Source of the DNA: a virus
IMG/VR virus record: IMGVR_UViG_3300028196_000007
Coordinates: 22,140 to 86,139 of that record
Length of the DNA: 64,000 bases
Strand: one strand, 5' to 3'
The notes under the pieces were generated by a model that had not been told where the DNA came from, did no database searches, and saw nothing but the letters and a program-made list of their open reading frames with translations. Positions 1 through 64,000 of the stretch are shown piece after piece; position 1 is the first letter of the stretch; each line of letters opens with the position of its first letter. The position numbers and the translations under genes are program-made.

Positions 1-338
1 TCACCAGCATCACCAATTACATCTGTAGAACCTTTTTTAAGTTCAAGGAACTTTTCATTATCTGAGTGGTATAAGTCATTTGTATATAGTTCACAACCTA
101 CGATTGGATTTATATTACTTTCCTTTGCATGTTTATAAAACTTGTAGAAAGACGACATATTTCCATGTTCGGTTAGTGATATACCAGGTGCACCAACCTC
201 TTTTGCACGCGTCATTATATCTTCAATTTTTGTTACGCCATCCCCTTGTGAGTAAGTAGAATGGCCATGCAAAGGAACGTAATTTGTAAATTTATTTCCT
301 GTTTTGTATTTTAGTTTTAAGTCACACTTTTGACACAT
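1..338 (-). CDS. PHP-domain protein, N-terminus of a DnaE-type (family C) DNA polymerase, partial
   Basis: The gene starts at 338 and runs off the left edge, leaving about 112 codons. Seen: an N-terminal CQKC pair, then a PHP-domain metal motif HGHSTYS, a block ARAKEVG-like followed by LTEHGNMSSFYKFY, and INPIVGCELY. These are the hallmark motifs of the PHP domain that opens bacterial DNA polymerase III alpha subunits. By family knowledge the domain binds metals and can act as a proofreading exonuclease; the polymerase palm itself lies outside the window, so a stand-alone PHP phosphoesterase is still possible. It has its own middle-type promoter at 364-394 and a weak AAGG ribosome-binding site. 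A family A polymerase domain is also encoded, at 17371-18381. Confidence 0.8.
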   Translation of the reverse strand, partial: MCQKCDLKLKYKTGNKFTNYVPLHGHSTYSQGDGVTKIEDIMTRAKEVGAPGISLTEHGNMSSFYKFYKHAKESNINPIVGCELYTNDLYHSDNEKFLELKKGSTDVIGDAG

Positions 339-363
339 AGATTACCTTTTTTATATTATACTA

Positions 364-394
364 TAATATAACAAATTTATGGGAGATATGAAAG
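364..394 (-). promoter_or_regulatory. Middle-type promoter for the PHP-domain gene
   Basis: On the minus strand a TTTCATATCTCCCAT box is followed by TTTGTTATATTA. It is the most divergent member of the box + TATATT family shared by nine genes in the window. The TATATT element ends about 26 nt upstream of the start codon at 338. Confidence 0.55.
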
Positions 395-422
395 GATTTG
401 AGGAAGTATTTTTTGAAAGTTA

Positions 423-914
423 TTAACAATAAGTCCACGGCTTATTTCCATTCTCCATAAACCTATGAAGAGATGTTATCTTAACATATATTTTTCCAGG
501 CCTATATTTTGGCCAACAAGCTATAAGTGCAGACATAACCATCATATAAGTCTGGTTGTCATAGCAGAAATTGTTATCGAAGTTTTGACTTCTTACAAAA
601 ACATGCAGGTCTATCTTTCCATCTCTTGCTATTGCCTGTATTGTAGAAAGACATGCTGCTAAATCTGGATTATCTTGATAAGCTTTATGAAGTACACACT
701 GTCTAGACTCTATGCCTTTTGTTTCGCATATCTGAAGTATGTCTTCTATAATCTCGTTTCTTTCAATCTCATCGCCTTCTAAAGCAGGAGGTATTTTTTT
801 ATCCATAAAGTCTGAATCGACCTCTACCTCGTAATTAAAATTGTATACTTCTCTATACGTGCCACTGTCTTGTTTGCTTAACAGGCTTTCTATTTTCTGT
901 GCTATTTTCTTCAT
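423..914 (-). CDS. Short thymidylate-synthase-fold protein (possible dUMP/dCMP hydroxymethylase)
   Basis: 163 aa. The central block aligns by eye with the catalytic core of thymidylate synthase: AACLSTIQAIARDGKIDL matches the PCTLSLQFFIRDGKL type segment, which puts the catalytic cysteine at C88. HVFVRSQNFDNNFCYDN (from about 104) matches the RSND...N nucleotide-binding segment, and KITSLHRF (about 145-152) matches the GDxHxY segment. It is far shorter than the usual 260 aa and lacks most of the N-terminal phosphate-binding part, so ordinary dTMP synthesis is not assured. dUMP or dCMP hydroxymethylases of phages belong to the same fold. It is the last gene of the run starting at 4979 and overlaps the upstream SDR gene by 62 bp. 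Confidence 0.6.
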   Translation of the reverse strand: MKKIAQKIESLLSKQDSGTYREVYNFNYEVEVDSDFMDKKIPPALEGDEIERNEIIEDILQICETKGIESRQCVLHKAYQDNPDLAACLSTIQAIARDGKIDLHVFVRSQNFDNNFCYDNQTYMMVMSALIACWPKYRPGKIYVKITSLHRFMENGNKPWTYC

Positions 915-1917
915 AATGCTTTGCTATCGATAAATATGTTTTTGTTATACCTTCTGCTGAATTCATTGCATTTGCAGACAGATTGTAATGTTGATATAAT
1001 TTATAAAAGTTTTCTGATTTCCCATTGTGTCTTGCAAGATAGTCACCTTCTGGAATTAAATTTATGTGTTCTGTTAAATCGTTGCATTGTGTAATTTCTT
1101 GAATAAGGTATAAGTAATTTTCAAATGGCATTGGCTTATCTTTACTTATAATAAAGTCTTTACCCCAACCATTATCCATCATAAGTATAGTCAAAAACAT
1201 ATCAGCGAAATATTCATATCTCATATAGTCTTTTTCTATTGAAGGGTCAAGTAATACATCAAGTTTGCCATTTTTGTTAAGTGGAGACAATGTATAAGGT
1301 ATGTTGTTCTTACTACAATATACTTTTTCTGTTATCTTTCTTATCATAGACGAGTTATCGAATGGTGCGTCACCATAAATAAACACAGGCTTTATTACCA
1401 TCATTTTTTCGAAGTCCATAGCCTGTTTTACAGCAAGCTCACCTGAATACTTTGAAAGACCATATAGTGTTTTTGGGTCTATAGGTGCTGTTTCATTAAA
1501 CTCTCCATTGTTCTTCATGTATTCATCAGGATTGAATACGGCTGTAGTAGAAAAGTATATCATTTTACAACCAACACTGCTTGCTATGTTAATAAGATTT
1601 TGAGTACTTATAATATTTGAGTTAACAGCTTCGTATGAAAAGTCATCGCACTTATCTGTATTCACATAAGCAGCAGTGTGAATTATAATATCGTCTTCAG
1701 TAAGTCTTGATGCTACCTTGTCTAGTACATCAGTATCTGTAACATCTACCTCTTTTGATTTCACAAGCTTTCCGTTTAAATAACTAAAGTCATTTGTATA
1801 TTCTGCTAAATCAGAATTGTCCATTACCTCAAATCTTTCTGTCCCGCTTTCTTCCAACGCTTTAATTATAGAGGTTGCTAGCATTCCACTTTCACCTGTT
1901 ATAAATAATTTTCTCAT
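853..1917 (-). CDS. NAD(P)-dependent epimerase/dehydratase (extended SDR, RmlD-like)
   Basis: 354 aa. N-terminal Rossmann motif GESGMLATSI (GxxGxxA type, residues about 8-17), a downstream D-V-T cofactor motif (VDVTD), IIHTAAYVNTDKCD as in dTDP-4-dehydrorhamnose reductases, and the catalytic YGLSKYSGE (YxxxK) near residue 152. The family oxidises, reduces or epimerises nucleotide sugars. In a phage this would serve sugar modification of DNA or virion, or simply redirect host envelope sugars; the substrate cannot be read from sequence. It overlaps the kinase start upstream by 4 bp (1914-1917), and its C-terminus overlaps the TS-like gene, so the genes are translationally coupled. Confidence 0.75.
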   Translation of the reverse strand: MRKLFITGESGMLATSIIKALEESGTERFEVMDNSDLAEYTNDFSYLNGKLVKSKEVDVTDTDVLDKVASRLTEDDIIIHTAAYVNTDKCDDFSYEAVNSNIISTQNLINIASSVGCKMIYFSTTAVFNPDEYMKNNGEFNETAPIDPKTLYGLSKYSGELAVKQAMDFEKMMVIKPVFIYGDAPFDNSSMIRKITEKVYCSKNNIPYTLSPLNKNGKLDVLLDPSIEKDYMRYEYFADMFLTILMMDNGWGKDFIISKDKPMPFENYLYLIQEITQCNDLTEHINLIPEGDYLARHNGKSENFYKLYQHYNLSANAMNSAEGITKTYLSIAKHYEENSTENRKPVKQTRQWHV

Positions 1918-2336
1918 AATTTCTCCTGTATTTTTTCTGCTGATTGTGACACTGTATCTTTTGTCGTATCTATTCTTTTTATATCCATTCCATAGAAATT
2001 TTCTGCAATTTCAAGTACATGGTAAAACACTCTTCTGTGTTCTTTCCAATCTCTTATATCCAAATCTTTTTCATCGTGCTTTACAAATCTTTCTTTAACA
2101 AGCTCAAAAGAACAGTCGATAAAATAAAACTCTTCACCTCTACTGTAAGCTTCTTTCCACAATGAAAACCACTTGTCTTCATCTATGTCTCTATTATATA
2201 ATCTAGAGTACACTATTTGTGATAAAAAAGACCTGACATAAACTAGCGCGTTTCCTTCTGCGTTGCTTACAACCTGTCTTCTTATAGAATCTTTTCCTGT
2301 TTTATCAGGTCCATCTATGTGTATTATTTTTGCCAT
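1914..2336 (-). CDS. P-loop dNMP kinase-like protein (thymidylate kinase family)
   Basis: 140 aa. Walker A at the N-terminus, HIDGPDKTGKDSI (residues 7-19), typical of thymidylate-kinase-like phage enzymes (GPDxxGK). A later FIDCSFELVKERFVKHDE resembles the second conserved block of dNMP kinases (D..ER....). It is shorter than cellular Tmk (about 210 aa). Its place beside a TS-fold protein and dUTPase fits phosphorylation of a pyrimidine nucleotide; the related 5-hydroxymethyluridine DNA kinases of hypermodifying phages are an alternative. Its start overlaps the upstream gene by 13 bp (2324-2336). Confidence 0.65.
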   Translation of the reverse strand: MAKIIHIDGPDKTGKDSIRRQVVSNAEGNALVYVRSFLSQIVYSRLYNRDIDEDKWFSLWKEAYSRGEEFYFIDCSFELVKERFVKHDEKDLDIRDWKEHRRVFYHVLEIAENFYGMDIKRIDTTKDTVSQSAEKIQEKL

Positions 2337-2704
2337 ATTTTCATTTTAGTTGATATATAAGTTAGCTGTTCTGTTTCTACCTTTCCAAATATAAGTACTT
2401 TGTTATATACAAGTATATCGAATTCATTTTCTCTATGTAAACCAAATACATCATCTGCAACTTTAGTAGGTTCGAAATCTCTGTTTAAATCTTGTAGAGG
2501 TATGCAGCATAAGAATTCTCGTTCGTCATCTTTTTCTAATGAATATCCCCAATTGTCTCCTATAAAAGACTTTGTTTTTATTCTATCCTCTACCAAAGAT
2601 TCCCAAAACTTAATTTCTTGTTTTGCAGCTGGATTCTCGTAGAAGCAATAAGTTAACTTAACTTCCTGTACTACCAAATCCTCCATCTCCTCTACTTGTA
2701 TCAC
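2324..2704 (-). CDS. Hypothetical protein
   Basis: 126 aa as called from the first ATG. Not recognised. No membrane segment or clear motif; mixed charged sequence with a DNWGYSLEKDDEREFLCC segment. The start is uncertain: the first ATG lies 47 bp inside the dUTPase gene, in the region coding dUTPase motif V, and two later starts (an ATG at 2686 and a TTG a few codons further) are possible. It sits between dUTPase and the kinase with overlaps at both ends, so it is probably co-translated with the pyrimidine genes. Confidence 0.55.
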   Translation of the reverse strand: MIQVEEMEDLVVQEVKLTYCFYENPAAKQEIKFWESLVEDRIKTKSFIGDNWGYSLEKDDEREFLCCIPLQDLNRDFEPTKVADDVFGLHRENEFDILVYNKVLIFGKVETEQLTYISTKMKIWQK

Positions 2705-3119
2705 TTAACTCATCAACTTCTTTAAATTCAAAATTAGGCACAGGCATGATAATAATCTGACCTACTCTATCACCTGGTGAATATCTTGAAATGTCTGTTG
2801 AACAACCTGATTTTTTAAATCTTAACTTTACAGGGCCTCTGTAACCTGAGTCAACTACTCCGACACAGTTTGCTAGCATTAGATCTGTTTTTGATACAGA
2901 GCTTCGCGGGAATAGATAACCTACATATCCTTCAGGTATTTCCATAGCCAAGCCTGTATCGTATTCGATATACTTAACTTCTTTTGATGTATAACCTTCT
3001 TTATCGTCACTATATTTTATCTTCATTGACACTGATGTTAAATCCATACCTGCATCGCCTTGCTTTGCATATTTTGGTATTACCGCTGTTGGGTCTAATT
3101 TTTTTATATTAATCTTCAT
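2658..3119 (-). CDS. dut: dUTPase (trimeric deoxyuridine triphosphatase)
   Basis: 153 aa, normal length. All five family motifs are present: GDAGMDL (21-27), PRSSVS (71-76), VVDSGYRGPVKLRF (88-101), GDRVGQIIIMPV (116-127) and the C-terminal RGDGGFGSTG (143-152). The enzyme hydrolyses dUTP to dUMP and pyrophosphate, keeping uracil out of DNA and feeding dUMP to TS-type enzymes. The aspartate and tyrosine of motif III are intact, so it should be active. It overlaps the upstream fusion gene by 11 bp and the downstream hypothetical gene by 47 bp. Confidence 0.93.
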   Translation of the reverse strand: MKINIKKLDPTAVIPKYAKQGDAGMDLTSVSMKIKYSDDKEGYTSKEVKYIEYDTGLAMEIPEGYVGYLFPRSSVSKTDLMLANCVGVVDSGYRGPVKLRFKKSGCSTDISRYSPGDRVGQIIIMPVPNFEFKEVDELSDTSRGDGGFGSTGS

Positions 3120-4047
3120 TGTGAATAACCTCTATTATATTTCCGTTAATTGTTTTAATTCCTTCGTTTAGTTTTCTATCAAGTGTTTTCTGTGAGTATA
3201 TACCTAAGTTCTTTCTTAGGAACACTTTGAATCCACTGTCATGAAGCTTGTTTGCATTTTGTATATCATCATCTATACAGAAAGCTACTTTATCTGTATC
3301 AAAGTTATTGATAATATATTTTTCTTTTTCTTCATCAAATACAATAGCATCATAACAAATATTGTTATCAGCCAACCACTTTATTGTATCTGAATATATT
3401 CTAAAGTATTTCTTGTATGGTCTTGCTGTAAGCAATACTACATTATATTCTTCACATGTCTTCTTCATAAAAGATTCTACACCTGACAATACTTTAAGTT
3501 TAGCTTTAATACCGCAAGTTCTATATTCAGACTTAATTTTGTATTGCTCTTTTTTGTCAACCTGACTTTTGAATTCAGCAAGAGATTTATACCCTGCCCA
3601 TTCTAAAAAACCACCTGGCCAATCGGCAAGTACTCCATCGATATCAATAAAAGCTATTTGCTTATCTGAAGCCTTAATTCTATCCATTACTTCTTCTTGA
3701 TTGAACTTTGCTTCAACAACTTTTGATTTATCTATAAATTTTTCATACAAATCATCTACACCAAAACCATTTAATTGTATAATACCAAATAAGTATTTTA
3801 GTACATCAACACATTCTTCTAATACATTGTCGTTAATATCTTCTGTATTTTTAGAAGTGTGCATTTTCCAATCTATCTCATCGAGTACTTCATATACCTC
3901 TTTAGACAGCGCTAGAACGTACTCCTTGTTCCATTTAATCTTAAGTTCTTTATCCTCCATCACCTCATTTAACGATAAACCTTGTTTTTCGAAAAATTTA
4001 TTAGTAAATTCTTTTTGTATCTTAAATACTTCTTTTAATCTATCCAT
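3109..4047 (-). CDS. Fusion: all-alpha dUTPase/MazG-like pyrophosphatase + HAD phosphatase
   Basis: 312 aa with two domains. Residues 1-120 look like an all-alpha NTP pyrophosphatase of the dimeric dUTPase/MazG group: EVYEVLDEIDWK (50-61) and EECVDVL (77-83) carry the metal-binding acidic residues. Residues 130-312 are a HAD hydrolase of the 5'-nucleotidase type: IDIDGVLAD (motif I, D135 and D137), VLLTARP (motif II), and VAFCIDDDIQNANKL (motif IV). Together they could take a dNTP to dNMP and then to a nucleoside. It lies between the flavoprotein and dUTPase with overlaps of 13 and 11 bp. Having this next to a classical dUTPase is redundant unless the substrates differ. Confidence 0.75.
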   Translation of the reverse strand: MDRLKEVFKIQKEFTNKFFEKQGLSLNEVMEDKELKIKWNKEYVLALSKEVYEVLDEIDWKMHTSKNTEDINDNVLEECVDVLKYLFGIIQLNGFGVDDLYEKFIDKSKVVEAKFNQEEVMDRIKASDKQIAFIDIDGVLADWPGGFLEWAGYKSLAEFKSQVDKKEQYKIKSEYRTCGIKAKLKVLSGVESFMKKTCEEYNVVLLTARPYKKYFRIYSDTIKWLADNNICYDAIVFDEEKEKYIINNFDTDKVAFCIDDDIQNANKLHDSGFKVFLRKNLGIYSQKTLDRKLNEGIKTINGNIIEVIHNED

Positions 4048-4979
4048 TCTTTCACCCTGTCTAATACTTCGTTAGCTTTTATTTTATGATTCCATTCTGC
4101 AAATCTACCTAACAAAGTGATTCCTTTTATTTCATTGATTTTTTGGCTTTTCTCTATCTGTATAGGTAAATCCTCAAACTTCATTTCTATTTTATTTCCT
4201 TCGATGCTGTCACCTTCTATAGGCTTAACAGATTCGTATACAATATAATCTTTAAAATATGTACATCTTGTCCAGTCTGCATGTATTGAATATATGTAGT
4301 CATATGTTAATGAAGGATGCTTACTATCCATAGCCTCAGGTACTGTAAATCCATAACTACATTTATAAAAAGATTTTTTGCTTGTTGAAAAATCAAATCC
4401 TAGTTTTGTACATTCGTTATCAACATCTGCGCATATCTTTCTTAATATGTTTATATTTAAAGTATTTATTATATTACCATATTCTAATGTTGAGCCATTT
4501 GCTAACTCTAATTGGCTCAAGGTTGTGTCAATTGATTTTACAGATGTTTTTATTAACTGACCTCTTTCTTCTATAATACTAAGTAGTCTCGTAAATATTT
4601 CTTTATAGCTATCTTCACCCAACTCATCAACTTCGCAATGCATGATTTCTGTCTTACCTTCTGACAAATGACTGCCTTCGCCTTCATTGCCTCTTGTTCT
4701 CATGCTGTATTTCTTTTTAAAGTTTTCGTCAGGTGAATCATACACACCTTCTTTTTCATGATAACCTATAACACACTTTTCAATTTTTAATTCTAAATCA
4801 TTTGCAACTTCCTTTACAAACCATTTCATGTTTGGATTTGACTGCAAAAGTCTAGGGCCTGGTATAAACGGCATGTTTAATTGACCTAAAGGTTTTTCGT
4901 CTATAACCTTATAGTCTTTATTAAAATATGCAGCTATCAAACCTGCTGGTCCTGCTCCTAATATGTAATTTTGTTTCAT
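4035..4979 (-). CDS. FAD/NAD(P)-binding oxidoreductase
   Basis: 314 aa. The N-terminal dinucleotide-binding motif LGAGPAGLIAAYF (7-19) followed by VIDEKPLGQ is typical of two-dinucleotide-binding flavoproteins, and a C-terminal ITLLGRFAEWNHK resembles the second FAD contact of UDP-galactopyranose-mutase or amine-oxidase-like enzymes. Shorter than most of these (about 370-450 aa), so the substrate domain is reduced. It is the first gene after a middle-type promoter (5002-5030) and heads the pyrimidine/SDR run. A role in base or sugar modification is an inference from context only. Confidence 0.65.
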   Translation of the reverse strand: MKQNYILGAGPAGLIAAYFNKDYKVIDEKPLGQLNMPFIPGPRLLQSNPNMKWFVKEVANDLELKIEKCVIGYHEKEGVYDSPDENFKKKYSMRTRGNEGEGSHLSEGKTEIMHCEVDELGEDSYKEIFTRLLSIIEERGQLIKTSVKSIDTTLSQLELANGSTLEYGNIINTLNINILRKICADVDNECTKLGFDFSTSKKSFYKCSYGFTVPEAMDSKHPSLTYDYIYSIHADWTRCTYFKDYIVYESVKPIEGDSIEGNKIEMKFEDLPIQIEKSQKINEIKGITLLGRFAEWNHKIKANEVLDRVKEWID

Positions 4980-5001
4980 CTGTAACCTTTTTATTTATAT
5001 A

Positions 5002-5030
5002 TAATATAACAAATTTTTACGACATATAAT
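5002..5030 (-). promoter_or_regulatory. Middle-type promoter for the pyrimidine-metabolism operon
   Basis: Minus strand: ATTATATGTCGTAAAAATTT then GTTATATTA. It matches the shared box (TATGTCGGA, here TATGTCGTA) and the TATATT element, about 23 nt before the flavoprotein start at 4979. Confidence 0.65.
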
Positions 5031-5065
5031 ACATTTTATAGTATAATTGTTGTATCCAATCTTCT

Positions 5066-6925
5066 CTAATTGATTTCACAACTACCTCCTGCACATGCTA
5101 GCTCACCAGATAGATTTGTATTATCTTCAATTTCTATAACATTTGATAAATCTACATCTGTTAGTACCTTCATCATCTCGTTGTATTTTTCTTTAGTAAT
5201 ATCTTCGAATGGAGCTTGAGTATATGTTCCGCCATCATAAGGTAGAACTGATAGGCCATTGTAGTATTTTCTATTAAGCCACATCCATTCTCCTGCTAAA
5301 TCCCATTCGTTTTCTTTCAAGCTAATCGTTGCAGAAACGTTATGTGTGTTACTGCCATTTCTATGTCCTGGTACTACCCATTCAGTTGCAACTTTCTTAA
5401 CTCTTTCAAGTGTGTTAAATGGAGATTCTGTTCTTAATATCGAACCTTCAGGTGATTTTTGAGGTACTTGAATAACTGCAGTATCATGTGGTCTAAAATA
5501 TTCATCTTCAACTAACTCTGGATGGTTTGTTTTTAGATGTTGGTATATTGACTCGTTTTTGCCAACTCGAATTCTACGTACATAGTATTCATTGTGCCAT
5601 GCATGAATACCTGAACTTGTACCTAAAACTAAACTTGTAGTACCTGCTGGCTTTACAGTCGTTGTTCTAGCTGATTTGTTTATTCCGATAATTTTAGCAA
5701 CTCGAGTATTCTCTCTCTTAACTAAACTTGCTGCTTTTTTCATATCATATCCAAGTACTACACCTGAACCAATACCTGTCATACTTACACCAATCAACGC
5801 ATCCTTTTCTGTTGTTTCTCTCCAAACATCTCGCAAATAATGAAAATCTGTATACCCTGCCTGTAAAGTTCCAACAAACGCAGCAGCCTTAACTCTTTCG
5901 TTTAAATCTTCTTGTGATTCTATATTAGAAACATTTACTTCACAAAGATTACAGAACTGATTTGGTCTTAATGCTATTTCACAACAAGGATTGGTTCCCC
6001 AATCTTTATCGTTATTAAAGTATATACCTGGTTCACCAGCACCTGAAAGCTCTACTCTTTTCCATAGGTCCATAAAGAATTCTTGAGTTATTTTATGTCT
6101 CATTAGACAAGCTGAATTGTTCGCTCTACCTCTTTGTGGATTTGTTTCCCACCAGTTACCGCTTTTACAACTAATCATTTCGTCATCATCAGCATTGAAT
6201 AAACTAATAAGTGCGGCTCTTCTAATACCGCCAGCCAATACAGCATCAGCAATGTGGCAAATAATATCATGAGCTTCCAATGTAGTTAGTCTTTCTCCAG
6301 CCTGCTTAGTCTCCAATATTCCTGTAAGTTTAAGAATACATTCTTTTAATGGCTGAGGTCCTGGAGCTTTACCACCAGAAGTAACTAGCATAGAACCTTT
6401 AGGTCTTACATCTGAATAATCAAATTCTATATTACTTCCACCACCATTCATATATGATTTCATAAGAACTTTGATAGCGTCAGCCCAACCTTCAATAGAA
6501 TCACCTACTAAAAATCTTCTCTTTCTTTTCGGCCAAGGTTTTTGTATTACAGGTAGCTTGTTTACGTGATGTCTTTGTACTGAGTATCCAACTCCAGTAC
6601 CACCTAGTAATAAAAACATAGTTTCACTAAAAGCGTCAACGCAATCGATTGGAAGATACGCACAGTTGTAAATTCTGTTTGGAGATATCTCAATAGGTTT
6701 TCCACCAAATTGTAAACTACGCATTGACGGTAGTATTTTTTTATCATACACTAATTTATATTTTTCTTCAATCTCATCTTTTAACATCGGGAATTTCTTT
6801 TGGTGCATTTTTTTATTACGAGTCACCAACTCTTCCCACGTCTCTCTTCTGTTTAAATCTGTCGCATACTTTGCGTATTTCATATAAACTGTAATTTCCG
6901 ATAATATTTGATTTGATATTTCCAT
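5066..6925 (-). CDS. Class II (adenosylcobalamin-dependent) ribonucleoside-triphosphate reductase
   Basis: 619 aa, close to the length of monomeric RtpR-type enzymes. Seen: N-terminal redox cysteine in NCAY (C88), LLLGGTGVGYSVQ (about 106-116), the radical site NPCCEIAL (C314, E316) followed by FCNLCEVN (C325), and the C-terminal thiol pair CAGGSC (C611, C616) that re-reduces the active site. No glycyl-radical or tyrosyl-radical motif. It reduces ribonucleoside triphosphates to dNTPs without oxygen but needs B12 cofactor from the host. Ribosome-binding site AAAGGGAAG. Upstream lies a perfect palindrome (6961-6980) and a late-type motif (6987-6996). Confidence 0.88.
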   Translation of the reverse strand: MEISNQILSEITVYMKYAKYATDLNRRETWEELVTRNKKMHQKKFPMLKDEIEEKYKLVYDKKILPSMRSLQFGGKPIEISPNRIYNCAYLPIDCVDAFSETMFLLLGGTGVGYSVQRHHVNKLPVIQKPWPKRKRRFLVGDSIEGWADAIKVLMKSYMNGGGSNIEFDYSDVRPKGSMLVTSGGKAPGPQPLKECILKLTGILETKQAGERLTTLEAHDIICHIADAVLAGGIRRAALISLFNADDDEMISCKSGNWWETNPQRGRANNSACLMRHKITQEFFMDLWKRVELSGAGEPGIYFNNDKDWGTNPCCEIALRPNQFCNLCEVNVSNIESQEDLNERVKAAAFVGTLQAGYTDFHYLRDVWRETTEKDALIGVSMTGIGSGVVLGYDMKKAASLVKRENTRVAKIIGINKSARTTTVKPAGTTSLVLGTSSGIHAWHNEYYVRRIRVGKNESIYQHLKTNHPELVEDEYFRPHDTAVIQVPQKSPEGSILRTESPFNTLERVKKVATEWVVPGHRNGSNTHNVSATISLKENEWDLAGEWMWLNRKYYNGLSVLPYDGGTYTQAPFEDITKEKYNEMMKVLTDVDLSNVIEIEDNTNLSGELACAGGSCEIN

Positions 6926-6960
6926 TTTCTTCCCTTTATTTTTAAGTGTTCTGACTTATA

Positions 6961-6980
6961 ATGCCAACAGCTGTTGGCAT
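6961..6980. repeat. Perfect 20-bp palindrome upstream of the ribonucleotide reductase gene
   Basis: The sequence atgccaacagctgttggcat is its own reverse complement. As RNA it would form an 8-bp stem with a 4-nt loop; no T-run follows on the minus strand, so it is not a standard terminator. It lies 36 bp upstream of the reductase start and could be a protein operator or an RNA processing/regulatory hairpin. Confidence 0.7.
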
Positions 6981-6986
6981 TGCTAG

Positions 6987-6996
6987 TATAAATATA
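6987..6996 (-). promoter_or_regulatory. Late-type promoter motif upstream of ribonucleotide reductase
   Basis: Minus strand TATATTTATA, a partial match to the recurrent TGATATTTATATA motif. It directly follows the helicase stop codon and lies about 62 bp before the reductase start. Confidence 0.4.
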
Positions 6997-8346
6997 TTAG
7001 TCATCAAGTTCTTCGAACCTCTTTTTCATTTCTTTTCTTAAATATTCTTGATGGTTACTCATCTGAGTTGTTAGCTCTTTACCTGTAACTGAGTTTTCAT
7101 CAAATATGTTAAAGTTACCGTTGTTTGTATTTATCTGACTTGGAAAAGTTATACCATCAGGCCCAAATCTATTTTTGATAACATGTATTCTACCTGTGCC
7201 TCCAACTTTATCTTCTATCTTTCTAGATAATGACATTACAAAATCTGCTGTCATAATCTTTGAATATGATTCTGCAATCTTGTCTGCCTGGATTACATCT
7301 TCCTGAAGTGCAGATCTGTTTGCTTGTGATGCTGTCCAAACTGGCACATCTAAAGTACCTGCAAGACCTCTTAGTTCTTCATAAATATTACCTAGCTCTA
7401 ACCTATAGTCTTTTTGTCCGCCGTTACCTCTTAATAAATCTGCATAATCCAAAATTACCATATCAGGTTCTTTACCTAGCATTCTGTACCTTTCGACATG
7501 AGAAGCTATTGTTGATATAGCAGCTGTTTTTGTTGGATAGTATTTTACAATTAAATTACCTGGTATCTTTTCAACTGTTTCCTTTACAGAATCGATATTA
7601 TATTTAAGCTCTTGGTTTGCAATTCCTGTTATAACTGAATCGTATCTTAATCCAACATAAGCTTCGTTTAATTCGAGTGTATAGTGTAGTACATTCTTAC
7701 CTTGTTTGATAACATTTGCACCTAAGTTAACAAGCAGAAACGATTTACCAATTCCAGCTGGTGCAACAACAACTCCAAGCTCGCCTTTACCTAACCCGCC
7801 GTCCATAAGATTATCAATCACATCCCAGCCTGTAGGTAATATGTGTCTTGTTGCTTGGTTATATCTTTCTTCTACCATTGCAACGTAATCATGGCCTACA
7901 TTTCTTTCTGTACCTGCTGTCATTGCAGCATCAACCTTAGCTTTTATTGCGTCATATTTTCCTGATTTTAGTAATTCGACAGAGTCAATTATTGCATTCT
8001 TTAAAACTTTATTTTTACAAAAGTCCAATGTTTGCTTCATTACAAAATCTAGGTCTTGTGAGTCTACATATTTAAAAGTGTCCTTTACGTTAGCAACTAT
8101 ACTTTTCTTAAACACATCGTCAGTAATTTCAGATATCTTTACCTTTAATACCTCTGCTGTTGGCTGAGATTTATATTCCTTAAAATATTCTTTTATAACT
8201 GAAACCAAAAATTGATTTGATTCATTCTCAAAATATTCAGGTTGAAGTATATCGTCAATCTGTTGAAGAAACTGTTTGTCTTTTAGTAGACATGTTATAA
8301 TTTTTATCTGGAATGTATAACCAAACTCGCTTAATCTATCACTCAT
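6997..8346 (-). CDS. Replicative DNA helicase (DnaB/T4 gp41 family)
   Basis: 449 aa. A DnaB-like N-terminal helical part (to about 150), then a RecA-type motor: Walker A APAGIGKS (195-202), Walker B DMVILDYADLL (295-305), the ASQANRSA block and a late KNRFGPDG segment, which are typical of hexameric replicative helicases. It unwinds the lagging-strand template. It overlaps the upstream exonuclease gene by 8 bp and shares its promoter at 9391-9420. No separate primase or loader is recognised in the window. Confidence 0.88.
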   Translation of the reverse strand: MSDRLSEFGYTFQIKIITCLLKDKQFLQQIDDILQPEYFENESNQFLVSVIKEYFKEYKSQPTAEVLKVKISEITDDVFKKSIVANVKDTFKYVDSQDLDFVMKQTLDFCKNKVLKNAIIDSVELLKSGKYDAIKAKVDAAMTAGTERNVGHDYVAMVEERYNQATRHILPTGWDVIDNLMDGGLGKGELGVVVAPAGIGKSFLLVNLGANVIKQGKNVLHYTLELNEAYVGLRYDSVITGIANQELKYNIDSVKETVEKIPGNLIVKYYPTKTAAISTIASHVERYRMLGKEPDMVILDYADLLRGNGGQKDYRLELGNIYEELRGLAGTLDVPVWTASQANRSALQEDVIQADKIAESYSKIMTADFVMSLSRKIEDKVGGTGRIHVIKNRFGPDGITFPSQINTNNGNFNIFDENSVTGKELTTQMSNHQEYLRKEMKKRFEELDD

Positions 8347-9385
8347 AACTTTTTGATGCCATTGCTTCTAGGTGAGAAAAACATGTTTTTAGCCAAAGGT
8401 CTGGATTTCTAATTGCAGAGTTTGTCTTATCCTCTAACATGAGTTTCTGGAATTTATACTTTACTAATCTATTTATAGGTTTTCTAACTGCATCAATTAT
8501 TCCTGATTTTATACTACCAGGAATGTCAACGTTGCTTAGTTGCATCAAATCATAGTTTAACCTTATCATATCTTCACTATTTTTAATATCTGATATTACT
8601 TTTGAAGTGTCGTCTAAATCTTTTACATGACTAATCATTTCGTCCAAAGTAAGTTTTTTATCTTCAAATAATATAGGAAGTTTTTTCTTTAATGTCTTTA
8701 CACCTACACCTCTTATACCAGGAATATTATCCGATGCATCACCTTTCATAGTTCTATAAAGCAAGAAGTTGTGAGCAGGTATTTCAAAGTCATCATTTAC
8801 TGTTTCTTTAAAATAGTATTTCTTTTTAGTAGGTGACCAAACTTGTACTCTATCATCAACAAGTTGTAGAAAGTCTTTGTCAGTTGACATTATATAGAAG
8901 TGACTTTCAGGATAAACTTGTTGTGACAAGTACGCCATAGCATCATCAGCTTCTATGTTTTCTGGTGCTATCACCGTAATTGGTAGAGTGTCAAGATACT
9001 GAGTTAATCTACGAATTTGATTTTTCATAGATATACTTTCATCTTCTTGATTGTGGAAGGAGTCTAGACGGGTTAACCGCTTTCTAACTTTTCTGTTTGC
9101 TTTGTACTCGGGAAAGAGTTTTCGCCTTTTACTAGAACCACCTTTACCATCAAAACATACAATAACTCTTGTAGGCTTGATGTTTTTTATTGCGTAACCA
9201 ATAGACTGCAGAAAACCCGTCATCCCTCCAATATGTATACCGTCTTCGTTCATACTAGGGTTGACGGCAAATGCCCTAATAAATGTGTTTAATCCATCAA
9301 TCACGAGTATTCTATCGTCTGGTGACTGATTTACTGAATCATCTTTTTTTAGATTTTTCAGGATTTCTATATAACTTTGTTTCAT
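8339..9385 (-). CDS. 5'-3' exonuclease (FEN family, T4 RNase H-like)
   Basis: 348 aa. The acidic metal-binding residues of FEN nucleases are visible in order: ILVIDGLNTFIRAF, VIVCFDGKGGSSKRRKLFPEYKANRK-type arch, IEADDAMAYL, STDKDFLQLV, and GDASDNIPGIRGVGVKT (helix-hairpin-helix with catalytic Asp). It removes RNA primers and flaps during phage replication. There is no ribosome-binding site: the ATG begins 6 nt after the TATATT element of a middle-type promoter, so the mRNA may be leaderless. Confidence 0.87.
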   Translation of the reverse strand: MKQSYIEILKNLKKDDSVNQSPDDRILVIDGLNTFIRAFAVNPSMNEDGIHIGGMTGFLQSIGYAIKNIKPTRVIVCFDGKGGSSKRRKLFPEYKANRKVRKRLTRLDSFHNQEDESISMKNQIRRLTQYLDTLPITVIAPENIEADDAMAYLSQQVYPESHFYIMSTDKDFLQLVDDRVQVWSPTKKKYYFKETVNDDFEIPAHNFLLYRTMKGDASDNIPGIRGVGVKTLKKKLPILFEDKKLTLDEMISHVKDLDDTSKVISDIKNSEDMIRLNYDLMQLSNVDIPGSIKSGIIDAVRKPINRLVKYKFQKLMLEDKTNSAIRNPDLWLKTCFSHLEAMASKSYE

Positions 9386-9390
9386 ATATC

Positions 9391-9420
9391 TAATATAATA
9401 AAAATATCCGACATATAAAA
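9391..9420 (-). promoter_or_regulatory. Middle-type promoter for exonuclease-helicase genes
   Basis: Minus strand TTTTATATGTCGGA, 8 nt, then TTATATTA (TATATT at 9392-9397). The start codon at 9385 follows by only 6 nt, which predicts transcription starting at or next to the ATG. Confidence 0.75.
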
Positions 9421-9424
9421 ATAA

Positions 9425-9442
9425 TTAACGTACTAAGTAGGC
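9425..9442 (+). repeat. Left arm of an 18-bp perfect inverted repeat around hsp20
   Basis: ttaacgtactaagtaggc here is the exact reverse complement of 9916-9933. The pair encloses the Hsp20 gene (9449-9883) with only 6 bp between this arm and the stop codon side. Confidence 0.9.
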
Positions 9443-9448
9443 TGTTTG

Positions 9449-9883
9449 TTATTTTATTTCTATAAACTTGGCTTTTGCCGTTTCGAATTTTGGAACTGTG
9501 ATTTGTAATAAACCATTTTTCATTTCTGCATCCAGACTTGTTAAGTCAAAGTCCGGACTGACCTTCCATCCCATATCAAAACTACGTCTTGCAATTCCTC
9601 TATGGATATAAGTTGGTGCTTCTTTATTTGATGGGTTTGATTCGACAGTAGGTTTTTTGTAGGTAACCTTTAAAGTGTTTCCTTCTACTAAAACGTGTAT
9701 GTCGTCTTTTTCCAATCCAACACATGCGATATCAAAGCATAGTACTTCGTTGTCAACAAATACGTCAACCGGATAATCAGGCTTTGTATCCATTGCTGAA
9801 CCAAATCCTACATTTGTGTCGAAAAAATTTTTGAATAATAAATCGGTAGAGAAGAGTCTCTCACCTAATAAGTGTCTTGTCAT
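9449..9883 (-). CDS. Small heat-shock protein (Hsp20/alpha-crystallin family)
   Basis: 144 aa, normal for the family. The alpha-crystallin domain spans about 38-130: YPVDVFVDNEVLCFDIACVG, VEGNTLKVTYKK, RGIARRSFDMGWKVSPDFD, AEMKNGLLQITVPK; the AxxxNGLLxIxVPK block is diagnostic. It acts as an ATP-independent holdase. Hsp20 genes are common in marine T4-like phages, where a virion-folding role is assumed. It has a strong AAGGAGA ribosome-binding site and a late-type promoter motif at 9935-9947. The whole gene sits inside a perfect 18-bp inverted repeat, unlike any neighbour. Confidence 0.9.
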   Translation of the reverse strand: MTRHLLGERLFSTDLLFKNFFDTNVGFGSAMDTKPDYPVDVFVDNEVLCFDIACVGLEKDDIHVLVEGNTLKVTYKKPTVESNPSNKEAPTYIHRGIARRSFDMGWKVSPDFDLTSLDAEMKNGLLQITVPKFETAKAKFIEIK

Positions 9884-9915
9884 AATAAATCTCCTTAAAT
9901 AATTTTAATGTTATC

Positions 9916-9933
9916 GCCTACTTAGTACGTTAA
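9916..9933 (-). repeat. Right arm of the 18-bp perfect inverted repeat around hsp20
   Basis: gcctacttagtacgttaa, the exact reverse complement of 9425-9442. It lies between the late-type promoter motif and the hsp20 start, so it is part of the 5' leader. Confidence 0.9.
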
Positions 9934-9934
9934 C

Positions 9935-9947
9935 ATATATAAATATA
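9935..9947 (-). promoter_or_regulatory. Late-type promoter motif for hsp20
   Basis: Minus strand TATATTTATATAT, a member of the TGATATTTATATA family, 52 bp before the hsp20 start. Confidence 0.5.
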
Positions 9948-9960
9948 CAGCTGCTCAGTA

Positions 9961-10305
9961 TTATTTCTGATTCGCTATATGAAACATTTCTTCACCTGCT
10001 TTCCAGTAACTCCTTTTAGAGTCTTTGCATATTGCTATTGTATACTTAGACCTAACATCAGAAAGAGCTGCTTCAACAGCTTTACTATCTTTCAAGTCTC
10101 TAACTGTTATTGTAGTATACGTCTTAAATCTTCCTTTAGATTTAGATTTTTTACCATCATCTGACTCAGCTTGAGCTTTGTCTTTTATACCCTGGTCTAT
10201 ACCTCTTTGATAAGCTGATATTGATGTAGACTTTTTTGTTTTAGCCACTGGCTTTTGAGTGTCAACTGTTTGTTGGTTCTCTAAATGTACTGTCAATCTT
10301 TTCAT
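9961..10305 (-). CDS. Hypothetical small basic protein
   Basis: 114 aa, lysine-rich; not recognised. A flexible, low-complexity first half (KPVAKTKKSTS, GKKSKSKGRFKT) precedes a more ordered second half with TYTTITVRDLKDSKAVEAALSDV. No membrane segment or catalytic motif. Weak A-rich leader without Shine-Dalgarno. The leader contains a predicted hairpin at 10391-10426. A nucleic-acid-binding role is possible from charge alone. Confidence 0.6.
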   Translation of the reverse strand: MKRLTVHLENQQTVDTQKPVAKTKKSTSISAYQRGIDQGIKDKAQAESDDGKKSKSKGRFKTYTTITVRDLKDSKAVEAALSDVRSKYTIAICKDSKRSYWKAGEEMFHIANQK

Positions 10306-10390
10306 ATAATTTCTTTTTTTAGTTTAAAAATAAAGGCTCTTGGTTGGTTAAATAAATCTTTACCATAGTGAGGATTTTTAACTCTTAACA

Positions 10391-10426
10391 TTCTGCACCA
10401 CGTGAAGGTGGCCTTTGTTAGCAGAA
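10391..10426 (-). other. Predicted structured RNA hairpin in a gene leader
   Basis: TTCTGC (10426-10421) pairs with GCAGAA (10396-10391), and an inner CCAC/GTGG stem (10411-10408 with 10401-10398) is separated by a one-sided bulge. No T-run follows, so it is not a classic terminator. It lies between the DUF4494-like gene and the gene at 9961-10305. Confidence 0.35.
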
Positions 10427-10435
10427 CTAGGTGCT

Positions 10436-10633
10436 TTACAACACCTTGATTACATCAGATTTTTTAACTTCAACAACCTCAAATTCTACTGAGTCATTGG
10501 CAAAGTCTTTATTTACTATTGCTTCTGCATCCGTAACTGATACCGCTGAAACTAAATAAGCTTCTTTTTTCCAAGTAACCTTAGTTCCGTTGTCGGTCGC
10601 TACTTTAACTCTTGCTAAATAATACATATCCAT
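10436..10633 (-). CDS. DUF4494-like small protein
   Basis: 65 aa. The pattern YYLARVKV....GTKVTWKKEAYLVSAVSVTDAEAIV followed by FEVVEVKKSDV closely resembles the DUF4494 family (E-YLVDA-S-TEAE core), which is known mainly from Bacteroidota and their phages. Function unknown. It supports a Bacteroidota host. Strong AAAGGAG ribosome-binding site; it follows the secreted-protein gene by 11 bp and is probably co-transcribed with it. Confidence 0.6.
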   Translation of the reverse strand: MDMYYLARVKVATDNGTKVTWKKEAYLVSAVSVTDAEAIVNKDFANDSVEFEVVEVKKSDVIKVL

Positions 10634-10644
10634 AATTTTCTCCT

Positions 10645-11184
10645 TTATTTTCTTATATATAATTTTTGATTTCTAATATACATTTTACCTGTAGGTATTT
10701 CTGTTAACTCTCTACCTAGCATATCGTATATTTTATTACTCATACAACAACTACATCCCATTTGACATTCATATTCTAATATTGCAGTTGGTACTCCAAT
10801 GTTGCTCATTAACATCCAAGCTTGTCCGTCCCATACTTGATTGAAACAACAACTCATTGTGTCAACATAACCTAATGAATCTGTTAAAGTATAAGATATA
10901 CACGTTGTTATTGTATCATAAGGCATTCCTGTGGTTGGATTGTAATTGTATACTAAGTGTGTACAAGGACCACTAAAACAACTGTCTTGACCCAACATTG
11001 TTTGACCACCATAAGTTACAGCATACAAAGGTGCCATAGTAGGCAAACTATTTCCAGTTACTGGTATTGCTATTTCTAATTGATATTGTGAGCCTATTGT
11101 GTAAGTCATGTTTGAATCACATAAGGTTTGTGCTTGTGTTTGTAGTCCAAGCGAAACTAATAATACTGCTAATAATCTTTTCAT
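10645..11184 (-). CDS. Secreted cysteine-rich protein with type IX secretion sorting motif
   Basis: 179 aa. N-terminal signal peptide MKRLLAVLLVSLGLQTQA with cleavage expected after AQA near residue 18. The body is rich in Cys, Thr and Tyr with repeated CxxxxC spacings. The C-terminus, IYDMLGRELTEIPTGKMYI (152-170) and KLYIRK, matches the type A C-terminal target domain of the Bacteroidota type IX secretion system (YD-LGRE ... G-YI ... K). By family knowledge such proteins are exported, then anchored or released at the cell surface by the host machine. It lies in the replication region, not among virion genes. No Shine-Dalgarno: the leader is A-rich, like host genes. Confidence 0.72.
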   Translation of the reverse strand: MKRLLAVLLVSLGLQTQAQTLCDSNMTYTIGSQYQLEIAIPVTGNSLPTMAPLYAVTYGGQTMLGQDSCFSGPCTHLVYNYNPTTGMPYDTITTCISYTLTDSLGYVDTMSCCFNQVWDGQAWMLMSNIGVPTAILEYECQMGCSCCMSNKIYDMLGRELTEIPTGKMYIRNQKLYIRK

Positions 11185-11229
11185 ATTTTATTCTTTTATT
11201 CTTTTTAAATTAATTTAATATAATAATAT

Positions 11230-11448
11230 CTATGCGGTTGGATTCGAACCAACAGTTTTTCAAGTACAAATTTGTAGGCTAAAAACTTAAAAAAAGCCTT
11301 ATAGTTCCTGTACTCTTGAGGAACTCGGGGTCGTTGTTAGCGCCACCATAAACCTTAGTAGCTACAAGTAGCTTATAAAGGTTGCGTATCTCCAAGCTAA
11401 TATATTCATGTTTTATATACATGTCAATTAGCATTCCGCCACGCATAG
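11230..11448 (-). ncRNA. Structured RNA with tRNA-Leu-like acceptor, D and T arms and large insertions
   Basis: 219 nt. Acceptor strands CTATGCG (11448-11442) and CGCATAG (11236-11230) pair perfectly. T arm GTTGG-TTCGAAT-CCAAC is at 11253-11237. A Leu-type D arm, GCGGAAT...TGGAGATACGC, is present but its loop is interrupted by a 37-nt hairpin (11432-11396, closed by GCTAAT/ATTAGC). An anticodon-like stem AACCTT/AAGGTT (11383-11378 with 11356-11351) holds a second hairpin (AGCTAC/GTAGCT) instead of a 7-nt loop. About 97 nt, including a 7-bp AGTTCCT/AGGAACT hairpin, replace the variable region. No CCA is encoded. No standard Leu anticodon can be placed, so it may be an intron-bearing tRNA, a tmRNA-like RNA or a new tRNA-derived RNA. 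Confidence 0.6.
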
Positions 11449-11454
11449 TTATTA

Positions 11455-12582
11455 TTATCCTATTGGCACATCATCATTTCCGATTTCAATATCATCGATA
11501 CCTAAATCATCTGTTTTGTATGCCATAATCAATGTTTCGCAAATCTTGTTATATATTCTCTCTTTCCTTTCGGGGTCAGAAAGTACTAACTTTTCAAAGT
11601 CTTTTGATAAAAACTTTATTTCTTTGCCTGTTACATCATCAGTATAAGTATACCAAGAACCGCCTTGTTTAATAAGGCTGTAGTCTTTTAACACCTGAAG
11701 CCAACCACCAAAGTCATCGATGCCTGATTCGAAATAAATATTAAATTCTGCTTCTCGTAAAGGTGGTCCCATTCTGTTCTTGACAACCTTTGCCTTTGTT
11801 TTAATACCTATAACTTGTTCTTTACCGTTAACCTTAGCTTTAATCTGTCCTGCTGCTTTCAATCTTAATCTACAACTAGCATGAAACTGGATTGCTTTAC
11901 CGCCTGATGTAGTATATTTGTCACCAAACATAACACCTAGCTTTTCTCTTAGCTGATTTGTAAATATCAAACATACTCTTTCTCTACCAATTAACTGAGT
12001 AATTTTTCTCATACCTTTTGACAACACAATTGCTTTTGACGTAGCCCAACCTTCTTTGTCATAGTCTTGAGCCTGTTCAATTTTTGTTGTTGCTGCAGCT
12101 ACTGAGTCTACTGCAATTGATACCAATCTATTTTTGTCTGATTCTTTTACTTTTAAGATTATATTTTCAATAACCTCAAATATATCTTCTACAGCTTCGA
12201 GTTGAATATACAACATCTTAGAAATGTCCATTCCTATAGCAGTTAAAAACTCCTCATTCATGGCATTTTCTGTATCTATGTATACTGCAAGGCCTCCTTG
12301 CTTTTGCGTGTTAGCGAGTAGATGAGCTGCAATGAGTGATTTACCAGAAGCTTCCATTCCAGTAATTTCTGTAATTCTACCTACCGGTAAACCACCATTA
12401 GCTCTATTTGAAATAGCTAGGTCAAGTAAAGATGAACCTGTACTTATCCATTCAGTTAAGTCAGTTGGTGTTTCATCTGCACCATCTAGAAAGTATGCAA
12501 CTTTCATTCCTTTAAACTGTTTGTTTAATGAGTCAGCTAATACGCTGGCTAATTCATCTCGTTTTGTCTTATCCTTTGCCAT
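11455..12582 (-). CDS. uvsX: RecA-family recombinase (UvsX-like)
   Basis: 375 aa. Walker A GMEASGKS (75-82), Walker B VSIAVDSVAAA, the loop/motif region IFTNQLREKLGVMFGDKYTTSGGKAIQFHAS with the conserved NQ and GG-A, and a trailing acidic tail. It forms filaments on single-stranded DNA for strand exchange in recombination-dependent replication. It is only 12 bp downstream of the gp32-like gene and shares its transcript; ribosome-binding site GAGGA. The structured RNA follows it within 7 bp. Confidence 0.9.
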   Translation of the reverse strand: MAKDKTKRDELASVLADSLNKQFKGMKVAYFLDGADETPTDLTEWISTGSSLLDLAISNRANGGLPVGRITEITGMEASGKSLIAAHLLANTQKQGGLAVYIDTENAMNEEFLTAIGMDISKMLYIQLEAVEDIFEVIENIILKVKESDKNRLVSIAVDSVAAATTKIEQAQDYDKEGWATSKAIVLSKGMRKITQLIGRERVCLIFTNQLREKLGVMFGDKYTTSGGKAIQFHASCRLRLKAAGQIKAKVNGKEQVIGIKTKAKVVKNRMGPPLREAEFNIYFESGIDDFGGWLQVLKDYSLIKQGGSWYTYTDDVTGKEIKFLSKDFEKLVLSDPERKERIYNKICETLIMAYKTDDLGIDDIEIGNDDVPIG

Positions 12583-12594
12583 GTTAATTTCCTC

Positions 12595-13347
12595 TTACTC
12601 GTTAAATAAATCATCAAATGCTGATTCAACATCTTTTGTTGATGATACGCCTGTTGCTGCAGCTGTTGATGTTTGAGCTGGAGCTGCTTCACCACCATCT
12701 GGGTTCAACCATTCTTCCAATACAGCTTTTAAGTCATCGTATGAATTTTTTCTAAAAATTTCAAAGATTTCTTTTTGTCCACTAACAATTTTATCTGCAA
12801 TGTTTGCATCTGTTGTTGCTGGTGTCTGATTTGGTTTTACACGGATTGCAGTTTTAGGATAGTTCCCTACTCCTTCTGCTGGTGTGAATTCTACAGAGAT
12901 ATCTCTACCAGATTTTACATCTGTGATATCACCATAGTCTGGGTCTGAAATAAATCCTAGCAATTCAGTATATACCTGCTTACCAAATCCCCAAAATTTA
13001 ACACCATCAGATTCTTCTCCTCTAACAATAACTGGCACATAACATCTCATTTTCGGTGATAGTTTTCTTGCCAATTTAAAGTCATCAGATTTACCTGTTG
13101 CTCTAAGCTTTTGTGCAAACTCTTCTACTGGGTCTGCTTCGCCATAAGTTACTGGTGATAGGTAATTCTTTTTACCTAAGTCATAGTGAAAATACATTTC
13201 AATAAACGGATTTTCTTTGTTGTGTTGGTAAGGTACAATTCTTACTTGGTTCTTACCTGGTTCAGGTTTCCACAAGTTGTCTTGTCTTCCTGTTTGTGTT
13301 TGTAAGTTATTTAACTTACGTCGGATTGCTTCTAAATCAATAGCCAT
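12595..13347 (-). CDS. Single-stranded DNA-binding protein (T4 gp32-like)
   Basis: 250 aa. An N-terminal basic segment (AIRRKLNNLQTQ), then an OB-like core beginning LWKPEPGKNQVRIVPY with FHYDLG and MRCYVPVIVRG, seen in gp32 proteins of marine T4-like phages, and an Ala/Thr linker ending in an acidic tip VESAFDDLFNE that would recruit replication partners. Unlike T4 gp32 there is no Cys/His zinc site: only one cysteine is present. Strong CAGGAG ribosome-binding site and a middle-type promoter at 13379-13410. Confidence 0.75.
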   Translation of the reverse strand: MAIDLEAIRRKLNNLQTQTGRQDNLWKPEPGKNQVRIVPYQHNKENPFIEMYFHYDLGKKNYLSPVTYGEADPVEEFAQKLRATGKSDDFKLARKLSPKMRCYVPVIVRGEESDGVKFWGFGKQVYTELLGFISDPDYGDITDVKSGRDISVEFTPAEGVGNYPKTAIRVKPNQTPATTDANIADKIVSGQKEIFEIFRKNSYDDLKAVLEEWLNPDGGEAAPAQTSTAAATGVSSTKDVESAFDDLFNE

Positions 13348-13378
13348 TTTTTTCTCCTGTTTTTAATTATTATTTAGT

Positions 13379-13410
13379 TAATATAACAAAAATATTCCAC
13401 ATTATAAAAC
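13379..13410 (-). promoter_or_regulatory. Middle-type promoter for gp32-uvsX
   Basis: Minus strand TTTTATAATGTGGAATATTT then TTGTTATATTA (TATATT at 13385-13380). The box is TATAATGTGGA, a variant of TATATGTCGGA. It overlaps the end of the UvsE gene (stop at 13402). Confidence 0.6.
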
Positions 13411-14418
13411 TTTATGTAAACTATTTTTGTATTTTTTTAAGTAGCCTATTACAGCTATTTCCTTATGCTTTGCTTCGACAACCACATCGATGTCTAGACC
13501 ATAGTCGTTGATTTCGTCTACAACTAAGTCTGAATGTGCTTGTACTTTTATTTTTTGAGATTCCTTGTGTAGCTTTTCCATAGTAGGATATTCGGATAAC
13601 TTTTCCATTGGTATATTACTGTTTTTAAGAAAAGTTTCAACTATGAGTCCTTGTTCTCGCCTACGTGATTCGGAATAATGAGTACAAGGTTTTACATCAC
13701 CCCATGTAGATGCTGCTAGTTTTAGTGCTTGTTCTTCGGTAAGACCACCTGTACAGAATTTGTGGTGGTGATAATCGAATACAATAGGTATACCTGTATT
13801 TTGGAATACACCTGTATATAAATCTTGAACTGAATACATGCTAGCTTTGTCGTCGTTTTCCACTGTTAACCTGGATTTTGCTGATTCTGATAATTTGTCG
13901 AAATTATTGCAAAACCTAACAAGAGCTGTTTCCTTGTTGCCATAAGCACCGCCAACATGTATATTGATTTTTGCCATACGTGTTCGTGGTAAACCCATAA
14001 GGTCCATAATTTGAGCAGACTTATTAAGTTCGTTCCAAGCACCTTCTACTGTTTTTTGAGTTGGTGAAGCTAGCACTGTAAACTGGCCTGGGTGGAATGA
14101 CAACCTTTGGCCATAACCTTGAGCCAAGTCGCCAGCTTGCTTTAATAGCACACATAATTCATCGTAGCCAGGCAGGTCTGTAAATTCATATTCAGACATC
14201 CACGGATATATGTCACTAGACATACGGAATACTTTTATTCCATTGTCCTCATTCCATTGAATAATCTTGATTAAGTCTTTGGTATTTGCTATACACAATT
14301 CTGACACATAGTCTAGACCTTTTGCATCGAATGTTCGCCTAATCATTGAGCGGCCTGTGTATATACCTTGTTTTCGTAAGTGCATGTTTATACATGCGTA
14401 TCCTAATTGCTTTGCCAT
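13402..14418 (-). CDS. uvsE: UV damage endonuclease (UVDE/UvsE family)
   Basis: 338 aa. Family blocks in order: LGYACINM at the start, FRMSSDIYPWMS, RLSFHPGQF, INIHVGGAYGNK, RLTVENDDKASMYS, PIVFDYHHHKFC, and KPCTHYSESR, which supply the three-metal site of this TIM-barrel endonuclease. It nicks DNA 5' to UV photoproducts, which suits a sunlit marine habitat. Its ATG lies 7 nt after the TATATT element of a middle promoter with no Shine-Dalgarno, so the message is probably leaderless. Confidence 0.88.
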   Translation of the reverse strand: MAKQLGYACINMHLRKQGIYTGRSMIRRTFDAKGLDYVSELCIANTKDLIKIIQWNEDNGIKVFRMSSDIYPWMSEYEFTDLPGYDELCVLLKQAGDLAQGYGQRLSFHPGQFTVLASPTQKTVEGAWNELNKSAQIMDLMGLPRTRMAKINIHVGGAYGNKETALVRFCNNFDKLSESAKSRLTVENDDKASMYSVQDLYTGVFQNTGIPIVFDYHHHKFCTGGLTEEQALKLAASTWGDVKPCTHYSESRRREQGLIVETFLKNSNIPMEKLSEYPTMEKLHKESQKIKVQAHSDLVVDEINDYGLDIDVVVEAKHKEIAVIGYLKKYKNSLHKVL

Positions 14419-14424
14419 ATTCTA

Positions 14425-14454
14425 TAATATAATAAATTTTTCCGACATATAAAA
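14425..14454 (-). promoter_or_regulatory. Middle-type promoter for uvsE
   Basis: Minus strand TTTTATATGTCGGA then 9 nt and TTATATTA (TATATT at 14431-14426). The start codon at 14418 follows by 7 nt. Confidence 0.75.
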
Positions 14455-14455
14455 A

Positions 14456-14800
14456 TTATTTCCATAATATTTGTATACAAACTAGTGTCGTTGCTAATAC
14501 AAGTGAAACTGCAGTTTTTGTTGTTATACCTTCTCCCATAAAAATCCATGTTAATACAACAAACGATATCATTCCTGTGCCAAAGCCTATAAATCTGCCT
14601 GGCCAAAGCAAGCCATCAAAGTGAGCTACAACATGTTTGGTAGCAAATATAAACATATAGGATATTATACTTCCCATGCCTATTGATAAAATTATTGGAT
14701 TTTTTTCGAACCATTTCCATATGAATTGGCCGTTTGTCTGGAACCAGATTAGAGACTGGCCCGCGAAGAATAGTACTATTGCTAGTGTCAATTGTTTCAT
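14456..14800 (-). CDS. Small multi-pass membrane protein
   Basis: 114 aa with about four hydrophobic segments (LTLAIVLFFAGQSLIWF; PIILSIGMGSIISYMFIFA; FIGFGTGMISFVVLTWIFMG; TAVSLVLATTLVCIQIL). It looks like a small DMT-type inner-membrane protein; similar short proteins occur in marine phages but the role is unknown. No Shine-Dalgarno. Preceded by an element that has both the middle box and a late-like TATTTATA (14833-14866). Confidence 0.65.
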   Translation of the reverse strand: MKQLTLAIVLFFAGQSLIWFQTNGQFIWKWFEKNPIILSIGMGSIISYMFIFATKHVVAHFDGLLWPGRFIGFGTGMISFVVLTWIFMGEGITTKTAVSLVLATTLVCIQILWK

Positions 14801-14832
14801 TCGTTAATTATTATTCGTTATTACTTATTTAT

Positions 14833-14866
14833 ATATAAATATACACAAATTATCCGAGATATAAAA
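14833..14866 (-). promoter_or_regulatory. Composite middle/late-type promoter
   Basis: Minus strand TTTTATATCTCGGAT followed by AATTTGTGTATATTTATATA. The box matches the middle consensus, while the -10 region is also a TATATTTATATA late-type motif. It is the only site in the window that merges both patterns. Confidence 0.5.
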
Positions 14867-14902
14867 ATTTTTTGATGTTTTTTTTATAAAGTTATTAACA
14901 AT

Positions 14903-15304
14903 TTATTTTTTAACTTTTATGTATATAACTTCTTTTACTGATGTATCTATTCTTCTCAAGCCTTCATCATTTGTTACAAGTATTGAGTTTCTATAGTTAT
15001 CCCATTCTAATTGAAAGCGAGTATCTAAAACACCATTGTTGCATATTTTTATACATTCATTTAATGCGTTTATTGTATATAAAGTGTTTGTCTGCTTTTT
15101 TCTATGTAAAGAAATAGTATCAGGTATTATCTCTATTTTGTTTGTCGAGTCTATATTATATGTACACATCAACTCAGACTTGTTCTCTTCGTTATTAAGT
15201 ATAAACAACTTGTTATATAATATGTCGTATGTGTCGACAATTCTATCTATAGTTTTTGTAAGAAACTTTGATTTTGTAAATGTGCATAGTAATTGTGATT
15301 TCAT
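14903..15304 (-). CDS. Conserved hypothetical phage protein
   Basis: 133 aa. The layout (MKSQLLCTFT..., ELMCTYNIDSTNK, TISLHRKKQTNTLYTINALNECI, DTRFQLEWDNYRNSILVT) resembles a short protein I associate with T4-like marine phages near virion genes, but I cannot give a function. No membrane segment or catalytic motif. Its ATG overlaps the stop of the upstream 678-aa gene (TAATG), with an AGGAAAG ribosome-binding site, so it is translationally coupled to it. Confidence 0.65.
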   Translation of the reverse strand: MKSQLLCTFTKSKFLTKTIDRIVDTYDILYNKLFILNNEENKSELMCTYNIDSTNKIEIIPDTISLHRKKQTNTLYTINALNECIKICNNGVLDTRFQLEWDNYRNSILVTNDEGLRRIDTSVKEVIYIKVKK

Positions 15305-17340
15305 TATATCTTTCCTAATACTCTTCTTCCAGGTATTATACTACCACCACTTACTGAAAATGATAGTGTTGATTCAGAGCCTGAACGGAAGTCTACTTGT
15401 GTATATTTTGTTCCATTTTCTGATATTGAATGTAATATCCATGCTTTAACAGAGCAATGCCCTGCTCCTTGAATAGAAGAGTCAACAACAACGCCTGGAA
15501 TATATTTGCCATCTTTAACAGCATCATTCATTGTCATAGCTTTTAATCTGTCTTCTCTAAATTCTTTACCACTTTTAAGAAATTCGTAAGCTTTTCCACT
15601 AGGGTCTGCTCCATAAACTTTAAATAAAGGTAGTTCGGTTCTACCAAAATACATTTCTTTTTCTAGCTCAACAAATTCTTCTAATACTTTTGATACGTCT
15701 TTTATACTTCCTTTAGAGCTTTTTAACATAGCATTAAGATGCTGATACCCCATTACGTTTATCATAATTTTTAGCACATATTTTCTGCCTTCATCTACAC
15801 TTGATATTGACATTTTTTTAGGACCTGCTGATTGTGATGTTCTGTCTATTCCATCATCTGGAGCATCTAACATCTTTGACAACGTACTCCATTCACTGTT
15901 AGCAAGACTTAACAACATATCGATTTCTTTGTAGTTATTCTGCATTGCAAGTTTAGAACACATTTCAGCATAAGCGTTATATGAATATTTCTGCTTTGCC
16001 TCTTTAATTAGTTTTGATGAAGTGTTAAATCTTTTTTTCATAAAAGAATTTAATTTAGGTGTAGGCTTTGTTGTTTTCATACTTAGTTTTTTAACAATTC
16101 CACCACTAAAGTTTTTAATTTTATCTTTTGCCTTTACTATCAAATCTGTAAATGTATCTTTAATAAATTTTAATCCCTGCTTAAAGTAATCTCCTAGGCC
16201 TTCGCTTAGAATAAATTTTGATTCTTCGTATTTAAGTATTTCGTTTGTAAGCTGGAGTCTCCACGTATCACCTGGTGATTTTGTACCATACATATCTCTA
16301 AAGCTTCCAACAATTCTACCTAGTTGTGCGCCACCATCAGATTTTTTATTACTTATCTGATAGAATTCATCACCTGATTCTGTGGTACATTTACCATTAC
16401 TATCAAACGTAACTTTATCTTTTGCAATATTTGCAATTAGTGTTGCTGGCTGTGATTTTGTAATAATTGTGTCTGCTGTATTATCTTTAAATCCTTTTGA
16501 ATCTAGATTTTCATTTCCATATCCTGAACTATAAAACTTATTTATACTTTTATGTATAAAATTCCAGCCTTTACATCCGTGAGCCTCTGCAAATTTTTGT
16601 ACGCCTATTGCTAATTGTAGAGCTTGTAATAAATCTGGTATAGCTGTTAGCTTGCCTTTTAACTCACTGCCTCCTGCAGATTCACTTCCTAGTGCGCCTT
16701 CAAATGCAGATATTGCAGCTTGTTGGTCCGCGAGTGTCACATTAGGATTCATTATTTTATTATAGTGAGATACAGCATCGAAATACAGACCTGTACATGC
16801 AGCTGACTCTAGTGTTTTTTCGTTCCAGCTTACGTTAGATGAGCTCTTACCTTTGCCAACTTTACCAAACATTTGTTTAGCTGCAGCCTTTGATGCTGTA
16901 ATTTTATATACATCGCTACCTGATTTTACATAAAATGTAATACCTGAACTTATATTAACTTCGATTGCATTGTCAACAGGTGGTGATTTGAAGAACGGTC
17001 CTTTAGGTGCAGTAACTCCGCCTTTTGCAAATAAAGAATCTGTATTTTTAATTGAAACAAATTCAGTTCCAACAGAGTATTTATCTTCATATACAGAAGC
17101 TTCAGTTAGTAAGCTTTCTTTACTTACTATTTTTCCAACCTCTACACAAAATTGTTGGAATCTCTTTTCATCTCTATATGGATTTTTTATACTATCAATA
17201 TACGCGGATATAAAATCGTCGGAATATTTGTAGTCTCGTAAGACCGCTTCAAGTAACTCAAGATGATTTCTATTTTTTGGGTCAGGCATTCCGTCATTTA
17301 CTCTATATGCCCAATCTGTAATTAAATGATTTATATTCAT
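15304..17340 (-). CDS. Large hypothetical virion-associated protein
   Basis: 678 aa, not recognised. The N-terminus (INHLITDWAYRVNDGMPDPKNRNH) is of a type seen in uncharacterised structural proteins of T4-like phages. A middle part ITFYVKSGSDVYKITASKAAAKQMFG and a basic segment around 390-440 (KAKDKIKNF, MKTTKPTPKLNSFMKKRF) are visible; no enzyme motif. It has a late-type promoter motif at 17355-17368, which argues for a virion role, although it sits between replication genes. Confidence 0.6.
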   Translation of the reverse strand: MNINHLITDWAYRVNDGMPDPKNRNHLELLEAVLRDYKYSDDFISAYIDSIKNPYRDEKRFQQFCVEVGKIVSKESLLTEASVYEDKYSVGTEFVSIKNTDSLFAKGGVTAPKGPFFKSPPVDNAIEVNISSGITFYVKSGSDVYKITASKAAAKQMFGKVGKGKSSSNVSWNEKTLESAACTGLYFDAVSHYNKIMNPNVTLADQQAAISAFEGALGSESAGGSELKGKLTAIPDLLQALQLAIGVQKFAEAHGCKGWNFIHKSINKFYSSGYGNENLDSKGFKDNTADTIITKSQPATLIANIAKDKVTFDSNGKCTTESGDEFYQISNKKSDGGAQLGRIVGSFRDMYGTKSPGDTWRLQLTNEILKYEESKFILSEGLGDYFKQGLKFIKDTFTDLIVKAKDKIKNFSGGIVKKLSMKTTKPTPKLNSFMKKRFNTSSKLIKEAKQKYSYNAYAEMCSKLAMQNNYKEIDMLLSLANSEWSTLSKMLDAPDDGIDRTSQSAGPKKMSISSVDEGRKYVLKIMINVMGYQHLNAMLKSSKGSIKDVSKVLEEFVELEKEMYFGRTELPLFKVYGADPSGKAYEFLKSGKEFREDRLKAMTMNDAVKDGKYIPGVVVDSSIQGAGHCSVKAWILHSISENGTKYTQVDFRSGSESTLSFSVSGGSIIPGRRVLGKI

Positions 17341-17354
17341 AGTTATCCCTTTAT

Positions 17355-17368
17355 CTATATAAATATCA
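17355..17368 (-). promoter_or_regulatory. Late-type promoter motif for the 678-aa gene
   Basis: Minus strand TGATATTTATATAG, 15 bp before the start at 17340 and 3 bp after the polymerase stop; an AAAGGGA ribosome-binding site follows. Confidence 0.6.
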
Positions 17369-17370
17369 AA

Positions 17371-18381
17371 TTAGAGGTCCAAAGACCTCATATTGTGATA
17401 GTCTCTACCTATTTTAAGCTTAGTAGGAAAAACCATTAGTTTCTTTATTTCCTTTAAAATTTCTTTTCCATCATCTGAACTAATATCAAATACAAAAGCA
17501 TCGTATACATAAAGAATCATCTTGCTAAATTTATTTTCTAACATATCTAAAATATTTTTTAGATTTTCAGAATTCTTTTCTGTTTCGAATGCTTGTATAA
17601 AATAGTTAAATAATTTTTGAGGATTCATATCCTTAAAATTTCTTTTATAAAACCTTCGCTTTAAAATTGGTGTTTCTATATAACCTTTACTATTATAAAT
17701 ATCCCACAACTTAAAAATATAATCATTAGTCTTGCTGAAATATTCTATATGTAAAAACTCTTTTGGAATACCTCCATATAGTATTTGAAAACTTATTTTT
17801 TTAGAGTCATTATATTGCTCATCGGTTAGGTTATCTGTGTCGAAATAAAGTTTACCTAGATATTTGTGGAAACTACCTTCTGGCTGTTCTATGCCTATAA
17901 GCTCTGCAATTAGTCTAAGATGATACGCGTCATAGTCAAGCTCTGCAATAATACCACCTTGATGCCTGCTTATGTATTTCATTCTTGTGCCGTCTTCTTT
18001 ATTAAGAGCAGCATAGTTTATACCATTTTTAGAGTTGGAAGGTCTGCCTGTAGTTGTGAATACGTTGTATTTTGTATACTCAAATCCATCTTCAGTCCAC
18101 AAGCCGCTTTCTTCAATTTTTCTAAAAGTATTAACAACATTATCATTATAAGATTGAAATATGCTATCAGACACATCAGGAATCGCATGCGATATAGCGT
18201 TTAAATGGTCTTTTTCTTCTCTAATCTTGTTAGAAGGTATAATGTCATATATGTTATATCGATCACCGTAAAGCCTTTTATAAAAAGTGTTTATAGGCAA
18301 ATCTAGACTATGAATATCTATAGACTTGTTATTGTGTAGATAGTGTTTTATTTGTATTTTATTTCGAAGTTCAGATAACAT
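17371..18381 (-). CDS. Short DNA polymerase I-like (family A) polymerase domain
   Basis: 336 aa. Family A signatures: FTTTGRPSNSKNGINYAAL (108-126, the T-TGR-S..NLQN block), motif A ELDYDAYHLRLIAELIG (147-163), motif B DSKKISFQILYGG (192-204, conserved Lys195), GYIETPILKRRF (234-244) and motif C YVYDAFVFD (291-299). The catalytic aspartates of motifs A and C are kept, but HDE of motif C is changed to YDA. There is no 3'-5' exonuclease domain and the thumb is short; full phage PolA enzymes are 550-800 aa. It could be a gap-filling or auxiliary polymerase. No Shine-Dalgarno; the ATG begins 6 nt after TATATT, so the message is probably leaderless. Confidence 0.75.
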   Translation of the reverse strand: MLSELRNKIQIKHYLHNNKSIDIHSLDLPINTFYKRLYGDRYNIYDIIPSNKIREEKDHLNAISHAIPDVSDSIFQSYNDNVVNTFRKIEESGLWTEDGFEYTKYNVFTTTGRPSNSKNGINYAALNKEDGTRMKYISRHQGGIIAELDYDAYHLRLIAELIGIEQPEGSFHKYLGKLYFDTDNLTDEQYNDSKKISFQILYGGIPKEFLHIEYFSKTNDYIFKLWDIYNSKGYIETPILKRRFYKRNFKDMNPQKLFNYFIQAFETEKNSENLKNILDMLENKFSKMILYVYDAFVFDISSDDGKEILKEIKKLMVFPTKLKIGRDYHNMRSLDL

Positions 18382-18386
18382 GTATC

Positions 18387-18416
18387 TAATATAACAAAAT
18401 TATCTGAAATATAAAA
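18387..18416 (-). promoter_or_regulatory. Middle-type promoter for the family A polymerase
   Basis: Minus strand TTTTATATTTCAGATAATTT then TGTTATATTA (TATATT at 18393-18388). The ATG at 18381 follows by 6 nt. Confidence 0.7.
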
Positions 18417-19247
18417 TTATTTAGGTAGTTTTATTTTTGGCCTGTAATATGGGTCGTCGTTTACATCATATATATATTTTGCGCACCAATAATTATCTCT
18501 AACTTCTGCGTCAAATTTTTCACAAACTCCATTTTCATAAAAAAAGCAATTTGCACAATTTTGATTAGGAGGCACCAAAGCGTTAACTTGTTCAGTTCCT
18601 AAGTTGCCTATCTGAAATGCTGCTGGTAAATTTGTAGGTACTAGCATTTCCCCTCCTTCGTATATTCTTCTACCATCAGGACTTGTAGATACGCCTTTAG
18701 GGTTTGCTGGCCAATTCATATAGTCTGTAGGTAGTACAAATTTATGAATATTTTTTATTGTCTGCTTCGCTTCCAATATTGCCTCATAATTAAGCCCTAC
18801 AGCTTTTGTAGAAATTTTTAATTTTATTTCTACCCATAATAAGTTTTTATGATAAGGTGTGCTGTCTTTTTTAAAGTACTTATACTGCTCTTTGTCAACC
18901 TCGCATATTGCGCCTGTATTTTGTACTTCTGTAAAATATCTAGTATACTCACCTTTTTCTATTTCTTTTTCTGTAAGTTTGTGTTTATAAGGAACAGGTT
19001 CCCTAAAGTTTCTATTATACTCAGGCTTTATCTCGTCATATAAAATGTTGTTTTTAGATGCCTGAAATGGATACAGCCGCATATTTTTCTGTACTTCTTT
19101 TGTCATTGACTCACCACCAAAAGGGTTGCCAGCATAGAATACTATCGGACCTATATATTCTGCAATTCGACCTTTTTTATCTTTTGTCATCCACTCTTTA
19201 CCTGGAGTAAATCCTTTCGTAATATATTTCTTTTTATATACTCTCAT
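18417..19247 (-). CDS. Virion/baseplate-region protein with C-terminal cysteine cluster
   Basis: 276 aa, not recognised in full. N-terminal part is basic and probably compact (ITKGFTPGKEWMTKDKKGR, IAEYIGPIVFYAG). Near residue 240 lies a Cys cluster: NCANCFFYENGVCEKF then YWCAKY, spacing C-x2-C-x8-C-x14-C, which resembles a small Fe-S (HiPIP-like) or zinc fold. It is 7 bp downstream of the hub gene and is probably the last gene of the baseplate transcript. Confidence 0.6.
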   Translation of the reverse strand: MRVYKKKYITKGFTPGKEWMTKDKKGRIAEYIGPIVFYAGNPFGGESMTKEVQKNMRLYPFQASKNNILYDEIKPEYNRNFREPVPYKHKLTEKEIEKGEYTRYFTEVQNTGAICEVDKEQYKYFKKDSTPYHKNLLWVEIKLKISTKAVGLNYEAILEAKQTIKNIHKFVLPTDYMNWPANPKGVSTSPDGRRIYEGGEMLVPTNLPAAFQIGNLGTEQVNALVPPNQNCANCFFYENGVCEKFDAEVRDNYWCAKYIYDVNDDPYYRPKIKLPK

Positions 19248-19254
19248 GATAAAC

Positions 19255-21279
19255 CTATTCTGCTATTCTTAATGCAGTTTCTATACTTGTTGTCCAGTCT
19301 TGTTGAGATACAGAATGTTTTATACTTGTCACTTGAAACTGGTGCTTTACGGCAAGTACAGATGACGTTTGGTCTGTTGTAAACATCATCCCCCAGTGCA
19401 GCCCTCCTATTCCATCAAACGTTCCATCAAAACCAATAGGTACTACAGTACCACCTACATCAGTTGGTGGTTTTATTTTATTCCAATATGCTTTCATAGC
19501 TCCTTTAACTTCATCAACAGCTTCATCGTCTCTATTATCAGCTAGCGTTGCCATTGCATCTTCAAGTGCTTTTTTAGGGTCTGCAGCTTCACCATCTCCA
19601 CTTTTTGAAGTACCTCCTGAATCCGGACGGCATTTTTCACCAAAATTAAGAGTATTGTCAAGCTGCTGGTTTCCCATCATTGTATCTTTTATACCTTCAG
19701 CATAATCGAAGTACGCTCCTTGTGGTTCATCTGTATTTTTAGCTCCTTTTTTAGTTTTTCTTTGGGTTCCCATCATTATAGAATGTCGAAGTGCTTGAGG
19801 TATTTCAGTACTCATTCCCCAATTTCTACAAGACGTGTTACCATATATATTTAAGTTAGGATAGGTTGTTATATTTGGTACATAGTTCTTGTCTATTATT
19901 CTCATTGTTGAAGGGTCTGACGGGTCGTCTACTAGTTCTATATTCCAAAAACCACCACACACGTCGTTAACTTTTCTTGCAACTTTAAGTACATACTCAT
20001 CTATTGTTTTAGAATCCTGAAATGTTTTCCAAAGAAAGAATGTGTTTAGAAGTACTCTTCCTAAGTACAAGTAACCGTTAGAATGAACTGCAGGTTTGGC
20101 TCCTTGCAGACCTTGTGCTTTTTTAATACCAAATGATGAACCATTATCACCGCCTGTTGCATTTCCGCTATACCAGTGAAACCTACCTGGAATTAAACAA
20201 ACCCATGGGTCAGCTGACGCATAAGGCAGACCTGCAGGACATTTCATTCTAGATTCTGAACTATCAAGTCTCCATACAAAACCTTTGTTCCATTTTATCA
20301 TATGTGATTCAATACCTACTGATTTAAGTACTTTACTTTTTGCGTGGCCTGGAGTTACTGGTGCCATACCTGAAACTATAGTTGACTCCCACCAGTTCCA
20401 TGTCACATAATAATTCATAGTTGGAGAACCAAAAAATCCTGTTACGTTATCCCACCACGATGTGTCTTCTTTTGCATCTTCATCTAGATTTACCGAACCT
20501 CCGGCATAAATCGTTTGTATTTTCCACGGATGGTTTTCTCTTATATTTCTTTCAGCAATATCTTTTAGTGCAACTTTCATCCAATTTCCATTACCATCAC
20601 CTTTGTCATCTTCTTCTTTACCAGCACAGCCTGCAGCTCCTTTATTTGAAACATCAATAGGTCCACTTATGTAAGCTTTACCTGGTGAATCTATTGTAAT
20701 ATCACACGAATAAGATTTTGTTGCAGGATCGAACGACCAATTGAAGTCTGATATAACACCTAGCATAGCATCCATACATCCTTTTTCTGCTTTAATCTTA
20801 TCCTGTATATCTATCTGTCCTTGATTCCAACTTTCAAAACTTGTTGCAGAAAGCTTTGTTATTGTTCCACCAGCAGAATCCATGTTCCAACCCCATTGAG
20901 CAAAAGCTGTAAGTCCTGGTACGAAGTAAGCACGCTGAGCTTTTTTAAGCTGGTCTAAAGAATATAGCGTAAATTTAACTGTAGATTTTTTCATAGAACC
21001 GTTAGTACCTGTTGTATTAACTTCTATAGATTGTAATACAGGTGATGCAACAAGTCTTCCACTAGCTGCTTTATCATAAAAATCTGATTGTTTTCTTTTT
21101 TCGTACCCTGCTATAGGCATTGGTTCGCTTGAAAAAGATGTTAGATGCATCCAGGGTTTCTTTGAAACTTTCCATTTAGATGCAGGATTTGCTTTACCTC
21201 TTGCATTTATTTCATCTGCCACTGCATCTGGAATAGTAGCATTATTCAAATAAAAAGATGATGGTTTTTGCATTGCCAT
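19255..21279 (-). CDS. Probable baseplate hub protein
   Basis: 674 aa. The segment STVKFTLYSLDQLKKAQRAYFVPGLTAFAQWGWN (about 98-131) is typical of hub proteins in marine T4-like phages, with a later YLGRVLLNTFFLWKTF and C-terminal FQVTSIKHSVSQQDWTTSIE, which recalls the tail-tube-like barrel of gp27/gpD hubs. Family assignment is from memory. Directly follows the gp53-like gene (2 bp gap), as expected for a baseplate operon. Confidence 0.6.
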   Translation of the reverse strand: MAMQKPSSFYLNNATIPDAVADEINARGKANPASKWKVSKKPWMHLTSFSSEPMPIAGYEKRKQSDFYDKAASGRLVASPVLQSIEVNTTGTNGSMKKSTVKFTLYSLDQLKKAQRAYFVPGLTAFAQWGWNMDSAGGTITKLSATSFESWNQGQIDIQDKIKAEKGCMDAMLGVISDFNWSFDPATKSYSCDITIDSPGKAYISGPIDVSNKGAAGCAGKEEDDKGDGNGNWMKVALKDIAERNIRENHPWKIQTIYAGGSVNLDEDAKEDTSWWDNVTGFFGSPTMNYYVTWNWWESTIVSGMAPVTPGHAKSKVLKSVGIESHMIKWNKGFVWRLDSSESRMKCPAGLPYASADPWVCLIPGRFHWYSGNATGGDNGSSFGIKKAQGLQGAKPAVHSNGYLYLGRVLLNTFFLWKTFQDSKTIDEYVLKVARKVNDVCGGFWNIELVDDPSDPSTMRIIDKNYVPNITTYPNLNIYGNTSCRNWGMSTEIPQALRHSIMMGTQRKTKKGAKNTDEPQGAYFDYAEGIKDTMMGNQQLDNTLNFGEKCRPDSGGTSKSGDGEAADPKKALEDAMATLADNRDDEAVDEVKGAMKAYWNKIKPPTDVGGTVVPIGFDGTFDGIGGLHWGMMFTTDQTSSVLAVKHQFQVTSIKHSVSQQDWTTSIETALRIAE

Positions 21280-21281
21280 AA

Positions 21282-21686
21282 TTATTCCTCTTCTGTTTCA
21301 GGCTGCGGTGCCTGATATAACCTTTCTTTTAACATTGCTTGATATTCATCTATTATTTTAGGTAGTCTATCAGGATGAGGTATTCTAATTCTCTGTCCTG
21401 GTTTAACATACATTGAACCTTTACCTATTCCTTCTTTCATACTTGTTGTAATACCATAATTAGTAGATCTGTCAAGCTTATTTCCATTAGCTATAATCCA
21501 CCACAGCGTTACGTCATCATAATATTGGTATGCTAAATTATCAAGTCTATCCTCTTGTAACACATCGATATAATAATCATCTACGTGTCGTTCTATTTTA
21601 GGATATATTATTGTTGCATAAACCTTTTTAGGTTTTAAATTAAATTTGTCAGTTCTTTTAGTTTTATTAGACTCATATCTTTTCAT
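21282..21686 (-). CDS. Baseplate wedge protein, gp53-like with LysM-type fold
   Basis: 134 aa. The segment YYIDVLQEDRLDNLAYQYYDDVTLWWIIANGNKL (37-70) followed by YVKPGQRIRIPHP is the LysM-like pattern shared by T4 gp53 and P2/T4 tail proteins: a helix-strand unit that joins wedge to hub. Acidic C-terminal tail. Two-bp spacing from its neighbours on both sides indicates one tightly packed operon. Confidence 0.72.
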   Translation of the reverse strand: MKRYESNKTKRTDKFNLKPKKVYATIIYPKIERHVDDYYIDVLQEDRLDNLAYQYYDDVTLWWIIANGNKLDRSTNYGITTSMKEGIGKGSMYVKPGQRIRIPHPDRLPKIIDEYQAMLKERLYQAPQPETEEE

Positions 21687-21688
21687 TG

Positions 21689-24028
21689 TTAGCTCCAGAT
21701 TTCAGATTTAAAGAATTGTCCACCAGATTGCCATATTGTACCATCTGCATTAACCAAGAATTTACCACTCATTTTTATGTCAAATAACATAGGCAATTCT
21801 TTTCCTGAAGTTTCTTTACCTTCTCCATGATTTATATCCCAGCCTGCATCTAAATTTACAGTATAGTCAAAGCTGTCAACTATACAAGGTATATTATCCC
21901 AAAGATGTCCTACAGTTATTTTTTGGATTCTACCACCACCAACTTCGCTATACATTTTTGGTGATATATAACCCATAATACTGTTAAGTGTTTTGTAATT
22001 CTGCTTTAGTTCTTCAGATGTAAATGCGGGCATTGTTAAACCTAAGCTCCATTCTCTAGATATTTTATCGAACATATAAGCATTAACAGGATTACCTGCA
22101 TATGATATCTCTGAGTATGATGGGCTAAGCTTGTCACTTATTTCTGTTATATAAGCACGTAATTTAATATCATCGTTGAATCTTATTTTTACGTAATCTT
22201 TTCCATAATCTAAGTCAGATTCTGACTCACCTGGTTTTGTTGCGCCATAATCTTTTATTCCAATTCGTTTAACAGAATTATTTTCATAACTATCTGTATC
22301 ATCTTTCTTTCTAAAATCTCTAAAAGATTTAGGGTTTCTTCTATGATTACCTAAGTCTATATAACTAAATACTGAAAATTCTTTATCTCCACTTCCTGGA
22401 TAAATCTCTCCACTGTTAGCAGGTGATTGTACATATAAGTTCTTATCTGTATTCTTTGTAGCTTTAGGTGCGCCTTGAGTATCTTCATCTATACCAAATT
22501 TAGATTGTTCGAAAGTTTCAAGGTCTGGGTTTCCATATTTATTATCACCTGCATCGTTTCCAAACTTGTCATGTATTCCAGAATAATCTTTTGTTTTGTA
22601 CTTACCTTGATTAACTCCTGTTGGGTCGATGTCTCCTTCATGTTTTGGAAAGCCTTTCCAGCTATCAGTTGAATCCTGCACATAAGGTTCATATCCATTG
22701 TCGCCTTTAAAAGTAAGAATACCTAAAGATAAATCTTCATTGTCTTCACCTTTAGAAGCTTCTGATATTTTTCCGTCATCATAGTGAGTTGTAGCTTTCT
22801 GCTTGTAATAAGGTTCATCAGGTGTATACAGAAAAGTACTTTCTAATCTTCTACCAGATGTATGTTTATATATTGTAGATTGTCCTATTCCAAAGAAAGA
22901 ATGAGGTCCCATAATTCCTGATAGTCTTTTTATAGGTTGACCTACTCCTCTCATTTTTGCAAGCATTGTTGTAAATTTAGTGTAAAGCTTTTCTAGACCT
23001 TTTAGCTTTTGAGGCATTAAGCCTTTACGAGGATTTTTAAAAAACCCAACTTCCATATCTTCACCTAGCTTCACAAGTCTATTATCTCCACCAGGACTTC
23101 CAGGGTTTTTATTTTCTATTGCAGATACTATTCTTTCATATGTAATATCTCTAGGATTTAATTGACCTAGTGAATGTCTGTCTCCGTGTATACCTAAAGC
23201 GCTTAATGGTACTTGAAGTGCTAAAGCTAGTGGATTGTATATTCTGTCAGCATTAGGTAAGCCTAGCTGCCAAAACTGTTTTTTAGGATTTGTTGCCTGA
23301 AGACCGAACTGTTTTAAGTTAAACAACAAGCCATCAGGGCTTACCATGTATTTAGCAATTCTAGCAGTATCTATTACTGGAGCTGTTAACATGTTTATTC
23401 TTTCAAATAATCCTGATGGATTATCTTTACCTCTCTGTATACCTCTCTGCATAAATGGTGATTTTAGCCAAAGTGGAGACCTAGGGTTATTTCTTTCTGC
23501 TTCAGTTCTTATATCGACAAAATCATTTTTACCTACTTTTTTATAAAACTGGTCTACCTGGTCATTCTTAACCCTCATCTTTCTAATGTTGCCAGCAACT
23601 CCTGCAGGAATAGAATCATTACCATCCCAAGGTTCATCAGTTGGTCTAACTCTTGCGAAATAGTTATTGTATTGCAATCTAGTAAATGTATTTGATGAAC
23701 CACCTATAGGAAGTTTTTCATTAAACTTAAATTTTGTAGTACCATCTCTTTTATCAGGCTGTGAGTCTATTTTTAAAAAACCTGACGTCATATTATTCAT
23801 GTGAGTTATTTTAGGTGTGCCTTGAGCTGCAAATATAGGCACTCTATCACCTGGCGTTAGTCCAGCAAATAATTGTAATAATGCGCTTTGCTTAGGTTTT
23901 ACTTTAGCCATAGGTGATATAGGGTTTGTTGTAGAATGAGCATCACCAATTATTTTAGGACTAATAATATCGTTCCTATTCTTTCCACTTAAGTAGTATT
24001 CTTCTAGATTTTTAAAATTAAATGCCAT
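21689..24028 (-). CDS. Large baseplate/tail structural protein, unrecognised
   Basis: 779 aa. Not recognised. Long regions are polar and Gly/Asp/Asn-rich (for example GDNKYGNPDLETFEQ, GNPVNAYMFDKISREW), and the C-terminal 250 residues look like a folded beta domain (SLGLTMPAFTSEELKQNY, VGHLWDNIPCIVDSFDYTV). The C-terminal pattern 'VGxLWxNxPCIVxSFxYTV' is the kind seen in tail-tube or hub-associated domains. Position between the tape measure and gp53-like genes supports a tail tip or hub role. Confidence 0.55.
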   Translation of the reverse strand: MAFNFKNLEEYYLSGKNRNDIISPKIIGDAHSTTNPISPMAKVKPKQSALLQLFAGLTPGDRVPIFAAQGTPKITHMNNMTSGFLKIDSQPDKRDGTTKFKFNEKLPIGGSSNTFTRLQYNNYFARVRPTDEPWDGNDSIPAGVAGNIRKMRVKNDQVDQFYKKVGKNDFVDIRTEAERNNPRSPLWLKSPFMQRGIQRGKDNPSGLFERINMLTAPVIDTARIAKYMVSPDGLLFNLKQFGLQATNPKKQFWQLGLPNADRIYNPLALALQVPLSALGIHGDRHSLGQLNPRDITYERIVSAIENKNPGSPGGDNRLVKLGEDMEVGFFKNPRKGLMPQKLKGLEKLYTKFTTMLAKMRGVGQPIKRLSGIMGPHSFFGIGQSTIYKHTSGRRLESTFLYTPDEPYYKQKATTHYDDGKISEASKGEDNEDLSLGILTFKGDNGYEPYVQDSTDSWKGFPKHEGDIDPTGVNQGKYKTKDYSGIHDKFGNDAGDNKYGNPDLETFEQSKFGIDEDTQGAPKATKNTDKNLYVQSPANSGEIYPGSGDKEFSVFSYIDLGNHRRNPKSFRDFRKKDDTDSYENNSVKRIGIKDYGATKPGESESDLDYGKDYVKIRFNDDIKLRAYITEISDKLSPSYSEISYAGNPVNAYMFDKISREWSLGLTMPAFTSEELKQNYKTLNSIMGYISPKMYSEVGGGRIQKITVGHLWDNIPCIVDSFDYTVNLDAGWDINHGEGKETSGKELPMLFDIKMSGKFLVNADGTIWQSGGQFFKSEIWS

Positions 24029-24029
24029 G

Positions 24030-26939
24030 TTATGCTCCTATAGGTCCTGATGCTAATTGAATTACTTTACCTACTTCTTTTCCGTCCATAACCACTTTAC
24101 CACCAGCTTGAATAACTGATATAAGTTCATCTAATTTCTTGATGATTTCATCGGAACCACCTGCGTTTTTAGTTTCTGATTGTGATTCTCCACCACCTTC
24201 TCCCATACCAAATAAACCAAGTGAACCTAGTTTTTCCATTACAGGCAAGAGAGGTACAAGTAATAATAATGATGCTGCAAATAAAGTTAAAGCTCCAGCC
24301 ATCATAACAAATCCTAGTGAACCTGGAACTAAAGTTATACCTGCTAAACCTAATGCTGCTGTTCCTGCAGCGAAGCCTATCATATCTAAACCTAGAGGTA
24401 TTGAGCCTAGAGCTGCACCATATCCTGGTAGTGCAAGTGATATAGCTGATAAACCTATTGTACCTAATAGTATCGCAGGTAAGAATGCCCCTATTCCACC
24501 AACTGCTGCTCCTATGAGTCCTAGTCCTACACCGAATCCAATTATACCTTTAGGGTCTATTCCTGATAATCCTGATAGTGCTTCAACGGCTGGTTCTATT
24601 GCAAAGCCTAAAGCGTGTGCAGATAAAGCGCCTAATAGTATTGCAGGTAATAAGAAACCCATCCCTGCTACTGCTGCAGCCATTAAACCAAGACCTACAG
24701 CAAATCCAGTAATTGCTGCAGGGTCAACTCCTGCTAGATTACTCATTGCCATTGCTGCAGGTATAATTGCAACACCTAATATTGCTAATGCCGCCGAACC
24801 TAGTGCAACCATAGGGAATATAAATCCTAAACCTGCAGCTGCAAGTCCTAGTATTGCTAGTGAACCTGAAAATGCAATCATAGCCATTGGGTCAACACCT
24901 TCCAATAATCCAAATGCTAATGCTGCAGGTATCATTGCAACACCTAATAATCCTAATACAAGTAATCCTTTTAAGATACTTGAAAATCCTTTCCCGAGTG
25001 ATTTAAGACCTTGAGCTAAAAACTTAAAGTTTGTTGCCAACATAGCAAGTGGTACTAACCCCATAAACATTAAGAACGGTATCGATGGTAAAGCCAATAA
25101 TAGTGCAGGTCCTGCTAATGCTAATGCTGCAATACCTTTAAATGTACCTTTACCCATCGATCTAAGTCCAGCAGCAAGGTCTTGCATTTTCTTTTTAATG
25201 CCACCTTTTTTACCGCCAGCTCCTAATTTGTCTGATGAGCCTAGTTCTTTTTTACCCATGTCAGCCATATCTGCTGATTTGTCTTTACCGTGGCCTAACA
25301 TCGAACCAAGCTTTGTAGATTTTAATTTATCTCCAACTTTACCGCCAAGTCCTTTTAATGCTGGAGCGAAAGAGCCTATACCTTTTGCCATAGAACCTAA
25401 AAGATTTCCTGTTGCTGCAAGTGTTGTTGCGTTTTCTTTTAGATATCCGCCATATCTTGCTGTAGCTTCTGCAATTGCAGCTGAGGTTGCTGATTGTTTT
25501 TCTCCTGTCTCTGTCAGACCTGCTGCTTTATTTAATTGCTTTTCAAGTTCTCCAGTAGTTACACCCATTAACTCTGCAGCTTGTTTCTTCTGGTAATAAT
25601 CCATTTGATTAAAGCCTTGTATGCCACCAAGCTGTCCTAGCATTTCTTTATATGCGCCTGATATATCGCCTTCGTATATAAGTTGTTGTGCTTTATCTAC
25701 ATTTACTTGTCTACCAAGCATCACACTTAGCTCCATTGCGCTAGCCCTTGCATTGTCTATATCCATTAACTTGTCGCCTAAAGCACTCATTTGGCTAAGT
25801 GAAGTTCCTAACTTTCCAGCCTCTACTGCCATATCACCTAATTGTGATACTGATATATTACCGAACTTGGATGTGAGCTCCATGTTTTCTGCAACGTCTG
25901 ACATTACTTTTCCTATAGGGAGGTTTGCACCACGTGCTAGATTTGAAACTGTTTTTAGTGTTTCTTTAGATTGAGCTATAGATGAACCTTCAACAAGACT
26001 CATATGACCAACAAGCTTACCTGCATTTATTTCTGATAAACCTGTCTGCCTTGCTATATTTCCAACTTGTACAACAGCACTTGCAGAAATATCTTTAAGA
26101 CTTCCCATACCTTCAACAAGTCCTGCCATAGAATCAGCATTTTGCTTTGCTGATAATCCGAATAGTGCACCTTGTATATTAGCACCTAACATTTCATCGG
26201 CCATTCCTGCCGTTTGTGTTCTAGACATACCAATAGCATCACCAGCACTCGACATAGTATCTGTAAACTTACTTGCCTGTCTTCCCATCTCTACAAGAAA
26301 TAATCCTCTAGCTACTTTAGGGTCTGATATTATATCTTTAAAATCTTCAAATCTATCTCTGAATCCAGAAAAAGTCTTGTCAATTTCTTCATGTCTAGCT
26401 TTTTGTTTTTTAAGAGATTCTAATATTTTTGTATTTGGGTCTTGCAGTGCTTCTTTTTCCAGCCTCTGCTGTAATACAAAGTTAGATATTGCTTCTTCAC
26501 TAGTAGCTCTTTGTTCATTTAACTTAGATGATAACAAATCATCTTGATATGCTTGATTTTTTGAAAGTGCTATTCTCTTTTGAGAATCATATGCAGATGC
26601 TATTGAAGCAACCTTAGCATTGTCTATATCTAGCTCCATTTGCATTTTCTGCAACCTGGAGTTTTGTATCATTTTTATCTTATTTTCATTTTCAGATAGA
26701 GCATCTACAATCTGACTTCGCTTCTCATACATTTGAGTAAGAAGCTCTTCTTTTTTAACCTGTTTATTTGCAGCTGCTAATATATTGTCCTTAGCATTTT
26801 CTTGTCTAGTAAGTATTGCAGATAGAGAAGTTTGTATACCTTGTTCTTTTTTGGCAGCTTCTATTCTAGCCTTCTCTCGCTTTTCTTGCGCCTCATAAAA
26901 GCGCTTCATGTTATCTCTATCTCTATCGTTCATTGCCAT
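24030..26939 (-). CDS. Tape measure protein
   Basis: 969 aa, the longest gene. Residues 1-200 are coiled-coil (EKREKARIEAAKKEQ). A mid-section (about 230-480) resembles tail tape measure domains (GMSRTQTAGMADEMLG). From about 600 to 910 there are at least five hydrophobic repeats of roughly 45 residues, each with a GVDP/GIDP turn then a Gly/Ala/Leu-rich segment, as expected for tape measures that contact membrane. The C-terminus is charged. It sets tail length and may help DNA entry. No clear Shine-Dalgarno (AGTTAATAAATT), unusual for this virion region. It lies just after the frameshifted gp26-like gene, the usual position of a tape measure. Confidence 0.85.
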   Translation of the reverse strand: MAMNDRDRDNMKRFYEAQEKREKARIEAAKKEQGIQTSLSAILTRQENAKDNILAAANKQVKKEELLTQMYEKRSQIVDALSENENKIKMIQNSRLQKMQMELDIDNAKVASIASAYDSQKRIALSKNQAYQDDLLSSKLNEQRATSEEAISNFVLQQRLEKEALQDPNTKILESLKKQKARHEEIDKTFSGFRDRFEDFKDIISDPKVARGLFLVEMGRQASKFTDTMSSAGDAIGMSRTQTAGMADEMLGANIQGALFGLSAKQNADSMAGLVEGMGSLKDISASAVVQVGNIARQTGLSEINAGKLVGHMSLVEGSSIAQSKETLKTVSNLARGANLPIGKVMSDVAENMELTSKFGNISVSQLGDMAVEAGKLGTSLSQMSALGDKLMDIDNARASAMELSVMLGRQVNVDKAQQLIYEGDISGAYKEMLGQLGGIQGFNQMDYYQKKQAAELMGVTTGELEKQLNKAAGLTETGEKQSATSAAIAEATARYGGYLKENATTLAATGNLLGSMAKGIGSFAPALKGLGGKVGDKLKSTKLGSMLGHGKDKSADMADMGKKELGSSDKLGAGGKKGGIKKKMQDLAAGLRSMGKGTFKGIAALALAGPALLLALPSIPFLMFMGLVPLAMLATNFKFLAQGLKSLGKGFSSILKGLLVLGLLGVAMIPAALAFGLLEGVDPMAMIAFSGSLAILGLAAAGLGFIFPMVALGSAALAILGVAIIPAAMAMSNLAGVDPAAITGFAVGLGLMAAAVAGMGFLLPAILLGALSAHALGFAIEPAVEALSGLSGIDPKGIIGFGVGLGLIGAAVGGIGAFLPAILLGTIGLSAISLALPGYGAALGSIPLGLDMIGFAAGTAALGLAGITLVPGSLGFVMMAGALTLFAASLLLLVPLLPVMEKLGSLGLFGMGEGGGESQSETKNAGGSDEIIKKLDELISVIQAGGKVVMDGKEVGKVIQLASGPIGA

Positions 26940-26945
26940 AATTTA

Positions 26946-27233
26946 TTAACTAAATATATCTGCCTTTGCCATTAAATCATCTGCTTTCTTAACAGCATCA
27001 TCTGTAGCTTCTATTTTTTTTATTAAATCTTCAACAGCCTTTTTGCCTTTAGGTCCTGATGCAGCAATCTTTTCTAGATTAGCTTTAAATCTTTTGTCGT
27101 TTGATTTCTTAAGTATTCCTGATATGTGGTTCAAAACGCCATCAACTATACCTTCACGTGTAAGCTCACTGTTTTCTGAAAGTTTTTTAGAAATTATGTT
27201 TTTGATGTATTCTCGAAGTTCTTTGTTCTTCAT
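26946..27233 (-). CDS. Small helical protein upstream of tape measure
   Basis: 95 aa, lysine-rich and helical (ELREYIKNIISKKLSEN; KAVEDLIKKIEATDDAVKKADDLMAKAD). Not recognised. It lies 6 bp before the tape measure start and has its own late-type promoter motif. A minor tail or chaperone role is possible from position only. Confidence 0.55.
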   Translation of the reverse strand: MKNKELREYIKNIISKKLSENSELTREGIVDGVLNHISGILKKSNDKRFKANLEKIAASGPKGKKAVEDLIKKIEATDDAVKKADDLMAKADIFS

Positions 27234-27264
27234 GTATACTCTCCGTATTACGCTTAATTAGTTT

Positions 27265-27277
27265 TATATAAATATCA
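27265..27277 (-). promoter_or_regulatory. Late-type promoter motif overlapping the frameshift ORF stop
   Basis: Minus strand TGATATTTATATA. The TGA of the motif is the stop codon of the frameshift ORF. It is a perfect copy of the consensus, 32 bp before the 95-aa gene. Confidence 0.65.
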
Positions 27278-27526
27278 ACGTTTTCCGGATTTCGAGAAGC
27301 TTGGACGCTTAATAGATGTGTTACTTGAACTACCTTTTTTAGCTTTATCCATCTCCTCTCTTTCAGTTTTATGCTGATCGTTTAGTTTTCGTAAATAAAA
27401 TAACCTAAGATATACAGGCATTTTATAAACGTCATCATGACTAAACCCACCATTAGAGAAATACAGTAACTGAAATATCTGTTCGTGTAGAATGGCCTTA
27501 TAATTAAGACCTAGGCCAAAAAAACT
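27275..27526 (-). CDS. gp51-like ORF reached only by +1 frameshift from the gp26-like gene
   Basis: 83 codons including the T-run. In this frame TAG lies immediately before AGT TTT TTT GGC, and no ATG, GTG or TTG occurs before residue 36. Yet the sequence upstream of that Met is clearly protein-like: GLGLNYKAILHEQIFQLLYF, NGGFSHDDVYKMPVYLRLFY, as in small tail-assembly proteins of T4-like phages. Translation must therefore enter from the gp26-like gene at the T7 run (27524-27518). The C-terminal 25 residues are basic and Ser-rich. This mirrors the G/GT tail-chaperone arrangement just upstream of the tape measure in many tailed phages. Confidence 0.75.
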   Translation of the reverse strand, partial: SFFGLGLNYKAILHEQIFQLLYFSNGGFSHDDVYKMPVYLRLFYLRKLNDQHKTEREEMDKAKKGSSSNTSIKRPSFSKSGKR

Positions 27527-28364
27527 CTACGGTCATAGGTATAGATACTGAAGTTTCATGTCCGCATTCTTCGCATTCGAAATATATGTTCATATCAACA
27601 TCAGGTGTTACCTTGTCAAGATTGTTTCTGAACGCTAATGAATCTCTAGATATAAACTCATTTTCTACAAAATTGTTTATTGTCTTTCTAGTTTCATCAC
27701 CATCAACTGCTACAATAAGCTGCTTTAATCTACTTGTTAAATCATAAGATATTGTAGATTGATGCGTTTTCTTCTTCATTCTTTTTACCTCTGCTTGTAT
27801 TTTTTCTTCATCAGCATGAGATAATAACTTAAATGTTAAAGTCTTTTTACTTAAAGGTAATTCGAATTCAAATCTGTTTCCATTATCTACTATCTCTACA
27901 TCTTTATTTTCTAATGTAGCAAGATCGATAGTCTCTTTTTGTTTATGACCACAAGCAGGACAAGGTATTTCTACAGGATATTCTGCACCATAACCTAATA
28001 CTCTGGCTGCAATCATTACTGCATTTTTATCACCTAGTAATAGGTCATCATAGTTTACTCTTTTGCCTTCACCGTTACCCATAATTAAAGAGCGTAAAAG
28101 CATATCAATAACCACACCTTTCTGTATAAGGTTTTGAGAAGTCAAGATGTCTTCTTCTTTTGCGGTCATGTACTTCATTTCTATCTTACCTGTTCTTAAA
28201 GGATGTCCTTCAGGATATAATAAACCTTTTGTTGGTAAGTCTATAATCTCAGTAGGGAATTTAGAGTCAGAAATATTCTTAATCTGAGTCTCTTCTATTA
28301 ACTGTTCTTTTAAATCGTCTGTTGATAGTTCCTTTCCAGGATAATTGTCTGTCATTTTTGCCAT
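27504..28364 (-). CDS. Baseplate hub assembly/tail chaperone protein, gp26-like
   Basis: 286 aa in frame 0. Two zinc-type pairs, CPACGHK (144-150) and CEECGHE (264-270), bracket a helical middle; it begins with LPTKGLLYPEGHPL and ends EFFWPRS, a layout typical of gp26-like proteins of T4-like phages. The last codons cover a T7 homopolymer, GAG TTT TTT TGG, where a +1 slip would extend the protein by 80 residues to a 362-residue product. Strong AAAGGAG ribosome-binding site; late-type promoter motif upstream and a terminator before that. Confidence 0.75.
   Translation of the reverse strand: MAKMTDNYPGKELSTDDLKEQLIEETQIKNISDSKFPTEIIDLPTKGLLYPEGHPLRTGKIEMKYMTAKEEDILTSQNLIQKGVVIDMLLRSLIMGNGEGKRVNYDDLLLGDKNAVMIAARVLGYGAEYPVEIPCPACGHKQKETIDLATLENKDVEIVDNGNRFEFELPLSKKTLTFKLLSHADEEKIQAEVKRMKKKTHQSTISYDLTSRLKQLIVAVDGDETRKTINNFVENEFISRDSLAFRNNLDKVTPDVDMNIYFECEECGHETSVSIPMTVEFFWPRS
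27518..27524 (-). promoter_or_regulatory. Putative programmed +1 frameshift site (T7 run)
   Basis: Sequence GAG TTTTTTT GGC. In frame 0 it reads TTT TTT TGG; shifting +1 reads TTT TTT GGC into the 83-codon ORF. A -1 shift would hit TAG after two codons, so it cannot give the observed extension. Confidence 0.65.
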
Positions 28365-28401
28365 AATATATAACTCCTTTTGTATTGTTTTGTATAACTA
28401 G

Positions 28402-28418
28402 TATATATAAATATATAT
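28402..28418 (-). promoter_or_regulatory. Late-type promoter motif for the gp26-like gene
   Basis: Minus strand ATATATATTTATATATA, 38 bp before the start at 28364, just after the terminator at 28435-28461. Confidence 0.55.
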
Positions 28419-28434
28419 GAACTTAAAAGTTTGC

Positions 28435-28461
28435 AAAAAAATAGCCTGAATTAACAGGCTA
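28435..28461 (-). terminator. Rho-independent terminator after the tail tube gene
   Basis: Minus strand TAGCCTG-TTAATT-CAGGCTA: a perfect 7-bp stem followed by seven T. It ends transcription of the sheath/tube unit. Confidence 0.9.
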
Positions 28462-28501
28462 CTTAATTTTAATATATGAAATTTGCCATCTATAAATCTT
28501 C

Positions 28502-28993
28502 TTAGTACTGTAGAATCCAGTAGTCACATCTTATAGTTAAAGCGATGATAGCCGGAACACCGTCATTTTCCCAAGATATTTCACCAAAGTCAGCATCTAC
28601 AAGGAAAGCACCTTTACCAGTCCATTCTTCTACTTTATCACCTACAGGTCCAAGTACATTGATTGTCACATCTTTCTTATAGAAGTCTGCGTAACCATTT
28701 CTACCTGTTACTGATTCGTGGTGAAGTCTTGCCCATTCCATAACAGCTTGTGCGCCTGATGGTACAATTGGGTCATATAACTCTACAGTTATAGCATCCC
28801 AATTACTTCTTCCTTTAATAAATCTTGAATTATTGATATGTTTTATTTCAGTTTCACCATTAACAAGTTTCGGTCTAGCCGCTTTTCTTATTAAGTATGA
28901 AGGTATACCATCTACGTAAAATACGAATCTGTTTGTTACCTTTGGCTCAAAGGCCGTGAACATTAGTTCTGTTGGGTCAATTAAATTTGCCAT
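28502..28993 (-). CDS. Tail tube protein (gp19-like)
   Basis: 163 aa, the usual length. MANLIDPTELMFTAFEPKVTNRF, the GRNGYADFYKKDVTINVLGPVGDKVEEW block and a C-terminal beta-rich ALTIRCDYW match tail tube proteins of T4-like phages. It polymerises inside the sheath. Strong AGGAGA ribosome-binding site, late-type promoter motif at 29015-29025, and a strong terminator behind it. High promoter plus terminator definition fits a protein needed in many copies. Confidence 0.88.
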   Translation of the reverse strand: MANLIDPTELMFTAFEPKVTNRFVFYVDGIPSYLIRKAARPKLVNGETEIKHINNSRFIKGRSNWDAITVELYDPIVPSGAQAVMEWARLHHESVTGRNGYADFYKKDVTINVLGPVGDKVEEWTGKGAFLVDADFGEISWENDGVPAIIALTIRCDYWILQY

Positions 28994-29014
28994 TTTGTTT
29001 TATCTCCTATTTAG

Positions 29015-29025
29015 TATAAATATCA
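29015..29025 (-). promoter_or_regulatory. Late-type promoter motif for the tail tube gene
   Basis: Minus strand TGATATTTATA, directly after the sheath stop codon and 21 bp before the tube start, followed by AATAGGAGA. Confidence 0.65.
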
Positions 29026-31260
29026 CTAATCGTTAAATGTTGCGCCTGTTGGCATTATGTTAAAGTCAACAACAATGAATTCAGCGGCTTTAGCTGGTTG
29101 AATAAATATATCACCTTTCATGATGTTTCTATCAATGATATCTGGTGTATTGTTTGTTTCATCCATTACAACCTTGAAAGCATAAAGACCTTGTCTTTGT
29201 TGAACTGATTCCATATAAGGATTAACTTGTGATAAGAATCTATTTCTAGTTGCTGTTGTATTGTTTTCAAATAATAAGTATTTAGATACTGATGCAATAA
29301 ATTTCTTAAGATTTATTAGTAATCTTCTTACGTTTACACGGTCAAGAGCAGAAGCTTTCTTTTGAAGAGTTTTCTGTCCCCATACACAAACACCTTCACC
29401 TGGGAATGTTGCAACTGGGTTAACTGAACCTTCATATAATACATCCCTGTTAGCGTGTGTTAGTTTTCTTTTAGCTTGTACTACTGTTTCCTGTCCACCT
29501 CTATTTAAACCAGCAGGAGCAAACCATTCTGCAGATACCTTATCGTTAAATGCATAGATACTTGGCATAATTACAGATTGTGGAACCCAGATATATTTAC
29601 CTGTTTGAGGGTCCGCAATTTGTACCCATGGCCAATACATTGCTGCATATGATGAGTCAAAGTTTTCTGCTTCTTGAGTTACAGATGCTATTTCGTTAGT
29701 TGAATAATCTACTGGATCGATTATAGTCATCACATCACCACGTTCTTCACATACAGTAACCATTTTATTAGCTAGTCCTGTCATAGATTGAGCTGTAATT
29801 CCTGGAGCGATTAGTAAGTTAATATCGAATTCATCTTGATTAGCTAATAGATTGAATGCACATTCGTATGCAATATATCCAGTATCTGTTACTGCTGCTA
29901 CATCCAACCCTTGGAAGTTTCCAGCAGTTGCGTTTTCATAGTAATTAGCTGCACCTGGAGTTGATGAACCTAATGGAGAATCTACAATAAAGTTTGTACC
30001 ATCAGCACCACCAAAGAATGAACCAGAACCTATTTGAGGTAACGATGCAGTTGCATTAGTATCTCTAATGTTTCCGTTTTCATCTAAATAATCTACTGTA
30101 TTTAATATTGAAGCTTCATCGATGTAAACGTATTGTGAACGGTTTTTAAAATTACCGCTTGGTTGTATATATGGATTTGCAGATGTTGCGTCTCCAATTG
30201 TCGATCTTTGAGTACCTATTACCGAACCAACATAATTTTTTTCGTTAGGGTCAAGTGAGCAATTATTCCATGTTTCAAGAATAACTTTTCTCTTTTTAGA
30301 ATCATCACCTCTACGAATAGCTAAAGTAAATGTACCTTTCTTTTCGTTAACGTTTGATATTTCCCATCTAAGATTATTTCTTGTTCCAAATTTAGTTCCT
30401 GTTCCATTAAGAGATGCAGATACGTGTACTTGGTTAGCAGCAACCTTAAGATTAGTTGTAGTTGAACCAGGTAAGCTATTCATAAGCTGACCATCAGTAT
30501 GTGTGTATATTTCGAATGATACAGTGTTTGAAGAATATGTTGAACCAGATGAAACTACACCTGTTACTGCAGCTAATGAGCTAGTTGATGCAACAGCGTT
30601 AGTTGATAGTGTTGTTGTTGAACCAGATATAAATTGAATTTCTGCACCATCTGCTGTAGCTGAACCAGATACCGAGAATGTACCATCAGAATGTGATACT
30701 GCAGTTCCAGCACCAACAACTGTATTCATTTCAGCTGCAAGATTTGTCATTGTCTCACCAACAAGAGTTGCTATATCATAGTAGTAAATACCAGCAGCTG
30801 TGTTATCAGCTGGAATAGTACCTGTTTCTCCAATGAATTGATATGCAGTACCATCAGAATGAGTATACTGAATCATAACTCCATCGGCAAGAATTTTGAA
30901 TGTACCAGCTGAAGCAGAAGGAGCAATACCAGCATTAGCCGTTTGGTCTAAATGAGTATATGAATTTGCATTTCCAGAATCAGTAGGCATTATCCTTACG
31001 ATAGTAGCAGGGCCACCATGCTTTAAGTATTCTTTTGCAGTGATTGATGTTAAGTATTGATAGTAATTACTACCTGATTTAAAAGAGTCTCCATATAGAG
31101 CTTGATACTCTGAATATGAAAATACTTGTGTCGGTACTAGTGCCTGTCCTTTTACAGTTGGTCCTACGATCGCAGCACCAATTTGAGCGACGCCTTGCTG
31201 TACAAATGATAAATCATTTTCTCTTGTAAATACACCAGGGCTAATTATTTTTTCAGCCAT
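29026..31260 (-). CDS. Tail sheath protein (gp18-like)
   Basis: 744 aa. Starts IISPGVFTRENDLSF, typical of contractile sheath proteins, followed by GAAIVGPTVKGQALVPTQV. A Thr/Ser-rich inserted beta domain (about 120-340) precedes the conserved C-terminal sheath core: NRGGQETVVQAKRKLTHANRDVLYEGSVNPVATFPGEGVCVWGQKTLQ and RVNVRRLLINLKKFI. It contracts to drive the tube through the envelope. AGGAGA ribosome-binding site; late-type motif at 31313-31325. Confidence 0.92.
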   Translation of the reverse strand: MAEKIISPGVFTRENDLSFVQQGVAQIGAAIVGPTVKGQALVPTQVFSYSEYQALYGDSFKSGSNYYQYLTSITAKEYLKHGGPATIVRIMPTDSGNANSYTHLDQTANAGIAPSASAGTFKILADGVMIQYTHSDGTAYQFIGETGTIPADNTAAGIYYYDIATLVGETMTNLAAEMNTVVGAGTAVSHSDGTFSVSGSATADGAEIQFISGSTTTLSTNAVASTSSLAAVTGVVSSGSTYSSNTVSFEIYTHTDGQLMNSLPGSTTTNLKVAANQVHVSASLNGTGTKFGTRNNLRWEISNVNEKKGTFTLAIRRGDDSKKRKVILETWNNCSLDPNEKNYVGSVIGTQRSTIGDATSANPYIQPSGNFKNRSQYVYIDEASILNTVDYLDENGNIRDTNATASLPQIGSGSFFGGADGTNFIVDSPLGSSTPGAANYYENATAGNFQGLDVAAVTDTGYIAYECAFNLLANQDEFDINLLIAPGITAQSMTGLANKMVTVCEERGDVMTIIDPVDYSTNEIASVTQEAENFDSSYAAMYWPWVQIADPQTGKYIWVPQSVIMPSIYAFNDKVSAEWFAPAGLNRGGQETVVQAKRKLTHANRDVLYEGSVNPVATFPGEGVCVWGQKTLQKKASALDRVNVRRLLINLKKFIASVSKYLLFENNTTATRNRFLSQVNPYMESVQQRQGLYAFKVVMDETNNTPDIIDRNIMKGDIFIQPAKAAEFIVVDFNIMPTGATFND

Positions 31261-31312
31261 TTATTTGTCTCCTATTATTGTAAGAATTAACCTTTTTGGG
31301 TCATGTTATTTC

Positions 31313-31325
31313 TAATATAAATATA
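31313..31325 (-). promoter_or_regulatory. Late-type promoter motif for the sheath gene
   Basis: Minus strand CATTATATTTATATTA, 53 bp before the sheath start. Imperfect copy (no TGA). Confidence 0.5.
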
Positions 31326-31348
31326 ATGTTACAGTCTCAAAAATATTT

Positions 31349-31609
31349 TTATTCAGGCATAAATACGCCTGTTTCAAGATTTAATTGACCAACTCCATAC
31401 TTTTTAGAAAGCTCTTGTACAAAAGCTTTTTCTTCTGCTCGTGTTTTATTATATTCTTTTCTTATTTGGTTTTCCGATTCGTCCAAAACTAATCTATCCA
31501 TTGCAACTTGTCCATAACTAACTGTTATAGTATCATATTTGTTTTTGAATCCTTCAACCTTTTTCATTTCTTCTTCTGTAAATTTTGTGCCTTCTTTAAT
31601 CTCAGCCAT
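31349..31609 (-). CDS. Conserved short coiled-coil protein next to the sheath
   Basis: 86 aa from the ATG at 31609; I prefer it over an ATG 19 codons upstream because AAGGAGAAC lies 7 nt before it, and the longer form overlaps the upstream gene by 41 bp. The sequence (GTKFTEEEMKKVEGFKNKYDTITVSYGQVAMDRLVLDE, KKYGVGQLNLETGVFMP) matches a conserved small protein often found beside neck/sheath genes of T4-like marine phages. Predicted helical with one coiled coil. Function unknown. Confidence 0.7.
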   Translation of the reverse strand: MAEIKEGTKFTEEEMKKVEGFKNKYDTITVSYGQVAMDRLVLDESENQIRKEYNKTRAEEKAFVQELSKKYGVGQLNLETGVFMPE

Positions 31610-31625
31610 TTTGTTCTCCTTATAA

Positions 31626-32450
31626 CTATTTATCGAAACCTTTTTTCTTTTTAAATTCAGCCTCATCTGGAGCGAGGTTTCTGTTTATATCCTCCATCGT
31701 TGAAACTGTTTCGTTGTTAACTGTTATCTTTACTTTACCATAATCTTTAGGATTATAGTTGCTCATAGCTTTTTGTATATTATCAGGTATAACAAATCCG
31801 CTCATACCTATTGAAAAACTAGCTTTTGCAATTCTATCTTCTCCCTGTGCTGCAGCTGATTCGATATCAAAACTATCTATTTTAGAAAGAAACTTAAATG
31901 TATTATCCTGTCCCCAATATTGACCTTCAGCATAATTTATATCTTCTACTATCTTATTTAGCTGCTCCAAGTACTCTGCATATATTACGCATTCGTATGT
32001 GAGTTTTACATAATCAGGTATTACTATGTTGTGGAATTCTGTTTCAGGTTTTCTTCCTATGAGTATATCAAATCTATCGTATCTATTTCTTTTAGAATAT
32101 TTTTTTTGAAAGCCGTAGTATAAAGGATTGTTTGTATCAACTTTACTTCCTAAGTCTCTACGTTTTTCTACACTAGTTCTTTTGTAAACAATTGCAGGAT
32201 ATTGTACCTTTCCTTTCTTGTCTCTATATATTCCTGTTTTCTGTATAGACTTCCATCTTTCAGGTGAACCATATACTACAGGTACATTAACTCTTTCTCC
32301 ATCTTCCATTACACTTGGCTGTATTACATTGTCAAAATAGTATTTAATTACAGAGTCAACATCATATAGATTTACAGACAAATCTTTTACATTATCATCT
32401 CTTCTGATTTGATTTGCTCTGTCAACGTTTTTATAATTAGGATTATCCAT
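31626..32450 (-). CDS. Tail sheath stabilizer/tail completion protein (gp15-like)
   Basis: 274 aa. Blocks such as YDVDSVIKYYFDNVIQPSV, GRKPETEFHNIVIPDYVKLTYECVIYAEYLEQLN and FSIGMSGFVIPDN fit proximal sheath stabilisers of T4-like phages. It would cap the tail and join it to the neck. Strong GAGGAGG ribosome-binding site, and it overlaps the gp14-like gene by 8 bp. Gene order neck-neck-stabiliser-sheath-tube is the T4 order. Confidence 0.72.
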   Translation of the reverse strand: MDNPNYKNVDRANQIRRDDNVKDLSVNLYDVDSVIKYYFDNVIQPSVMEDGERVNVPVVYGSPERWKSIQKTGIYRDKKGKVQYPAIVYKRTSVEKRRDLGSKVDTNNPLYYGFQKKYSKRNRYDRFDILIGRKPETEFHNIVIPDYVKLTYECVIYAEYLEQLNKIVEDINYAEGQYWGQDNTFKFLSKIDSFDIESAAAQGEDRIAKASFSIGMSGFVIPDNIQKAMSNYNPKDYGKVKITVNNETVSTMEDINRNLAPDEAEFKKKKGFDK

Positions 32451-33045
32451 AAAGTCCTCCTCTCTGCTCGTCTATTTTTGTCCCGCTAACATACTCATCA
32501 TATCCAGCTCTTACATTTTCAAGTGTATTTATCTTACTTCTTCTCATTTCGTGTGTTTCTATAATAACAGACCAGCTAGCTCCGTGTGTACCACCAAGAG
32601 AATCTGTTGCTGGATTTTTGCCAAATAGATATTGGCCTTGTGCTACTGTATCGATTTCACAGTACATATTATCCCAAAATATTACATCGCCAACTTCTAG
32701 GAATATGTCTGCTTCTTGTGCGTTTTCATTAGGGTCTGTAGTATTGTTTGTAGAACCTAATTCTAGTGCTGCAAGGTCGTCTCTTAAAAATGAGAATTTT
32801 ATATTTCTAGTATAATCCGAACCAATATCTTCAGAAGTATATGACTTGGCATCCATTTCTATAAGACCTGCAACTCGGACTCCTGGCTTGAATACTTTAC
32901 TAAGAGCTTCTCCATAAAGATTTTCCTTTGTATCAAATATTGAATACTTAAATATATCACATCGAGTATCGATTATTTCGTTTATCAATTCTCTGTTCAA
33001 ATGTCTAAATAGACTTATATCTCTGCTTCCTCCGAATAGTGCCAT
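32443..33045 (-). CDS. Neck protein (gp14-like)
   Basis: 200 aa. FGGSRDISLFRHLNRELINEIIDTRCDIFKY and DNMYCEIDTVAQGQYLFGKNP are characteristic of T4 gp14 family head-completion proteins, which link portal and tail. It is immediately downstream of the gp13-like gene (1 bp gap) with an AGGAT ribosome-binding site. Length is near the T4 value (256 aa) but shorter. Confidence 0.78.
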   Translation of the reverse strand: MALFGGSRDISLFRHLNRELINEIIDTRCDIFKYSIFDTKENLYGEALSKVFKPGVRVAGLIEMDAKSYTSEDIGSDYTRNIKFSFLRDDLAALELGSTNNTTDPNENAQEADIFLEVGDVIFWDNMYCEIDTVAQGQYLFGKNPATDSLGGTHGASWSVIIETHEMRRSKINTLENVRAGYDEYVSGTKIDEQRGGLYG

Positions 33046-33046
33046 G

Positions 33047-34183
33047 TTATCCTATGTATATGTTAAGCGGTGCTTTGTTAAGCATACCTTGTTGAAAATC
33101 TGTTATTTCTTGTTCTTTCTCCATCAAGTTTCTTCTTGATGCAGCTTCTAAGTCTTCTCTTAATGTGGCTATTAAAGCTTCTGCTTCTGCAATACCTTCA
33201 GATCGTAATGTGTCGCCATCTAAAGTTGTATCTGCTCCTGGAATTGGAATTGTACTATATTTACTTCTAATAGAGCCTAGAATCTGCTTTGTTAGTGCTA
33301 ATGTATATTTTCTTATCCACTGCAATCCTGGGTCGTTGATATTTGCATATGTCATATTATCGTATGTCATGTTTGAATAATCAGATATTGAAGCTGAAGT
33401 TATTAAAGTGTCTCTATCTGAAGTATGTATATATTCTACATAAAACTTAAAAGACGAATTAGGTCTAGGGAATATTTTTAGTTTATTATTGACAAGTTCA
33501 AAAGTGTAGTGAGATTTACGGATAGTGTCATTGAACTCTGTCTGCTGTATTTTTAGTAAATCGTCATAAATTGGCATTGCTAGATATTGAGCTCCACCTA
33601 AACTACCTCCCCAACCAAAGTTGTTAAGTGCGTAATCAAAACCTAGTCCCTGATCGTAATGTCTATCAGCTGCTGGTGATATATGGTGGAATACTCTTTT
33701 TACTTCTATGTCTGAAGTTTCAACTACATCAGCTGAAGATGTTAATACCAAGTTTAAATCGTATTCCTGTACACTTGCTGTTGTATTTATGTATCCTTTT
33801 CTCCAGTCAACATTACCTCCACTACCAGCTTCTGAGCCATACTGCTTTGATAGTGCTATTAGTCTACCTAAATTTGGAGTTATTGCTTTATGTGTAAAAT
33901 TTGTCGATGTTGAATTACCTTTCGCACTTAATAGATTTTCTCTTATATTGAATCTATTTACCTGAGCACTATATTCAGTTACAGATTCTTCAAAACATGC
34001 AAAGAATTGATCGTTGCTCATTTCTATATCTGTTATGGGATATCCTAAACGTGATGCGCACCATACTGCAGTTTTTGCAGATGCAGTTACGTATGATTGG
34101 TCGTTATCATATAAGCCAAATGGTGTACTACCACTTACTGAAGATGATGCTACCGTTCCATTATATATTGCTATGTTTGCCAT
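33047..34183 (-). CDS. Neck protein (gp13-like)
   Basis: 378 aa. LGYPITDIEMSNDQFFACFEESVTEYSAQVN and HHISPAADRHYDQGLG plus LQWIRKYTLALTKQILGSIRSKY match head-closure/neck proteins of T4-like phages. It probably closes the portal after packaging. AGGGA ribosome-binding site and a perfect late-type motif at 34206-34218. Confidence 0.75.
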   Translation of the reverse strand: MANIAIYNGTVASSSVSGSTPFGLYDNDQSYVTASAKTAVWCASRLGYPITDIEMSNDQFFACFEESVTEYSAQVNRFNIRENLLSAKGNSTSTNFTHKAITPNLGRLIALSKQYGSEAGSGGNVDWRKGYINTTASVQEYDLNLVLTSSADVVETSDIEVKRVFHHISPAADRHYDQGLGFDYALNNFGWGGSLGGAQYLAMPIYDDLLKIQQTEFNDTIRKSHYTFELVNNKLKIFPRPNSSFKFYVEYIHTSDRDTLITSASISDYSNMTYDNMTYANINDPGLQWIRKYTLALTKQILGSIRSKYSTIPIPGADTTLDGDTLRSEGIAEAEALIATLREDLEAASRRNLMEKEQEITDFQQGMLNKAPLNIYIG

Positions 34184-34205
34184 TATTTATTCCCTATATT
34201 AGTTT

Positions 34206-34218
34206 TATATAAATATCA
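34206..34218 (-). promoter_or_regulatory. Late-type promoter motif for the neck genes
   Basis: Minus strand TGATATTTATATA, 22 bp before the start at 34183. Confidence 0.65.
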
Positions 34219-34235
34219 AGAACTAGTCTCTTTGT

Positions 34236-34898
34236 CTACATACCCATTAGCATTTCAAACACATTGTCAATTGCTGGATGTCTGTGGTTATCTAGTAGTA
34301 TTCTTTTGTATACATAAGGCGATTCTTTTATTTTTGAGACATCTACTATTGCAGAGTAGTTTATATCTTTTAAATCTATCTGTTGATTGTCACCACAGAA
34401 TATCATTGTAGAACCTTTACCTAGCCTACCTAATGCCATTCTTAGCTGAGCCCTAGTTAAGTTCTGGAACTCATCTATAATTACAACTGAATTTTCAAAT
34501 GTGCGGCCTCTGAAGTGAGCAAGTGATACCAATTCTATATCTTCGCTGCTTTCCATTTTTTCTAATATCTGAGGTTTGTTATATACCTTTCGCATATTTG
34601 AGCGTATAGGTACTAACCACGGCTCCATCTTTTCTTTTTCAGAACCTGGTAAAAAACCGTTGTCTTCTGTAGACACTGTAGGTCTTGTTATAATAATCTT
34701 GTTTATCATTCTTTTAAAAAACATATCAAGTGCAACCTGGCATGCTAGTAGTGTTTTACCTGAGCCGGCTTTTCCTACAATAAAATTATAGGGATGGTGC
34801 AGCATTGCTTGCTTTGCTGACTTCTGTTCTTCTGATAGTGATATTGAAAATTTTACGTTTCCTTTGGGCGGTGTTTTTTCAATGTTTTGTTTAGCCAT
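34236..34898 (-). CDS. phoH: PhoH-family ATPase
   Basis: 220 aa. Walker A GKAGSGKT (42-49), Walker B VVIIDEFQN (about 137-145), then a FCGDNQQIDL sensor block, all typical of PhoH. The protein is an RNA/DNA-dependent ATPase of unclear function, common in marine phages. It lies between capsid and neck genes with its own terminator-promoter pair upstream (34938-34964 and 34921-34932) and a strong GGAGG ribosome-binding site, so it can be expressed independently of the capsid. Confidence 0.88.
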   Translation of the reverse strand: MAKQNIEKTPPKGNVKFSISLSEEQKSAKQAMLHHPYNFIVGKAGSGKTLLACQVALDMFFKRMINKIIITRPTVSTEDNGFLPGSEKEKMEPWLVPIRSNMRKVYNKPQILEKMESSEDIELVSLAHFRGRTFENSVVIIDEFQNLTRAQLRMALGRLGKGSTMIFCGDNQQIDLKDINYSAIVDVSKIKESPYVYKRILLDNHRHPAIDNVFEMLMGM

Positions 34899-34920
34899 AA
34901 TTAACCTCCATTGTATTTAC

Positions 34921-34932
34921 TATAAATATCAC
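34921..34932 (-). promoter_or_regulatory. Late-type promoter motif for phoH
   Basis: Minus strand GTGATATTTATA, 22 bp before the phoH start and right behind the capsid terminator. Confidence 0.6.
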
Positions 34933-34937
34933 TATAC

Positions 34938-34964
34938 AAAAAAAGACCCCTCCGAAGAGGGGTC
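34938..34964 (-). terminator. Rho-independent terminator after the major capsid gene
   Basis: Minus strand GACCCCTC-TTCG-GAGGGGTC (8-bp stem, UUCG tetraloop) followed by seven T. It is the strongest terminator in the window, as expected after the most expressed gene. Confidence 0.95.
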
Positions 34965-34998
34965 CTTAAATAAAATATAATCTGTTTCTTAACTAATA

Positions 34999-36597
34999 TT
35001 AGCTATTGAAAGAACCAGAAATTGAACCAAATGAAGATACCCAAGCAGCATCGTCGACAGTGATTTTACCGTAGAAGTCGTTTCTTACAACTTTCTTAGC
35101 GTATCTTGTCATCACACCTTTTCTTGGAGTAAAGTTAGTTGGGTCATATACTAGTGGAGTCATGATTAACGGAATGTATGGAGCAAATACAGCACCAGTT
35201 TCAAGGAATTGTGTTCCTCTAAATCCTGTTAAAATTTCTTGTCCTGTCCAGTAAGGGTTTTTGTAAATTGTAAATCTGTTCGAAAGTGAACCGATTGCAG
35301 TTACACCCATTGCAAAGCTTCCTGCAGTACCATCAGTATTTGCAGAGTAACCAGCGATAGACTCTAAGTATGTAGCGATTTGTGGAGAACAAACAGCGAA
35401 GTTAGCTCCTCCTCTCATCGTTGATTGGTGGATAGTGTTCGACATTACTTGCATTGTGATTCCTAGTTGAGCAAAAGCATCACCATAAGTTTCACCAGCT
35501 TGTGGTACGTCAGCAGTGAATGTTGCAGAGAATCCAGCAGCTTTTGAAAGCATTGCTAAAATTTCCATGTCGATTTCCATTGAAATGTATTCAGATAGCA
35601 TAGATGTTAATTCTGCTTCAGCATCAATTGAATGATAAGCATTTAAATCTTGTGCGAATTCTGGTGACCATTTAACTTTAAGTTTTCTAGTCTTAGCAAC
35701 TAAAGCTTCTTGAGTTAATTGAACATCAATTTCTGGAATTTCTAAATCTGAACCAACTCCAGTACTAGCACCTCCCATTTCAATACCTACTGAATCTTCA
35801 AAGTCACCTCTTAAGGTAGCAGTTTGAGTATTTCTGTAGTAGAATAAGTTTCCACCTGTTCCAGGTAAAGCCATGTTAGAACCAGCTAATGTAGCAGCAC
35901 TTCCAAGTCCTTTAAATGTTACAGATGTAGTACCATTATAAGCAGATGCAGTAAATACCGTATCTCCTGCAGCACCACCAGTTGAACCAGATACAACATA
36001 AAATGCTGAAGCTAAATCGTAGTCTACGTCAGTTGGAGCATCTCCGAAAGATAAAGTACCTGCAAGGTTTAATACACCAGCAGCTAAATCAGCTGAGTTA
36101 GATACAGCAACTTTTACTTTTCCTAATGAATATCCAGCAGGACGTCCACCCATATCTGAATCCCAGTTTCCGTATAATCCATCGTTCATGTTTGGTTTGT
36201 TTTTACCAGAACCACCGTATAAAGAATTGCCATCTTCATGACGTCCTTTAGCTGTTCCGTATTTGAAATCTAACCAGAAAACTAGACCTGAAGGTAAGTT
36301 CATTGGTTGTACGCTGACAAATTCCTTTGCAGAAATTTCAGCAAAGATTCTTCTAACTAATGGTAAAGCTACACCATTCCAGTCCTCACGACCACCAGCA
36401 TCGGTAGCGTTAGCTTCTGAAATAAGTTGTTTAGCTTGATTTTCTAAAAGGATTGCAGTATTGTGTTTGTTATACTCCTCAGTAACTCCTTCTAAAAGAC
36501 CAGTTTTTTCCCATTTAGTTACAAGACCTTTAGTTTGGTTTCTCTGAGCAGCAAATTGTGCTTGAGAATCTTGTAATAAATCGTTAATTTGTGACAT
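34999..36597 (-). CDS. Major capsid protein (gp23-like)
   Basis: 532 aa, the T4 gp23 size. NHNTAILLENQAKQLISEAN near the N-terminus and GREDWNGVALPLVRRIFAEISAKEFVSVQPMNLPSGLVFWLDFKYGT are highly typical of gp23 proteins, as are the C-terminal FTPRKGVMTRYAKKVVRNDFYGKI. A less conserved Ser/Gly/Ala-rich part (about 170-270) is the likely insertion domain. AGGAGA ribosome-binding site; it shares the transcript of the scaffold gene. Confidence 0.94.
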   Translation of the reverse strand: MSQINDLLQDSQAQFAAQRNQTKGLVTKWEKTGLLEGVTEEYNKHNTAILLENQAKQLISEANATDAGGREDWNGVALPLVRRIFAEISAKEFVSVQPMNLPSGLVFWLDFKYGTAKGRHEDGNSLYGGSGKNKPNMNDGLYGNWDSDMGGRPAGYSLGKVKVAVSNSADLAAGVLNLAGTLSFGDAPTDVDYDLASAFYVVSGSTGGAAGDTVFTASAYNGTTSVTFKGLGSAATLAGSNMALPGTGGNLFYYRNTQTATLRGDFEDSVGIEMGGASTGVGSDLEIPEIDVQLTQEALVAKTRKLKVKWSPEFAQDLNAYHSIDAEAELTSMLSEYISMEIDMEILAMLSKAAGFSATFTADVPQAGETYGDAFAQLGITMQVMSNTIHQSTMRGGANFAVCSPQIATYLESIAGYSANTDGTAGSFAMGVTAIGSLSNRFTIYKNPYWTGQEILTGFRGTQFLETGAVFAPYIPLIMTPLVYDPTNFTPRKGVMTRYAKKVVRNDFYGKITVDDAAWVSSFGSISGSFNS

Positions 36598-36628
36598 TTT
36601 TTAAGTCTCCTATTTTTTAAAAATTAAA

Positions 36629-37576
36629 TTATTTTAATCCTGCTAACCTTTGCATTCTAGCTGCAAAAGTATTTGATTCAACAATTACATCTTTCGATGG
36701 CTTTGTAGAACCGATTGTTTTTGATGCGAAGCTTTCGTTAACTTTCTTCTTTGGAACATAGTTCGTGATTGATTCAGCTAATGTAGAATAAACTAATTTA
36801 ACTTCTCTTACAGAATTTGCTCTATCGAATGTTTCGATAACTTTCATCTTTTGTGATTCTGATAAACTGTTTCCTCTGAATAATTTGTTTGAATAAAGTA
36901 ATTTAGAGTTTAGTAAGTTTACTTCGTTAATTTTAGATTTTAAAAATCTAATAACTTTGTAAGCTTCTTCTAATTCATCTTCTTCTTCAAGTTCTTCAGT
37001 TTCTTCTAATTCATCTTCTTCTCTTAGTGCAGAAATAATCTCTTCTAAGTCCATTTCTTCCTCAACTTCATCTTCTTCAGATAGGGCTTTGGCGTCGTTA
37101 TCAGGTTCAGCATCAAGTGACTTTTCGTTAGCAGCTGGGTCTTCAGTATCGGCTTTTAATTCGCCTTCTTCTAAATCCTCATCTTCTTCAAGTTCCTTAA
37201 TGATTTCTTCCAATTCCATTTCGTCTTCGTCCATTTCTTCTGTTTCTTCGATTTCCTCAGTCTCATTGTATGATTCATCAGCAGGCATATCTGCACCTGT
37301 TTCGTCTGTTTCATCATCAGCAGAGCCAGTGTCAGCAGCATCAGCAGTAGTGTCAGCGATAGCAACTTCTTCGTCCTCAATTGAGGTATCAGTAGCAGCT
37401 AATTCATCTTCTTCTTCTAATTCTTCATCCATTTCTTCGGCAATCTTATTAGATAACATAGATTGTAGTTTGGGAGTAAATGCTTCTTCAAGAGCTAATT
37501 TCGCGTTTGCTATTGCAGTTGAACGAACCGCTTTAGCGTCGGCAATTGCCTCTTTTAATAAGTCGTTTTTTGACAT
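36629..37576 (-). CDS. Prohead scaffold/core protein (gp22-like)
   Basis: 315 aa from the ATG at 37576; the ATG six bases earlier sits 1 nt after the AAAGGAGA site and is too close. It is extremely acidic (long Glu/Asp runs at about 55-215, e.g. EEMDLEEIISAL) with a helical Lys-rich C-terminal quarter, as in T4 gp22 scaffolds that fill the prohead before proteolysis. The gene lies directly upstream of the capsid gene (31 bp), as in T4. The strand opposite the acid run gives a long Ser-rich frame that is a shadow. Confidence 0.78.
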   Translation of the reverse strand: MSKNDLLKEAIADAKAVRSTAIANAKLALEEAFTPKLQSMLSNKIAEEMDEELEEEDELAATDTSIEDEEVAIADTTADAADTGSADDETDETGADMPADESYNETEEIEETEEMDEDEMELEEIIKELEEDEDLEEGELKADTEDPAANEKSLDAEPDNDAKALSEEDEVEEEMDLEEIISALREEDELEETEELEEEDELEEAYKVIRFLKSKINEVNLLNSKLLYSNKLFRGNSLSESQKMKVIETFDRANSVREVKLVYSTLAESITNYVPKKKVNESFASKTIGSTKPSKDVIVESNTFAARMQRLAGLK

Positions 37577-37651
37577 TATCATTCTCCTTTAATTTTTGTT
37601 CTGGAAATAAGGTTATTAGGAACCTTAATAGGGTAGTTATAGTTTGTGTAT

Positions 37652-37673
37652 TGTATTATATAGAGATAATACA
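37652..37673 (-). promoter_or_regulatory. Hairpin in the scaffold mRNA leader
   Basis: Minus strand TGTATTAT-CTCTAT-ATAATACA forms a perfect 8-bp stem, with outer gtgtat/atacac arms at 37646-37651 and 37680-37685. It lies between the late-type promoter motif at 37697-37710 and the scaffold start, and may set the translation or stability of the scaffold-capsid message. Confidence 0.4.
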
Positions 37674-37696
37674 TTTTGTATACACGTAATTTTTCC

Positions 37697-37710
37697 TATA
37701 TAAATATATA
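37697..37710 (-). promoter_or_regulatory. Late-type promoter motif for scaffold and capsid genes
   Basis: Minus strand TATATATTTATATA, about 120 bp before the scaffold start, directly after the terminator at 37727-37752. Confidence 0.55.
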
Positions 37711-37726
37711 TGTAAAACCTGAAAAA

Positions 37727-37752
37727 CTAAAAAAGAGCTTAAAAAAGCTCTT
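37727..37752 (-). terminator. Rho-independent terminator after the bS21-like gene
   Basis: Minus strand AAGAGCTT-TTTT-AAGCTCTT followed by TTTTAGTTTTT. It separates the bS21 unit from the scaffold-capsid unit. Confidence 0.85.
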
Positions 37753-37771
37753 CTTTATAAAAATATTTTAT

Positions 37772-38116
37772 TTATTTTGCCCTGCCTTCTTCTATGGCGA
37801 CCCAAACATATCCCTTTTCATTTCTTTTAGCAATTCTTTCTTTATATTGCTGGGACCTTATTGCCTCCTCTTTCTTCTTTCTTCTAACTTGTGCAGGTTT
37901 AATATATTCGTTTTTAGCTCTATACTTAGATATCTTATCTGAATCTTTTAATTGACGCTTAAGATATTTCAGTGCTCGTTCCAGTGTATATGTATTAGTG
38001 TCTGGAACTTTTACTCCTTCGGGATTTCCTTCTAGATAGAAGTCATGTCTTCCAAAGCTTTTCTTTTTAAAAGGCTTTTTCTTAAAGTCCTTTTTGTAAT
38101 TGGGTTTGTGTTTCAT
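37772..38116 (-). CDS. bS21-like ribosomal protein
   Basis: 114 aa. Residues about 34-90 align with bS21: TNTYTLERALKYLKRQL (cf. ENIDRALKRYKRKF), then KISKYRAKNEYIKPAQVRRKKKEEA (cf. RERQQFTKPSVKRRAQIQKA). The N-terminal Lys-rich leader and the C-terminal VWVAIEEGRAK are extra. bS21 sits at the platform of the 30S subunit next to the anti-Shine-Dalgarno; phage-encoded bS21 is known in other marine phages. It is under a middle-type promoter (38149-38178), bracketed by terminators on both sides and placed inside the late region. It has no Shine-Dalgarno (AAATAATACAAATG), in contrast to its late neighbours. Confidence 0.78.
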   Translation of the reverse strand: MKHKPNYKKDFKKKPFKKKSFGRHDFYLEGNPEGVKVPDTNTYTLERALKYLKRQLKDSDKISKYRAKNEYIKPAQVRRKKKEEAIRSQQYKERIAKRNEKGYVWVAIEEGRAK

Positions 38117-38148
38117 TTGTATTATTTACGTTAAACTTAATTTATATC

Positions 38149-38178
38149 TAATATAACAAAAAAATCCGATATATAAAA
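38149..38178 (-). promoter_or_regulatory. Middle-type promoter for the bS21-like gene
   Basis: Minus strand TTTTATATATCGGATTTTTT then TGTTATATTA (TATATT at 38155-38150). The box is embedded in the terminator hairpin at 38158-38189. Confidence 0.6.
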
Positions 38179-38189
38179 CATATACCGGA
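38158..38189 (-). terminator. Terminator upstream of the bS21-like gene, overlapping its promoter box
   Basis: Minus strand TCCGGTATAT-GTTTT-ATATATCGGA (one mismatch) followed by seven T. It ends the upstream transcript (38220-39626 gene) while its 3' arm supplies the promoter box. Confidence 0.65.
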
Positions 38190-38219
38190 CTTTTTTAAAT
38201 ATACTATTTTTATTGTATT

Positions 38220-39626
38220 TTATCGCTGCTTGCTTTCATTTGCCATGTTATATCTTACATCTTCTAACCAATCAGATACATCGAAATCTCCATAGTCTTT
38301 TACAAAATCCATTGGTTTTTTTCTTGCAATTTGCTCAATAGACTTTAGATAATCTTTAACATAATTTTTATCTAATTTTCTACCACCTGTTGTTTTCATC
38401 AAAGCTTTAACTGCATTAGTTAAAGTGTCTTTTGCTGTTGCTTCATTTAATTTGCCTTCATATAACAAATCAAACATTGTGTTTTGTACTTTAGTTGAAC
38501 TAGCTCTACCACCAGCTTTTTCAATTGCTCTTCTAGCTTTTAGAGCATTTTTCTTAAGTACCATATAATATCCATTTCTAGGACCACCCATTTTCTTAAT
38601 ATATTGTGCACCTTGTATTTTAGAACCAACAGGTCTTGAATTACCTCTAGGGTCTATTATTACAAATTCTCTAGATTCATTTATAGATTCTTTAACTATG
38701 TCTCTGTATTCGCCTTGATTAACTATCTTAGCTTTCTGTAGCATGTCAGTATAATAATCTTTGATTTCTTTCATATAGTTTGCAACGTAATCAGTTCTCC
38801 AAGATGTATCAACATCTTTTCCTTTCATTGCTGCCTTTTCTTTTTCTGCAGCAGCAAATTCTTGTTTGTATCTTACGTACGAGTCAACCATTCTAGAATA
38901 TCTATCAGTAACAGTTTTATATGTATCCCACGATGTTTGGTATTTACCTTTTTTAAGCATCTGAGTATTTTTATCTATTACCTGTTGAACTACCTTAGCA
39001 GCTTGAGCCATAAGCTTTTCCATACCTTCTGCGCCTGTTGCTGCAACTTTCATAGTTAAAGCTTTTTTATATCTCTTATGATTTGCGTTAGCAACATCTC
39101 TAGCTTGCATTAATGCCGTAGCACCTTTTTGAGCTTCTGCTCTAGCAGCTTGTTTTTCTTTTGCTGAAGGTATATCTGATAAAGCAATGCTGATTACTCT
39201 GTCGGCTACTTCAGAATATCTTTTGTAATTGTCAACTGACTTCTGTTGATTACCTACCATACTAGGTGTAGATGAATATCTTTGCTTTGGCCAATACATA
39301 GATTTTTTACCTATAGTAATTCCTATAATACCTTTTCTAAGTCTTCCGTATTCACTAGTTCGTTGGAATGGATTTTCTTTATCGTTATCTAATACAAAGA
39401 TATTCATATAATCATTTGAAGGGTTAGCACTTGCTCCTACGTTTTTATCTTCTACATCAGACCAAGCGAAGCCTCTAGTTTTAGCAGTAGAGCCAAAAAA
39501 TCTCTGGTCTGTTGAATCCATCATTTTAAATAATTGAGTTATCTTGCTGGAAGCAAACTTTTCTGTAATTAGAGATTTCATTATTTCTTCTCTAATTATT
39601 TTTCTTAATTTTTCTTCTTTATTCAT
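38220..39626 (-). CDS. Hypothetical virion-region protein, highly helical
   Basis: 468 aa. Not recognised. It starts with EEKLRKIIREEI, a leader common in phage proteins that are cleaved or core-associated. Long helical, Lys/Ala-rich middle (about 150-310) and a basic C-terminus with two similar segments. It sits between the bS21 unit and the prohead protease region, so a head-core or internal protein is the best guess. Weak TAGGGT ribosome-binding site. Confidence 0.55.
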   Translation of the reverse strand: MNKEEKLRKIIREEIMKSLITEKFASSKITQLFKMMDSTDQRFFGSTAKTRGFAWSDVEDKNVGASANPSNDYMNIFVLDNDKENPFQRTSEYGRLRKGIIGITIGKKSMYWPKQRYSSTPSMVGNQQKSVDNYKRYSEVADRVISIALSDIPSAKEKQAARAEAQKGATALMQARDVANANHKRYKKALTMKVAATGAEGMEKLMAQAAKVVQQVIDKNTQMLKKGKYQTSWDTYKTVTDRYSRMVDSYVRYKQEFAAAEKEKAAMKGKDVDTSWRTDYVANYMKEIKDYYTDMLQKAKIVNQGEYRDIVKESINESREFVIIDPRGNSRPVGSKIQGAQYIKKMGGPRNGYYMVLKKNALKARRAIEKAGGRASSTKVQNTMFDLLYEGKLNEATAKDTLTNAVKALMKTTGGRKLDKNYVKDYLKSIEQIARKKPMDFVKDYGDFDVSDWLEDVRYNMANESKQR

Positions 39627-39630
39627 TGTA

Positions 39631-40521
39631 TTACCCTATCTTTGTTAGTTTGTGAGTTTGAGTTGACATCCAATAGTCACCGCTTAACCCTGCCATTTTT
39701 GATGCTTTTTTAATAGCTTCAACTGTTGAGCGTGCTTTAACTTTATATTTCTTCTTAGGGTCTAAATCTACACCACCTAGCTTCATTGGAGCAAATTGCA
39801 TTTCCCATGTTGCGAATCCTTCATTTATATTTTTATTACTTCTCATATTTACTGCAATGCCTGGAGCAGATACTACATTTGATAAACCTTCGAATGCTTC
39901 GTTAACCAATTTTTGGTAAGATTTTTTACCTTCGTTCTTTCCTTTGTGCATCTTGTCAACTTTGTTAAAGAAGTCTTTCTTTTCTTCGTCGTCCAATTCT
40001 GCTGGAGAATCTACTCCTTCATCATCTAATGCAGCTTTGAATTTAGCTTGATATTTGTCTTGAGCCTCTGATTCTTCTACTGAATCACAAGTGCAATTGC
40101 CTGTAGGACATCCGCAGTCATCTTCGTTTAACTCTGCTATTTCGTAGTATTTACCAAGCTTACCACCAATGTCTTCGAATACAGATTCCAATCTTTGTTG
40201 CAGTGTAGAGATTTCCTTGAATGTTCCTTCAAACACCTTTATAGATTCTCCTATAGCTTTAGTATCTCTTTTTACAGATACTGCATCGAACCAATCAGCT
40301 GTTTCTTCTATTGCCATTCTGCTAGCATTTTCAGCCATCATCTTGATATTTTCTACCAATTCGCTTATTTCGTTTGTTTTGTATATGTTTTGACCAAGCT
40401 CGTTAAATCTTTTAACAGCTTCTAAAGTCTGCTTCTTTTCTTGCTCTGTCATTCTTTTTTGAGACGAAGACTCGTTTAAGTAGTTTTTGTTTCTCCAATC
40501 TCTGATGTTGAATTTACTCAT
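39631..40521 (-). CDS. Hypothetical head-region protein with a Cys-rich knuckle
   Basis: 296 aa. Not recognised. N-terminal FNIRDWRNKNYLNESS is of the type found in proteins processed by phage prohead proteases. A helical middle is followed by CGCPTGNCTCDS (about 147-158), a four-Cys cluster that may bind metal, and an ordered C-terminus FATWEMQFAPMKLGGVDL. Strong AAGGAG ribosome-binding site and 1 bp from the protease stop. A perfect late-type motif lies within the protease gene, about 90 bp upstream. Confidence 0.55.
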   Translation of the reverse strand: MSKFNIRDWRNKNYLNESSSQKRMTEQEKKQTLEAVKRFNELGQNIYKTNEISELVENIKMMAENASRMAIEETADWFDAVSVKRDTKAIGESIKVFEGTFKEISTLQQRLESVFEDIGGKLGKYYEIAELNEDDCGCPTGNCTCDSVEESEAQDKYQAKFKAALDDEGVDSPAELDDEEKKDFFNKVDKMHKGKNEGKKSYQKLVNEAFEGLSNVVSAPGIAVNMRSNKNINEGFATWEMQFAPMKLGGVDLDPKKKYKVKARSTVEAIKKASKMAGLSGDYWMSTQTHKLTKIG

Positions 40522-40522
40522 T

Positions 40523-41155
40523 TTATTTGCTCCTTGTTGGTAGTGCGCATTTGCAAGTTAAATCGCAAAGCATTTCGTTTATTATATTGTTTACCTTATC
40601 GTATTTATTTATATAAATATCATTTACTGATTCCTTAATAGGTGCCATGAACGCTCCATGTGTCGATGGGTTAGATACAAAATCCCAGCATACTAATTCG
40701 AAGTCAGGTTGTACTTCAAGTGTTCCATCTTCAGAAAGTTGTTTTACTGAACCTAGTCCTCTTGATGATATTCCTAGTTTCACACCAGCTTTTAAAAGCT
40801 CTTTGAGAATGTTACCAGAAGGTGTACCTAGTACTTCTACCTGGCCTAACAAATCATCGCCTTTCCACCATATTTTTTTTATATTATGTGATACGTTCTG
40901 TAAATTTACAACTGAAGATTCTGGATGGTCTAATTCTCCAAGTGCTCTATTCTCTGCAATTTGTTCATTAGAATACTTTGATGCTTCACGCATAAGTGTT
41001 TCTTTAGGATATACTCTGCCATTCTGGTTTTTAGCTCCAGCTCTTTGAAGTACACCGGTTACTATAACACGGCCTTCATTTCTTTCTTCTGATTCTTTAA
41101 TCATCTGAGGTGTTATTTCAAATGATGTATAATCTATTAACACTTCTTTTGACAT
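40523..41155 (-). CDS. Prohead core protease (gp21-like)
   Basis: 210 aa. RVYPKETLMREASKY, then ALGELDHPES with the catalytic His (H77), LGTPSGNILKELLKAGVKLGISSRGLGS with the catalytic Ser (S130 or S131), and FELVCWDFVSNPSTHGAFM. This pattern defines T4-type prohead proteases, which mature the head by cutting scaffold and capsid. Strong AAGGAGA ribosome-binding site, and its start overlaps the previous gene by one base. Its C-terminal 30 codons carry a late promoter motif for the next genes. Confidence 0.88.
   Translation of the reverse strand: MSKEVLIDYTSFEITPQMIKESEERNEGRVIVTGVLQRAGAKNQNGRVYPKETLMREASKYSNEQIAENRALGELDHPESSVVNLQNVSHNIKKIWWKGDDLLGQVEVLGTPSGNILKELLKAGVKLGISSRGLGSVKQLSEDGTLEVQPDFELVCWDFVSNPSTHGAFMAPIKESVNDIYINKYDKVNNIINEMLCDLTCKCALPTRSK
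40610..40622 (-). promoter_or_regulatory. Late-type promoter motif inside the prohead protease gene
   Basis: Minus strand TGATATTTATATA, a perfect consensus inside the 3' part of the protease gene, coding DIYI. It is about 90 bp before the gene at 39631-40521. Confidence 0.55.
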
Positions 41156-41619
41156 TAGAATCTCCTTAGTTTTTCAGACAGCCGCTCCATTTTACCAGAA
41201 ATTTTTTCTAGATTCTCTCTAGTTGATTTCCAATATTTAGCCTCATCTATTCCTGTTTCTGTCTTGAGTTTGATATTTTGGTTTATTATTCTTTCTATCT
41301 TGAACAATTTGCTATTAACTTCCTTTATAGCTCTATTTACTTTTTGCTTTGACGTTGCTGATTCATCTTTCTTATAATCATTGTAGTTAGCTTCATTCAT
41401 TAACGTAAGCTTAGCCATCTTCATAAAAGTTGATTCTTTTACTTGCTTCATGCCTTTGAGACCTACAGTTGCATCTTTCTTCTTTTTGTTACTAAATGCG
41501 TATTTTGTATCATATTCTCCACCTGCATCAGCTGTTGAGTTTGATTCTTCTATTTCAGATTCAAATGTCTTTTTGAAGTCTTCTTTAAACATTTTATCTA
41601 ATTTATCATTTAATGACAT
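41155..41619 (-). CDS. Small hypothetical head-region protein
   Basis: 154 aa, helical and Lys/Glu-rich (MFKEDFKKTFESEIEES; AIKEVNSKLFKIERIINQNIKLKTE; EKISGKMERLSEKLRRF). Not recognised; a head-core (gp67/gp68-like) role is possible by position between protease and portal. Strong AAAGGAGA ribosome-binding site; overlaps the upstream gene by 14 bp and abuts the protease start. Confidence 0.6.
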   Translation of the reverse strand: MSLNDKLDKMFKEDFKKTFESEIEESNSTADAGGEYDTKYAFSNKKKKDATVGLKGMKQVKESTFMKMAKLTLMNEANYNDYKKDESATSKQKVNRAIKEVNSKLFKIERIINQNIKLKTETGIDEAKYWKSTRENLEKISGKMERLSEKLRRF

Positions 41620-42469
41620 TGTTTATCTCCTTTATAAGGTCGTAAGCTCTTAGAACAGAAAGCATATGCTTATCTTGAATTTTTCTTTCTTTCTTTATAA
41701 GTCTTAACTGTGTTACAACTTCATTTAGCTTTATTGAAACTACATCATCTTTAACTTTTTTAGAAAGTGATTTTAAAGAAGATGCAGTTTTATTTATCTC
41801 TGAATGTAAATAAGTTTTAAGCTTTTCTGTATTTGATATATTGTTTATGTATTCTCGTAAAAGAGTTTTTTGGCCAGCGCTTAACGTGCCATACTTATCA
41901 TTAAACTTTTCTAACATTATCTTGTATGAAAGCAATCTAATATCTTTATCTTGTTTAGAATACATTTGGTATGTTTCATCTACTCTAGATATTTTCTTTT
42001 TCTTACTTGTAATTGTTTCTATAAGTGAATATCTAAATCTTACGTTTTGTGCAGGGGAAGTTTTTTCTTCGAATAAACAGAATATAGATGCGTTATCAGA
42101 ATAGTTTTCAACTTTAGCTTTAAAAAATTCTACAACGTTATAATTATTTTTCACTTCTTTTATAAGGTTATATTTTTGTTTTCTAAGCTCTGTTGATGAT
42201 AACTGCTTTCTTTCTTTCAATACCGCTGCGATAAACTTTTCAGCTTTCTTTTCAGTATTAAACTTTTCTTTTAAAAGAGTTTGATAAAGTGCAAGCTCTT
42301 TCTTTAAAGTTGTATTTTTCTTAAAAAATTCTTTAATAATGCCTATTGCAGGAGACTTATCAACTCCGTTAATAGTGTCGCTTGTTATTTGTCGTACTAA
42401 CAGCTCGAATAATATTCCAGTGTTTTTGTATTTCGAATGTTTTGCTTTCATTTGTTTTCTTTCCCGCAT
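41606..42469 (-). CDS. Hypothetical head-region protein
   Basis: 287 aa from the ATG at 42469. The second ATG (42451) has a GGGAAAG site 7 nt upstream and is a plausible true start; the first has none. Highly basic and helical (KNTTLKKELALYQTLLKEKF, SSLKSLSKKVKDDVVSIKL). Not recognised. The late-type motif lies immediately before the first ATG. It sits between portal and protease genes in the head operon. Confidence 0.6.
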   Translation of the reverse strand: MRERKQMKAKHSKYKNTGILFELLVRQITSDTINGVDKSPAIGIIKEFFKKNTTLKKELALYQTLLKEKFNTEKKAEKFIAAVLKERKQLSSTELRKQKYNLIKEVKNNYNVVEFFKAKVENYSDNASIFCLFEEKTSPAQNVRFRYSLIETITSKKKKISRVDETYQMYSKQDKDIRLLSYKIMLEKFNDKYGTLSAGQKTLLREYINNISNTEKLKTYLHSEINKTASSLKSLSKKVKDDVVSIKLNEVVTQLRLIKKERKIQDKHMLSVLRAYDLIKEINNVIK

Positions 42470-42483
42470 ATATCTTTATATAT

Positions 42484-42497
42484 TATATATAAATATA
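42484..42497 (-). promoter_or_regulatory. Late-type promoter motif between portal and head genes
   Basis: Minus strand TATATTTATATATA, 15 bp before the ATG at 42469. Confidence 0.5.
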
Positions 42498-42508
42498 CAT
42501 AAACTAAT

Positions 42509-44320
42509 TTATATATCCTCTTCTAGTATGTTGCTTTCGTTTAAAAGGTCAGATTTATATTTCTTACTTTTGTTGAACAATCTACTTATTTTTCTAGATT
42601 CAAACTTTCGCTGAGATTTGTTATTTTTAAGTTTAGTGTCCCGTTTTCTTTCCTCTTTACCAACAGTATCTCTACCTCTTGCAGAGTCTTGAGTTCCGTA
42701 TTTCAAACCTTCTTCAGGTCTTCCTTGTCCTGGTTCATTTTCACCAGAACCAAATAAGTCTGAGTCTTGACCATCAGTATTTTCAGGGTCAATAGTCGCC
42801 AAAGTGTGTGGTGTTCCAAGTGCTTCACCTGAGCTTTGTGGGTCATTTCCTTCCATTTCAATTTGAGATTTTCTAAACTTCTGCTTGATGTCTTCTACAA
42901 CTTTAGCTCTTTCTACTTTCACCTCTTCATCATTCATATTAAATACATTTTTATATATCCAATCTTCTGATACCATCTGTCCTTCTTTTATTGTCGATGC
43001 CAAATCAAGTTTACTAGACCATAATTCTAATTTTTCTTGTTCTGCAATTGATGATGGGTTGGTAAGCATTATTTCAAAGTCAACCATTTGCTCTTCAGTG
43101 AATCCTTGAGAATACAAGTGAACCATTGCAATTTTAGTTAACTCAGAAATAAATATTCTTTGTATTCTTTCTATGGTTCTTGCAAATCTAACATCTTGAG
43201 CTGCAAGTGTAGCTTTACCTTCTACTCCTTCCTCATATCCTAAGAAAGCTTTCGGCACCTTTAGTGCAGCAAACATTCTTGCTTTTAAATAATCGACGTC
43301 TTCTATTCCTCCAAACTCCATACCACTTAAAGTGTCTATTTCAGTTCCTGATTGTCCACCTCTAACTGGAAGATATACGTCTTCTAACATATTTGACATG
43401 TTAAATTTAAGATTATATTGTCCTGTTTTCTCATCGATATATGGCGTCTTCTTCATTTGATTAACAACACGCTGCATATAAGTATCAACTTCTGCTGGTG
43501 GGATATTACCTATATCTATTTTGTATATTCGTTTTTCTGGTGCACGCATTATTCTGTGAATTAACATTGCGTCTTCCATAAGAGTTAGCTGTTTCCATGT
43601 CTTCCTTGCAGGTTCTATCATAGCTTTACCATAAGGTAAGAAGTTCATATCATTAAGCATTCTAAAATGAGCAATTTCATAGTTTTCATAATGAGTGTTT
43701 GTTGCCTGTTTTCCGAAACTGCTATGACCTGTTTGACCTCCCATGCTAGGGTCATGTGTAAACTTAACCATATCAGGATTTTTTGGGTCGATGCCTTCTT
43801 CTCTAAACATCTCGTATGAAGACATAGGTATTGCATTCGTTATACCTACCTTCTCTGTAATATCCAATTTTAGATAAAAGTCTCCATACTTGCACATGTT
43901 TCTTACCCATGGCCATGCGTTAAATTCTATATTAAGTACATCATAAAATAAATTATTCAATACTTTCTTTACTTTCTCGTCTTCTGTCTTTATATCAAGC
44001 ACATTGCCGAATTCGTTTTTAAGAGTTGACTCATCAGAATATATGTCCAGTGCAGATGAGATTATAGAGTCTTCATCCATAATTTCATAGTCTGAATATA
44101 ACTGTAGTCTTAGTGTGTGAAAATTAGCCTGTTGGTTATACCCATGGCCTTCAGTTTGATATATTCTGTTATATCTGTCAACTAGTCTATTTGTAGCTAG
44201 TTTTGTGTTTGCTTGTACTTTGCTTAGGTCGGCAACCTTTAATCCGTTGTCTGTTCTTCTAACAATTGTACCTGTTGAAAATAAAGTTTTTAATCTTCCA
44301 AAAAATGTTTTATCAGCCAT
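42509..44320 (-). CDS. Portal protein (gp20-like)
   Basis: 603 aa. Conserved gp20 blocks: TLRLQLYSDYEIMDEDSIISSALDIYSDEST, WPWVRNMCKYGDFYLKLDI, APEKRIYKIDIGNIPPAEVDTYMQRVVNQMKKTPY, and GYEEGVEGKATLAAQDVRFARTIERIQR. The first 100 residues and the last 100 (polar, Lys-rich) are variable. It forms the dodecameric DNA channel at the head vertex. Follows the terminase gene by 16 bp, in T4 order. Confidence 0.93.
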   Translation of the reverse strand: MADKTFFGRLKTLFSTGTIVRRTDNGLKVADLSKVQANTKLATNRLVDRYNRIYQTEGHGYNQQANFHTLRLQLYSDYEIMDEDSIISSALDIYSDESTLKNEFGNVLDIKTEDEKVKKVLNNLFYDVLNIEFNAWPWVRNMCKYGDFYLKLDITEKVGITNAIPMSSYEMFREEGIDPKNPDMVKFTHDPSMGGQTGHSSFGKQATNTHYENYEIAHFRMLNDMNFLPYGKAMIEPARKTWKQLTLMEDAMLIHRIMRAPEKRIYKIDIGNIPPAEVDTYMQRVVNQMKKTPYIDEKTGQYNLKFNMSNMLEDVYLPVRGGQSGTEIDTLSGMEFGGIEDVDYLKARMFAALKVPKAFLGYEEGVEGKATLAAQDVRFARTIERIQRIFISELTKIAMVHLYSQGFTEEQMVDFEIMLTNPSSIAEQEKLELWSSKLDLASTIKEGQMVSEDWIYKNVFNMNDEEVKVERAKVVEDIKQKFRKSQIEMEGNDPQSSGEALGTPHTLATIDPENTDGQDSDLFGSGENEPGQGRPEEGLKYGTQDSARGRDTVGKEERKRDTKLKNNKSQRKFESRKISRLFNKSKKYKSDLLNESNILEEDI

Positions 44321-44336
44321 CTGTTTATTTACTCCA

Positions 44337-45914
44337 TTATAGTAGCCAGGTTAAGTCTTCGTCGTCGTTACCAATCTTTTGTTTCCAAGGGTCTTGTCCA
44401 GAAAAACTGTTTCCTGTATAAGCACCTTTGGTATTAACTATATTATTTATTGCGTTTTTGTTCATGCTTAATCCTTCTGTATGTAGTCGGATAGCGTTAT
44501 CTCTAACAAATAATGCAATAGAAAAAGCCATTGTTAAATCGTCGTTATAACCACGTTGAGCTTCTGCTCTATGGCCATTCCAAATAAAGACAAACAGTTC
44601 ATCTATAAGCCTTTTCGATTTGATTGTGCACGCTTTTTCCCTAAAATAAATATCTAGCTTCGATATCAAAAGAGGTCTTGTTCGTGTTGAAGTAGTAAAA
44701 CCTGGGGTCATGTTTTCCCTATTTTTTAGGTCATAACCTTTTGTTAATTGTGTTGCTGCGTCATGAACTCCTTCATGTTTGTATGTATAATAAAGGTTTC
44801 GATACCCTCTATCTATAGCAGGTTGTAGCGCAGCCCAACCTATATTTGCATTTTCTACAACTAATAAAGCTTCGTTGTATTCTGTAGCTATGTTGACAAG
44901 TAAGTTTCCAAATTCTTTTGTACCTATTTGGTTTTTATACTCGGCAACTTGCTCCATCTTTTCTATATCTATTACGTGAAAAGTAGAATAGTCACTTCCA
45001 TCTCCTCTGGCTACATCGGCAACTACCATGTACGCTCTTGAATAATCTGCATAATCCCATATCCAAAGCTCTTCTTCTGCTCCTCGTTTTTCAACAGGGT
45101 CTTTAACCATATTTTCTGAATACCATTCAAGTAGCTCACCTGATACAACAGAGTTACCAGATGTTACGAAATCACAGTCACATTCTTGTGCCGCCATCTT
45201 ACTTCCTAGTAGCTCATCTTGTGTATCTCTCCATTTTTGGTCACGTTCAGGGTGTAGTGTCCAGTGTAGTTTTATTGGATTGAATTGACCTTCGCCTCTT
45301 TCGGCCTGTGTCCATATCTTATGAAATAAGTTACCTGTACCATTAGGTGTAGATAGCAGAACTGCAGAACCACCGGTTGCTAGTGTTTGCTGTGCAGATG
45401 TCCATATCTCTTCAACCTTGTCTATAAATGCAGCTTCATCTATTACTAAAAGTGATAATGCTTCAGAACGAGCAGCATCAGGTGCAGATGAAACAGCTTT
45501 TATTTGAGAGCCATTTTTAAATCTTAGAGAAAGTCTATTATCTTCTTCAGAACCTACCTTTAACCAAGAAGGTAATAGTTCATGCATTACTCTAACTTTT
45601 GTAATAAGATTTTTTGCAGTATCTTGTTTTATTGCAATAACCAAAACATTAAAGTCTTCTCTAAATATCATATTCCATACAGAGTAGCCGGCTGTAAGTG
45701 TTGATATTCCCATCTGCCTAGACTTAAGTATGATATTAAATCTATTTTCTTTTAGCTGTACTAGTGAGTTGTCTTGGAAAGGAAACAAATCAAACTTTAT
45801 TTTACCTCTCTGAGGATGCTGTATAAAGCAGTACTTCCTCATAAAATATACGGGGTCTTTCGAGCACTTCACGTACTCGTCAACTAAAGCTTGTTTGATT
45901 GTTTTGTTTGTCAT
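44337..45914 (-). CDS. Terminase large subunit (gp17-like)
   Basis: 525 aa. ATPase: Walker A-like SRQMGIST (65-72), VIDEAAF (157-163) Walker B, and the AAVLLSTPNGTGN-type coupling motif LLSTPNG; the nuclease begins with VADVARGDGSDYS, the first acidic metal residue of the RNase H fold, followed by LVVENANIGWA. It packages DNA into the prohead. The late-type motif TATATTTATATATAGG immediately precedes its weak start (AGG only). Confidence 0.93.
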   Translation of the reverse strand: MTNKTIKQALVDEYVKCSKDPVYFMRKYCFIQHPQRGKIKFDLFPFQDNSLVQLKENRFNIILKSRQMGISTLTAGYSVWNMIFREDFNVLVIAIKQDTAKNLITKVRVMHELLPSWLKVGSEEDNRLSLRFKNGSQIKAVSSAPDAARSEALSLLVIDEAAFIDKVEEIWTSAQQTLATGGSAVLLSTPNGTGNLFHKIWTQAERGEGQFNPIKLHWTLHPERDQKWRDTQDELLGSKMAAQECDCDFVTSGNSVVSGELLEWYSENMVKDPVEKRGAEEELWIWDYADYSRAYMVVADVARGDGSDYSTFHVIDIEKMEQVAEYKNQIGTKEFGNLLVNIATEYNEALLVVENANIGWAALQPAIDRGYRNLYYTYKHEGVHDAATQLTKGYDLKNRENMTPGFTTSTRTRPLLISKLDIYFREKACTIKSKRLIDELFVFIWNGHRAEAQRGYNDDLTMAFSIALFVRDNAIRLHTEGLSMNKNAINNIVNTKGAYTGNSFSGQDPWKQKIGNDDEDLTWLL

Positions 45915-45918
45915 AACC

Positions 45919-45935
45919 TATATATAAATATATAT
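45919..45935 (-). promoter_or_regulatory. Late-type promoter motif for terminase
   Basis: Minus strand ATATATATTTATATATA, ending 5 nt before the ATG at 45914. Confidence 0.5.
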
Positions 45936-45951
45936 GTATATAAAAGTTACG

Positions 45952-46347
45952 TTATTTTTTTGAACGCTTTTCGAAACTTCTTCCTCCGAAATACGCGCCA
46001 ATTACTGTTATCAATACTAGCTGTAACAGGTCAGTCCATTTTTCTTCTACTTCAAAAGAAATTGTACCTGCATCAATAAATATCATTAAAACTGTACATA
46101 CTACTAGGAATATAAGCACCATAGGTCTAACGTTTTTAGACAACCAAGAATCAGAATTCATATCTGATTTCCATCTGTCCGTTATGTTTGCCTCCATTTC
46201 TGTTTCGTATTTTGCGATCAGTTCTTTGACTTTCTGCTCTGCTTTTAACTTTTCTTCTTTAGATGTATGAAGATTATCTATCACGCCTCCAACACCTTTT
46301 ACTAAGTCAGCAGCTCCTCCTGAAAATAAATTTGTTAATATGCTCAT
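45952..46347 (-). CDS. Holin, 3TM-holin-like
   Basis: 131 aa. An N-terminal LTNLFSGGAADLVKGVGGVIDNLH, a charged helix, then DSWLSKNVRPMVLIFLVVCTVLMIF (about 72-96) and LLQLVLITVIGAYFGGRSFEK, as in the Holin_3TMs family found in phages and gene transfer agents. It would make the membrane hole for lysis. Its stop is 37 bp upstream of the terminase start, and it overlaps the next gene by 4 bp. No endolysin is recognised in the window. Confidence 0.7.
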   Translation of the reverse strand: MSILTNLFSGGAADLVKGVGGVIDNLHTSKEEKLKAEQKVKELIAKYETEMEANITDRWKSDMNSDSWLSKNVRPMVLIFLVVCTVLMIFIDAGTISFEVEEKWTDLLQLVLITVIGAYFGGRSFEKRSKK

Positions 46348-46928
46348 TGTTCTTCTCCTTTTAATAATTCTTCTGTAAGTTTTGATTCAGAATCTATCCA
46401 TTCCTCAAAACGGTTTTTTATTTCTTGCTTTGCAGACTTGGTTAGTTTAGACCAATCTTCCACTTCACCTGATTCTGTTATATAGTTATTAGAATCCATT
46501 CTGGAAAACCAAGAATTAAATCTTTCTTCTTGTGAAGTTTTCCAAGAACCAAAGTTTTCTCTTATTGTCTTTTCCATCCAGTCTTTGTAAATACCTTTTG
46601 CTCTCATATCAAGTTCAAACTTGTTTTGACAGAATAAGCAGTGTTCGTATAATCTATACATTTTTTTATGTGAAGAGCTTTTCATAGCTGACTTACATTT
46701 AGGACACGATAAAGGTACTCTTAATTTTTTTCTAGCATCATTGAGTTTTGTATAGTTTTGTTTTATACCATTTTTTATAGTCCAAGTCTTACCATCTTCT
46801 TCCCATATATCACCTTCTGACATTTTTTTCGAATATTTTTTATATCCGCTGCTTGACTTAGTTTTTTCACTATAGTTACCTGTTGCCAGGTTTCTCATTC
46901 TTTGTATTTTATCTTTAGAAAATTTCAT
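46344..46928 (-). CDS. Zinc-ribbon hypothetical protein
   Basis: 194 aa. A treble-clef-like pair CPKCKS (74-79) and CLFCQNKF (96-103) forms a likely zinc ribbon; the rest is basic, tryptophan-rich and helical (KDWMEKTIRENFGSWKTSQEERFNSWFSR). It may bind nucleic acid. Its ATG is preceded by the stop of the nucleotidyltransferase-ligase gene 9 bp away. Function unknown. Confidence 0.6.
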   Translation of the reverse strand: MKFSKDKIQRMRNLATGNYSEKTKSSSGYKKYSKKMSEGDIWEEDGKTWTIKNGIKQNYTKLNDARKKLRVPLSCPKCKSAMKSSSHKKMYRLYEHCLFCQNKFELDMRAKGIYKDWMEKTIRENFGSWKTSQEERFNSWFSRMDSNNYITESGEVEDWSKLTKSAKQEIKNRFEEWIDSESKLTEELLKGEEQ

Positions 46929-46937
46929 ATATAACCT

Positions 46938-49211
46938 TTAGAAGTACATCATACCTGTGATTTGGTTTACTGGTGCAAAAGCTCCGGTTAGCTTGTATGT
47001 TTTTCCCTTGTATACAAATACTAAACCTTCACTTGGCACTATAGAATCCATACCACCGATAGAATTTAATTTATTTAATTGCTGCTTTAACCTATTTATT
47101 TTTTTTATGTCGCCACCTTTTTTAACTACAGATATTGCTGTCTTAATTTGCTTTCGTATATTCTGAACTGCTTTGTCTGGATTTGCAGCCAAAAAGCCTT
47201 CTGCATTCTTAAGTACTTCTGCGCCTAGTTCAAAAAATAATTTTTCAAAAGGAAGCATGTTCGTTTTAACTTGGTCAGCATGTTTCATCTTATCTATTTC
47301 GATAACACTTGCAAGAATCTTTTCGTCTGATATTGTTTTCTTATTAAGTCTAAATGATTTATCAAAGAATGCCCATCGTTTTATAAGTCCAGTCTTTATA
47401 GTGTTGTCGATGCCTTTAAACTTCTTGTCTATATAATCAGACCACCAAGCTTGATGATATTCACTAAACGTATTTGAATCTGACATGTTGAATTTAGACA
47501 TTAACTTATTAAGCTTTCCTAAGAAATAAGGTTTTCTAGCAGAATAATCCTGGTGTGGATTTACTTTTAGAAATTGAGGTCCTATAATTGTAAAGTTCTT
47601 CTGTACAGATTGATTTACTTGAGCAATCATTCCTGCAAGAATTCTAGCTCCATCTGCAACAGAACCCACAGGCATTCCATCTTTATATTGCAATACATTG
47701 TGGAACTGTAGATGTGGTGCGTCATAGTTAATTACGTTTGAAGATGCAGGGTACATTATTTCCATATTTATCCAATTGTTACCATCATCAAATATTTTCT
47801 TAAGCTGTTTATCATTTAATGATTTTATAGCTTTCGACAAATCGCTCATGGCGTAGTTAAAAGCTTTTTCTATATTACCTCTGCCTGAAAACTTCTTTGC
47901 GATAGCACTTGAATCGATGCCTCCTCTTTTTATATCACCTGTGTTTCTTGCAGCTAGCAATTTTTTATTCCAAGTTATAAATAAGTTTTGTCCATCAGTC
48001 TTTTCTGTTGCTCCAGTTTCTAGGTCAAGCTTTCCTTGTAATGAAATATCGATTATCTGTCTGAAGTCACCGAACTTCAAACCTCTATCATCAAATGGGT
48101 GTGACATGTGGCCGTATGCTCCTCCTTCTAATAAAAGTCCTTCTGAAAGACTTCCTGGTTTTTGAAGCTCTATAGGTTCGTCAGTGTTTGAATCTCTAGA
48201 TACTTCTGCACCTAAAAAGCTTACAAACTCATACCCAACTCTTGTTGCAATATACTTAGACCACTTTGCCCATCTGTCATAAGCAACTCTACCTTTTTTA
48301 TCTTTAAGCACATTTGTTCCTGCTATAGCTCCTGGAACTCCAGTTGGCCAATATGATACAGCACCTGTAGGTCCTCCACTCATATCTTTTTTAAACTCTG
48401 TATTATGTACAAAAAACTCTTCGTTGCCTGAAATGTAATTAAGTACCTCCATACCTAAGCTTTCTGCAGATCGCTTACCAAAACTCTTCCAAGATTTTTG
48501 ATTACCCCAATAGCCTCTAGGTCCATCATCTACAATATCCCCTGATTGACTACTGTTTTCTTTTAAAAATTTTGGCATATCAAAGTAATTACAAAAGCCT
48601 TCCATAACTTCATTTAGTTTTTCTAATTTATTTACTATTAAATTATAATTTTTTGTATGTCCAAATATACCTTTGAATATTTTTGTTTTTTGTTTTTTAT
48701 CTATATCTTTATCACCTAAAGCTTTTCTTATTGCAGTACCACTCATCTCTCCATATCCTGGTACATTCATGCTAACATGTGGTGCTACTAATATATAAGC
48801 GCCTTCTCTATATCCAACCTCGGCTTTTCCTTTCCATTCTGTGAAAAACTTTCCACTTGTAAGTCTACCTGCATCTTTTGCTCCAAATATAAATACTGCA
48901 GCAGTTGTATCTGGATTGTATTTTTTCAGTATTTCCTCAGCTTTATAGGGACTCTTTACTTGAACTACATTAGATATACCATATGAATTTACGATTTTTT
49001 TCTTTTCTGAAAATGAGAAAGGTGATTTTGGTAAATCAACTTTTCCGCTTGTTGCAACGTATGCGTCTTTAAACTTAGACTGTAGCCACTTAAATGTCTT
49101 TGCGTGGTGAGCTCCCATAGGCTGAAACCTTCCAGGATATATTGCAACGATATCTTTTATATTAGAATCTTCGTTAATTATATTTTCAGCAAGCCAATTA
49201 CCTAAACTCAT
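46938..49211 (-). CDS. Fusion: NMNAT-type nucleotidyltransferase + KxDG ligase-like domain
   Basis: 757 aa. Residues 20-170 are an adenylyl/cytidylyltransferase of the HxGH superfamily: YPGRFQPMGAHHAKTF (25-40) and the distal EMSGTAIRKAL (155-165). The nucleophile position of GxHH is GAHH here. Residues about 365-520 look like an ATP-dependent RNA/DNA ligase core: EGGAYGHMSHPFDD, then EKTDGQNLFITW (403-414) with a KxDG adenylation lysine (K404), AARNTGDIKRGG, and WINMEIMYP (E484 as motif III-like). A long middle and C-terminus remain unassigned. The protein overlaps the kinase gene by 4 bp. See finding on this pair. Confidence 0.68.
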   Translation of the reverse strand: MSLGNWLAENIINEDSNIKDIVAIYPGRFQPMGAHHAKTFKWLQSKFKDAYVATSGKVDLPKSPFSFSEKKKIVNSYGISNVVQVKSPYKAEEILKKYNPDTTAAVFIFGAKDAGRLTSGKFFTEWKGKAEVGYREGAYILVAPHVSMNVPGYGEMSGTAIRKALGDKDIDKKQKTKIFKGIFGHTKNYNLIVNKLEKLNEVMEGFCNYFDMPKFLKENSSQSGDIVDDGPRGYWGNQKSWKSFGKRSAESLGMEVLNYISGNEEFFVHNTEFKKDMSGGPTGAVSYWPTGVPGAIAGTNVLKDKKGRVAYDRWAKWSKYIATRVGYEFVSFLGAEVSRDSNTDEPIELQKPGSLSEGLLLEGGAYGHMSHPFDDRGLKFGDFRQIIDISLQGKLDLETGATEKTDGQNLFITWNKKLLAARNTGDIKRGGIDSSAIAKKFSGRGNIEKAFNYAMSDLSKAIKSLNDKQLKKIFDDGNNWINMEIMYPASSNVINYDAPHLQFHNVLQYKDGMPVGSVADGARILAGMIAQVNQSVQKNFTIIGPQFLKVNPHQDYSARKPYFLGKLNKLMSKFNMSDSNTFSEYHQAWWSDYIDKKFKGIDNTIKTGLIKRWAFFDKSFRLNKKTISDEKILASVIEIDKMKHADQVKTNMLPFEKLFFELGAEVLKNAEGFLAANPDKAVQNIRKQIKTAISVVKKGGDIKKINRLKQQLNKLNSIGGMDSIVPSEGLVFVYKGKTYKLTGAFAPVNQITGMMYF

Positions 49212-49909
49212 TTCTTTCTCAACTCAATTTCTTTTTTAATCCATTTTTTTGCAATATGGTTTTGTATAGGTCTTGTTACAAATTCTCTTGCCTTTGATTT
49301 CACAATTTTAGCAAACTCTTTGTATTCCGAATTATCTACAACAAGCATATTACTAGAACCAAACAAACCTTGAAATTTACCTAAGTTATTTTGTACAGCT
49401 TGCCAAGATGATTTTACCAATTCAGTTGGAAGCTTTCTTTCTCTCTGCTGGTTTCTTTCAAGAGCAACGTCTAGGTCAGTATTTACAAAAATCATAAAAC
49501 AGTCATAACCTACATCCTGTAATCGTTTTTTCTGTTTCGCTATATTTCCATAATTTTTGCCTGTACCATCAATAAGTAAACCTAGCCTTGAATTTATATA
49601 ATTTTTTAGTGCTGCATCTCTAACTTTTTTACTTTTCTTTCTTAGCAGCATTGCCTGTTCATATTCTTCTGGATTTAACCTTGCTATATCTTGACTTAAT
49701 CCTTTCATTTGTAAATATGTTTCAAAGTACTTATCACTATTAACAGACTTAAGGCCTTGTGCAGAAACAAAAGGCATTTTTTCTGGCATTCCGAACAATG
49801 ATGATGCTGCATATGATTTTCCACTACCAGGGCCGCCAGCTGTAAAAACTGCTTTAAAAATGCCTGGGTCATATACTCCTTCGTTAATTATGTCTTGTAG
49901 TTTTATCAT
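49208..49909 (-). CDS. P-loop kinase (zeta toxin/polynucleotide kinase-like)
   Basis: 233 aa. Starts MIKLQDIINEGVYDPGIFKAVFTAGGPGSGKSY (Walker A 25-32) with a later FVNTDLDVALERNQQRERKL (lid/arginine block). Proteins of this shape are zeta-toxin-like or polynucleotide-kinase-like P-loop kinases. The ATG lies immediately behind a late-type motif, so the mRNA may have no leader. Its stop overlaps the nucleotidyltransferase-ligase start (ATGA), which couples their translation. Confidence 0.72.
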   Translation of the reverse strand: MIKLQDIINEGVYDPGIFKAVFTAGGPGSGKSYAASSLFGMPEKMPFVSAQGLKSVNSDKYFETYLQMKGLSQDIARLNPEEYEQAMLLRKKSKKVRDAALKNYINSRLGLLIDGTGKNYGNIAKQKKRLQDVGYDCFMIFVNTDLDVALERNQQRERKLPTELVKSSWQAVQNNLGKFQGLFGSSNMLVVDNSEYKEFAKIVKSKAREFVTRPIQNHIAKKWIKKEIELRKK

Positions 49910-49910
49910 A

Positions 49911-49923
49911 TATATAAATATCA
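49911..49923 (-). promoter_or_regulatory. Late-type promoter motif for the kinase/ligase pair
   Basis: Minus strand TGATATTTATATA, touching the ATG at 49909. Confidence 0.6.
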
Positions 49924-49941
49924 GTTTAATCGATTCCTTGT

Positions 49942-51309
49942 TTAAAAACTATTCTGATCTAGTTTAAATATGACTGTTACGTAATAATTTTTAGCTGCAT
50001 CTAGAGGTGCTTGTAAAGATACTAATAATCTATCTCCTTCTACAAAAGTTCTTCCTTCTTGTTCTGAAAAATCTAATACATTCTTAAAGTTGGTTGCTGA
50101 TGTTGTAGTTGTTGCTGCGGATGTTGCCCTTACAGTACTATTTCTGTCTGTTATATTATGTAATTTACCTGTGAGTGTAACTCCTGTTCCTCTATCGTAC
50201 AAACTTGAATTGCTTCTAATAACAATTTTATATATTTCTCCTGAACATGGTGCTACAAAATTATCTCGTCTTCCAGTAATACTTGTTCCTTCGGTTTCAC
50301 CATCTGATAAAGGGACATATTGCTGAGTGTTTATATTACCATTAAAGTTTGCTATTACTGGATAATGTATATATCTAGCGTCTCGTTTAGCAGTATTAGC
50401 AGTGATTGCAGATGCTTGACCAGATGTTATACCTGTTTTAGCAGTGTTTGCAGTAATAGCAGAAGCCTGTCCGGATGTTATACCAGTCTTTGCAGTATTA
50501 GCTGTAATTGCTGAAGCCTGTCCTGAAGTAATTCCAGTCTTAGCCGTGTTAGCTGTTATGGCTGAAGCCTGACCAGAAGTAATTCCAGTTTTAGCAGTGT
50601 TGGCTGTGATAGCAGATGCTTGGCCTGAAGTAATACCAGTTTTAGCAGTATTTGCTGTGATTGCTGTTTCAACATTTGCTATGTTTGGTATTGCAACGGT
50701 ACCGGTAAATGTTGGTGAAGCTTTAGGAGCTTTAAGTGCTAATGCAGTTGTAAGAGTTGAAGAATAATCGTCATCATCATTAATCGCAGCTGCTAATTCA
50801 TTTAATGTATCTAATGTTCCTGGAGCTCCACCTATTAAATCAGTAAGCTCTGTTTGAACATAAGCTGTAGTAGCTATTTTTGTTGAGTTATCATTGGACG
50901 ATGGTGTTGGTGCAACAGCGTTTCCAGTAAATGTAGGACCAGCAAACATAGTCGCTTTACTTTCATTAGTAGCGTTTCCTAAACCTACATCACCTGCTGT
51001 AGTGCCTTGTGCTCTAAGCGAAGCGAATGTTCCATCATTATCAAAGTTGTCTCCTGTTGCATACCCTGCTGAAGCGTGGTTTCCCCAACCATGTGCTGTA
51101 GCTGCCTTTGCTCCATCTGCTGCAACATCTCTGCCATCAACCGTACCACCTACAGTCACGTTGTTTGTTATTGCTACGTTTGCAAATGTAGGTCCGCTTG
51201 TAGTTAATACATTTTGGTCCATGTCATATAATTCGTTTGCACCTTGACCTGTATTTAATGTATCTGTATCAATTGCTAAGTGTCTTTTTGTTCCTGTTAC
51301 TGTTGCCAT
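49942..51309 (-). CDS. Tail fibre protein with five identical 17-residue repeats
   Basis: 455 aa. An N-terminal adaptor (RHLAIDTDTLNTGQGANELYDMDQNV), then beta-rich segments and five perfect copies of TGITSGQASAITANTAK. The C-terminus (SLYDRGTGVTLTGKLHNI) looks like a small beta domain. Such repeats form triple-helical or beta-helix shafts. The stop of the next gene upstream overlaps its start by one base. AT-rich base use as in neighbours. Confidence 0.75.
   Translation of the reverse strand: MATVTGTKRHLAIDTDTLNTGQGANELYDMDQNVLTTSGPTFANVAITNNVTVGGTVDGRDVAADGAKAATAHGWGNHASAGYATGDNFDNDGTFASLRAQGTTAGDVGLGNATNESKATMFAGPTFTGNAVAPTPSSNDNSTKIATTAYVQTELTDLIGGAPGTLDTLNELAAAINDDDDYSSTLTTALALKAPKASPTFTGTVAIPNIANVETAITANTAKTGITSGQASAITANTAKTGITSGQASAITANTAKTGITSGQASAITANTAKTGITSGQASAITANTAKTGITSGQASAITANTAKRDARYIHYPVIANFNGNINTQQYVPLSDGETEGTSITGRRDNFVAPCSGEIYKIVIRSNSSLYDRGTGVTLTGKLHNITDRNSTVRATSAATTTTSATNFKNVLDFSEQEGRTFVEGDRLLVSLQAPLDAAKNYYVTVIFKLDQNSF
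50392..50660 (-). repeat. Five tandem 51-bp repeats in a fibre gene
   Basis: Five units coding exactly TGITSGQASAITANTAK; the DNA units differ at many synonymous positions, e.g. tgtcctgaagtaattcc against tgaccagaagtaattcc. Not a CRISPR: the units abut and are in frame. Confidence 0.85.
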
Positions 51310-53033
51310 TATATCAACCTCTTTCTTGTTATATTATATCCATGCGATTCTTTTTCTGCAGAGTGTAATGTTCCGTATACGCAAATCATGCCACCGCTAT
51401 ATCCTAAATCATATGCTTGCTTTGCCTCTGTTCCACTTGATGCTATTTTATATCTTAACTGTGTACCTGTTGTTGAAAAAATATGTTTAGGTTCATTTGC
51501 ATAATCATATGATTCCCAGTCTGTTCCATTGTTGTTAGATACATGTACTGTTATTGTTACTCCTGCAGGTGCTATTAAATTAACATTGCTAATTATTGCG
51601 TAATCTACATTTGCAGAAGCGTCTAATGTAAATGTTCCAAATACTACTTCCCAATTACCTCTTAGCAAATCGGGGTCATCTGCATCGTTCCATACCATAA
51701 ATCTGTGACCATCAGCACCATACCCTACCATTACCCAGTATTTAGTTCCATTGGCAGATGCCATTCTTATCATATTACCACCATAGTCGTGTCTAACTGA
51801 TCTGCTGTAACCATTAGATGTGTCTTCAGTAATGTCGATGTATTTATGCATTCCTGGTGTTTTAAGATTAGTTCTATCAATAAATCCACCTAGCATATTA
51901 TATCCTCTATCAGCATGAGTTCTTACATAGGTAGGATGGTCGGGGTGTTTATCCATTGGTACGCCACTTGTTTTTTGATATTTATAACCAAACCTAAAAT
52001 TGCTAGCAAATAAAACATTAGATGCATTATTCGTGTATATTTGATTAACTATTGTTGGGTCGCCTCCTGTAAGGCAAGGGGTAATGTCTACTTCTACTAT
52101 TCTATCACTACCCCCCACTATAATTTTATTAGGATAATTAACTGGGTCGTCACAATGGAAACCTTGTTCATACCCATCATCACCAACTCCTGCGTCTCCC
52201 ATATCGCACCAAACTGTTTTGGGTGATGATGTTGATGCTGATACTATTAATGTAAAATTTGCATTATAGTAAGGAAAATGATACATTCTATCATTTACTT
52301 CATCATAAAATAAACATCCTCTATAACCATTTCTATCTATAACACCTGAACCTGAAAGATAAATGTCGCTTGATGTTTGGTCTAATCTTTCTTCTGCACC
52401 TGTTCTTAGGTTTCTTCTCATTATTTTTTTATAATGATGTGAATCATGGTCACTAGCGTAAATCCATTCTCCTGCAGCTGCTAAACCACTTGTGTAACTA
52501 GTACCAACTCTATTTACATATCCACCACCTGTATCTTGAGAACCAATAAAAGCATCGGGTGTACTGTGGGTGGGTCTATCATGTTTTACAAATGTAGTAC
52601 CACTACCTGTACATCCACTATAATCAAATGTAGTATAACCTTCAACATTATACGACATCACAACACCTAATTTGTTTATAGTGTCAATTGCAACTGATTG
52701 CATATGATTGTATGTTGATGCTGTATCTCTCCATAAGAAATAAGTTTCTTGAAATAATTTAGTCATTGAACCATCATTATTTAATCTTCTAACTGCAAAG
52801 CCATCACCCCAACCTGTTGTAAACAACAAATCGCCGTCTACTTCAAAGCCATTTGGAAAACCTATTACTCTATCGCCGCCATCATATTCTCCACCACTAC
52901 TATTTACAAGGGTGGTTCCATAACCACCTTTTCTCTGAGGCATAATTGCTTGCTGACCACCATAGTCATTCATAGCTGCATTAGTAATAGAAACAATATT
53001 GCTGCGTGATATTTTTTGTGTTTTACTCGCCAT
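51309..53033 (-). CDS. Tail fibre/adhesin protein, probably beta-propeller
   Basis: 574 aa. Repeating strands (DGDLLFTTGWGDGFAVRRLNNDGSMTKLF, GEWIYASDHDSHHYKKIMRRNLRTGAEERL, GYRGCLFYDEVNDRMYHFPY, TKYWVMVGYGADGHRFMVWND) have the look of a propeller or similar repeated-blade fold, with a small C-terminal beta domain. A host-recognition head is likely; the specificity cannot be read. It starts 11 bp inside the small coiled-coil gene. Confidence 0.6.
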   Translation of the reverse strand: MASKTQKISRSNIVSITNAAMNDYGGQQAIMPQRKGGYGTTLVNSSGGEYDGGDRVIGFPNGFEVDGDLLFTTGWGDGFAVRRLNNDGSMTKLFQETYFLWRDTASTYNHMQSVAIDTINKLGVVMSYNVEGYTTFDYSGCTGSGTTFVKHDRPTHSTPDAFIGSQDTGGGYVNRVGTSYTSGLAAAGEWIYASDHDSHHYKKIMRRNLRTGAEERLDQTSSDIYLSGSGVIDRNGYRGCLFYDEVNDRMYHFPYYNANFTLIVSASTSSPKTVWCDMGDAGVGDDGYEQGFHCDDPVNYPNKIIVGGSDRIVEVDITPCLTGGDPTIVNQIYTNNASNVLFASNFRFGYKYQKTSGVPMDKHPDHPTYVRTHADRGYNMLGGFIDRTNLKTPGMHKYIDITEDTSNGYSRSVRHDYGGNMIRMASANGTKYWVMVGYGADGHRFMVWNDADDPDLLRGNWEVVFGTFTLDASANVDYAIISNVNLIAPAGVTITVHVSNNNGTDWESYDYANEPKHIFSTTGTQLRYKIASSGTEAKQAYDLGYSGGMICVYGTLHSAEKESHGYNITRKRLI

Positions 53034-53178
53034 TGTATTCCTCTATCTGCTTTTCAAGTTCTTCAATATTAGTTTTAAGAAGTTTATAAAGAGTTTCTTC
53101 TTTTTCTTCTCTTAGTTCTTCTAACCTTAAATCTTCTTGACGAGCTTCTAATTGTTCTTGTAATTCTTCTAATGTCAT
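53023..53178 (-). CDS. Small coiled-coil protein (51 aa)
   Basis: 51 aa: MTLEELQEQLEARQEDLRLE... ending EKQIEEYNGE. Very high Glu/Lys with heptad leucines, so a coiled coil. Its last bases overlap the start of the adhesin gene (ATGGCGAGTAA), and it begins 2 bp after the stop of the FN3-like gene. It could trimerise or chaperone the fibre. Weak GGTAG ribosome-binding site. The reading frame is open with normal codon use. Confidence 0.6.
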   Translation of the reverse strand: MTLEELQEQLEARQEDLRLEELREEKEETLYKLLKTNIEELEKQIEEYNGE

Positions 53179-53179
53179 A

Positions 53180-53947
53180 TTATGCTACCGTTATCTCTAC
53201 CCAAAATTGATGAAACTTTGCTTTATCTTCATCTGCAATTGTGTACATTAAATTTGTTCTGTCTCCTGTATAAGCTAGCGTTGCGCTGCTTCTTGATAAA
53301 CTTCCTTGTGTTTCATGTGCATGTTTATATACTTTATAATTACCTACAAATCTTGAATTTGCAGAAGGCTTGTCCCATTGTATATAGTATGTTGTATTTA
53401 ATGGAGTAACAGATAAGTTTGTAGGTTCTAAGCTTGATATTGTAAATGACTTAGATGCTGTTGCTGCATTAGAATAAACACCGCCTTTTACTGCATATAC
53501 TTTATACGCTATTGTTCCTGTTTGGTCAAATGTGTTATCTATTACTGACATAGTATTAGCCATATCAGCTGGTGATATTACAGATATAAGTCCATAATCT
53601 CCACCGTCTATTGAGTTAAACACTAGATAGTAATCGATGTTTGCTGTCGCTGATTTTGTTATACGTAAATCTATAGTGTCGTTAACTATAGAAGTTGATA
53701 CTCCAGCTGGTGCACCAACTTGTGTTATTTCTAAATTTGACTGAGTAACAAGTTCATCTACACGAGCATTAAGTGCAATGATTGCTGCAATTTCTGGTAC
53801 GTTGTCTTGTAGTTCTGTATCTCCTAAAAGCTCTGCTGTTATTGAATATTGTTCCTTCTTTGCGAAATCCTCATTTCCTGAATCTAAAGTACCTGCCTTA
53901 GATTGAGCAAGCATTTGAGTCATAGTTAATATTGTTCTTCTTGCCAT
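53180..53947 (-). CDS. Fibre-associated protein with FN3-like domains
   Basis: 255 aa. A helical N-terminus (RRTILTMTQMLAQSKAG), then two beta domains; the second, PTNLSVTPLNTTYYIQWDKPSANSRFVGNYKVYKHAHE, has the W..P..... Y.vy pattern of fibronectin type III modules. Probable linker or adhesive decoration of the tail fibre. The start overlaps the stop of the upstream fibre gene by one base. Confidence 0.65.
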   Translation of the reverse strand: MARRTILTMTQMLAQSKAGTLDSGNEDFAKKEQYSITAELLGDTELQDNVPEIAAIIALNARVDELVTQSNLEITQVGAPAGVSTSIVNDTIDLRITKSATANIDYYLVFNSIDGGDYGLISVISPADMANTMSVIDNTFDQTGTIAYKVYAVKGGVYSNAATASKSFTISSLEPTNLSVTPLNTTYYIQWDKPSANSRFVGNYKVYKHAHETQGSLSRSSATLAYTGDRTNLMYTIADEDKAKFHQFWVEITVA

Positions 53948-54921
53948 TATGATATTCTCCTAGTACCTGAAATTGTAAAGCTTGCTTTTACTGCATTTGT
54001 GTTGCTGTTTGTTGTATCTAAAAATCCTACAGCTATAAATATTAGCTGACCTTCATCAACGTCTACTGTTGCTTCTCCATCAAAGTTTCTAAATCTTCCT
54101 GACGTAGTTGACTGGTTTATATGTATTATTTCTGTTATTGATATAGCAGAATTTGTATTATCAGATCTGTCTCCAATGAAAACCATCATTGAAATTGTAG
54201 GAGAGTCACCCGAAGGTCTTACTTGGCCTTTAAGCTTTATCTTTTTTAAATTATAAGGTACTTGCATACCGCAGTTTGAGTTGTCTTCACTAATAGTCAT
54301 AGCGCTGGCAGAAGTTACTTGCTGACTCCAGTTGTGGTGGTTCCAGCCATAACTACCATTTCCAATATTCATTTGAGTAGTAGACTTATTTGTAAAATAT
54401 ATATTACCACACCAAAGTGAGTTGTCCGAACCTTCGACTTCACCTGATACGTTGATGTCTCCTGTTACACCTAATGTGCTTCCGTCGTATGTTAAACCAG
54501 ATTCACCGTTTAGCGAATTTGAATCTGTAGCTGTTACAACTCTATTATTAACACCATTAGACAAGTTTGCTAATGTGCTTCCCCACACTCTTGAATCTAT
54601 CTCATCTGTTTTTACTATATTTGATGAGTCCAGGACAAGTACTGTATTATCTGTACCTGCTAATGCCGTGGCTAATTTAAGTTGGTTGTTGACTGTTGTG
54701 TGTGAGGCATCGATGTTGACCATTGACTGGTCCCTAACTATTAAGTCTATATCTGTTTTAGGAACAACTTCAAGACCATCGGTAGAATCGAATTTTATAC
54801 CTGATACGGTTCCCATACTTGTGAGATGTTCGATTCTATTTGTTCGCATCCCTAGCGAACTTGTAACTTCATTTAATTGCGCATTCGATCCCGAAGTTAC
54901 GACTTTTTTCCAATTTGGCAT
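53947..54921 (-). CDS. Tail fibre protein, WKKVV-type adaptor N-terminus
   Basis: 324 aa. Starts PNWKKVVTSGSNAQLNEVTSSLG, a sequence also seen (SWKKVIVEG) in the fibre at 55441-56646 and typical of marine T4-like fibres. A helix-free, Thr/Asn-rich shaft follows, then a C-terminal globular beta domain (NLKKIKLKGQVRPSGDSPTISMMVFIGD). Late-type promoter motif upstream. Confidence 0.7.
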   Translation of the reverse strand: MPNWKKVVTSGSNAQLNEVTSSLGMRTNRIEHLTSMGTVSGIKFDSTDGLEVVPKTDIDLIVRDQSMVNIDASHTTVNNQLKLATALAGTDNTVLVLDSSNIVKTDEIDSRVWGSTLANLSNGVNNRVVTATDSNSLNGESGLTYDGSTLGVTGDINVSGEVEGSDNSLWCGNIYFTNKSTTQMNIGNGSYGWNHHNWSQQVTSASAMTISEDNSNCGMQVPYNLKKIKLKGQVRPSGDSPTISMMVFIGDRSDNTNSAISITEIIHINQSTTSGRFRNFDGEATVDVDEGQLIFIAVGFLDTTNSNTNAVKASFTISGTRRIS

Positions 54922-54982
54922 GTTTTTCTCCTATGGTTGGTTACAGATAAATCTGCCCACTTCCCTTTCGGGCCTAATAGTT

Positions 54983-54997
54983 TAATATAAATATATA
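54983..54997 (-). promoter_or_regulatory. Late-type promoter motif for a fibre gene
   Basis: Minus strand TATATATTTATATTA, 62 bp before the start at 54921. Confidence 0.5.
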
Positions 54998-55008
54998 GAT
55001 AAGTTTTA

Positions 55009-55155
55009 TTAAGCTGTTAGCTTCTTACTTTCTTTGGTAATCTGCTTGTCGACTTTATCTAAAACTGTAACTACAAACCTTGCATCTTTGCCTGTTATTT
55101 GTGATGCGTTAATAGCTGCTTTTATAAAATTTAACTCGTGAATAGTATAACTCAT
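55009..55155 (-). CDS. Small protein expressed from a middle-type promoter in the fibre region
   Basis: 48 aa: MSYTIHELNFIKAAINASQ..., ending TKESKKLTA; mostly helical. Not recognised. Strong AAAGGAG ribosome-binding site and a middle-type promoter (55174-55204), unlike the late fibre genes around it. It is the second such island after bS21 and may be a host-takeover protein. Too short for confident homology. Confidence 0.6.
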   Translation of the reverse strand: MSYTIHELNFIKAAINASQITGKDARFVVTVLDKVDKQITKESKKLTA

Positions 55156-55173
55156 ATTTTTCTCCTTTTATAT

Positions 55174-55204
55174 CAATATAATAAAAAAATCCGACATATA
55201 AAAA
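55174..55204 (-). promoter_or_regulatory. Middle-type promoter for the 48-aa gene
   Basis: Minus strand TTTTATATGTCGGA then TTTTTTTATTATATTG (TATATT at 55180-55175). The box lies within the terminator hairpin at 55183-55215. Confidence 0.7.
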
Positions 55205-55215
55205 TATACATCGGA
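55183..55215 (-). terminator. Terminator upstream of the 48-aa gene, overlapping its promoter box
   Basis: Minus strand TCCGATGTATA-TTTT-TATATGTCGGA, with G-T wobbles, followed by seven T. It ends the 55222-55416 transcript. Confidence 0.65.
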
Positions 55216-55221
55216 CTTTTA

Positions 55222-55416
55222 CTATTTATTGTATTCTTTCTGAAGCTTAGAAGTAAGATGATATAGCGAATCTATCATGTTACCATTAAAGTTTGAGTTT
55301 TTCACAAGCTGCAAAACAATTCCTATTTCATCATTAGTTAATTGAACTAAGTGATACTCTTGTTTTCTTGTTTTTACACCTCTTATTTCTGAAATTTTCT
55401 TTCCTTTTATTGCCAT
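55222..55416 (-). CDS. Small hypothetical protein
   Basis: 64 aa from the ATG at 55416, chosen because AAAAAGG lies 7 nt before it; a start six codons earlier is possible. Basic and compact (IKGKKISEIRGVKTRKQEYHL, NSNFNGNMIDSLYHLTSKLQKEY). Not recognised. It follows the fibre gene at 55441-56646 and ends at a terminator. Confidence 0.55.
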   Translation of the reverse strand: MAIKGKKISEIRGVKTRKQEYHLVQLTNDEIGIVLQLVKNSNFNGNMIDSLYHLTSKLQKEYNK

Positions 55417-55440
55417 GTATAACCTTTTTAACATTTTATC

Positions 55441-56646
55441 TTATTCAACGTAAACGTAAATCTCTGAACTTTCAATTTTTATATTACCATTGTATTGGTA
55501 AGAAGCGTTTGAGCCTGTAACTACCATAGCAACAAATGCATCTGATGCTATTGCGCTTTGACCTTCTGTTGCTCCGCTAAAATCAAATCCTAATCTAGAA
55601 GCTGATTCGTCCCAACCTAATGAAGCACCTTGTCCTTCAAATACTAAACCAGCATCTGCTGCAGCACCACCATCATTTAAGTTGATGAATTTATCTGTTA
55701 TATTTAAGTTTGTTACGTTTGCAGTTATAGTGTCACCTGATACAGTTAAATCACCAGTTACTACGAAGTCTCCACCAGCAGTCATTGTTACGCCATTACC
55801 AATAGTAGTAGCAGTATCAATTTGAGGTAGTCTTGCTTCTAAGTTACCAACACTAACATCTACATCAGTATTTGTAATAGCTCCAGAAGCTGCTCCTAAA
55901 TATCCCCATTGTGCAGCTGATATTGAAGTTGAGCCAATGTTTTCTAGCTGAGCACCTTGAGTTGACGTTAGATTAGAAAGCTCTGTTACTTGAGATATTG
56001 CTATTGTTTTGTTAGTTAATGTTTGTGTGCCATTTAACGTTACATCACCCGTGTTAGTTGTATATCCAAAACCAGTAACAAATGTATGGATTTGGTCAGC
56101 TGTTGCTAATCCAGTACCACTATCTGCAATTGCGGCTGTATCTAATACGGCACCTGTTCCTAAACCTAATGTTGCTATAGCTGCAGCTGCATCTGCATCA
56201 TCAATTAAAGTTTTACCAAATGCTGATATTGTTGTATTTGAAGGTAAAGATAAAGTTTTAATGTCTGCATCTACATCTGCTTCTGGTAATGCAGCATCTG
56301 CTGTTGCTCCTTGAGCTGCTGTTGCATAGTTTGTTGCAGCTGTTACTGCAGCGCTTCCTAAACCAAGACTTGCTCTAAGTGTTGTTCCTGATTCTAGTAC
56401 AAATGCAGAGCCATTACCTATTAGAACATTACCATCACCTGGTGATGCTGATAATCCTGCTATGTCTGCTAAATTTGCATCGTATGCTTGTACATCTGAA
56501 CCTATTGCTAAACCTAAGTTAGCTCTGGCGTCTGCAGCTGTAGAAGCTCCTGTACCACCTTGTGCGACTGCTAAATCTGTTGTTAGTGTTAGTGATGCTA
56601 AGGATGCAGCCGCTCCTTCAACAATTACCTTTTTCCATGATGCCAT
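55441..56646 (-). CDS. Tail fibre protein with WKKVI adaptor and Ala-rich shaft
   Basis: 401 aa. ASWKKVIVEGAAASLASLTLT at the N-terminus, a long Ala/Asp/Leu-rich shaft (TAADARANLGLAIGSDVQAY, LGSAAVTAATNYA), and a C-terminal beta domain (NITDKFINLNDGGAAADAGLVFEGQGASLGWDESASRLGFD). Paralogous N-terminus to 53947-54921. Late-type promoter upstream. Confidence 0.68.
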   Translation of the reverse strand: MASWKKVIVEGAAASLASLTLTTDLAVAQGGTGASTAADARANLGLAIGSDVQAYDANLADIAGLSASPGDGNVLIGNGSAFVLESGTTLRASLGLGSAAVTAATNYATAAQGATADAALPEADVDADIKTLSLPSNTTISAFGKTLIDDADAAAAIATLGLGTGAVLDTAAIADSGTGLATADQIHTFVTGFGYTTNTGDVTLNGTQTLTNKTIAISQVTELSNLTSTQGAQLENIGSTSISAAQWGYLGAASGAITNTDVDVSVGNLEARLPQIDTATTIGNGVTMTAGGDFVVTGDLTVSGDTITANVTNLNITDKFINLNDGGAAADAGLVFEGQGASLGWDESASRLGFDFSGATEGQSAIASDAFVAMVVTGSNASYQYNGNIKIESSEIYVYVE

Positions 56647-56718
56647 TTGTTTTTCCTCTTTATTTTTTTAATTTGACATTTATTTACTTTCTGTCAGTGA
56701 CAGATGGTTGGTTATTCA

Positions 56719-56731
56719 TAATATAAATATA
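56719..56731 (-). promoter_or_regulatory. Late-type promoter motif for a fibre gene
   Basis: Minus strand TATATTTATATTA, about 73 bp before the start at 56646. Confidence 0.45.
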
Positions 56732-56745
56732 CAGTACTTTATTGT

Positions 56746-57093
56746 TTATGCGTTATCTCCAACATAAAACACACCTTGTCTATAATATATACCACCTTCT
56801 ACTGGAGTAGGTGTGTTTCCAGCACTTCCTAGTACAGTAATACCTTGTGAGTTTATTTTAAACTTTTCTGCAGAACCTGTTACGTCGTCCATTCTTATTA
56901 TAAATGAATCAGCAGCAGAGCTTGAAAGTACAAAGCTTCCTGACACTGACACTTGTTCTGTAGATGTAAATTGTAATTTAGTCGACGATGAAAACTCAAC
57001 AAGTGAATCAGACGCTGTTATATATGCAACGGTGTTAGCCGAGCCTGTAAATTGTAGTACGCCTAGTCCAGGCCTTATTATTATATCTGCCAT
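56746..57093 (-). CDS. Small fibre-associated protein
   Basis: 115 aa. Starts DIIIRPGLGVLQFTGSANTVAYI and contains short Ser-rich beta strands (EFSSSTKLQFTSTEQVSVSGSFVLSSSA), ending GGIYYRQGVFYVGDN. It is probably a short fibre segment or a fibre-tip unit. Not recognised as a defined family. Its start adjoins the stop of the fibre gene upstream. Confidence 0.55.
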   Translation of the reverse strand: MADIIIRPGLGVLQFTGSANTVAYITASDSLVEFSSSTKLQFTSTEQVSVSGSFVLSSSAADSFIIRMDDVTGSAEKFKINSQGITVLGSAGNTPTPVEGGIYYRQGVFYVGDNA

Positions 57094-58692
57094 CTATTTC
57101 ACCGTCTTTAGTTTTTTAACATCTTTTCTTGTAGCGTGTACTACATAATATGCGTTTACTTTACTACTAAATAAAGCATCGTTATTTATAAATATCTTGT
57201 TATCTGATACATCCTTTACAAATAAATTCTGGCTTTTACCTATAGCAGTCAACTGCACTGTAATACTATCTTCGTGTACAAGCCATTTCCACTCTTCAGG
57301 TAGTTCTATAATTTTATCTTGTGTTTTTCCTCTTACATATACAGAATGCTCAGGTCCTTCAAGTACACCGTAAACCAATTTCTTACCTTCAATACTTTGA
57401 TGAGGTATGCTAAATGATTTTACAGCAGCTTCTATCGTGCCGGTAAACTCTGCATCTTCTGCAAATATATTTCCACTTGCACTTATATTACCTGAGGCTG
57501 TTATATTACCGCGAAAAGTATGAGGTTTAGATGTTCCTAATCTACCGTATGTATAGCTATCCCATTGGCCTGCATTATCTAGGCCTAAAACACCTGAAGT
57601 GCCTTCATCAAATACAAATTTACTATTTAGTCGTAAGTGTCCACCATTTATACCACCACTTGCACTTATATTACCTGAGGCTGTAATGTTACCATTTGCA
57701 TATATACCTCCATCCTGAAAGGTGTACTCGCCAGAACCAGCAGCTGTATTTTTAAGTATTCTATTTAGTCCTTCACCTAATGTGATGTGGGTAAAGCTTC
57801 CTTCATACCCTTGAAGTTTTCCAGTAGCTCCACTTGCAATTATATTATCTGCCGTTAAATCTCCGCTTGCACTTATGTCACTAGTTACTCCAGCACCGCT
57901 CAATACTAAACTACCAGATATAGTTGTTGTTCCATCATCATCTAAATGTAATACATTATGATTTGCTGTGAAATGTAACCCTCCTTGTGAGAATTTATTT
58001 CTTATAGCCCAGTCTGGTGTCTGATTATTTTTTAATTCTAATGTTGCATTTCCATTACCTGTTGTTTCAAGTACAGCATTTACACTTTGAGAATCTTTAA
58101 CATGAAGTTGATATGATTGTGCTGCAGCAGGAGAATCTCCTATTTGAATTGTATCAACTTCCAAATTACCTGATGCAGTAATACTACCGTTGAATGTATG
58201 GTTGTCATTTGCAGCATCACCAAAAATATTTGAACCACTAGAATAAATAATTGATGATGTAACTATAGAAGCTGTTATGCTTGTTATATCTATACTGTTT
58301 GCTGAAATTGTGTCGAAAGATACAGCAGACGTAGTAGTAAGATTTTGGTTTATAGATTTTAGTGCTGCAACGTTTGTACACTCAGATTCAAGTAATGCGC
58401 CTTGTGCGTCAATAGATAGATTAGTTATTCCAGAGCCATCACCTACAAAATAACCTGCACTTACTGTTCCACTTGCAGTTATGTTTCCGGTACCTGTATG
58501 ATTACCTAAATGATTTCTTATTTTATTGGAAGCTGTTATCTCACCAAACATCCAATTAGAGTGTGTTGCGTTAGAAGAACCTGAGCCATACCATAGCGAA
58601 CCTGAAGATACATTTATCGCTAGCTCACCTTGTAAAAGTGATGCTGGTGCTGATGAACCTGTTCCATTTTTTATTTGTATTGTTTGTGCCAT
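57094..58692 (-). CDS. Tail fibre protein with C-terminal KSFSIPHP-type domain
   Basis: 532 aa. N-terminus TIQIKNGTGSSAPASLLQGELAINV is typical of marine-phage fibres that begin with this 'GTG.. P..LL.GELAIN' motif, followed by SGSLWYGSG. A Ser/Gly-rich shaft (SASGNISASGNI repeats) follows. The C-terminus VKSFSIPHQSIEGKKLVYGVLEGPEHSVYVRGKTQ then FVKDVSDNKIFINN is a conserved fibre-tip domain of T4-like phages. Late-type motif upstream. Confidence 0.75.
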   Translation of the reverse strand: MAQTIQIKNGTGSSAPASLLQGELAINVSSGSLWYGSGSSNATHSNWMFGEITASNKIRNHLGNHTGTGNITASGTVSAGYFVGDGSGITNLSIDAQGALLESECTNVAALKSINQNLTTTSAVSFDTISANSIDITSITASIVTSSIIYSSGSNIFGDAANDNHTFNGSITASGNLEVDTIQIGDSPAAAQSYQLHVKDSQSVNAVLETTGNGNATLELKNNQTPDWAIRNKFSQGGLHFTANHNVLHLDDDGTTTISGSLVLSGAGVTSDISASGDLTADNIIASGATGKLQGYEGSFTHITLGEGLNRILKNTAAGSGEYTFQDGGIYANGNITASGNISASGGINGGHLRLNSKFVFDEGTSGVLGLDNAGQWDSYTYGRLGTSKPHTFRGNITASGNISASGNIFAEDAEFTGTIEAAVKSFSIPHQSIEGKKLVYGVLEGPEHSVYVRGKTQDKIIELPEEWKWLVHEDSITVQLTAIGKSQNLFVKDVSDNKIFINNDALFSSKVNAYYVVHATRKDVKKLKTVK

Positions 58693-58706
58693 TTTTTATC
58701 TTCCTA

Positions 58707-58720
58707 TTATATAAATATCA
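58707..58720 (-). promoter_or_regulatory. Late-type promoter motif for a fibre gene
   Basis: Minus strand TGATATTTATATAA, 15 bp before the start at 58692. Confidence 0.65.
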
Positions 58721-59395
58721 AAAAGTCCCGCCTGTTAACTTATTAAAGAATATTTCTTGACAATGAATATCATTACTAGCACTTACAGTACCATTGTCTA
58801 AAACTGTAAATCCTTCAGACAAGTTAACTTCTCTAACAACTAGGTATTGGAGTTCCATCTTAAATCTTGAGCCTTGAGCATCGTTAATCCTTAATCCATT
58901 GTTTTGGTCAAACTTTAAATCACCAAGTTTATTAGAAGACGCGTCTTGAAACTCTATGGTTTCGTGTCTTGTTATTATGTGATCGAATTTACCAATTTGT
59001 GCATATGCTGTAGTTGCTGAAATATTGTTAGCTTGAATATTATTTGCGGTTACTGTCGAGCCGCTTACAGTACCTGTAGTTTTTATAGAACAATCTTCTC
59101 CTTCCAGATTAATGTTTCCACCACCTGTATAATCTCCTGGATTTTCAATACCTGTAAGATAACCAATACCTTTTGAGTGTATTCCACCAGTGCTAACTCT
59201 AAGGTCGTGTGTGGTAGAACCTAGTACTCCACTTCCTACGTCAAGTTTGCCTGTTGCATGTACACTTTGTCCAGAAATCTCTAACGGCATAGTACTTCCA
59301 GTACCGTTGTACATCTTACCTAAATTATCTAGATGCAATACCCTTTGATAGGTATCTTGTATGTTAGAGCCTGATAAGCTTGGTAAAAAAGCCAT
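58718..59395 (-). CDS. Fibre protein, Gly/Ser-rich
   Basis: 225 aa. FLPSLSGSNIQDTYQRVLHLDNLGKMYNGTGS at the start and a C-terminus ending KLTGGTF, an ending shared with 60254-61489 (IDGGTF). Strand-rich with NNIQANNISATTAY repeats in the middle. Probably a short fibre or a fibre-tip adaptor. Its stop overlaps the late-type motif of the next gene. Confidence 0.6.
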   Translation of the reverse strand: MAFLPSLSGSNIQDTYQRVLHLDNLGKMYNGTGSTMPLEISGQSVHATGKLDVGSGVLGSTTHDLRVSTGGIHSKGIGYLTGIENPGDYTGGGNINLEGEDCSIKTTGTVSGSTVTANNIQANNISATTAYAQIGKFDHIITRHETIEFQDASSNKLGDLKFDQNNGLRINDAQGSRFKMELQYLVVREVNLSEGFTVLDNGTVSASNDIHCQEIFFNKLTGGTF

Positions 59396-59406
59396 AACCT
59401 ATTCCC

Positions 59407-59967
59407 TTATTTTCGTTTCTGTAAAACTTTAATAACCTTCTCAATTATAGGAAGCTTTGTTTCTTCCTTTATTGGATTGTGTTGTACGTATTCTGCAACG
59501 ATATTATTTAATTTATTCTTTTTTATTGTCAAGTTGTCTATATTTATTTCTTCCTTAATAAGCATTTTTACTAAATTTAAAATATGCTGTTTTTCCGTTA
59601 ATGTAGGTTGGGATAATATATTGACTGTATTTTTGGTTTTTTGCAATATTGGTTTTTCCTGTGTTATTACCTCTACTGTAACCTTCTTTGACTGATGTAC
59701 TTTAAATGTAGATTCCCAAGGTGTAAAATAAGTATCTTCTGCTATAACTTCTAAGCGTATAGTACCTTCTGTACTTTCGTCTATCAAGCCTCTAAGTCTC
59801 TTTACAGGTATGTTAACCTTGCCTGATTCAGATATAGTTCCTTTAAATAGTATATCGAATCCATCAGCTTCAACAACTAGTCTTGCTTTTGACTTTTTTA
59901 ATGAAGCTCCTTCTAGCTTTATGTTGGCTTCGAAATTTTCAATTTTATCAGTGTATAATTTGTACAT
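59407..59967 (-). CDS. Conserved T4-like fibre-region protein
   Basis: 186 aa. MYKLYTDKIENFEANIKLEGASLKKSKARLVVEADGF and IPVKRLRGLIDESTEGTIRLEVIAEDTYFTPWESTF resemble a conserved protein of marine T4-like phages, with a beta N-terminal half and a Lys-rich helical C-terminal half. A fibre attachment or assembly role is probable. Its start overlaps the upstream small gene by 20 bp. Confidence 0.7.
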   Translation of the reverse strand: MYKLYTDKIENFEANIKLEGASLKKSKARLVVEADGFDILFKGTISESGKVNIPVKRLRGLIDESTEGTIRLEVIAEDTYFTPWESTFKVHQSKKVTVEVITQEKPILQKTKNTVNILSQPTLTEKQHILNLVKMLIKEEINIDNLTIKKNKLNNIVAEYVQHNPIKEETKLPIIEKVIKVLQKRK

Positions 59968-60232
59968 TTCTTTTTATCTCCTCAGCGATTATTTTTATAT
60001 CGTCTAAATATATTTCTATATTCTGTATTTCTTTTGTTTCGTCATAGACTTTTATACCTCTTCTTTCCATAACAAGCCTAATTACTTTTCTTTTCTTTTC
60101 TTCTAGCTTTTTGTCTTTCTTTCTATTGGCCTTGCTTCGACCTTCTATGCTAGAAATTACATCGTTTACATCATTCCATAAATTTGAATTGCTGTTCCAT
60201 GTAAAATTTGCTTTATCCCATGTTAATGTCAT
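59948..60232 (-). CDS. Small conserved protein before the fibre cluster
   Basis: 94 aa. Begins MTLTWDKANFTWNSNSNLWNDVNDVISS, a compact N-terminus of a type I associate with marine T4-like phages, followed by a basic, helical stretch (NRKKDKKLEEKKRKVIRLVMERR). The ATG is directly behind a late-type motif. Function unknown. Confidence 0.65.
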   Translation of the reverse strand: MTLTWDKANFTWNSNSNLWNDVNDVISSIEGRSKANRKKDKKLEEKKRKVIRLVMERRGIKVYDETKEIQNIEIYLDDIKIIAEEIKRNVQIIH

Positions 60233-60244
60233 ATATAAATATCA
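60231..60244 (-). promoter_or_regulatory. Late-type promoter motif overlapping a start codon
   Basis: Minus strand TGATATTTATATAT, running into the ATG at 60232. With T4-like spacing the transcript would begin inside the start codon region, so the true start of this message is uncertain. Confidence 0.55.
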
Positions 60245-60253
60245 ACCTATTTA

Positions 60254-61489
60254 TTAAAAGGTTCCTCCATCAATAGGAAGTACACTACCTGTAAAAGTAG
60301 GATATCCTCCTGTAACTCTTAATTGATCTGCATATAAATCACCTTGTATTACTACATTACCAGCGGCATCTAATTCAAAATCATTGTTTGTCGTGAAACC
60401 TATTGAGCTATGTATTGAAAATTTACTTTGACTTTCATCAACACCCATTACCCATCTTTTTTCTACTTCCTGATTATAGAATATTATTTCTCTATCTGAA
60501 TCATCGTAAGTGTGTCCTACATACATTTTTCCGTGAGTATGAAGTGAAGCGTCATAATCTACTTTTGAACTTGAAAGTATTAAGCCTCCTTCATGCAATT
60601 GCATTGTCTCACTTATAGGTTCTCCAGCAACTGAACTACCAATAGCAAAATTCATTGAGCCTTTTATTGCAGAGCCATCATTAGCAACTCCGTTTACAAC
60701 CCCTTGTATTTGCATTGCTGTAGCATCTCTTCTTTCACTGATTGAAAGGTCTTCCCACGTAATAGTACCTAGTGCGTCTCCTACCGATGCTGTTGAAGGT
60801 GCATTGAATGTTCCTGGTGTGTATGACATTACTATTTCTGACCCAGACGTTTCTGTTACAGTTTCCCCTCCAGTAGCAATGCCTTTAAATTTCTTTGTTG
60901 TAAACTTACCGTTTGTAAATTCTAATTCTTTACTTCCGTCATCTGATCTAAACTTTATACTGTCAGCTTTAAAATCTATGTCGTCTTTAGGATTCTCTGT
61001 TTTAAATCCTAGTTTACCTGAGCGTGAAACATACATAAAAGTTTTTTCATGCTGAGTAAAATTGCGAGTTGGGTTGCTCTCTAAAGGCTTATATATACTC
61101 CAGTCTCCATCATCGCTAAACCCTAGTGATAGTGAAGAAGTTATAGCTCTAGGAAATACAGATGTTGTTGCATTGTGCGTAACGTGTCTGTAGAATCTTG
61201 AATGTGATGCATAGCCATTTGATTCTGTGACAACACCTATCATCTCAAACGAACCAGTAGTTGTAGTATTACCATAGTGGTGTAATGATTGAGATACTGA
61301 TATAGATACAAATGAACTGGTAAAATAAGAAACAGCTGCATATGCAGATGAAGATACATTGTTTGCTGGATTTGAACCGGACCATATTGGATGGTTTGAC
61401 AAACTCGATGTCGTGCTTCCTGTTGCAATACTTAAACTTGTTGTAGTAAATAATATAGAACCTGTATTGAATATTATAGTATGCGGCAT
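60254..61489 (-). CDS. Tail fibre protein, Ser/Thr-rich
   Basis: 411 aa. Ser/Thr-rich N-terminal part (TTTSLSIATGSTTSSLS, AYAAVSYFTSSFVSISVS), a middle with SISERRDATAMQIQGVVNGVANDGSAIKGSMNF, a pattern shared by fibre proteins of marine phages, and a C-terminal DLYADQLRVTGGYPTFTG ending IDGGTF. A host-contact fibre is likely. It starts exactly where the upstream S74 gene stops (shared base at 61489). Confidence 0.65.
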   Translation of the reverse strand: MPHTIIFNTGSILFTTTSLSIATGSTTSSLSNHPIWSGSNPANNVSSSAYAAVSYFTSSFVSISVSQSLHHYGNTTTTGSFEMIGVVTESNGYASHSRFYRHVTHNATTSVFPRAITSSLSLGFSDDGDWSIYKPLESNPTRNFTQHEKTFMYVSRSGKLGFKTENPKDDIDFKADSIKFRSDDGSKELEFTNGKFTTKKFKGIATGGETVTETSGSEIVMSYTPGTFNAPSTASVGDALGTITWEDLSISERRDATAMQIQGVVNGVANDGSAIKGSMNFAIGSSVAGEPISETMQLHEGGLILSSSKVDYDASLHTHGKMYVGHTYDDSDREIIFYNQEVEKRWVMGVDESQSKFSIHSSIGFTTNNDFELDAAGNVVIQGDLYADQLRVTGGYPTFTGSVLPIDGGTF

Positions 61490-64000
61490 TATCTTTTCTC
61501 CAATATTGATATTCGTTCTTTTAATTCATCAATCATCTTCTGCTGATCTTGCACCGATTTAACAAGCAGAGGTATCATTGCGTTATAATCCATAACCATA
61601 GGACTTGATATAGGGTCAGGATTCTGTTCTTCATCTCCTGTTACTGCGTCTGGGAATACTTCTGCTACTTCCTGTGCAATAAATCCTGATACTCTCATAC
61701 CTCCTTCTGATTGTGGAGTTGCCTTCCATTCAAAATCTCTTACAGGTATTCCCATAAGATGGTCTATGTTAAGTACTGTGTCAGTTATATCTTGTTTTAG
61801 CCTTCTGTCTGAAACTAAATCTATTTTTATAGCGTTTTTATAATTATAGTGGTCTTTACGTATACCACCAGCATAATGGTCTACAAGTGTATTAGCTCCG
61901 GTAAGATTGTTAACCTCCCACCCTTTGTGAAACAGAGACAGATAGAAAACGTTACCTTGTCCACAAGGAGGTCCAGGTTTTGTTTGATTCAATCCATTCG
62001 CTGGGTTTACCCAACTGTAATATCCTGGTGTACCTGCAATTGTACAATTGAGAAAAGGTTCGTGTTCATTGTTTGCAGAATTTGCCCCTCCACCTTTTAA
62101 AGGAATTGTTCTAGGTGCAGAAGAGACTCCAATTTTCACACCATGACCTGCTCCTGCTTCCATACAATCAAATTCGTCGCTACCTAACAACTGAGGGTCT
62201 GGCATCTTATTAAATATTGCAGCATAGTGCATTCCAGTCTTTGCATCAAAGCTAGAGTTTTGGAATATTGCTTCACCTGGAGGGCAGTCCATAGAGTTAA
62301 AGCCATTGACCATAAGCCAAGCTGTTTCATCGTTTGTGCCTGCAAAAGAAGTCCATCCTTTATGCATTCCAGTTAAACTATCAGGAATATATAAAGGCGG
62401 ACCTATTGTAGTAGTACAGTTTATATAAGTCCAACCTTCTAGTCCATTACCATTAGCTGCTCCAAAAAAAGGATTAAATCCTGTGATTCCTACGCTTGCC
62501 TTGTCCAATCTACCTGTTGTAAGACAAGCACCGTTACTACCAAATGTATTTTCTCTTATATATGATAACTCGCCTGTATCTGTATTATATTTTACATTGT
62601 GGAAAGTGTCTGCTTCTTTAAGACTATAGAAGTGCCAGTCATTATTACCTTTTATTTGCATACCACCATGGGTTGATAACAATGTTTGTGCGAAAGTAAG
62701 ATTTCCAGGTTTAAAACTAAATCCATCTACATCGTCTGCTATCTCAAATTTATTAGTATACGATCCGACGTTTCTTAACATCAATACGTCTGCAGCAGTC
62801 CTTTGTATGTCTGCATAGTTTACGTTAGGAGTTGATGGCCACGCGTGTCCGTAACGAGCACTACTTGTTATCCAGTTGTTACCCATCTGTAAATCTGTAG
62901 TTGCAGTATGATTTCCTAAGTTATCTGCACCGCCTGCTCCACTCATACTTACGGACATAGTTATTGCATCTGTTGACGCATTAGATGATAAGGTTACGTT
63001 TGTACCTCCAACAAGAGTAAGAGTATCTGTTGGGCTGTCGGCAACTACACTGGATATTGCAGGACCTGGCAGTGATGAATGCGTTACTGCTATTGTTTTG
63101 AATACGTCTTGATTACCAGCTGTGTTTGTTATTATGTTGGTTAAATAAGCTGATGACATAGATATATGAATTTCACCAGGTCCACCGAATGACGTTGTTA
63201 TACCACCGTATCCATGAAACTTCATTGCTTCGTTACAACTAGCTGCTGCTTGTGTTGTTCCACCATCTACACCAAATGTTCCATAACTTGTTTTACAGAA
63301 TCCATTAACTGCAAAGGTCACCTCGTCAGAAGCTGGAGCAGTAGAAATAGTTACGTTTGCACCTTCTACGAAAGTAAGTACATCAGTTGTAGTATCTGCA
63401 ACAACATCTGTCTGTCCTGATACTCTGATTGTTTCAAATAAATTTTGGTCAGGGTCACCGCCTAGCCCAGCTGATGATGTTACTTTTAACTGACCTGTTA
63501 TCGGGTCCCAATTTACAATCTTAGTTTGAGAAGCTTCTGGTAAGCAAGGTAGATATACTGAACCTGATATTATCCAAGAATCATTACAGTCTTGTCCAAA
63601 TAATCCTGGCCCAGACATTGTAATTGGTCCGCCTGCTGTTATAGGTCCTGAAAATGATACAGGTCCAGATATTGTTGTGTTACCACCAAATAAGTTAGGT
63701 CCGCTGGAACTCATACCTCCACTAAATGTTGTTGGTCCATTAAAGTTAACAGTAGAACTAAATGTAGTAGGTCCTGAAAATGAATTTGTACTAAAATAAT
63801 TAGGACCACTTGCACTTATACCTCCACTAAACGTTGCAGGGCCTGTAGCTGTTACAGTATTTGTAACTATATTTGTAAATGTTGCTGTTAATTCGTTTTT
63901 CCAAGGGACGTGAGGTACTACTGCAGTATAATTTGCTATGTCTCCATAATCATTATAAAATTCAAATTTAAAGTCTAATGAGTCATATCTATCAACATTA
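61489..64000 (-). CDS. Large tail fibre with C-terminal S74 chaperone domain, partial
   Basis: At least 836 codons; the frame is open to the right edge, so an ATG at 63714 is only internal. N-terminal part is built of degenerate 'SGP..F.G' repeats (about 63500-63980: FSGPTTFSSTVNFNGPTTF). A beta-rich middle carries Cys and Trp. The C-terminus has the Peptidase_S74 intramolecular chaperone: SDRRLKQDI, then GFIAQEVAEVFPDAVTG, MDYNAMIPLLVKSVQDQQKMIDELKERI. By family knowledge S74 cleaves itself off after helping the fibre trimer fold; the catalytic Ser-Asp pair (SD of SDRRLK) is present. Confidence 0.88.
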   Translation of the reverse strand, partial: NVDRYDSLDFKFEFYNDYGDIANYTAVVPHVPWKNELTATFTNIVTNTVTATGPATFSGGISASGPNYFSTNSFSGPTTFSSTVNFNGPTTFSGGMSSSGPNLFGGNTTISGPVSFSGPITAGGPITMSGPGLFGQDCNDSWIISGSVYLPCLPEASQTKIVNWDPITGQLKVTSSAGLGGDPDQNLFETIRVSGQTDVVADTTTDVLTFVEGANVTISTAPASDEVTFAVNGFCKTSYGTFGVDGGTTQAAASCNEAMKFHGYGGITTSFGGPGEIHISMSSAYLTNIITNTAGNQDVFKTIAVTHSSLPGPAISSVVADSPTDTLTLVGGTNVTLSSNASTDAITMSVSMSGAGGADNLGNHTATTDLQMGNNWITSSARYGHAWPSTPNVNYADIQRTAADVLMLRNVGSYTNKFEIADDVDGFSFKPGNLTFAQTLLSTHGGMQIKGNNDWHFYSLKEADTFHNVKYNTDTGELSYIRENTFGSNGACLTTGRLDKASVGITGFNPFFGAANGNGLEGWTYINCTTTIGPPLYIPDSLTGMHKGWTSFAGTNDETAWLMVNGFNSMDCPPGEAIFQNSSFDAKTGMHYAAIFNKMPDPQLLGSDEFDCMEAGAGHGVKIGVSSAPRTIPLKGGGANSANNEHEPFLNCTIAGTPGYYSWVNPANGLNQTKPGPPCGQGNVFYLSLFHKGWEVNNLTGANTLVDHYAGGIRKDHYNYKNAIKIDLVSDRRLKQDITDTVLNIDHLMGIPVRDFEWKATPQSEGGMRVSGFIAQEVAEVFPDAVTGDEEQNPDPISSPMVMDYNAMIPLLVKSVQDQQKMIDELKERISILEKR

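Follow-up and report, generated by a model that had tools for sequence, protein, structure and literature searches.

A phage bS21 gene without a Shine-Dalgarno sequence, and the coincidence of bS21 carriage with Shine-Dalgarno usage across its capsid lineage

Across the phage lineage described here, carriage of a gene for ribosomal protein bS21 coincides with the use of Shine-Dalgarno (SD) sequences by phage genes, and in the phage under study the bS21 gene itself has an SD-less leader, is a transcription unit of its own between two predicted terminators, and encodes an arginine in place of the Tyr54 of Flavobacterium johnsoniae bS21. Of the ribosomal proteins encoded by viruses, bS21 is much the most frequent. 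The window analysed, 64,000 nucleotides in length, comprises bases 22140-86139 of a linear 86,139-bp IMG/VR record. A first-pass annotation of this window had proposed that phage bS21, made before the late genes, replaces its host counterpart in a Bacteroidota host, exposes the anti-SD of 16S rRNA and switches ribosomes to SD-bearing late messages. That proposal survives in weakened form; the incorporation of phage bS21 into ribosomes, the release of the anti-SD, the timing of these events and a Bacteroidota host with an occluded anti-SD are what we infer from the observations set out below.

The product of the gene is assigned to ribosomal protein bS21 by its family profile, in agreement with the first-pass annotation; its PF01165 match (32.9 bits against a cut-off of 27) is the sole one in the whole record. 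The bS21 core spans approximately residues 37-97 and is flanked by basic N- and C-terminal extensions, the latter ending in YVWVAIEEGRAK. Among solved structures, the chains nearest in sequence are bS21s from bacteria, with 9i5v and F. johnsoniae 7jil heading the list. The Tyr54 of F. johnsoniae bS21 stacks on A1534, giving the 16S 3' tail a new direction, and strong-SD messages are translated several fold more when this residue is replaced (Y54A) or the C-terminus of bS21 is missing, while a weak SD (AGGA) makes almost no difference to a reporter in any bS21 background (McNutt et al. 2023, PMC9976891). The window protein has in common with this bS21 the core and the position of the C-terminal helix that clamps the 16S 3' tail (PMC9976891). 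Its Arg87 aligns with Tyr54, gap-free from the KP motif, so that, unlike the Bacteroidia-type bS21 which occludes the anti-SD, it has by alignment neither Tyr nor any other aromatic residue at this position; the loss of an anti-SD-contacting residue envisaged in the first-pass annotation is thus seen in the alignment to 7jil. The rpsU gene of F. johnsoniae also carries an extended SD and is subject to SD-based autoregulation (PMC9976891), whereas the phage gene lacks both Tyr54 and an extended SD for autoregulation. A tblastn search of named phages with the window bS21 gave no match, and a search of IMG/VR returned two relatives, both near-identical. The AlphaFold model of the protein was weak (pTM 0.38) and Foldseek found no match to it, as expected for a protein whose folding takes place on rRNA.

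The leader of the gene, AAGTTTAACGTAAATAATACAA-ATG, pairs with the anti-SD at +0.5 kcal/mol, which bears out the earlier call that it has no SD, and is unstructured (minimum free energy -1.8, z +0.78); a motif within it, GTTTAAC..AAAAAT, is conserved in relatives. Upstream lies a putative promoter, a copy of a repeated phage motif (TTTTATATGTCGGA..TTTTGTTATATTAGA) found at approximately 11 sites in the contig and conserved upstream of bS21 in relatives. The two terminator-like hairpins that bracket the gene compare with 0.4 expected in shuffles, and the TATATT box stands directly behind the first of them [Table 1]; own promoter and flanking terminators had both been proposed in the first pass. 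Relatives whose bS21 proteins are just 38-53% identical keep this arrangement of hairpin, TATATT box and leader ahead of the gene. An Rfam search of 30-45 kb gave no match. We note four minus-strand genes, three in the window (8339-9385, 13402-14418 and 17371-18381) and a fourth to its left, whose TATATT box ends only a few bases before the ATG (window positions 9398, 14432, 18394 and about -15900), a proximity suggestive of leaderless or near-leaderless messages.

Table 1. Features of the bS21 transcription unit and of other genes in the window (window coordinates)
Feature	Coordinates	Strand	Evidence and remarks
Phage bS21 gene, 114 aa	37772..38116	-	PF01165 over cut-off; alignment to 7jil chain; clade alignment A3
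SD-less, unstructured leader, ~26 nt	38117..38143	-	5' end inferred from TATATT box
Phage promoter: TATATnTCGGA box + TTGTTATATTAGA	38147..38180	-	TATATT at 38155-38150; function inferred
Terminator-like hairpin behind upstream gene	38157..38197	-	fold z -5.6; overlaps upstream box of bS21 promoter
Terminator-like hairpin behind bS21	37728..37757	-	fold z -3.7
Head-region protein	39631..40521	-	leader AAGGAG
Prohead protease	40523..41155	-	phrog_207; leader AAGGAG
Portal	42509..44320	-	phrog_213; leader GGAG
Terminase large subunit	44337..45914	-	phrog_2/5989; no SD, dG +1.7 (exception)
Scaffold-like protein	36629..37582	-	sequence; function from position only
Major capsid protein	34999..36597	-	phrog_138; leader AGGAG, SD -7.3 kcal/mol
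Tail sheath	29026..31260	-	phrog_23; leader AGGAG
Putative tail tube	28502..28993	-	beside sheath; synteny with annotated Mel-JY01 tail tube; leader AGGAG
Short DUF4494 protein	10436..10633	-	27.5 bits, cut-off 27; lineage marker for Bacteroidia

The bS21 gene lies between a scaffold-like gene, which adjoins the capsid gene, and a head-region gene, with the capsid gene two genes and the protease gene three genes away and those for portal and terminase nearby. SD-type sites precede the tube, sheath, capsid, protease, portal and other genes; for the scaffold-like protein the second ATG (37576), which would give AAAGGAG at normal spacing, is the more likely start. Gene calling followed a simple rule, the longest ORF beginning with ATG; SD sites were scored against one anti-SD (16S 3') tail over the 17 nt that reach to three bases from the start, and shuffles or control regions are given beside the main numbers. 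On this basis SD 4-mers precede 58% of the genes in the structural block (19-64 kb of the window), as against 18% in shuffles and 9% in an upstream control; the figures are 35% for the genes in 1-19 kb and 46% for the remaining contig. The first-pass picture of an SD-less bS21 among SD-rich late genes therefore holds for many genes but not for all, the terminase and approximately six further ORFs of the block being without SD, and an SD-less gene is accordingly unremarkable by itself. The stronger SD sites expected of late genes are likewise seen in direction but do not reach significance in the window, be it with late genes defined by homology to the window structural block (58% versus 41% of non-late genes, p = 0.09) or, for the contig, by a fixed 20-kb rule (p = 0.37). 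In the window clade SD sites run along the entire known sequence. A strict late-only rule for the window was rejected, non-late genes carrying SD sites too; the late-gene contrast is real for many genes, yet SD usage is not confined to late genes.

By capsid, portal and terminase the window phage groups with Flavobacterium phage immuto (MW353175; 48-54% identity in these proteins and a shared gene order) and Microcystis phage Mel-JY01 (PP395634). The comparison covered 80 capsid-related loci from IMG/VR and 11 from genome bins, with a capsid tree of 67 phages; bS21 was sought by iterated profile, in bS21-less loci also across whole records, and was called absent under a 4500-base rule that was set once. 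SD-type leaders (mean pairing <= -2.8 kcal/mol) characterize 41 of the 44 bS21-positive phages and two of the 23 bS21-negative ones, and SD strength differs between the two sets (Mann-Whitney U, 5e-10, an unpaired test that ignores relatedness). Three SD thresholds were tried for the tree and group comparisons, with like results, and SD motifs in the bS21 groups show a sharp maximum at 10-13 nt ahead of the start codon. On the tree, bS21 presence requires at least four changes; SD usage moves with it in about 2.7 of the four and in the opposite direction in none, changes too few for significance. Immuto lacks bS21 and its genome is nearly devoid of SD sites, whereas Mel-JY01 shares with the window phage a syntenic bS21, between prohead protease and capsid, and SD sites on its genes; its bS21 differs in length (75 aa), in having at position 54 either Lys or Arg according to which alignment is used, and in the SD on its own gene. 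Exceptions run both ways, with bS21 and no SD in L082, L062 and LR756508, and SD without bS21 in L017 and L019. In these last two, SD sites precede 50-57% of genes and bS21 was not found in their records. The first-pass proposal thus survives as a co-occurrence of bS21 and SD usage across the lineage, qualified by these exceptions, and host matching may account for part or all of it. In the literature searched we found no report tying phage bS21 to the SD usage of phage genes, which is not proof of novelty.

Genes lying no more than 20 kb from that for the capsid have stronger SD sites than genes elsewhere in Mel-JY01 (p = 0.0007), G022 (0.0008), G008 (0.003), G001 (0.024) and G003 (0.027), the p-values being uncorrected for the eight contigs compared. 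Of the six bS21 contigs tested, five have their strongest SD sites around the capsid genes, and the bS21-less immuto and G024 show no SD difference between the vicinity of the capsid gene and elsewhere. A homology-based definition of late genes (likeness to the window block), tried before the 20-kb rule, which was set once, gave the same direction, significant only in Mel-JY01, G022 and G001. Many first genes behind early promoters in Mel-JY01 also carry a weak AGGA, so that a clean early/late SD switch is not evident in this phage.

As for the bS21 genes themselves, all 46 distinct leaders from phages with an aromatic residue at position 54, and 15 of 17 from the other non-aromatic phages, are SD-less, related leaders not being fully independent. 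Outside the Mel-like group this leaves two of 63 distinct bS21 leaders with an SD, while among the remaining genes of these loci the share is 36-49%; within the Mel-like group, nine of 11 bS21 genes have one. The absence of an SD from the phage bS21 message is therefore a property of two of the three bS21 groups, and not of the Mel-like group. A 735-kb phage (LR756501; L336, 22928-23128) shows the reverse of the lineage pattern: its bS21 is host-like, has Tyr54 and is preceded by a strong SD (AAAGGAGGA). In L011, the bS21 start codon has been lost by a short deletion (about 8460-8480) relative to the near-identical L010; this is either a natural variant or an assembly fault.

Position 54 is Arg in five of six aligned sequences of the window clade and Ala in the sixth (L022), and SD sites are somewhat stronger in the non-aromatic-54 phages (p = 0.009, uncorrected). 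A query with an aromatic-54 bS21 led to 80 loci, all of which keep Tyr or Phe, and 35% of their genes nonetheless have SD sites, compared to 7% in the control. Loss of Tyr54 was accordingly rejected as a requirement for the SD pattern.

Several of these features place the phage beside known systems. Bacteroidota phages described by Chen et al. 2022 also carry bS21 near capsid, protease, portal and terminase genes, and the protein was proposed there to enter Bacteroidetes ribosomes for late translation (PMC9723584). They differ in orientation, the bS21 of their clades a-e being encoded opposite to the structural genes and that of the window and related loci in line with them, and in that all 61 of their proteins are aromatic at residue 54, as opposed to the Arg and the extension of both ends in the window protein; SD usage of phage genes is not analysed in the sections of that paper considered here (PMC9723584). 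Pelagibacter phage HTVC008M, from another host group, likewise encodes a bS21 (Mizuno et al. 2019, PMC6375957), which is reported to enter E. coli ribosomes (as cited in PMC9723584); incorporation into 30S is known only for a Pelagibacter phage protein. Earlier work has thus already proposed that phages make a bS21, express it late and use it to replace the host protein on ribosomes (PMC9723584, PMC9976891).

The explanation that we prefer, tentatively and at somewhat less than even confidence, is that phage bS21 enters the host 30S, frees the anti-SD and favours SD-bearing phage genes. Having an open, A-rich leader and no SD, the bS21 message could be translated by unmodified ribosomes that ignore SD sequences, and would escape the SD-based autoregulation known for host rpsU. 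Its product would join the 30S subunit instead of the host protein or before it; in ribosomes so equipped the 16S 3' tail would remain available for pairing, and the freed anti-SD would then favour SD-bearing phage genes, above all those for capsid and tail.

A Bacteroidota host was an assumption of the first-pass annotation, and DUF4494 and kinship with immuto favour it. Among 14 control genomes DUF4494 occurs only in Bacteroides, and it is found in many phages of the lineage, including that of the window, although it could be passed down within the phage lineage. A short DUF4494 gene and bS21 also occur together on one contig (C66, L241) of G058, a MAG titled Pelagibacter, and this contig is hence probably phage. 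Promoters of the form TTG-N17-20-TAnnTTTG are typical of Bacteroidota. None was found in the window contig, and immuto likewise has no excess of them, so that their absence is uninformative. In Mel-JY01 (L189-L198), 16-18 such promoters, mostly of the form TTGCATA..GTAnnTTTG, lie upstream of genes, against 1.3 expected, and the listed host, Microcystis, may therefore be wrong. Photosystem genes, sought as a cyanophage marker, were found over the cut-off in no record. MAG binning was not used as host evidence, the titles of the 11 matches being mixed.

It is quite possible, if on balance rather doubtful, that the host itself uses SD sequences, that phage SD sites and bS21 match such a host, and that the bS21-less relatives moved to SD-less Flavobacteriia. 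Candidate hosts would be deep Bacteroidota with Arg54 (or members of another phylum), since some such genomes, unlike Bacteroidia, use SD (34% of genes in G179, 41% in G077 and 26% in G114; L286, L287, L280 and L294-L318), and phage SD sites would be unremarkable in them. The genome-wide SD usage of the window clade agrees with this, and in a small host bS21 set drawn by similarity to the window clade, Mel-like bS21s are all closest to the Arg54 group, while the affinity of the window bS21 is ambiguous, the Arg54 group being marginally closer (42.4 versus 38.5 bits). Yet in that same set 11 of 11 aromatic-54 phage bS21s are closest to Bacteroidia and the phages encoding them still use SD, and DUF4494, present in lineage phages and possibly inherited among them, occurs in none of 17 genomes with Arg54 as against four of seven sampled with Tyr54. 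Host matching also leaves unexplained the concentration of SD sites near the capsid gene in G008 and G022 and the SD-less bS21 leaders.

That phage bS21 supplements or replaces host bS21 by way of its N-terminal face or extensions, with the anti-SD not freed and SD sites merely co-inherited, appears unlikely to us. Chen et al. locate what is specific to the phage proteins in the N-terminal helix, with the aromatic residue kept (PMC9723584), and the few independent tree changes and two-way exceptions are consistent with such a role; the non-aromatic position 54 of the window clade, the SD loss accompanying most bS21 losses and the SD enrichment of the late block argue against it. The SD-less leader could also be incidental, a monocistronic message having a short AT-rich leader like other promoter-proximal first genes, several of which, beside promoter-like boxes, are without SD. 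We regard this as rather improbable, the leader being long enough for an SD and conserved in sequence, and SD sites being so rare in bS21 leaders outside the Mel-like group. The confidences of these four explanations overlap, and the accounts of an incidental leader and of replacement without anti-SD release can both be partly true.

The joint occurrence of bS21 carriage, structural genes with SD sites and a bS21 gene that avoids them is a specific lead on why phages carry bS21, and the SD reporters and bS21 mutants already available in F. johnsoniae make the idea of anti-SD release cheaply testable. In its widest form, which we offer guardedly and as clearly short of an even chance, widespread aquatic Bacteroidota phages may install SD-dependent initiation in non-SD hosts, a bS21 encoded without an SD converting the ribosome and the SD sites of structural genes being read well only by the converted ribosome. 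If true, a virus would alter the start-site code of its host's ribosomes through the swap of a single protein.
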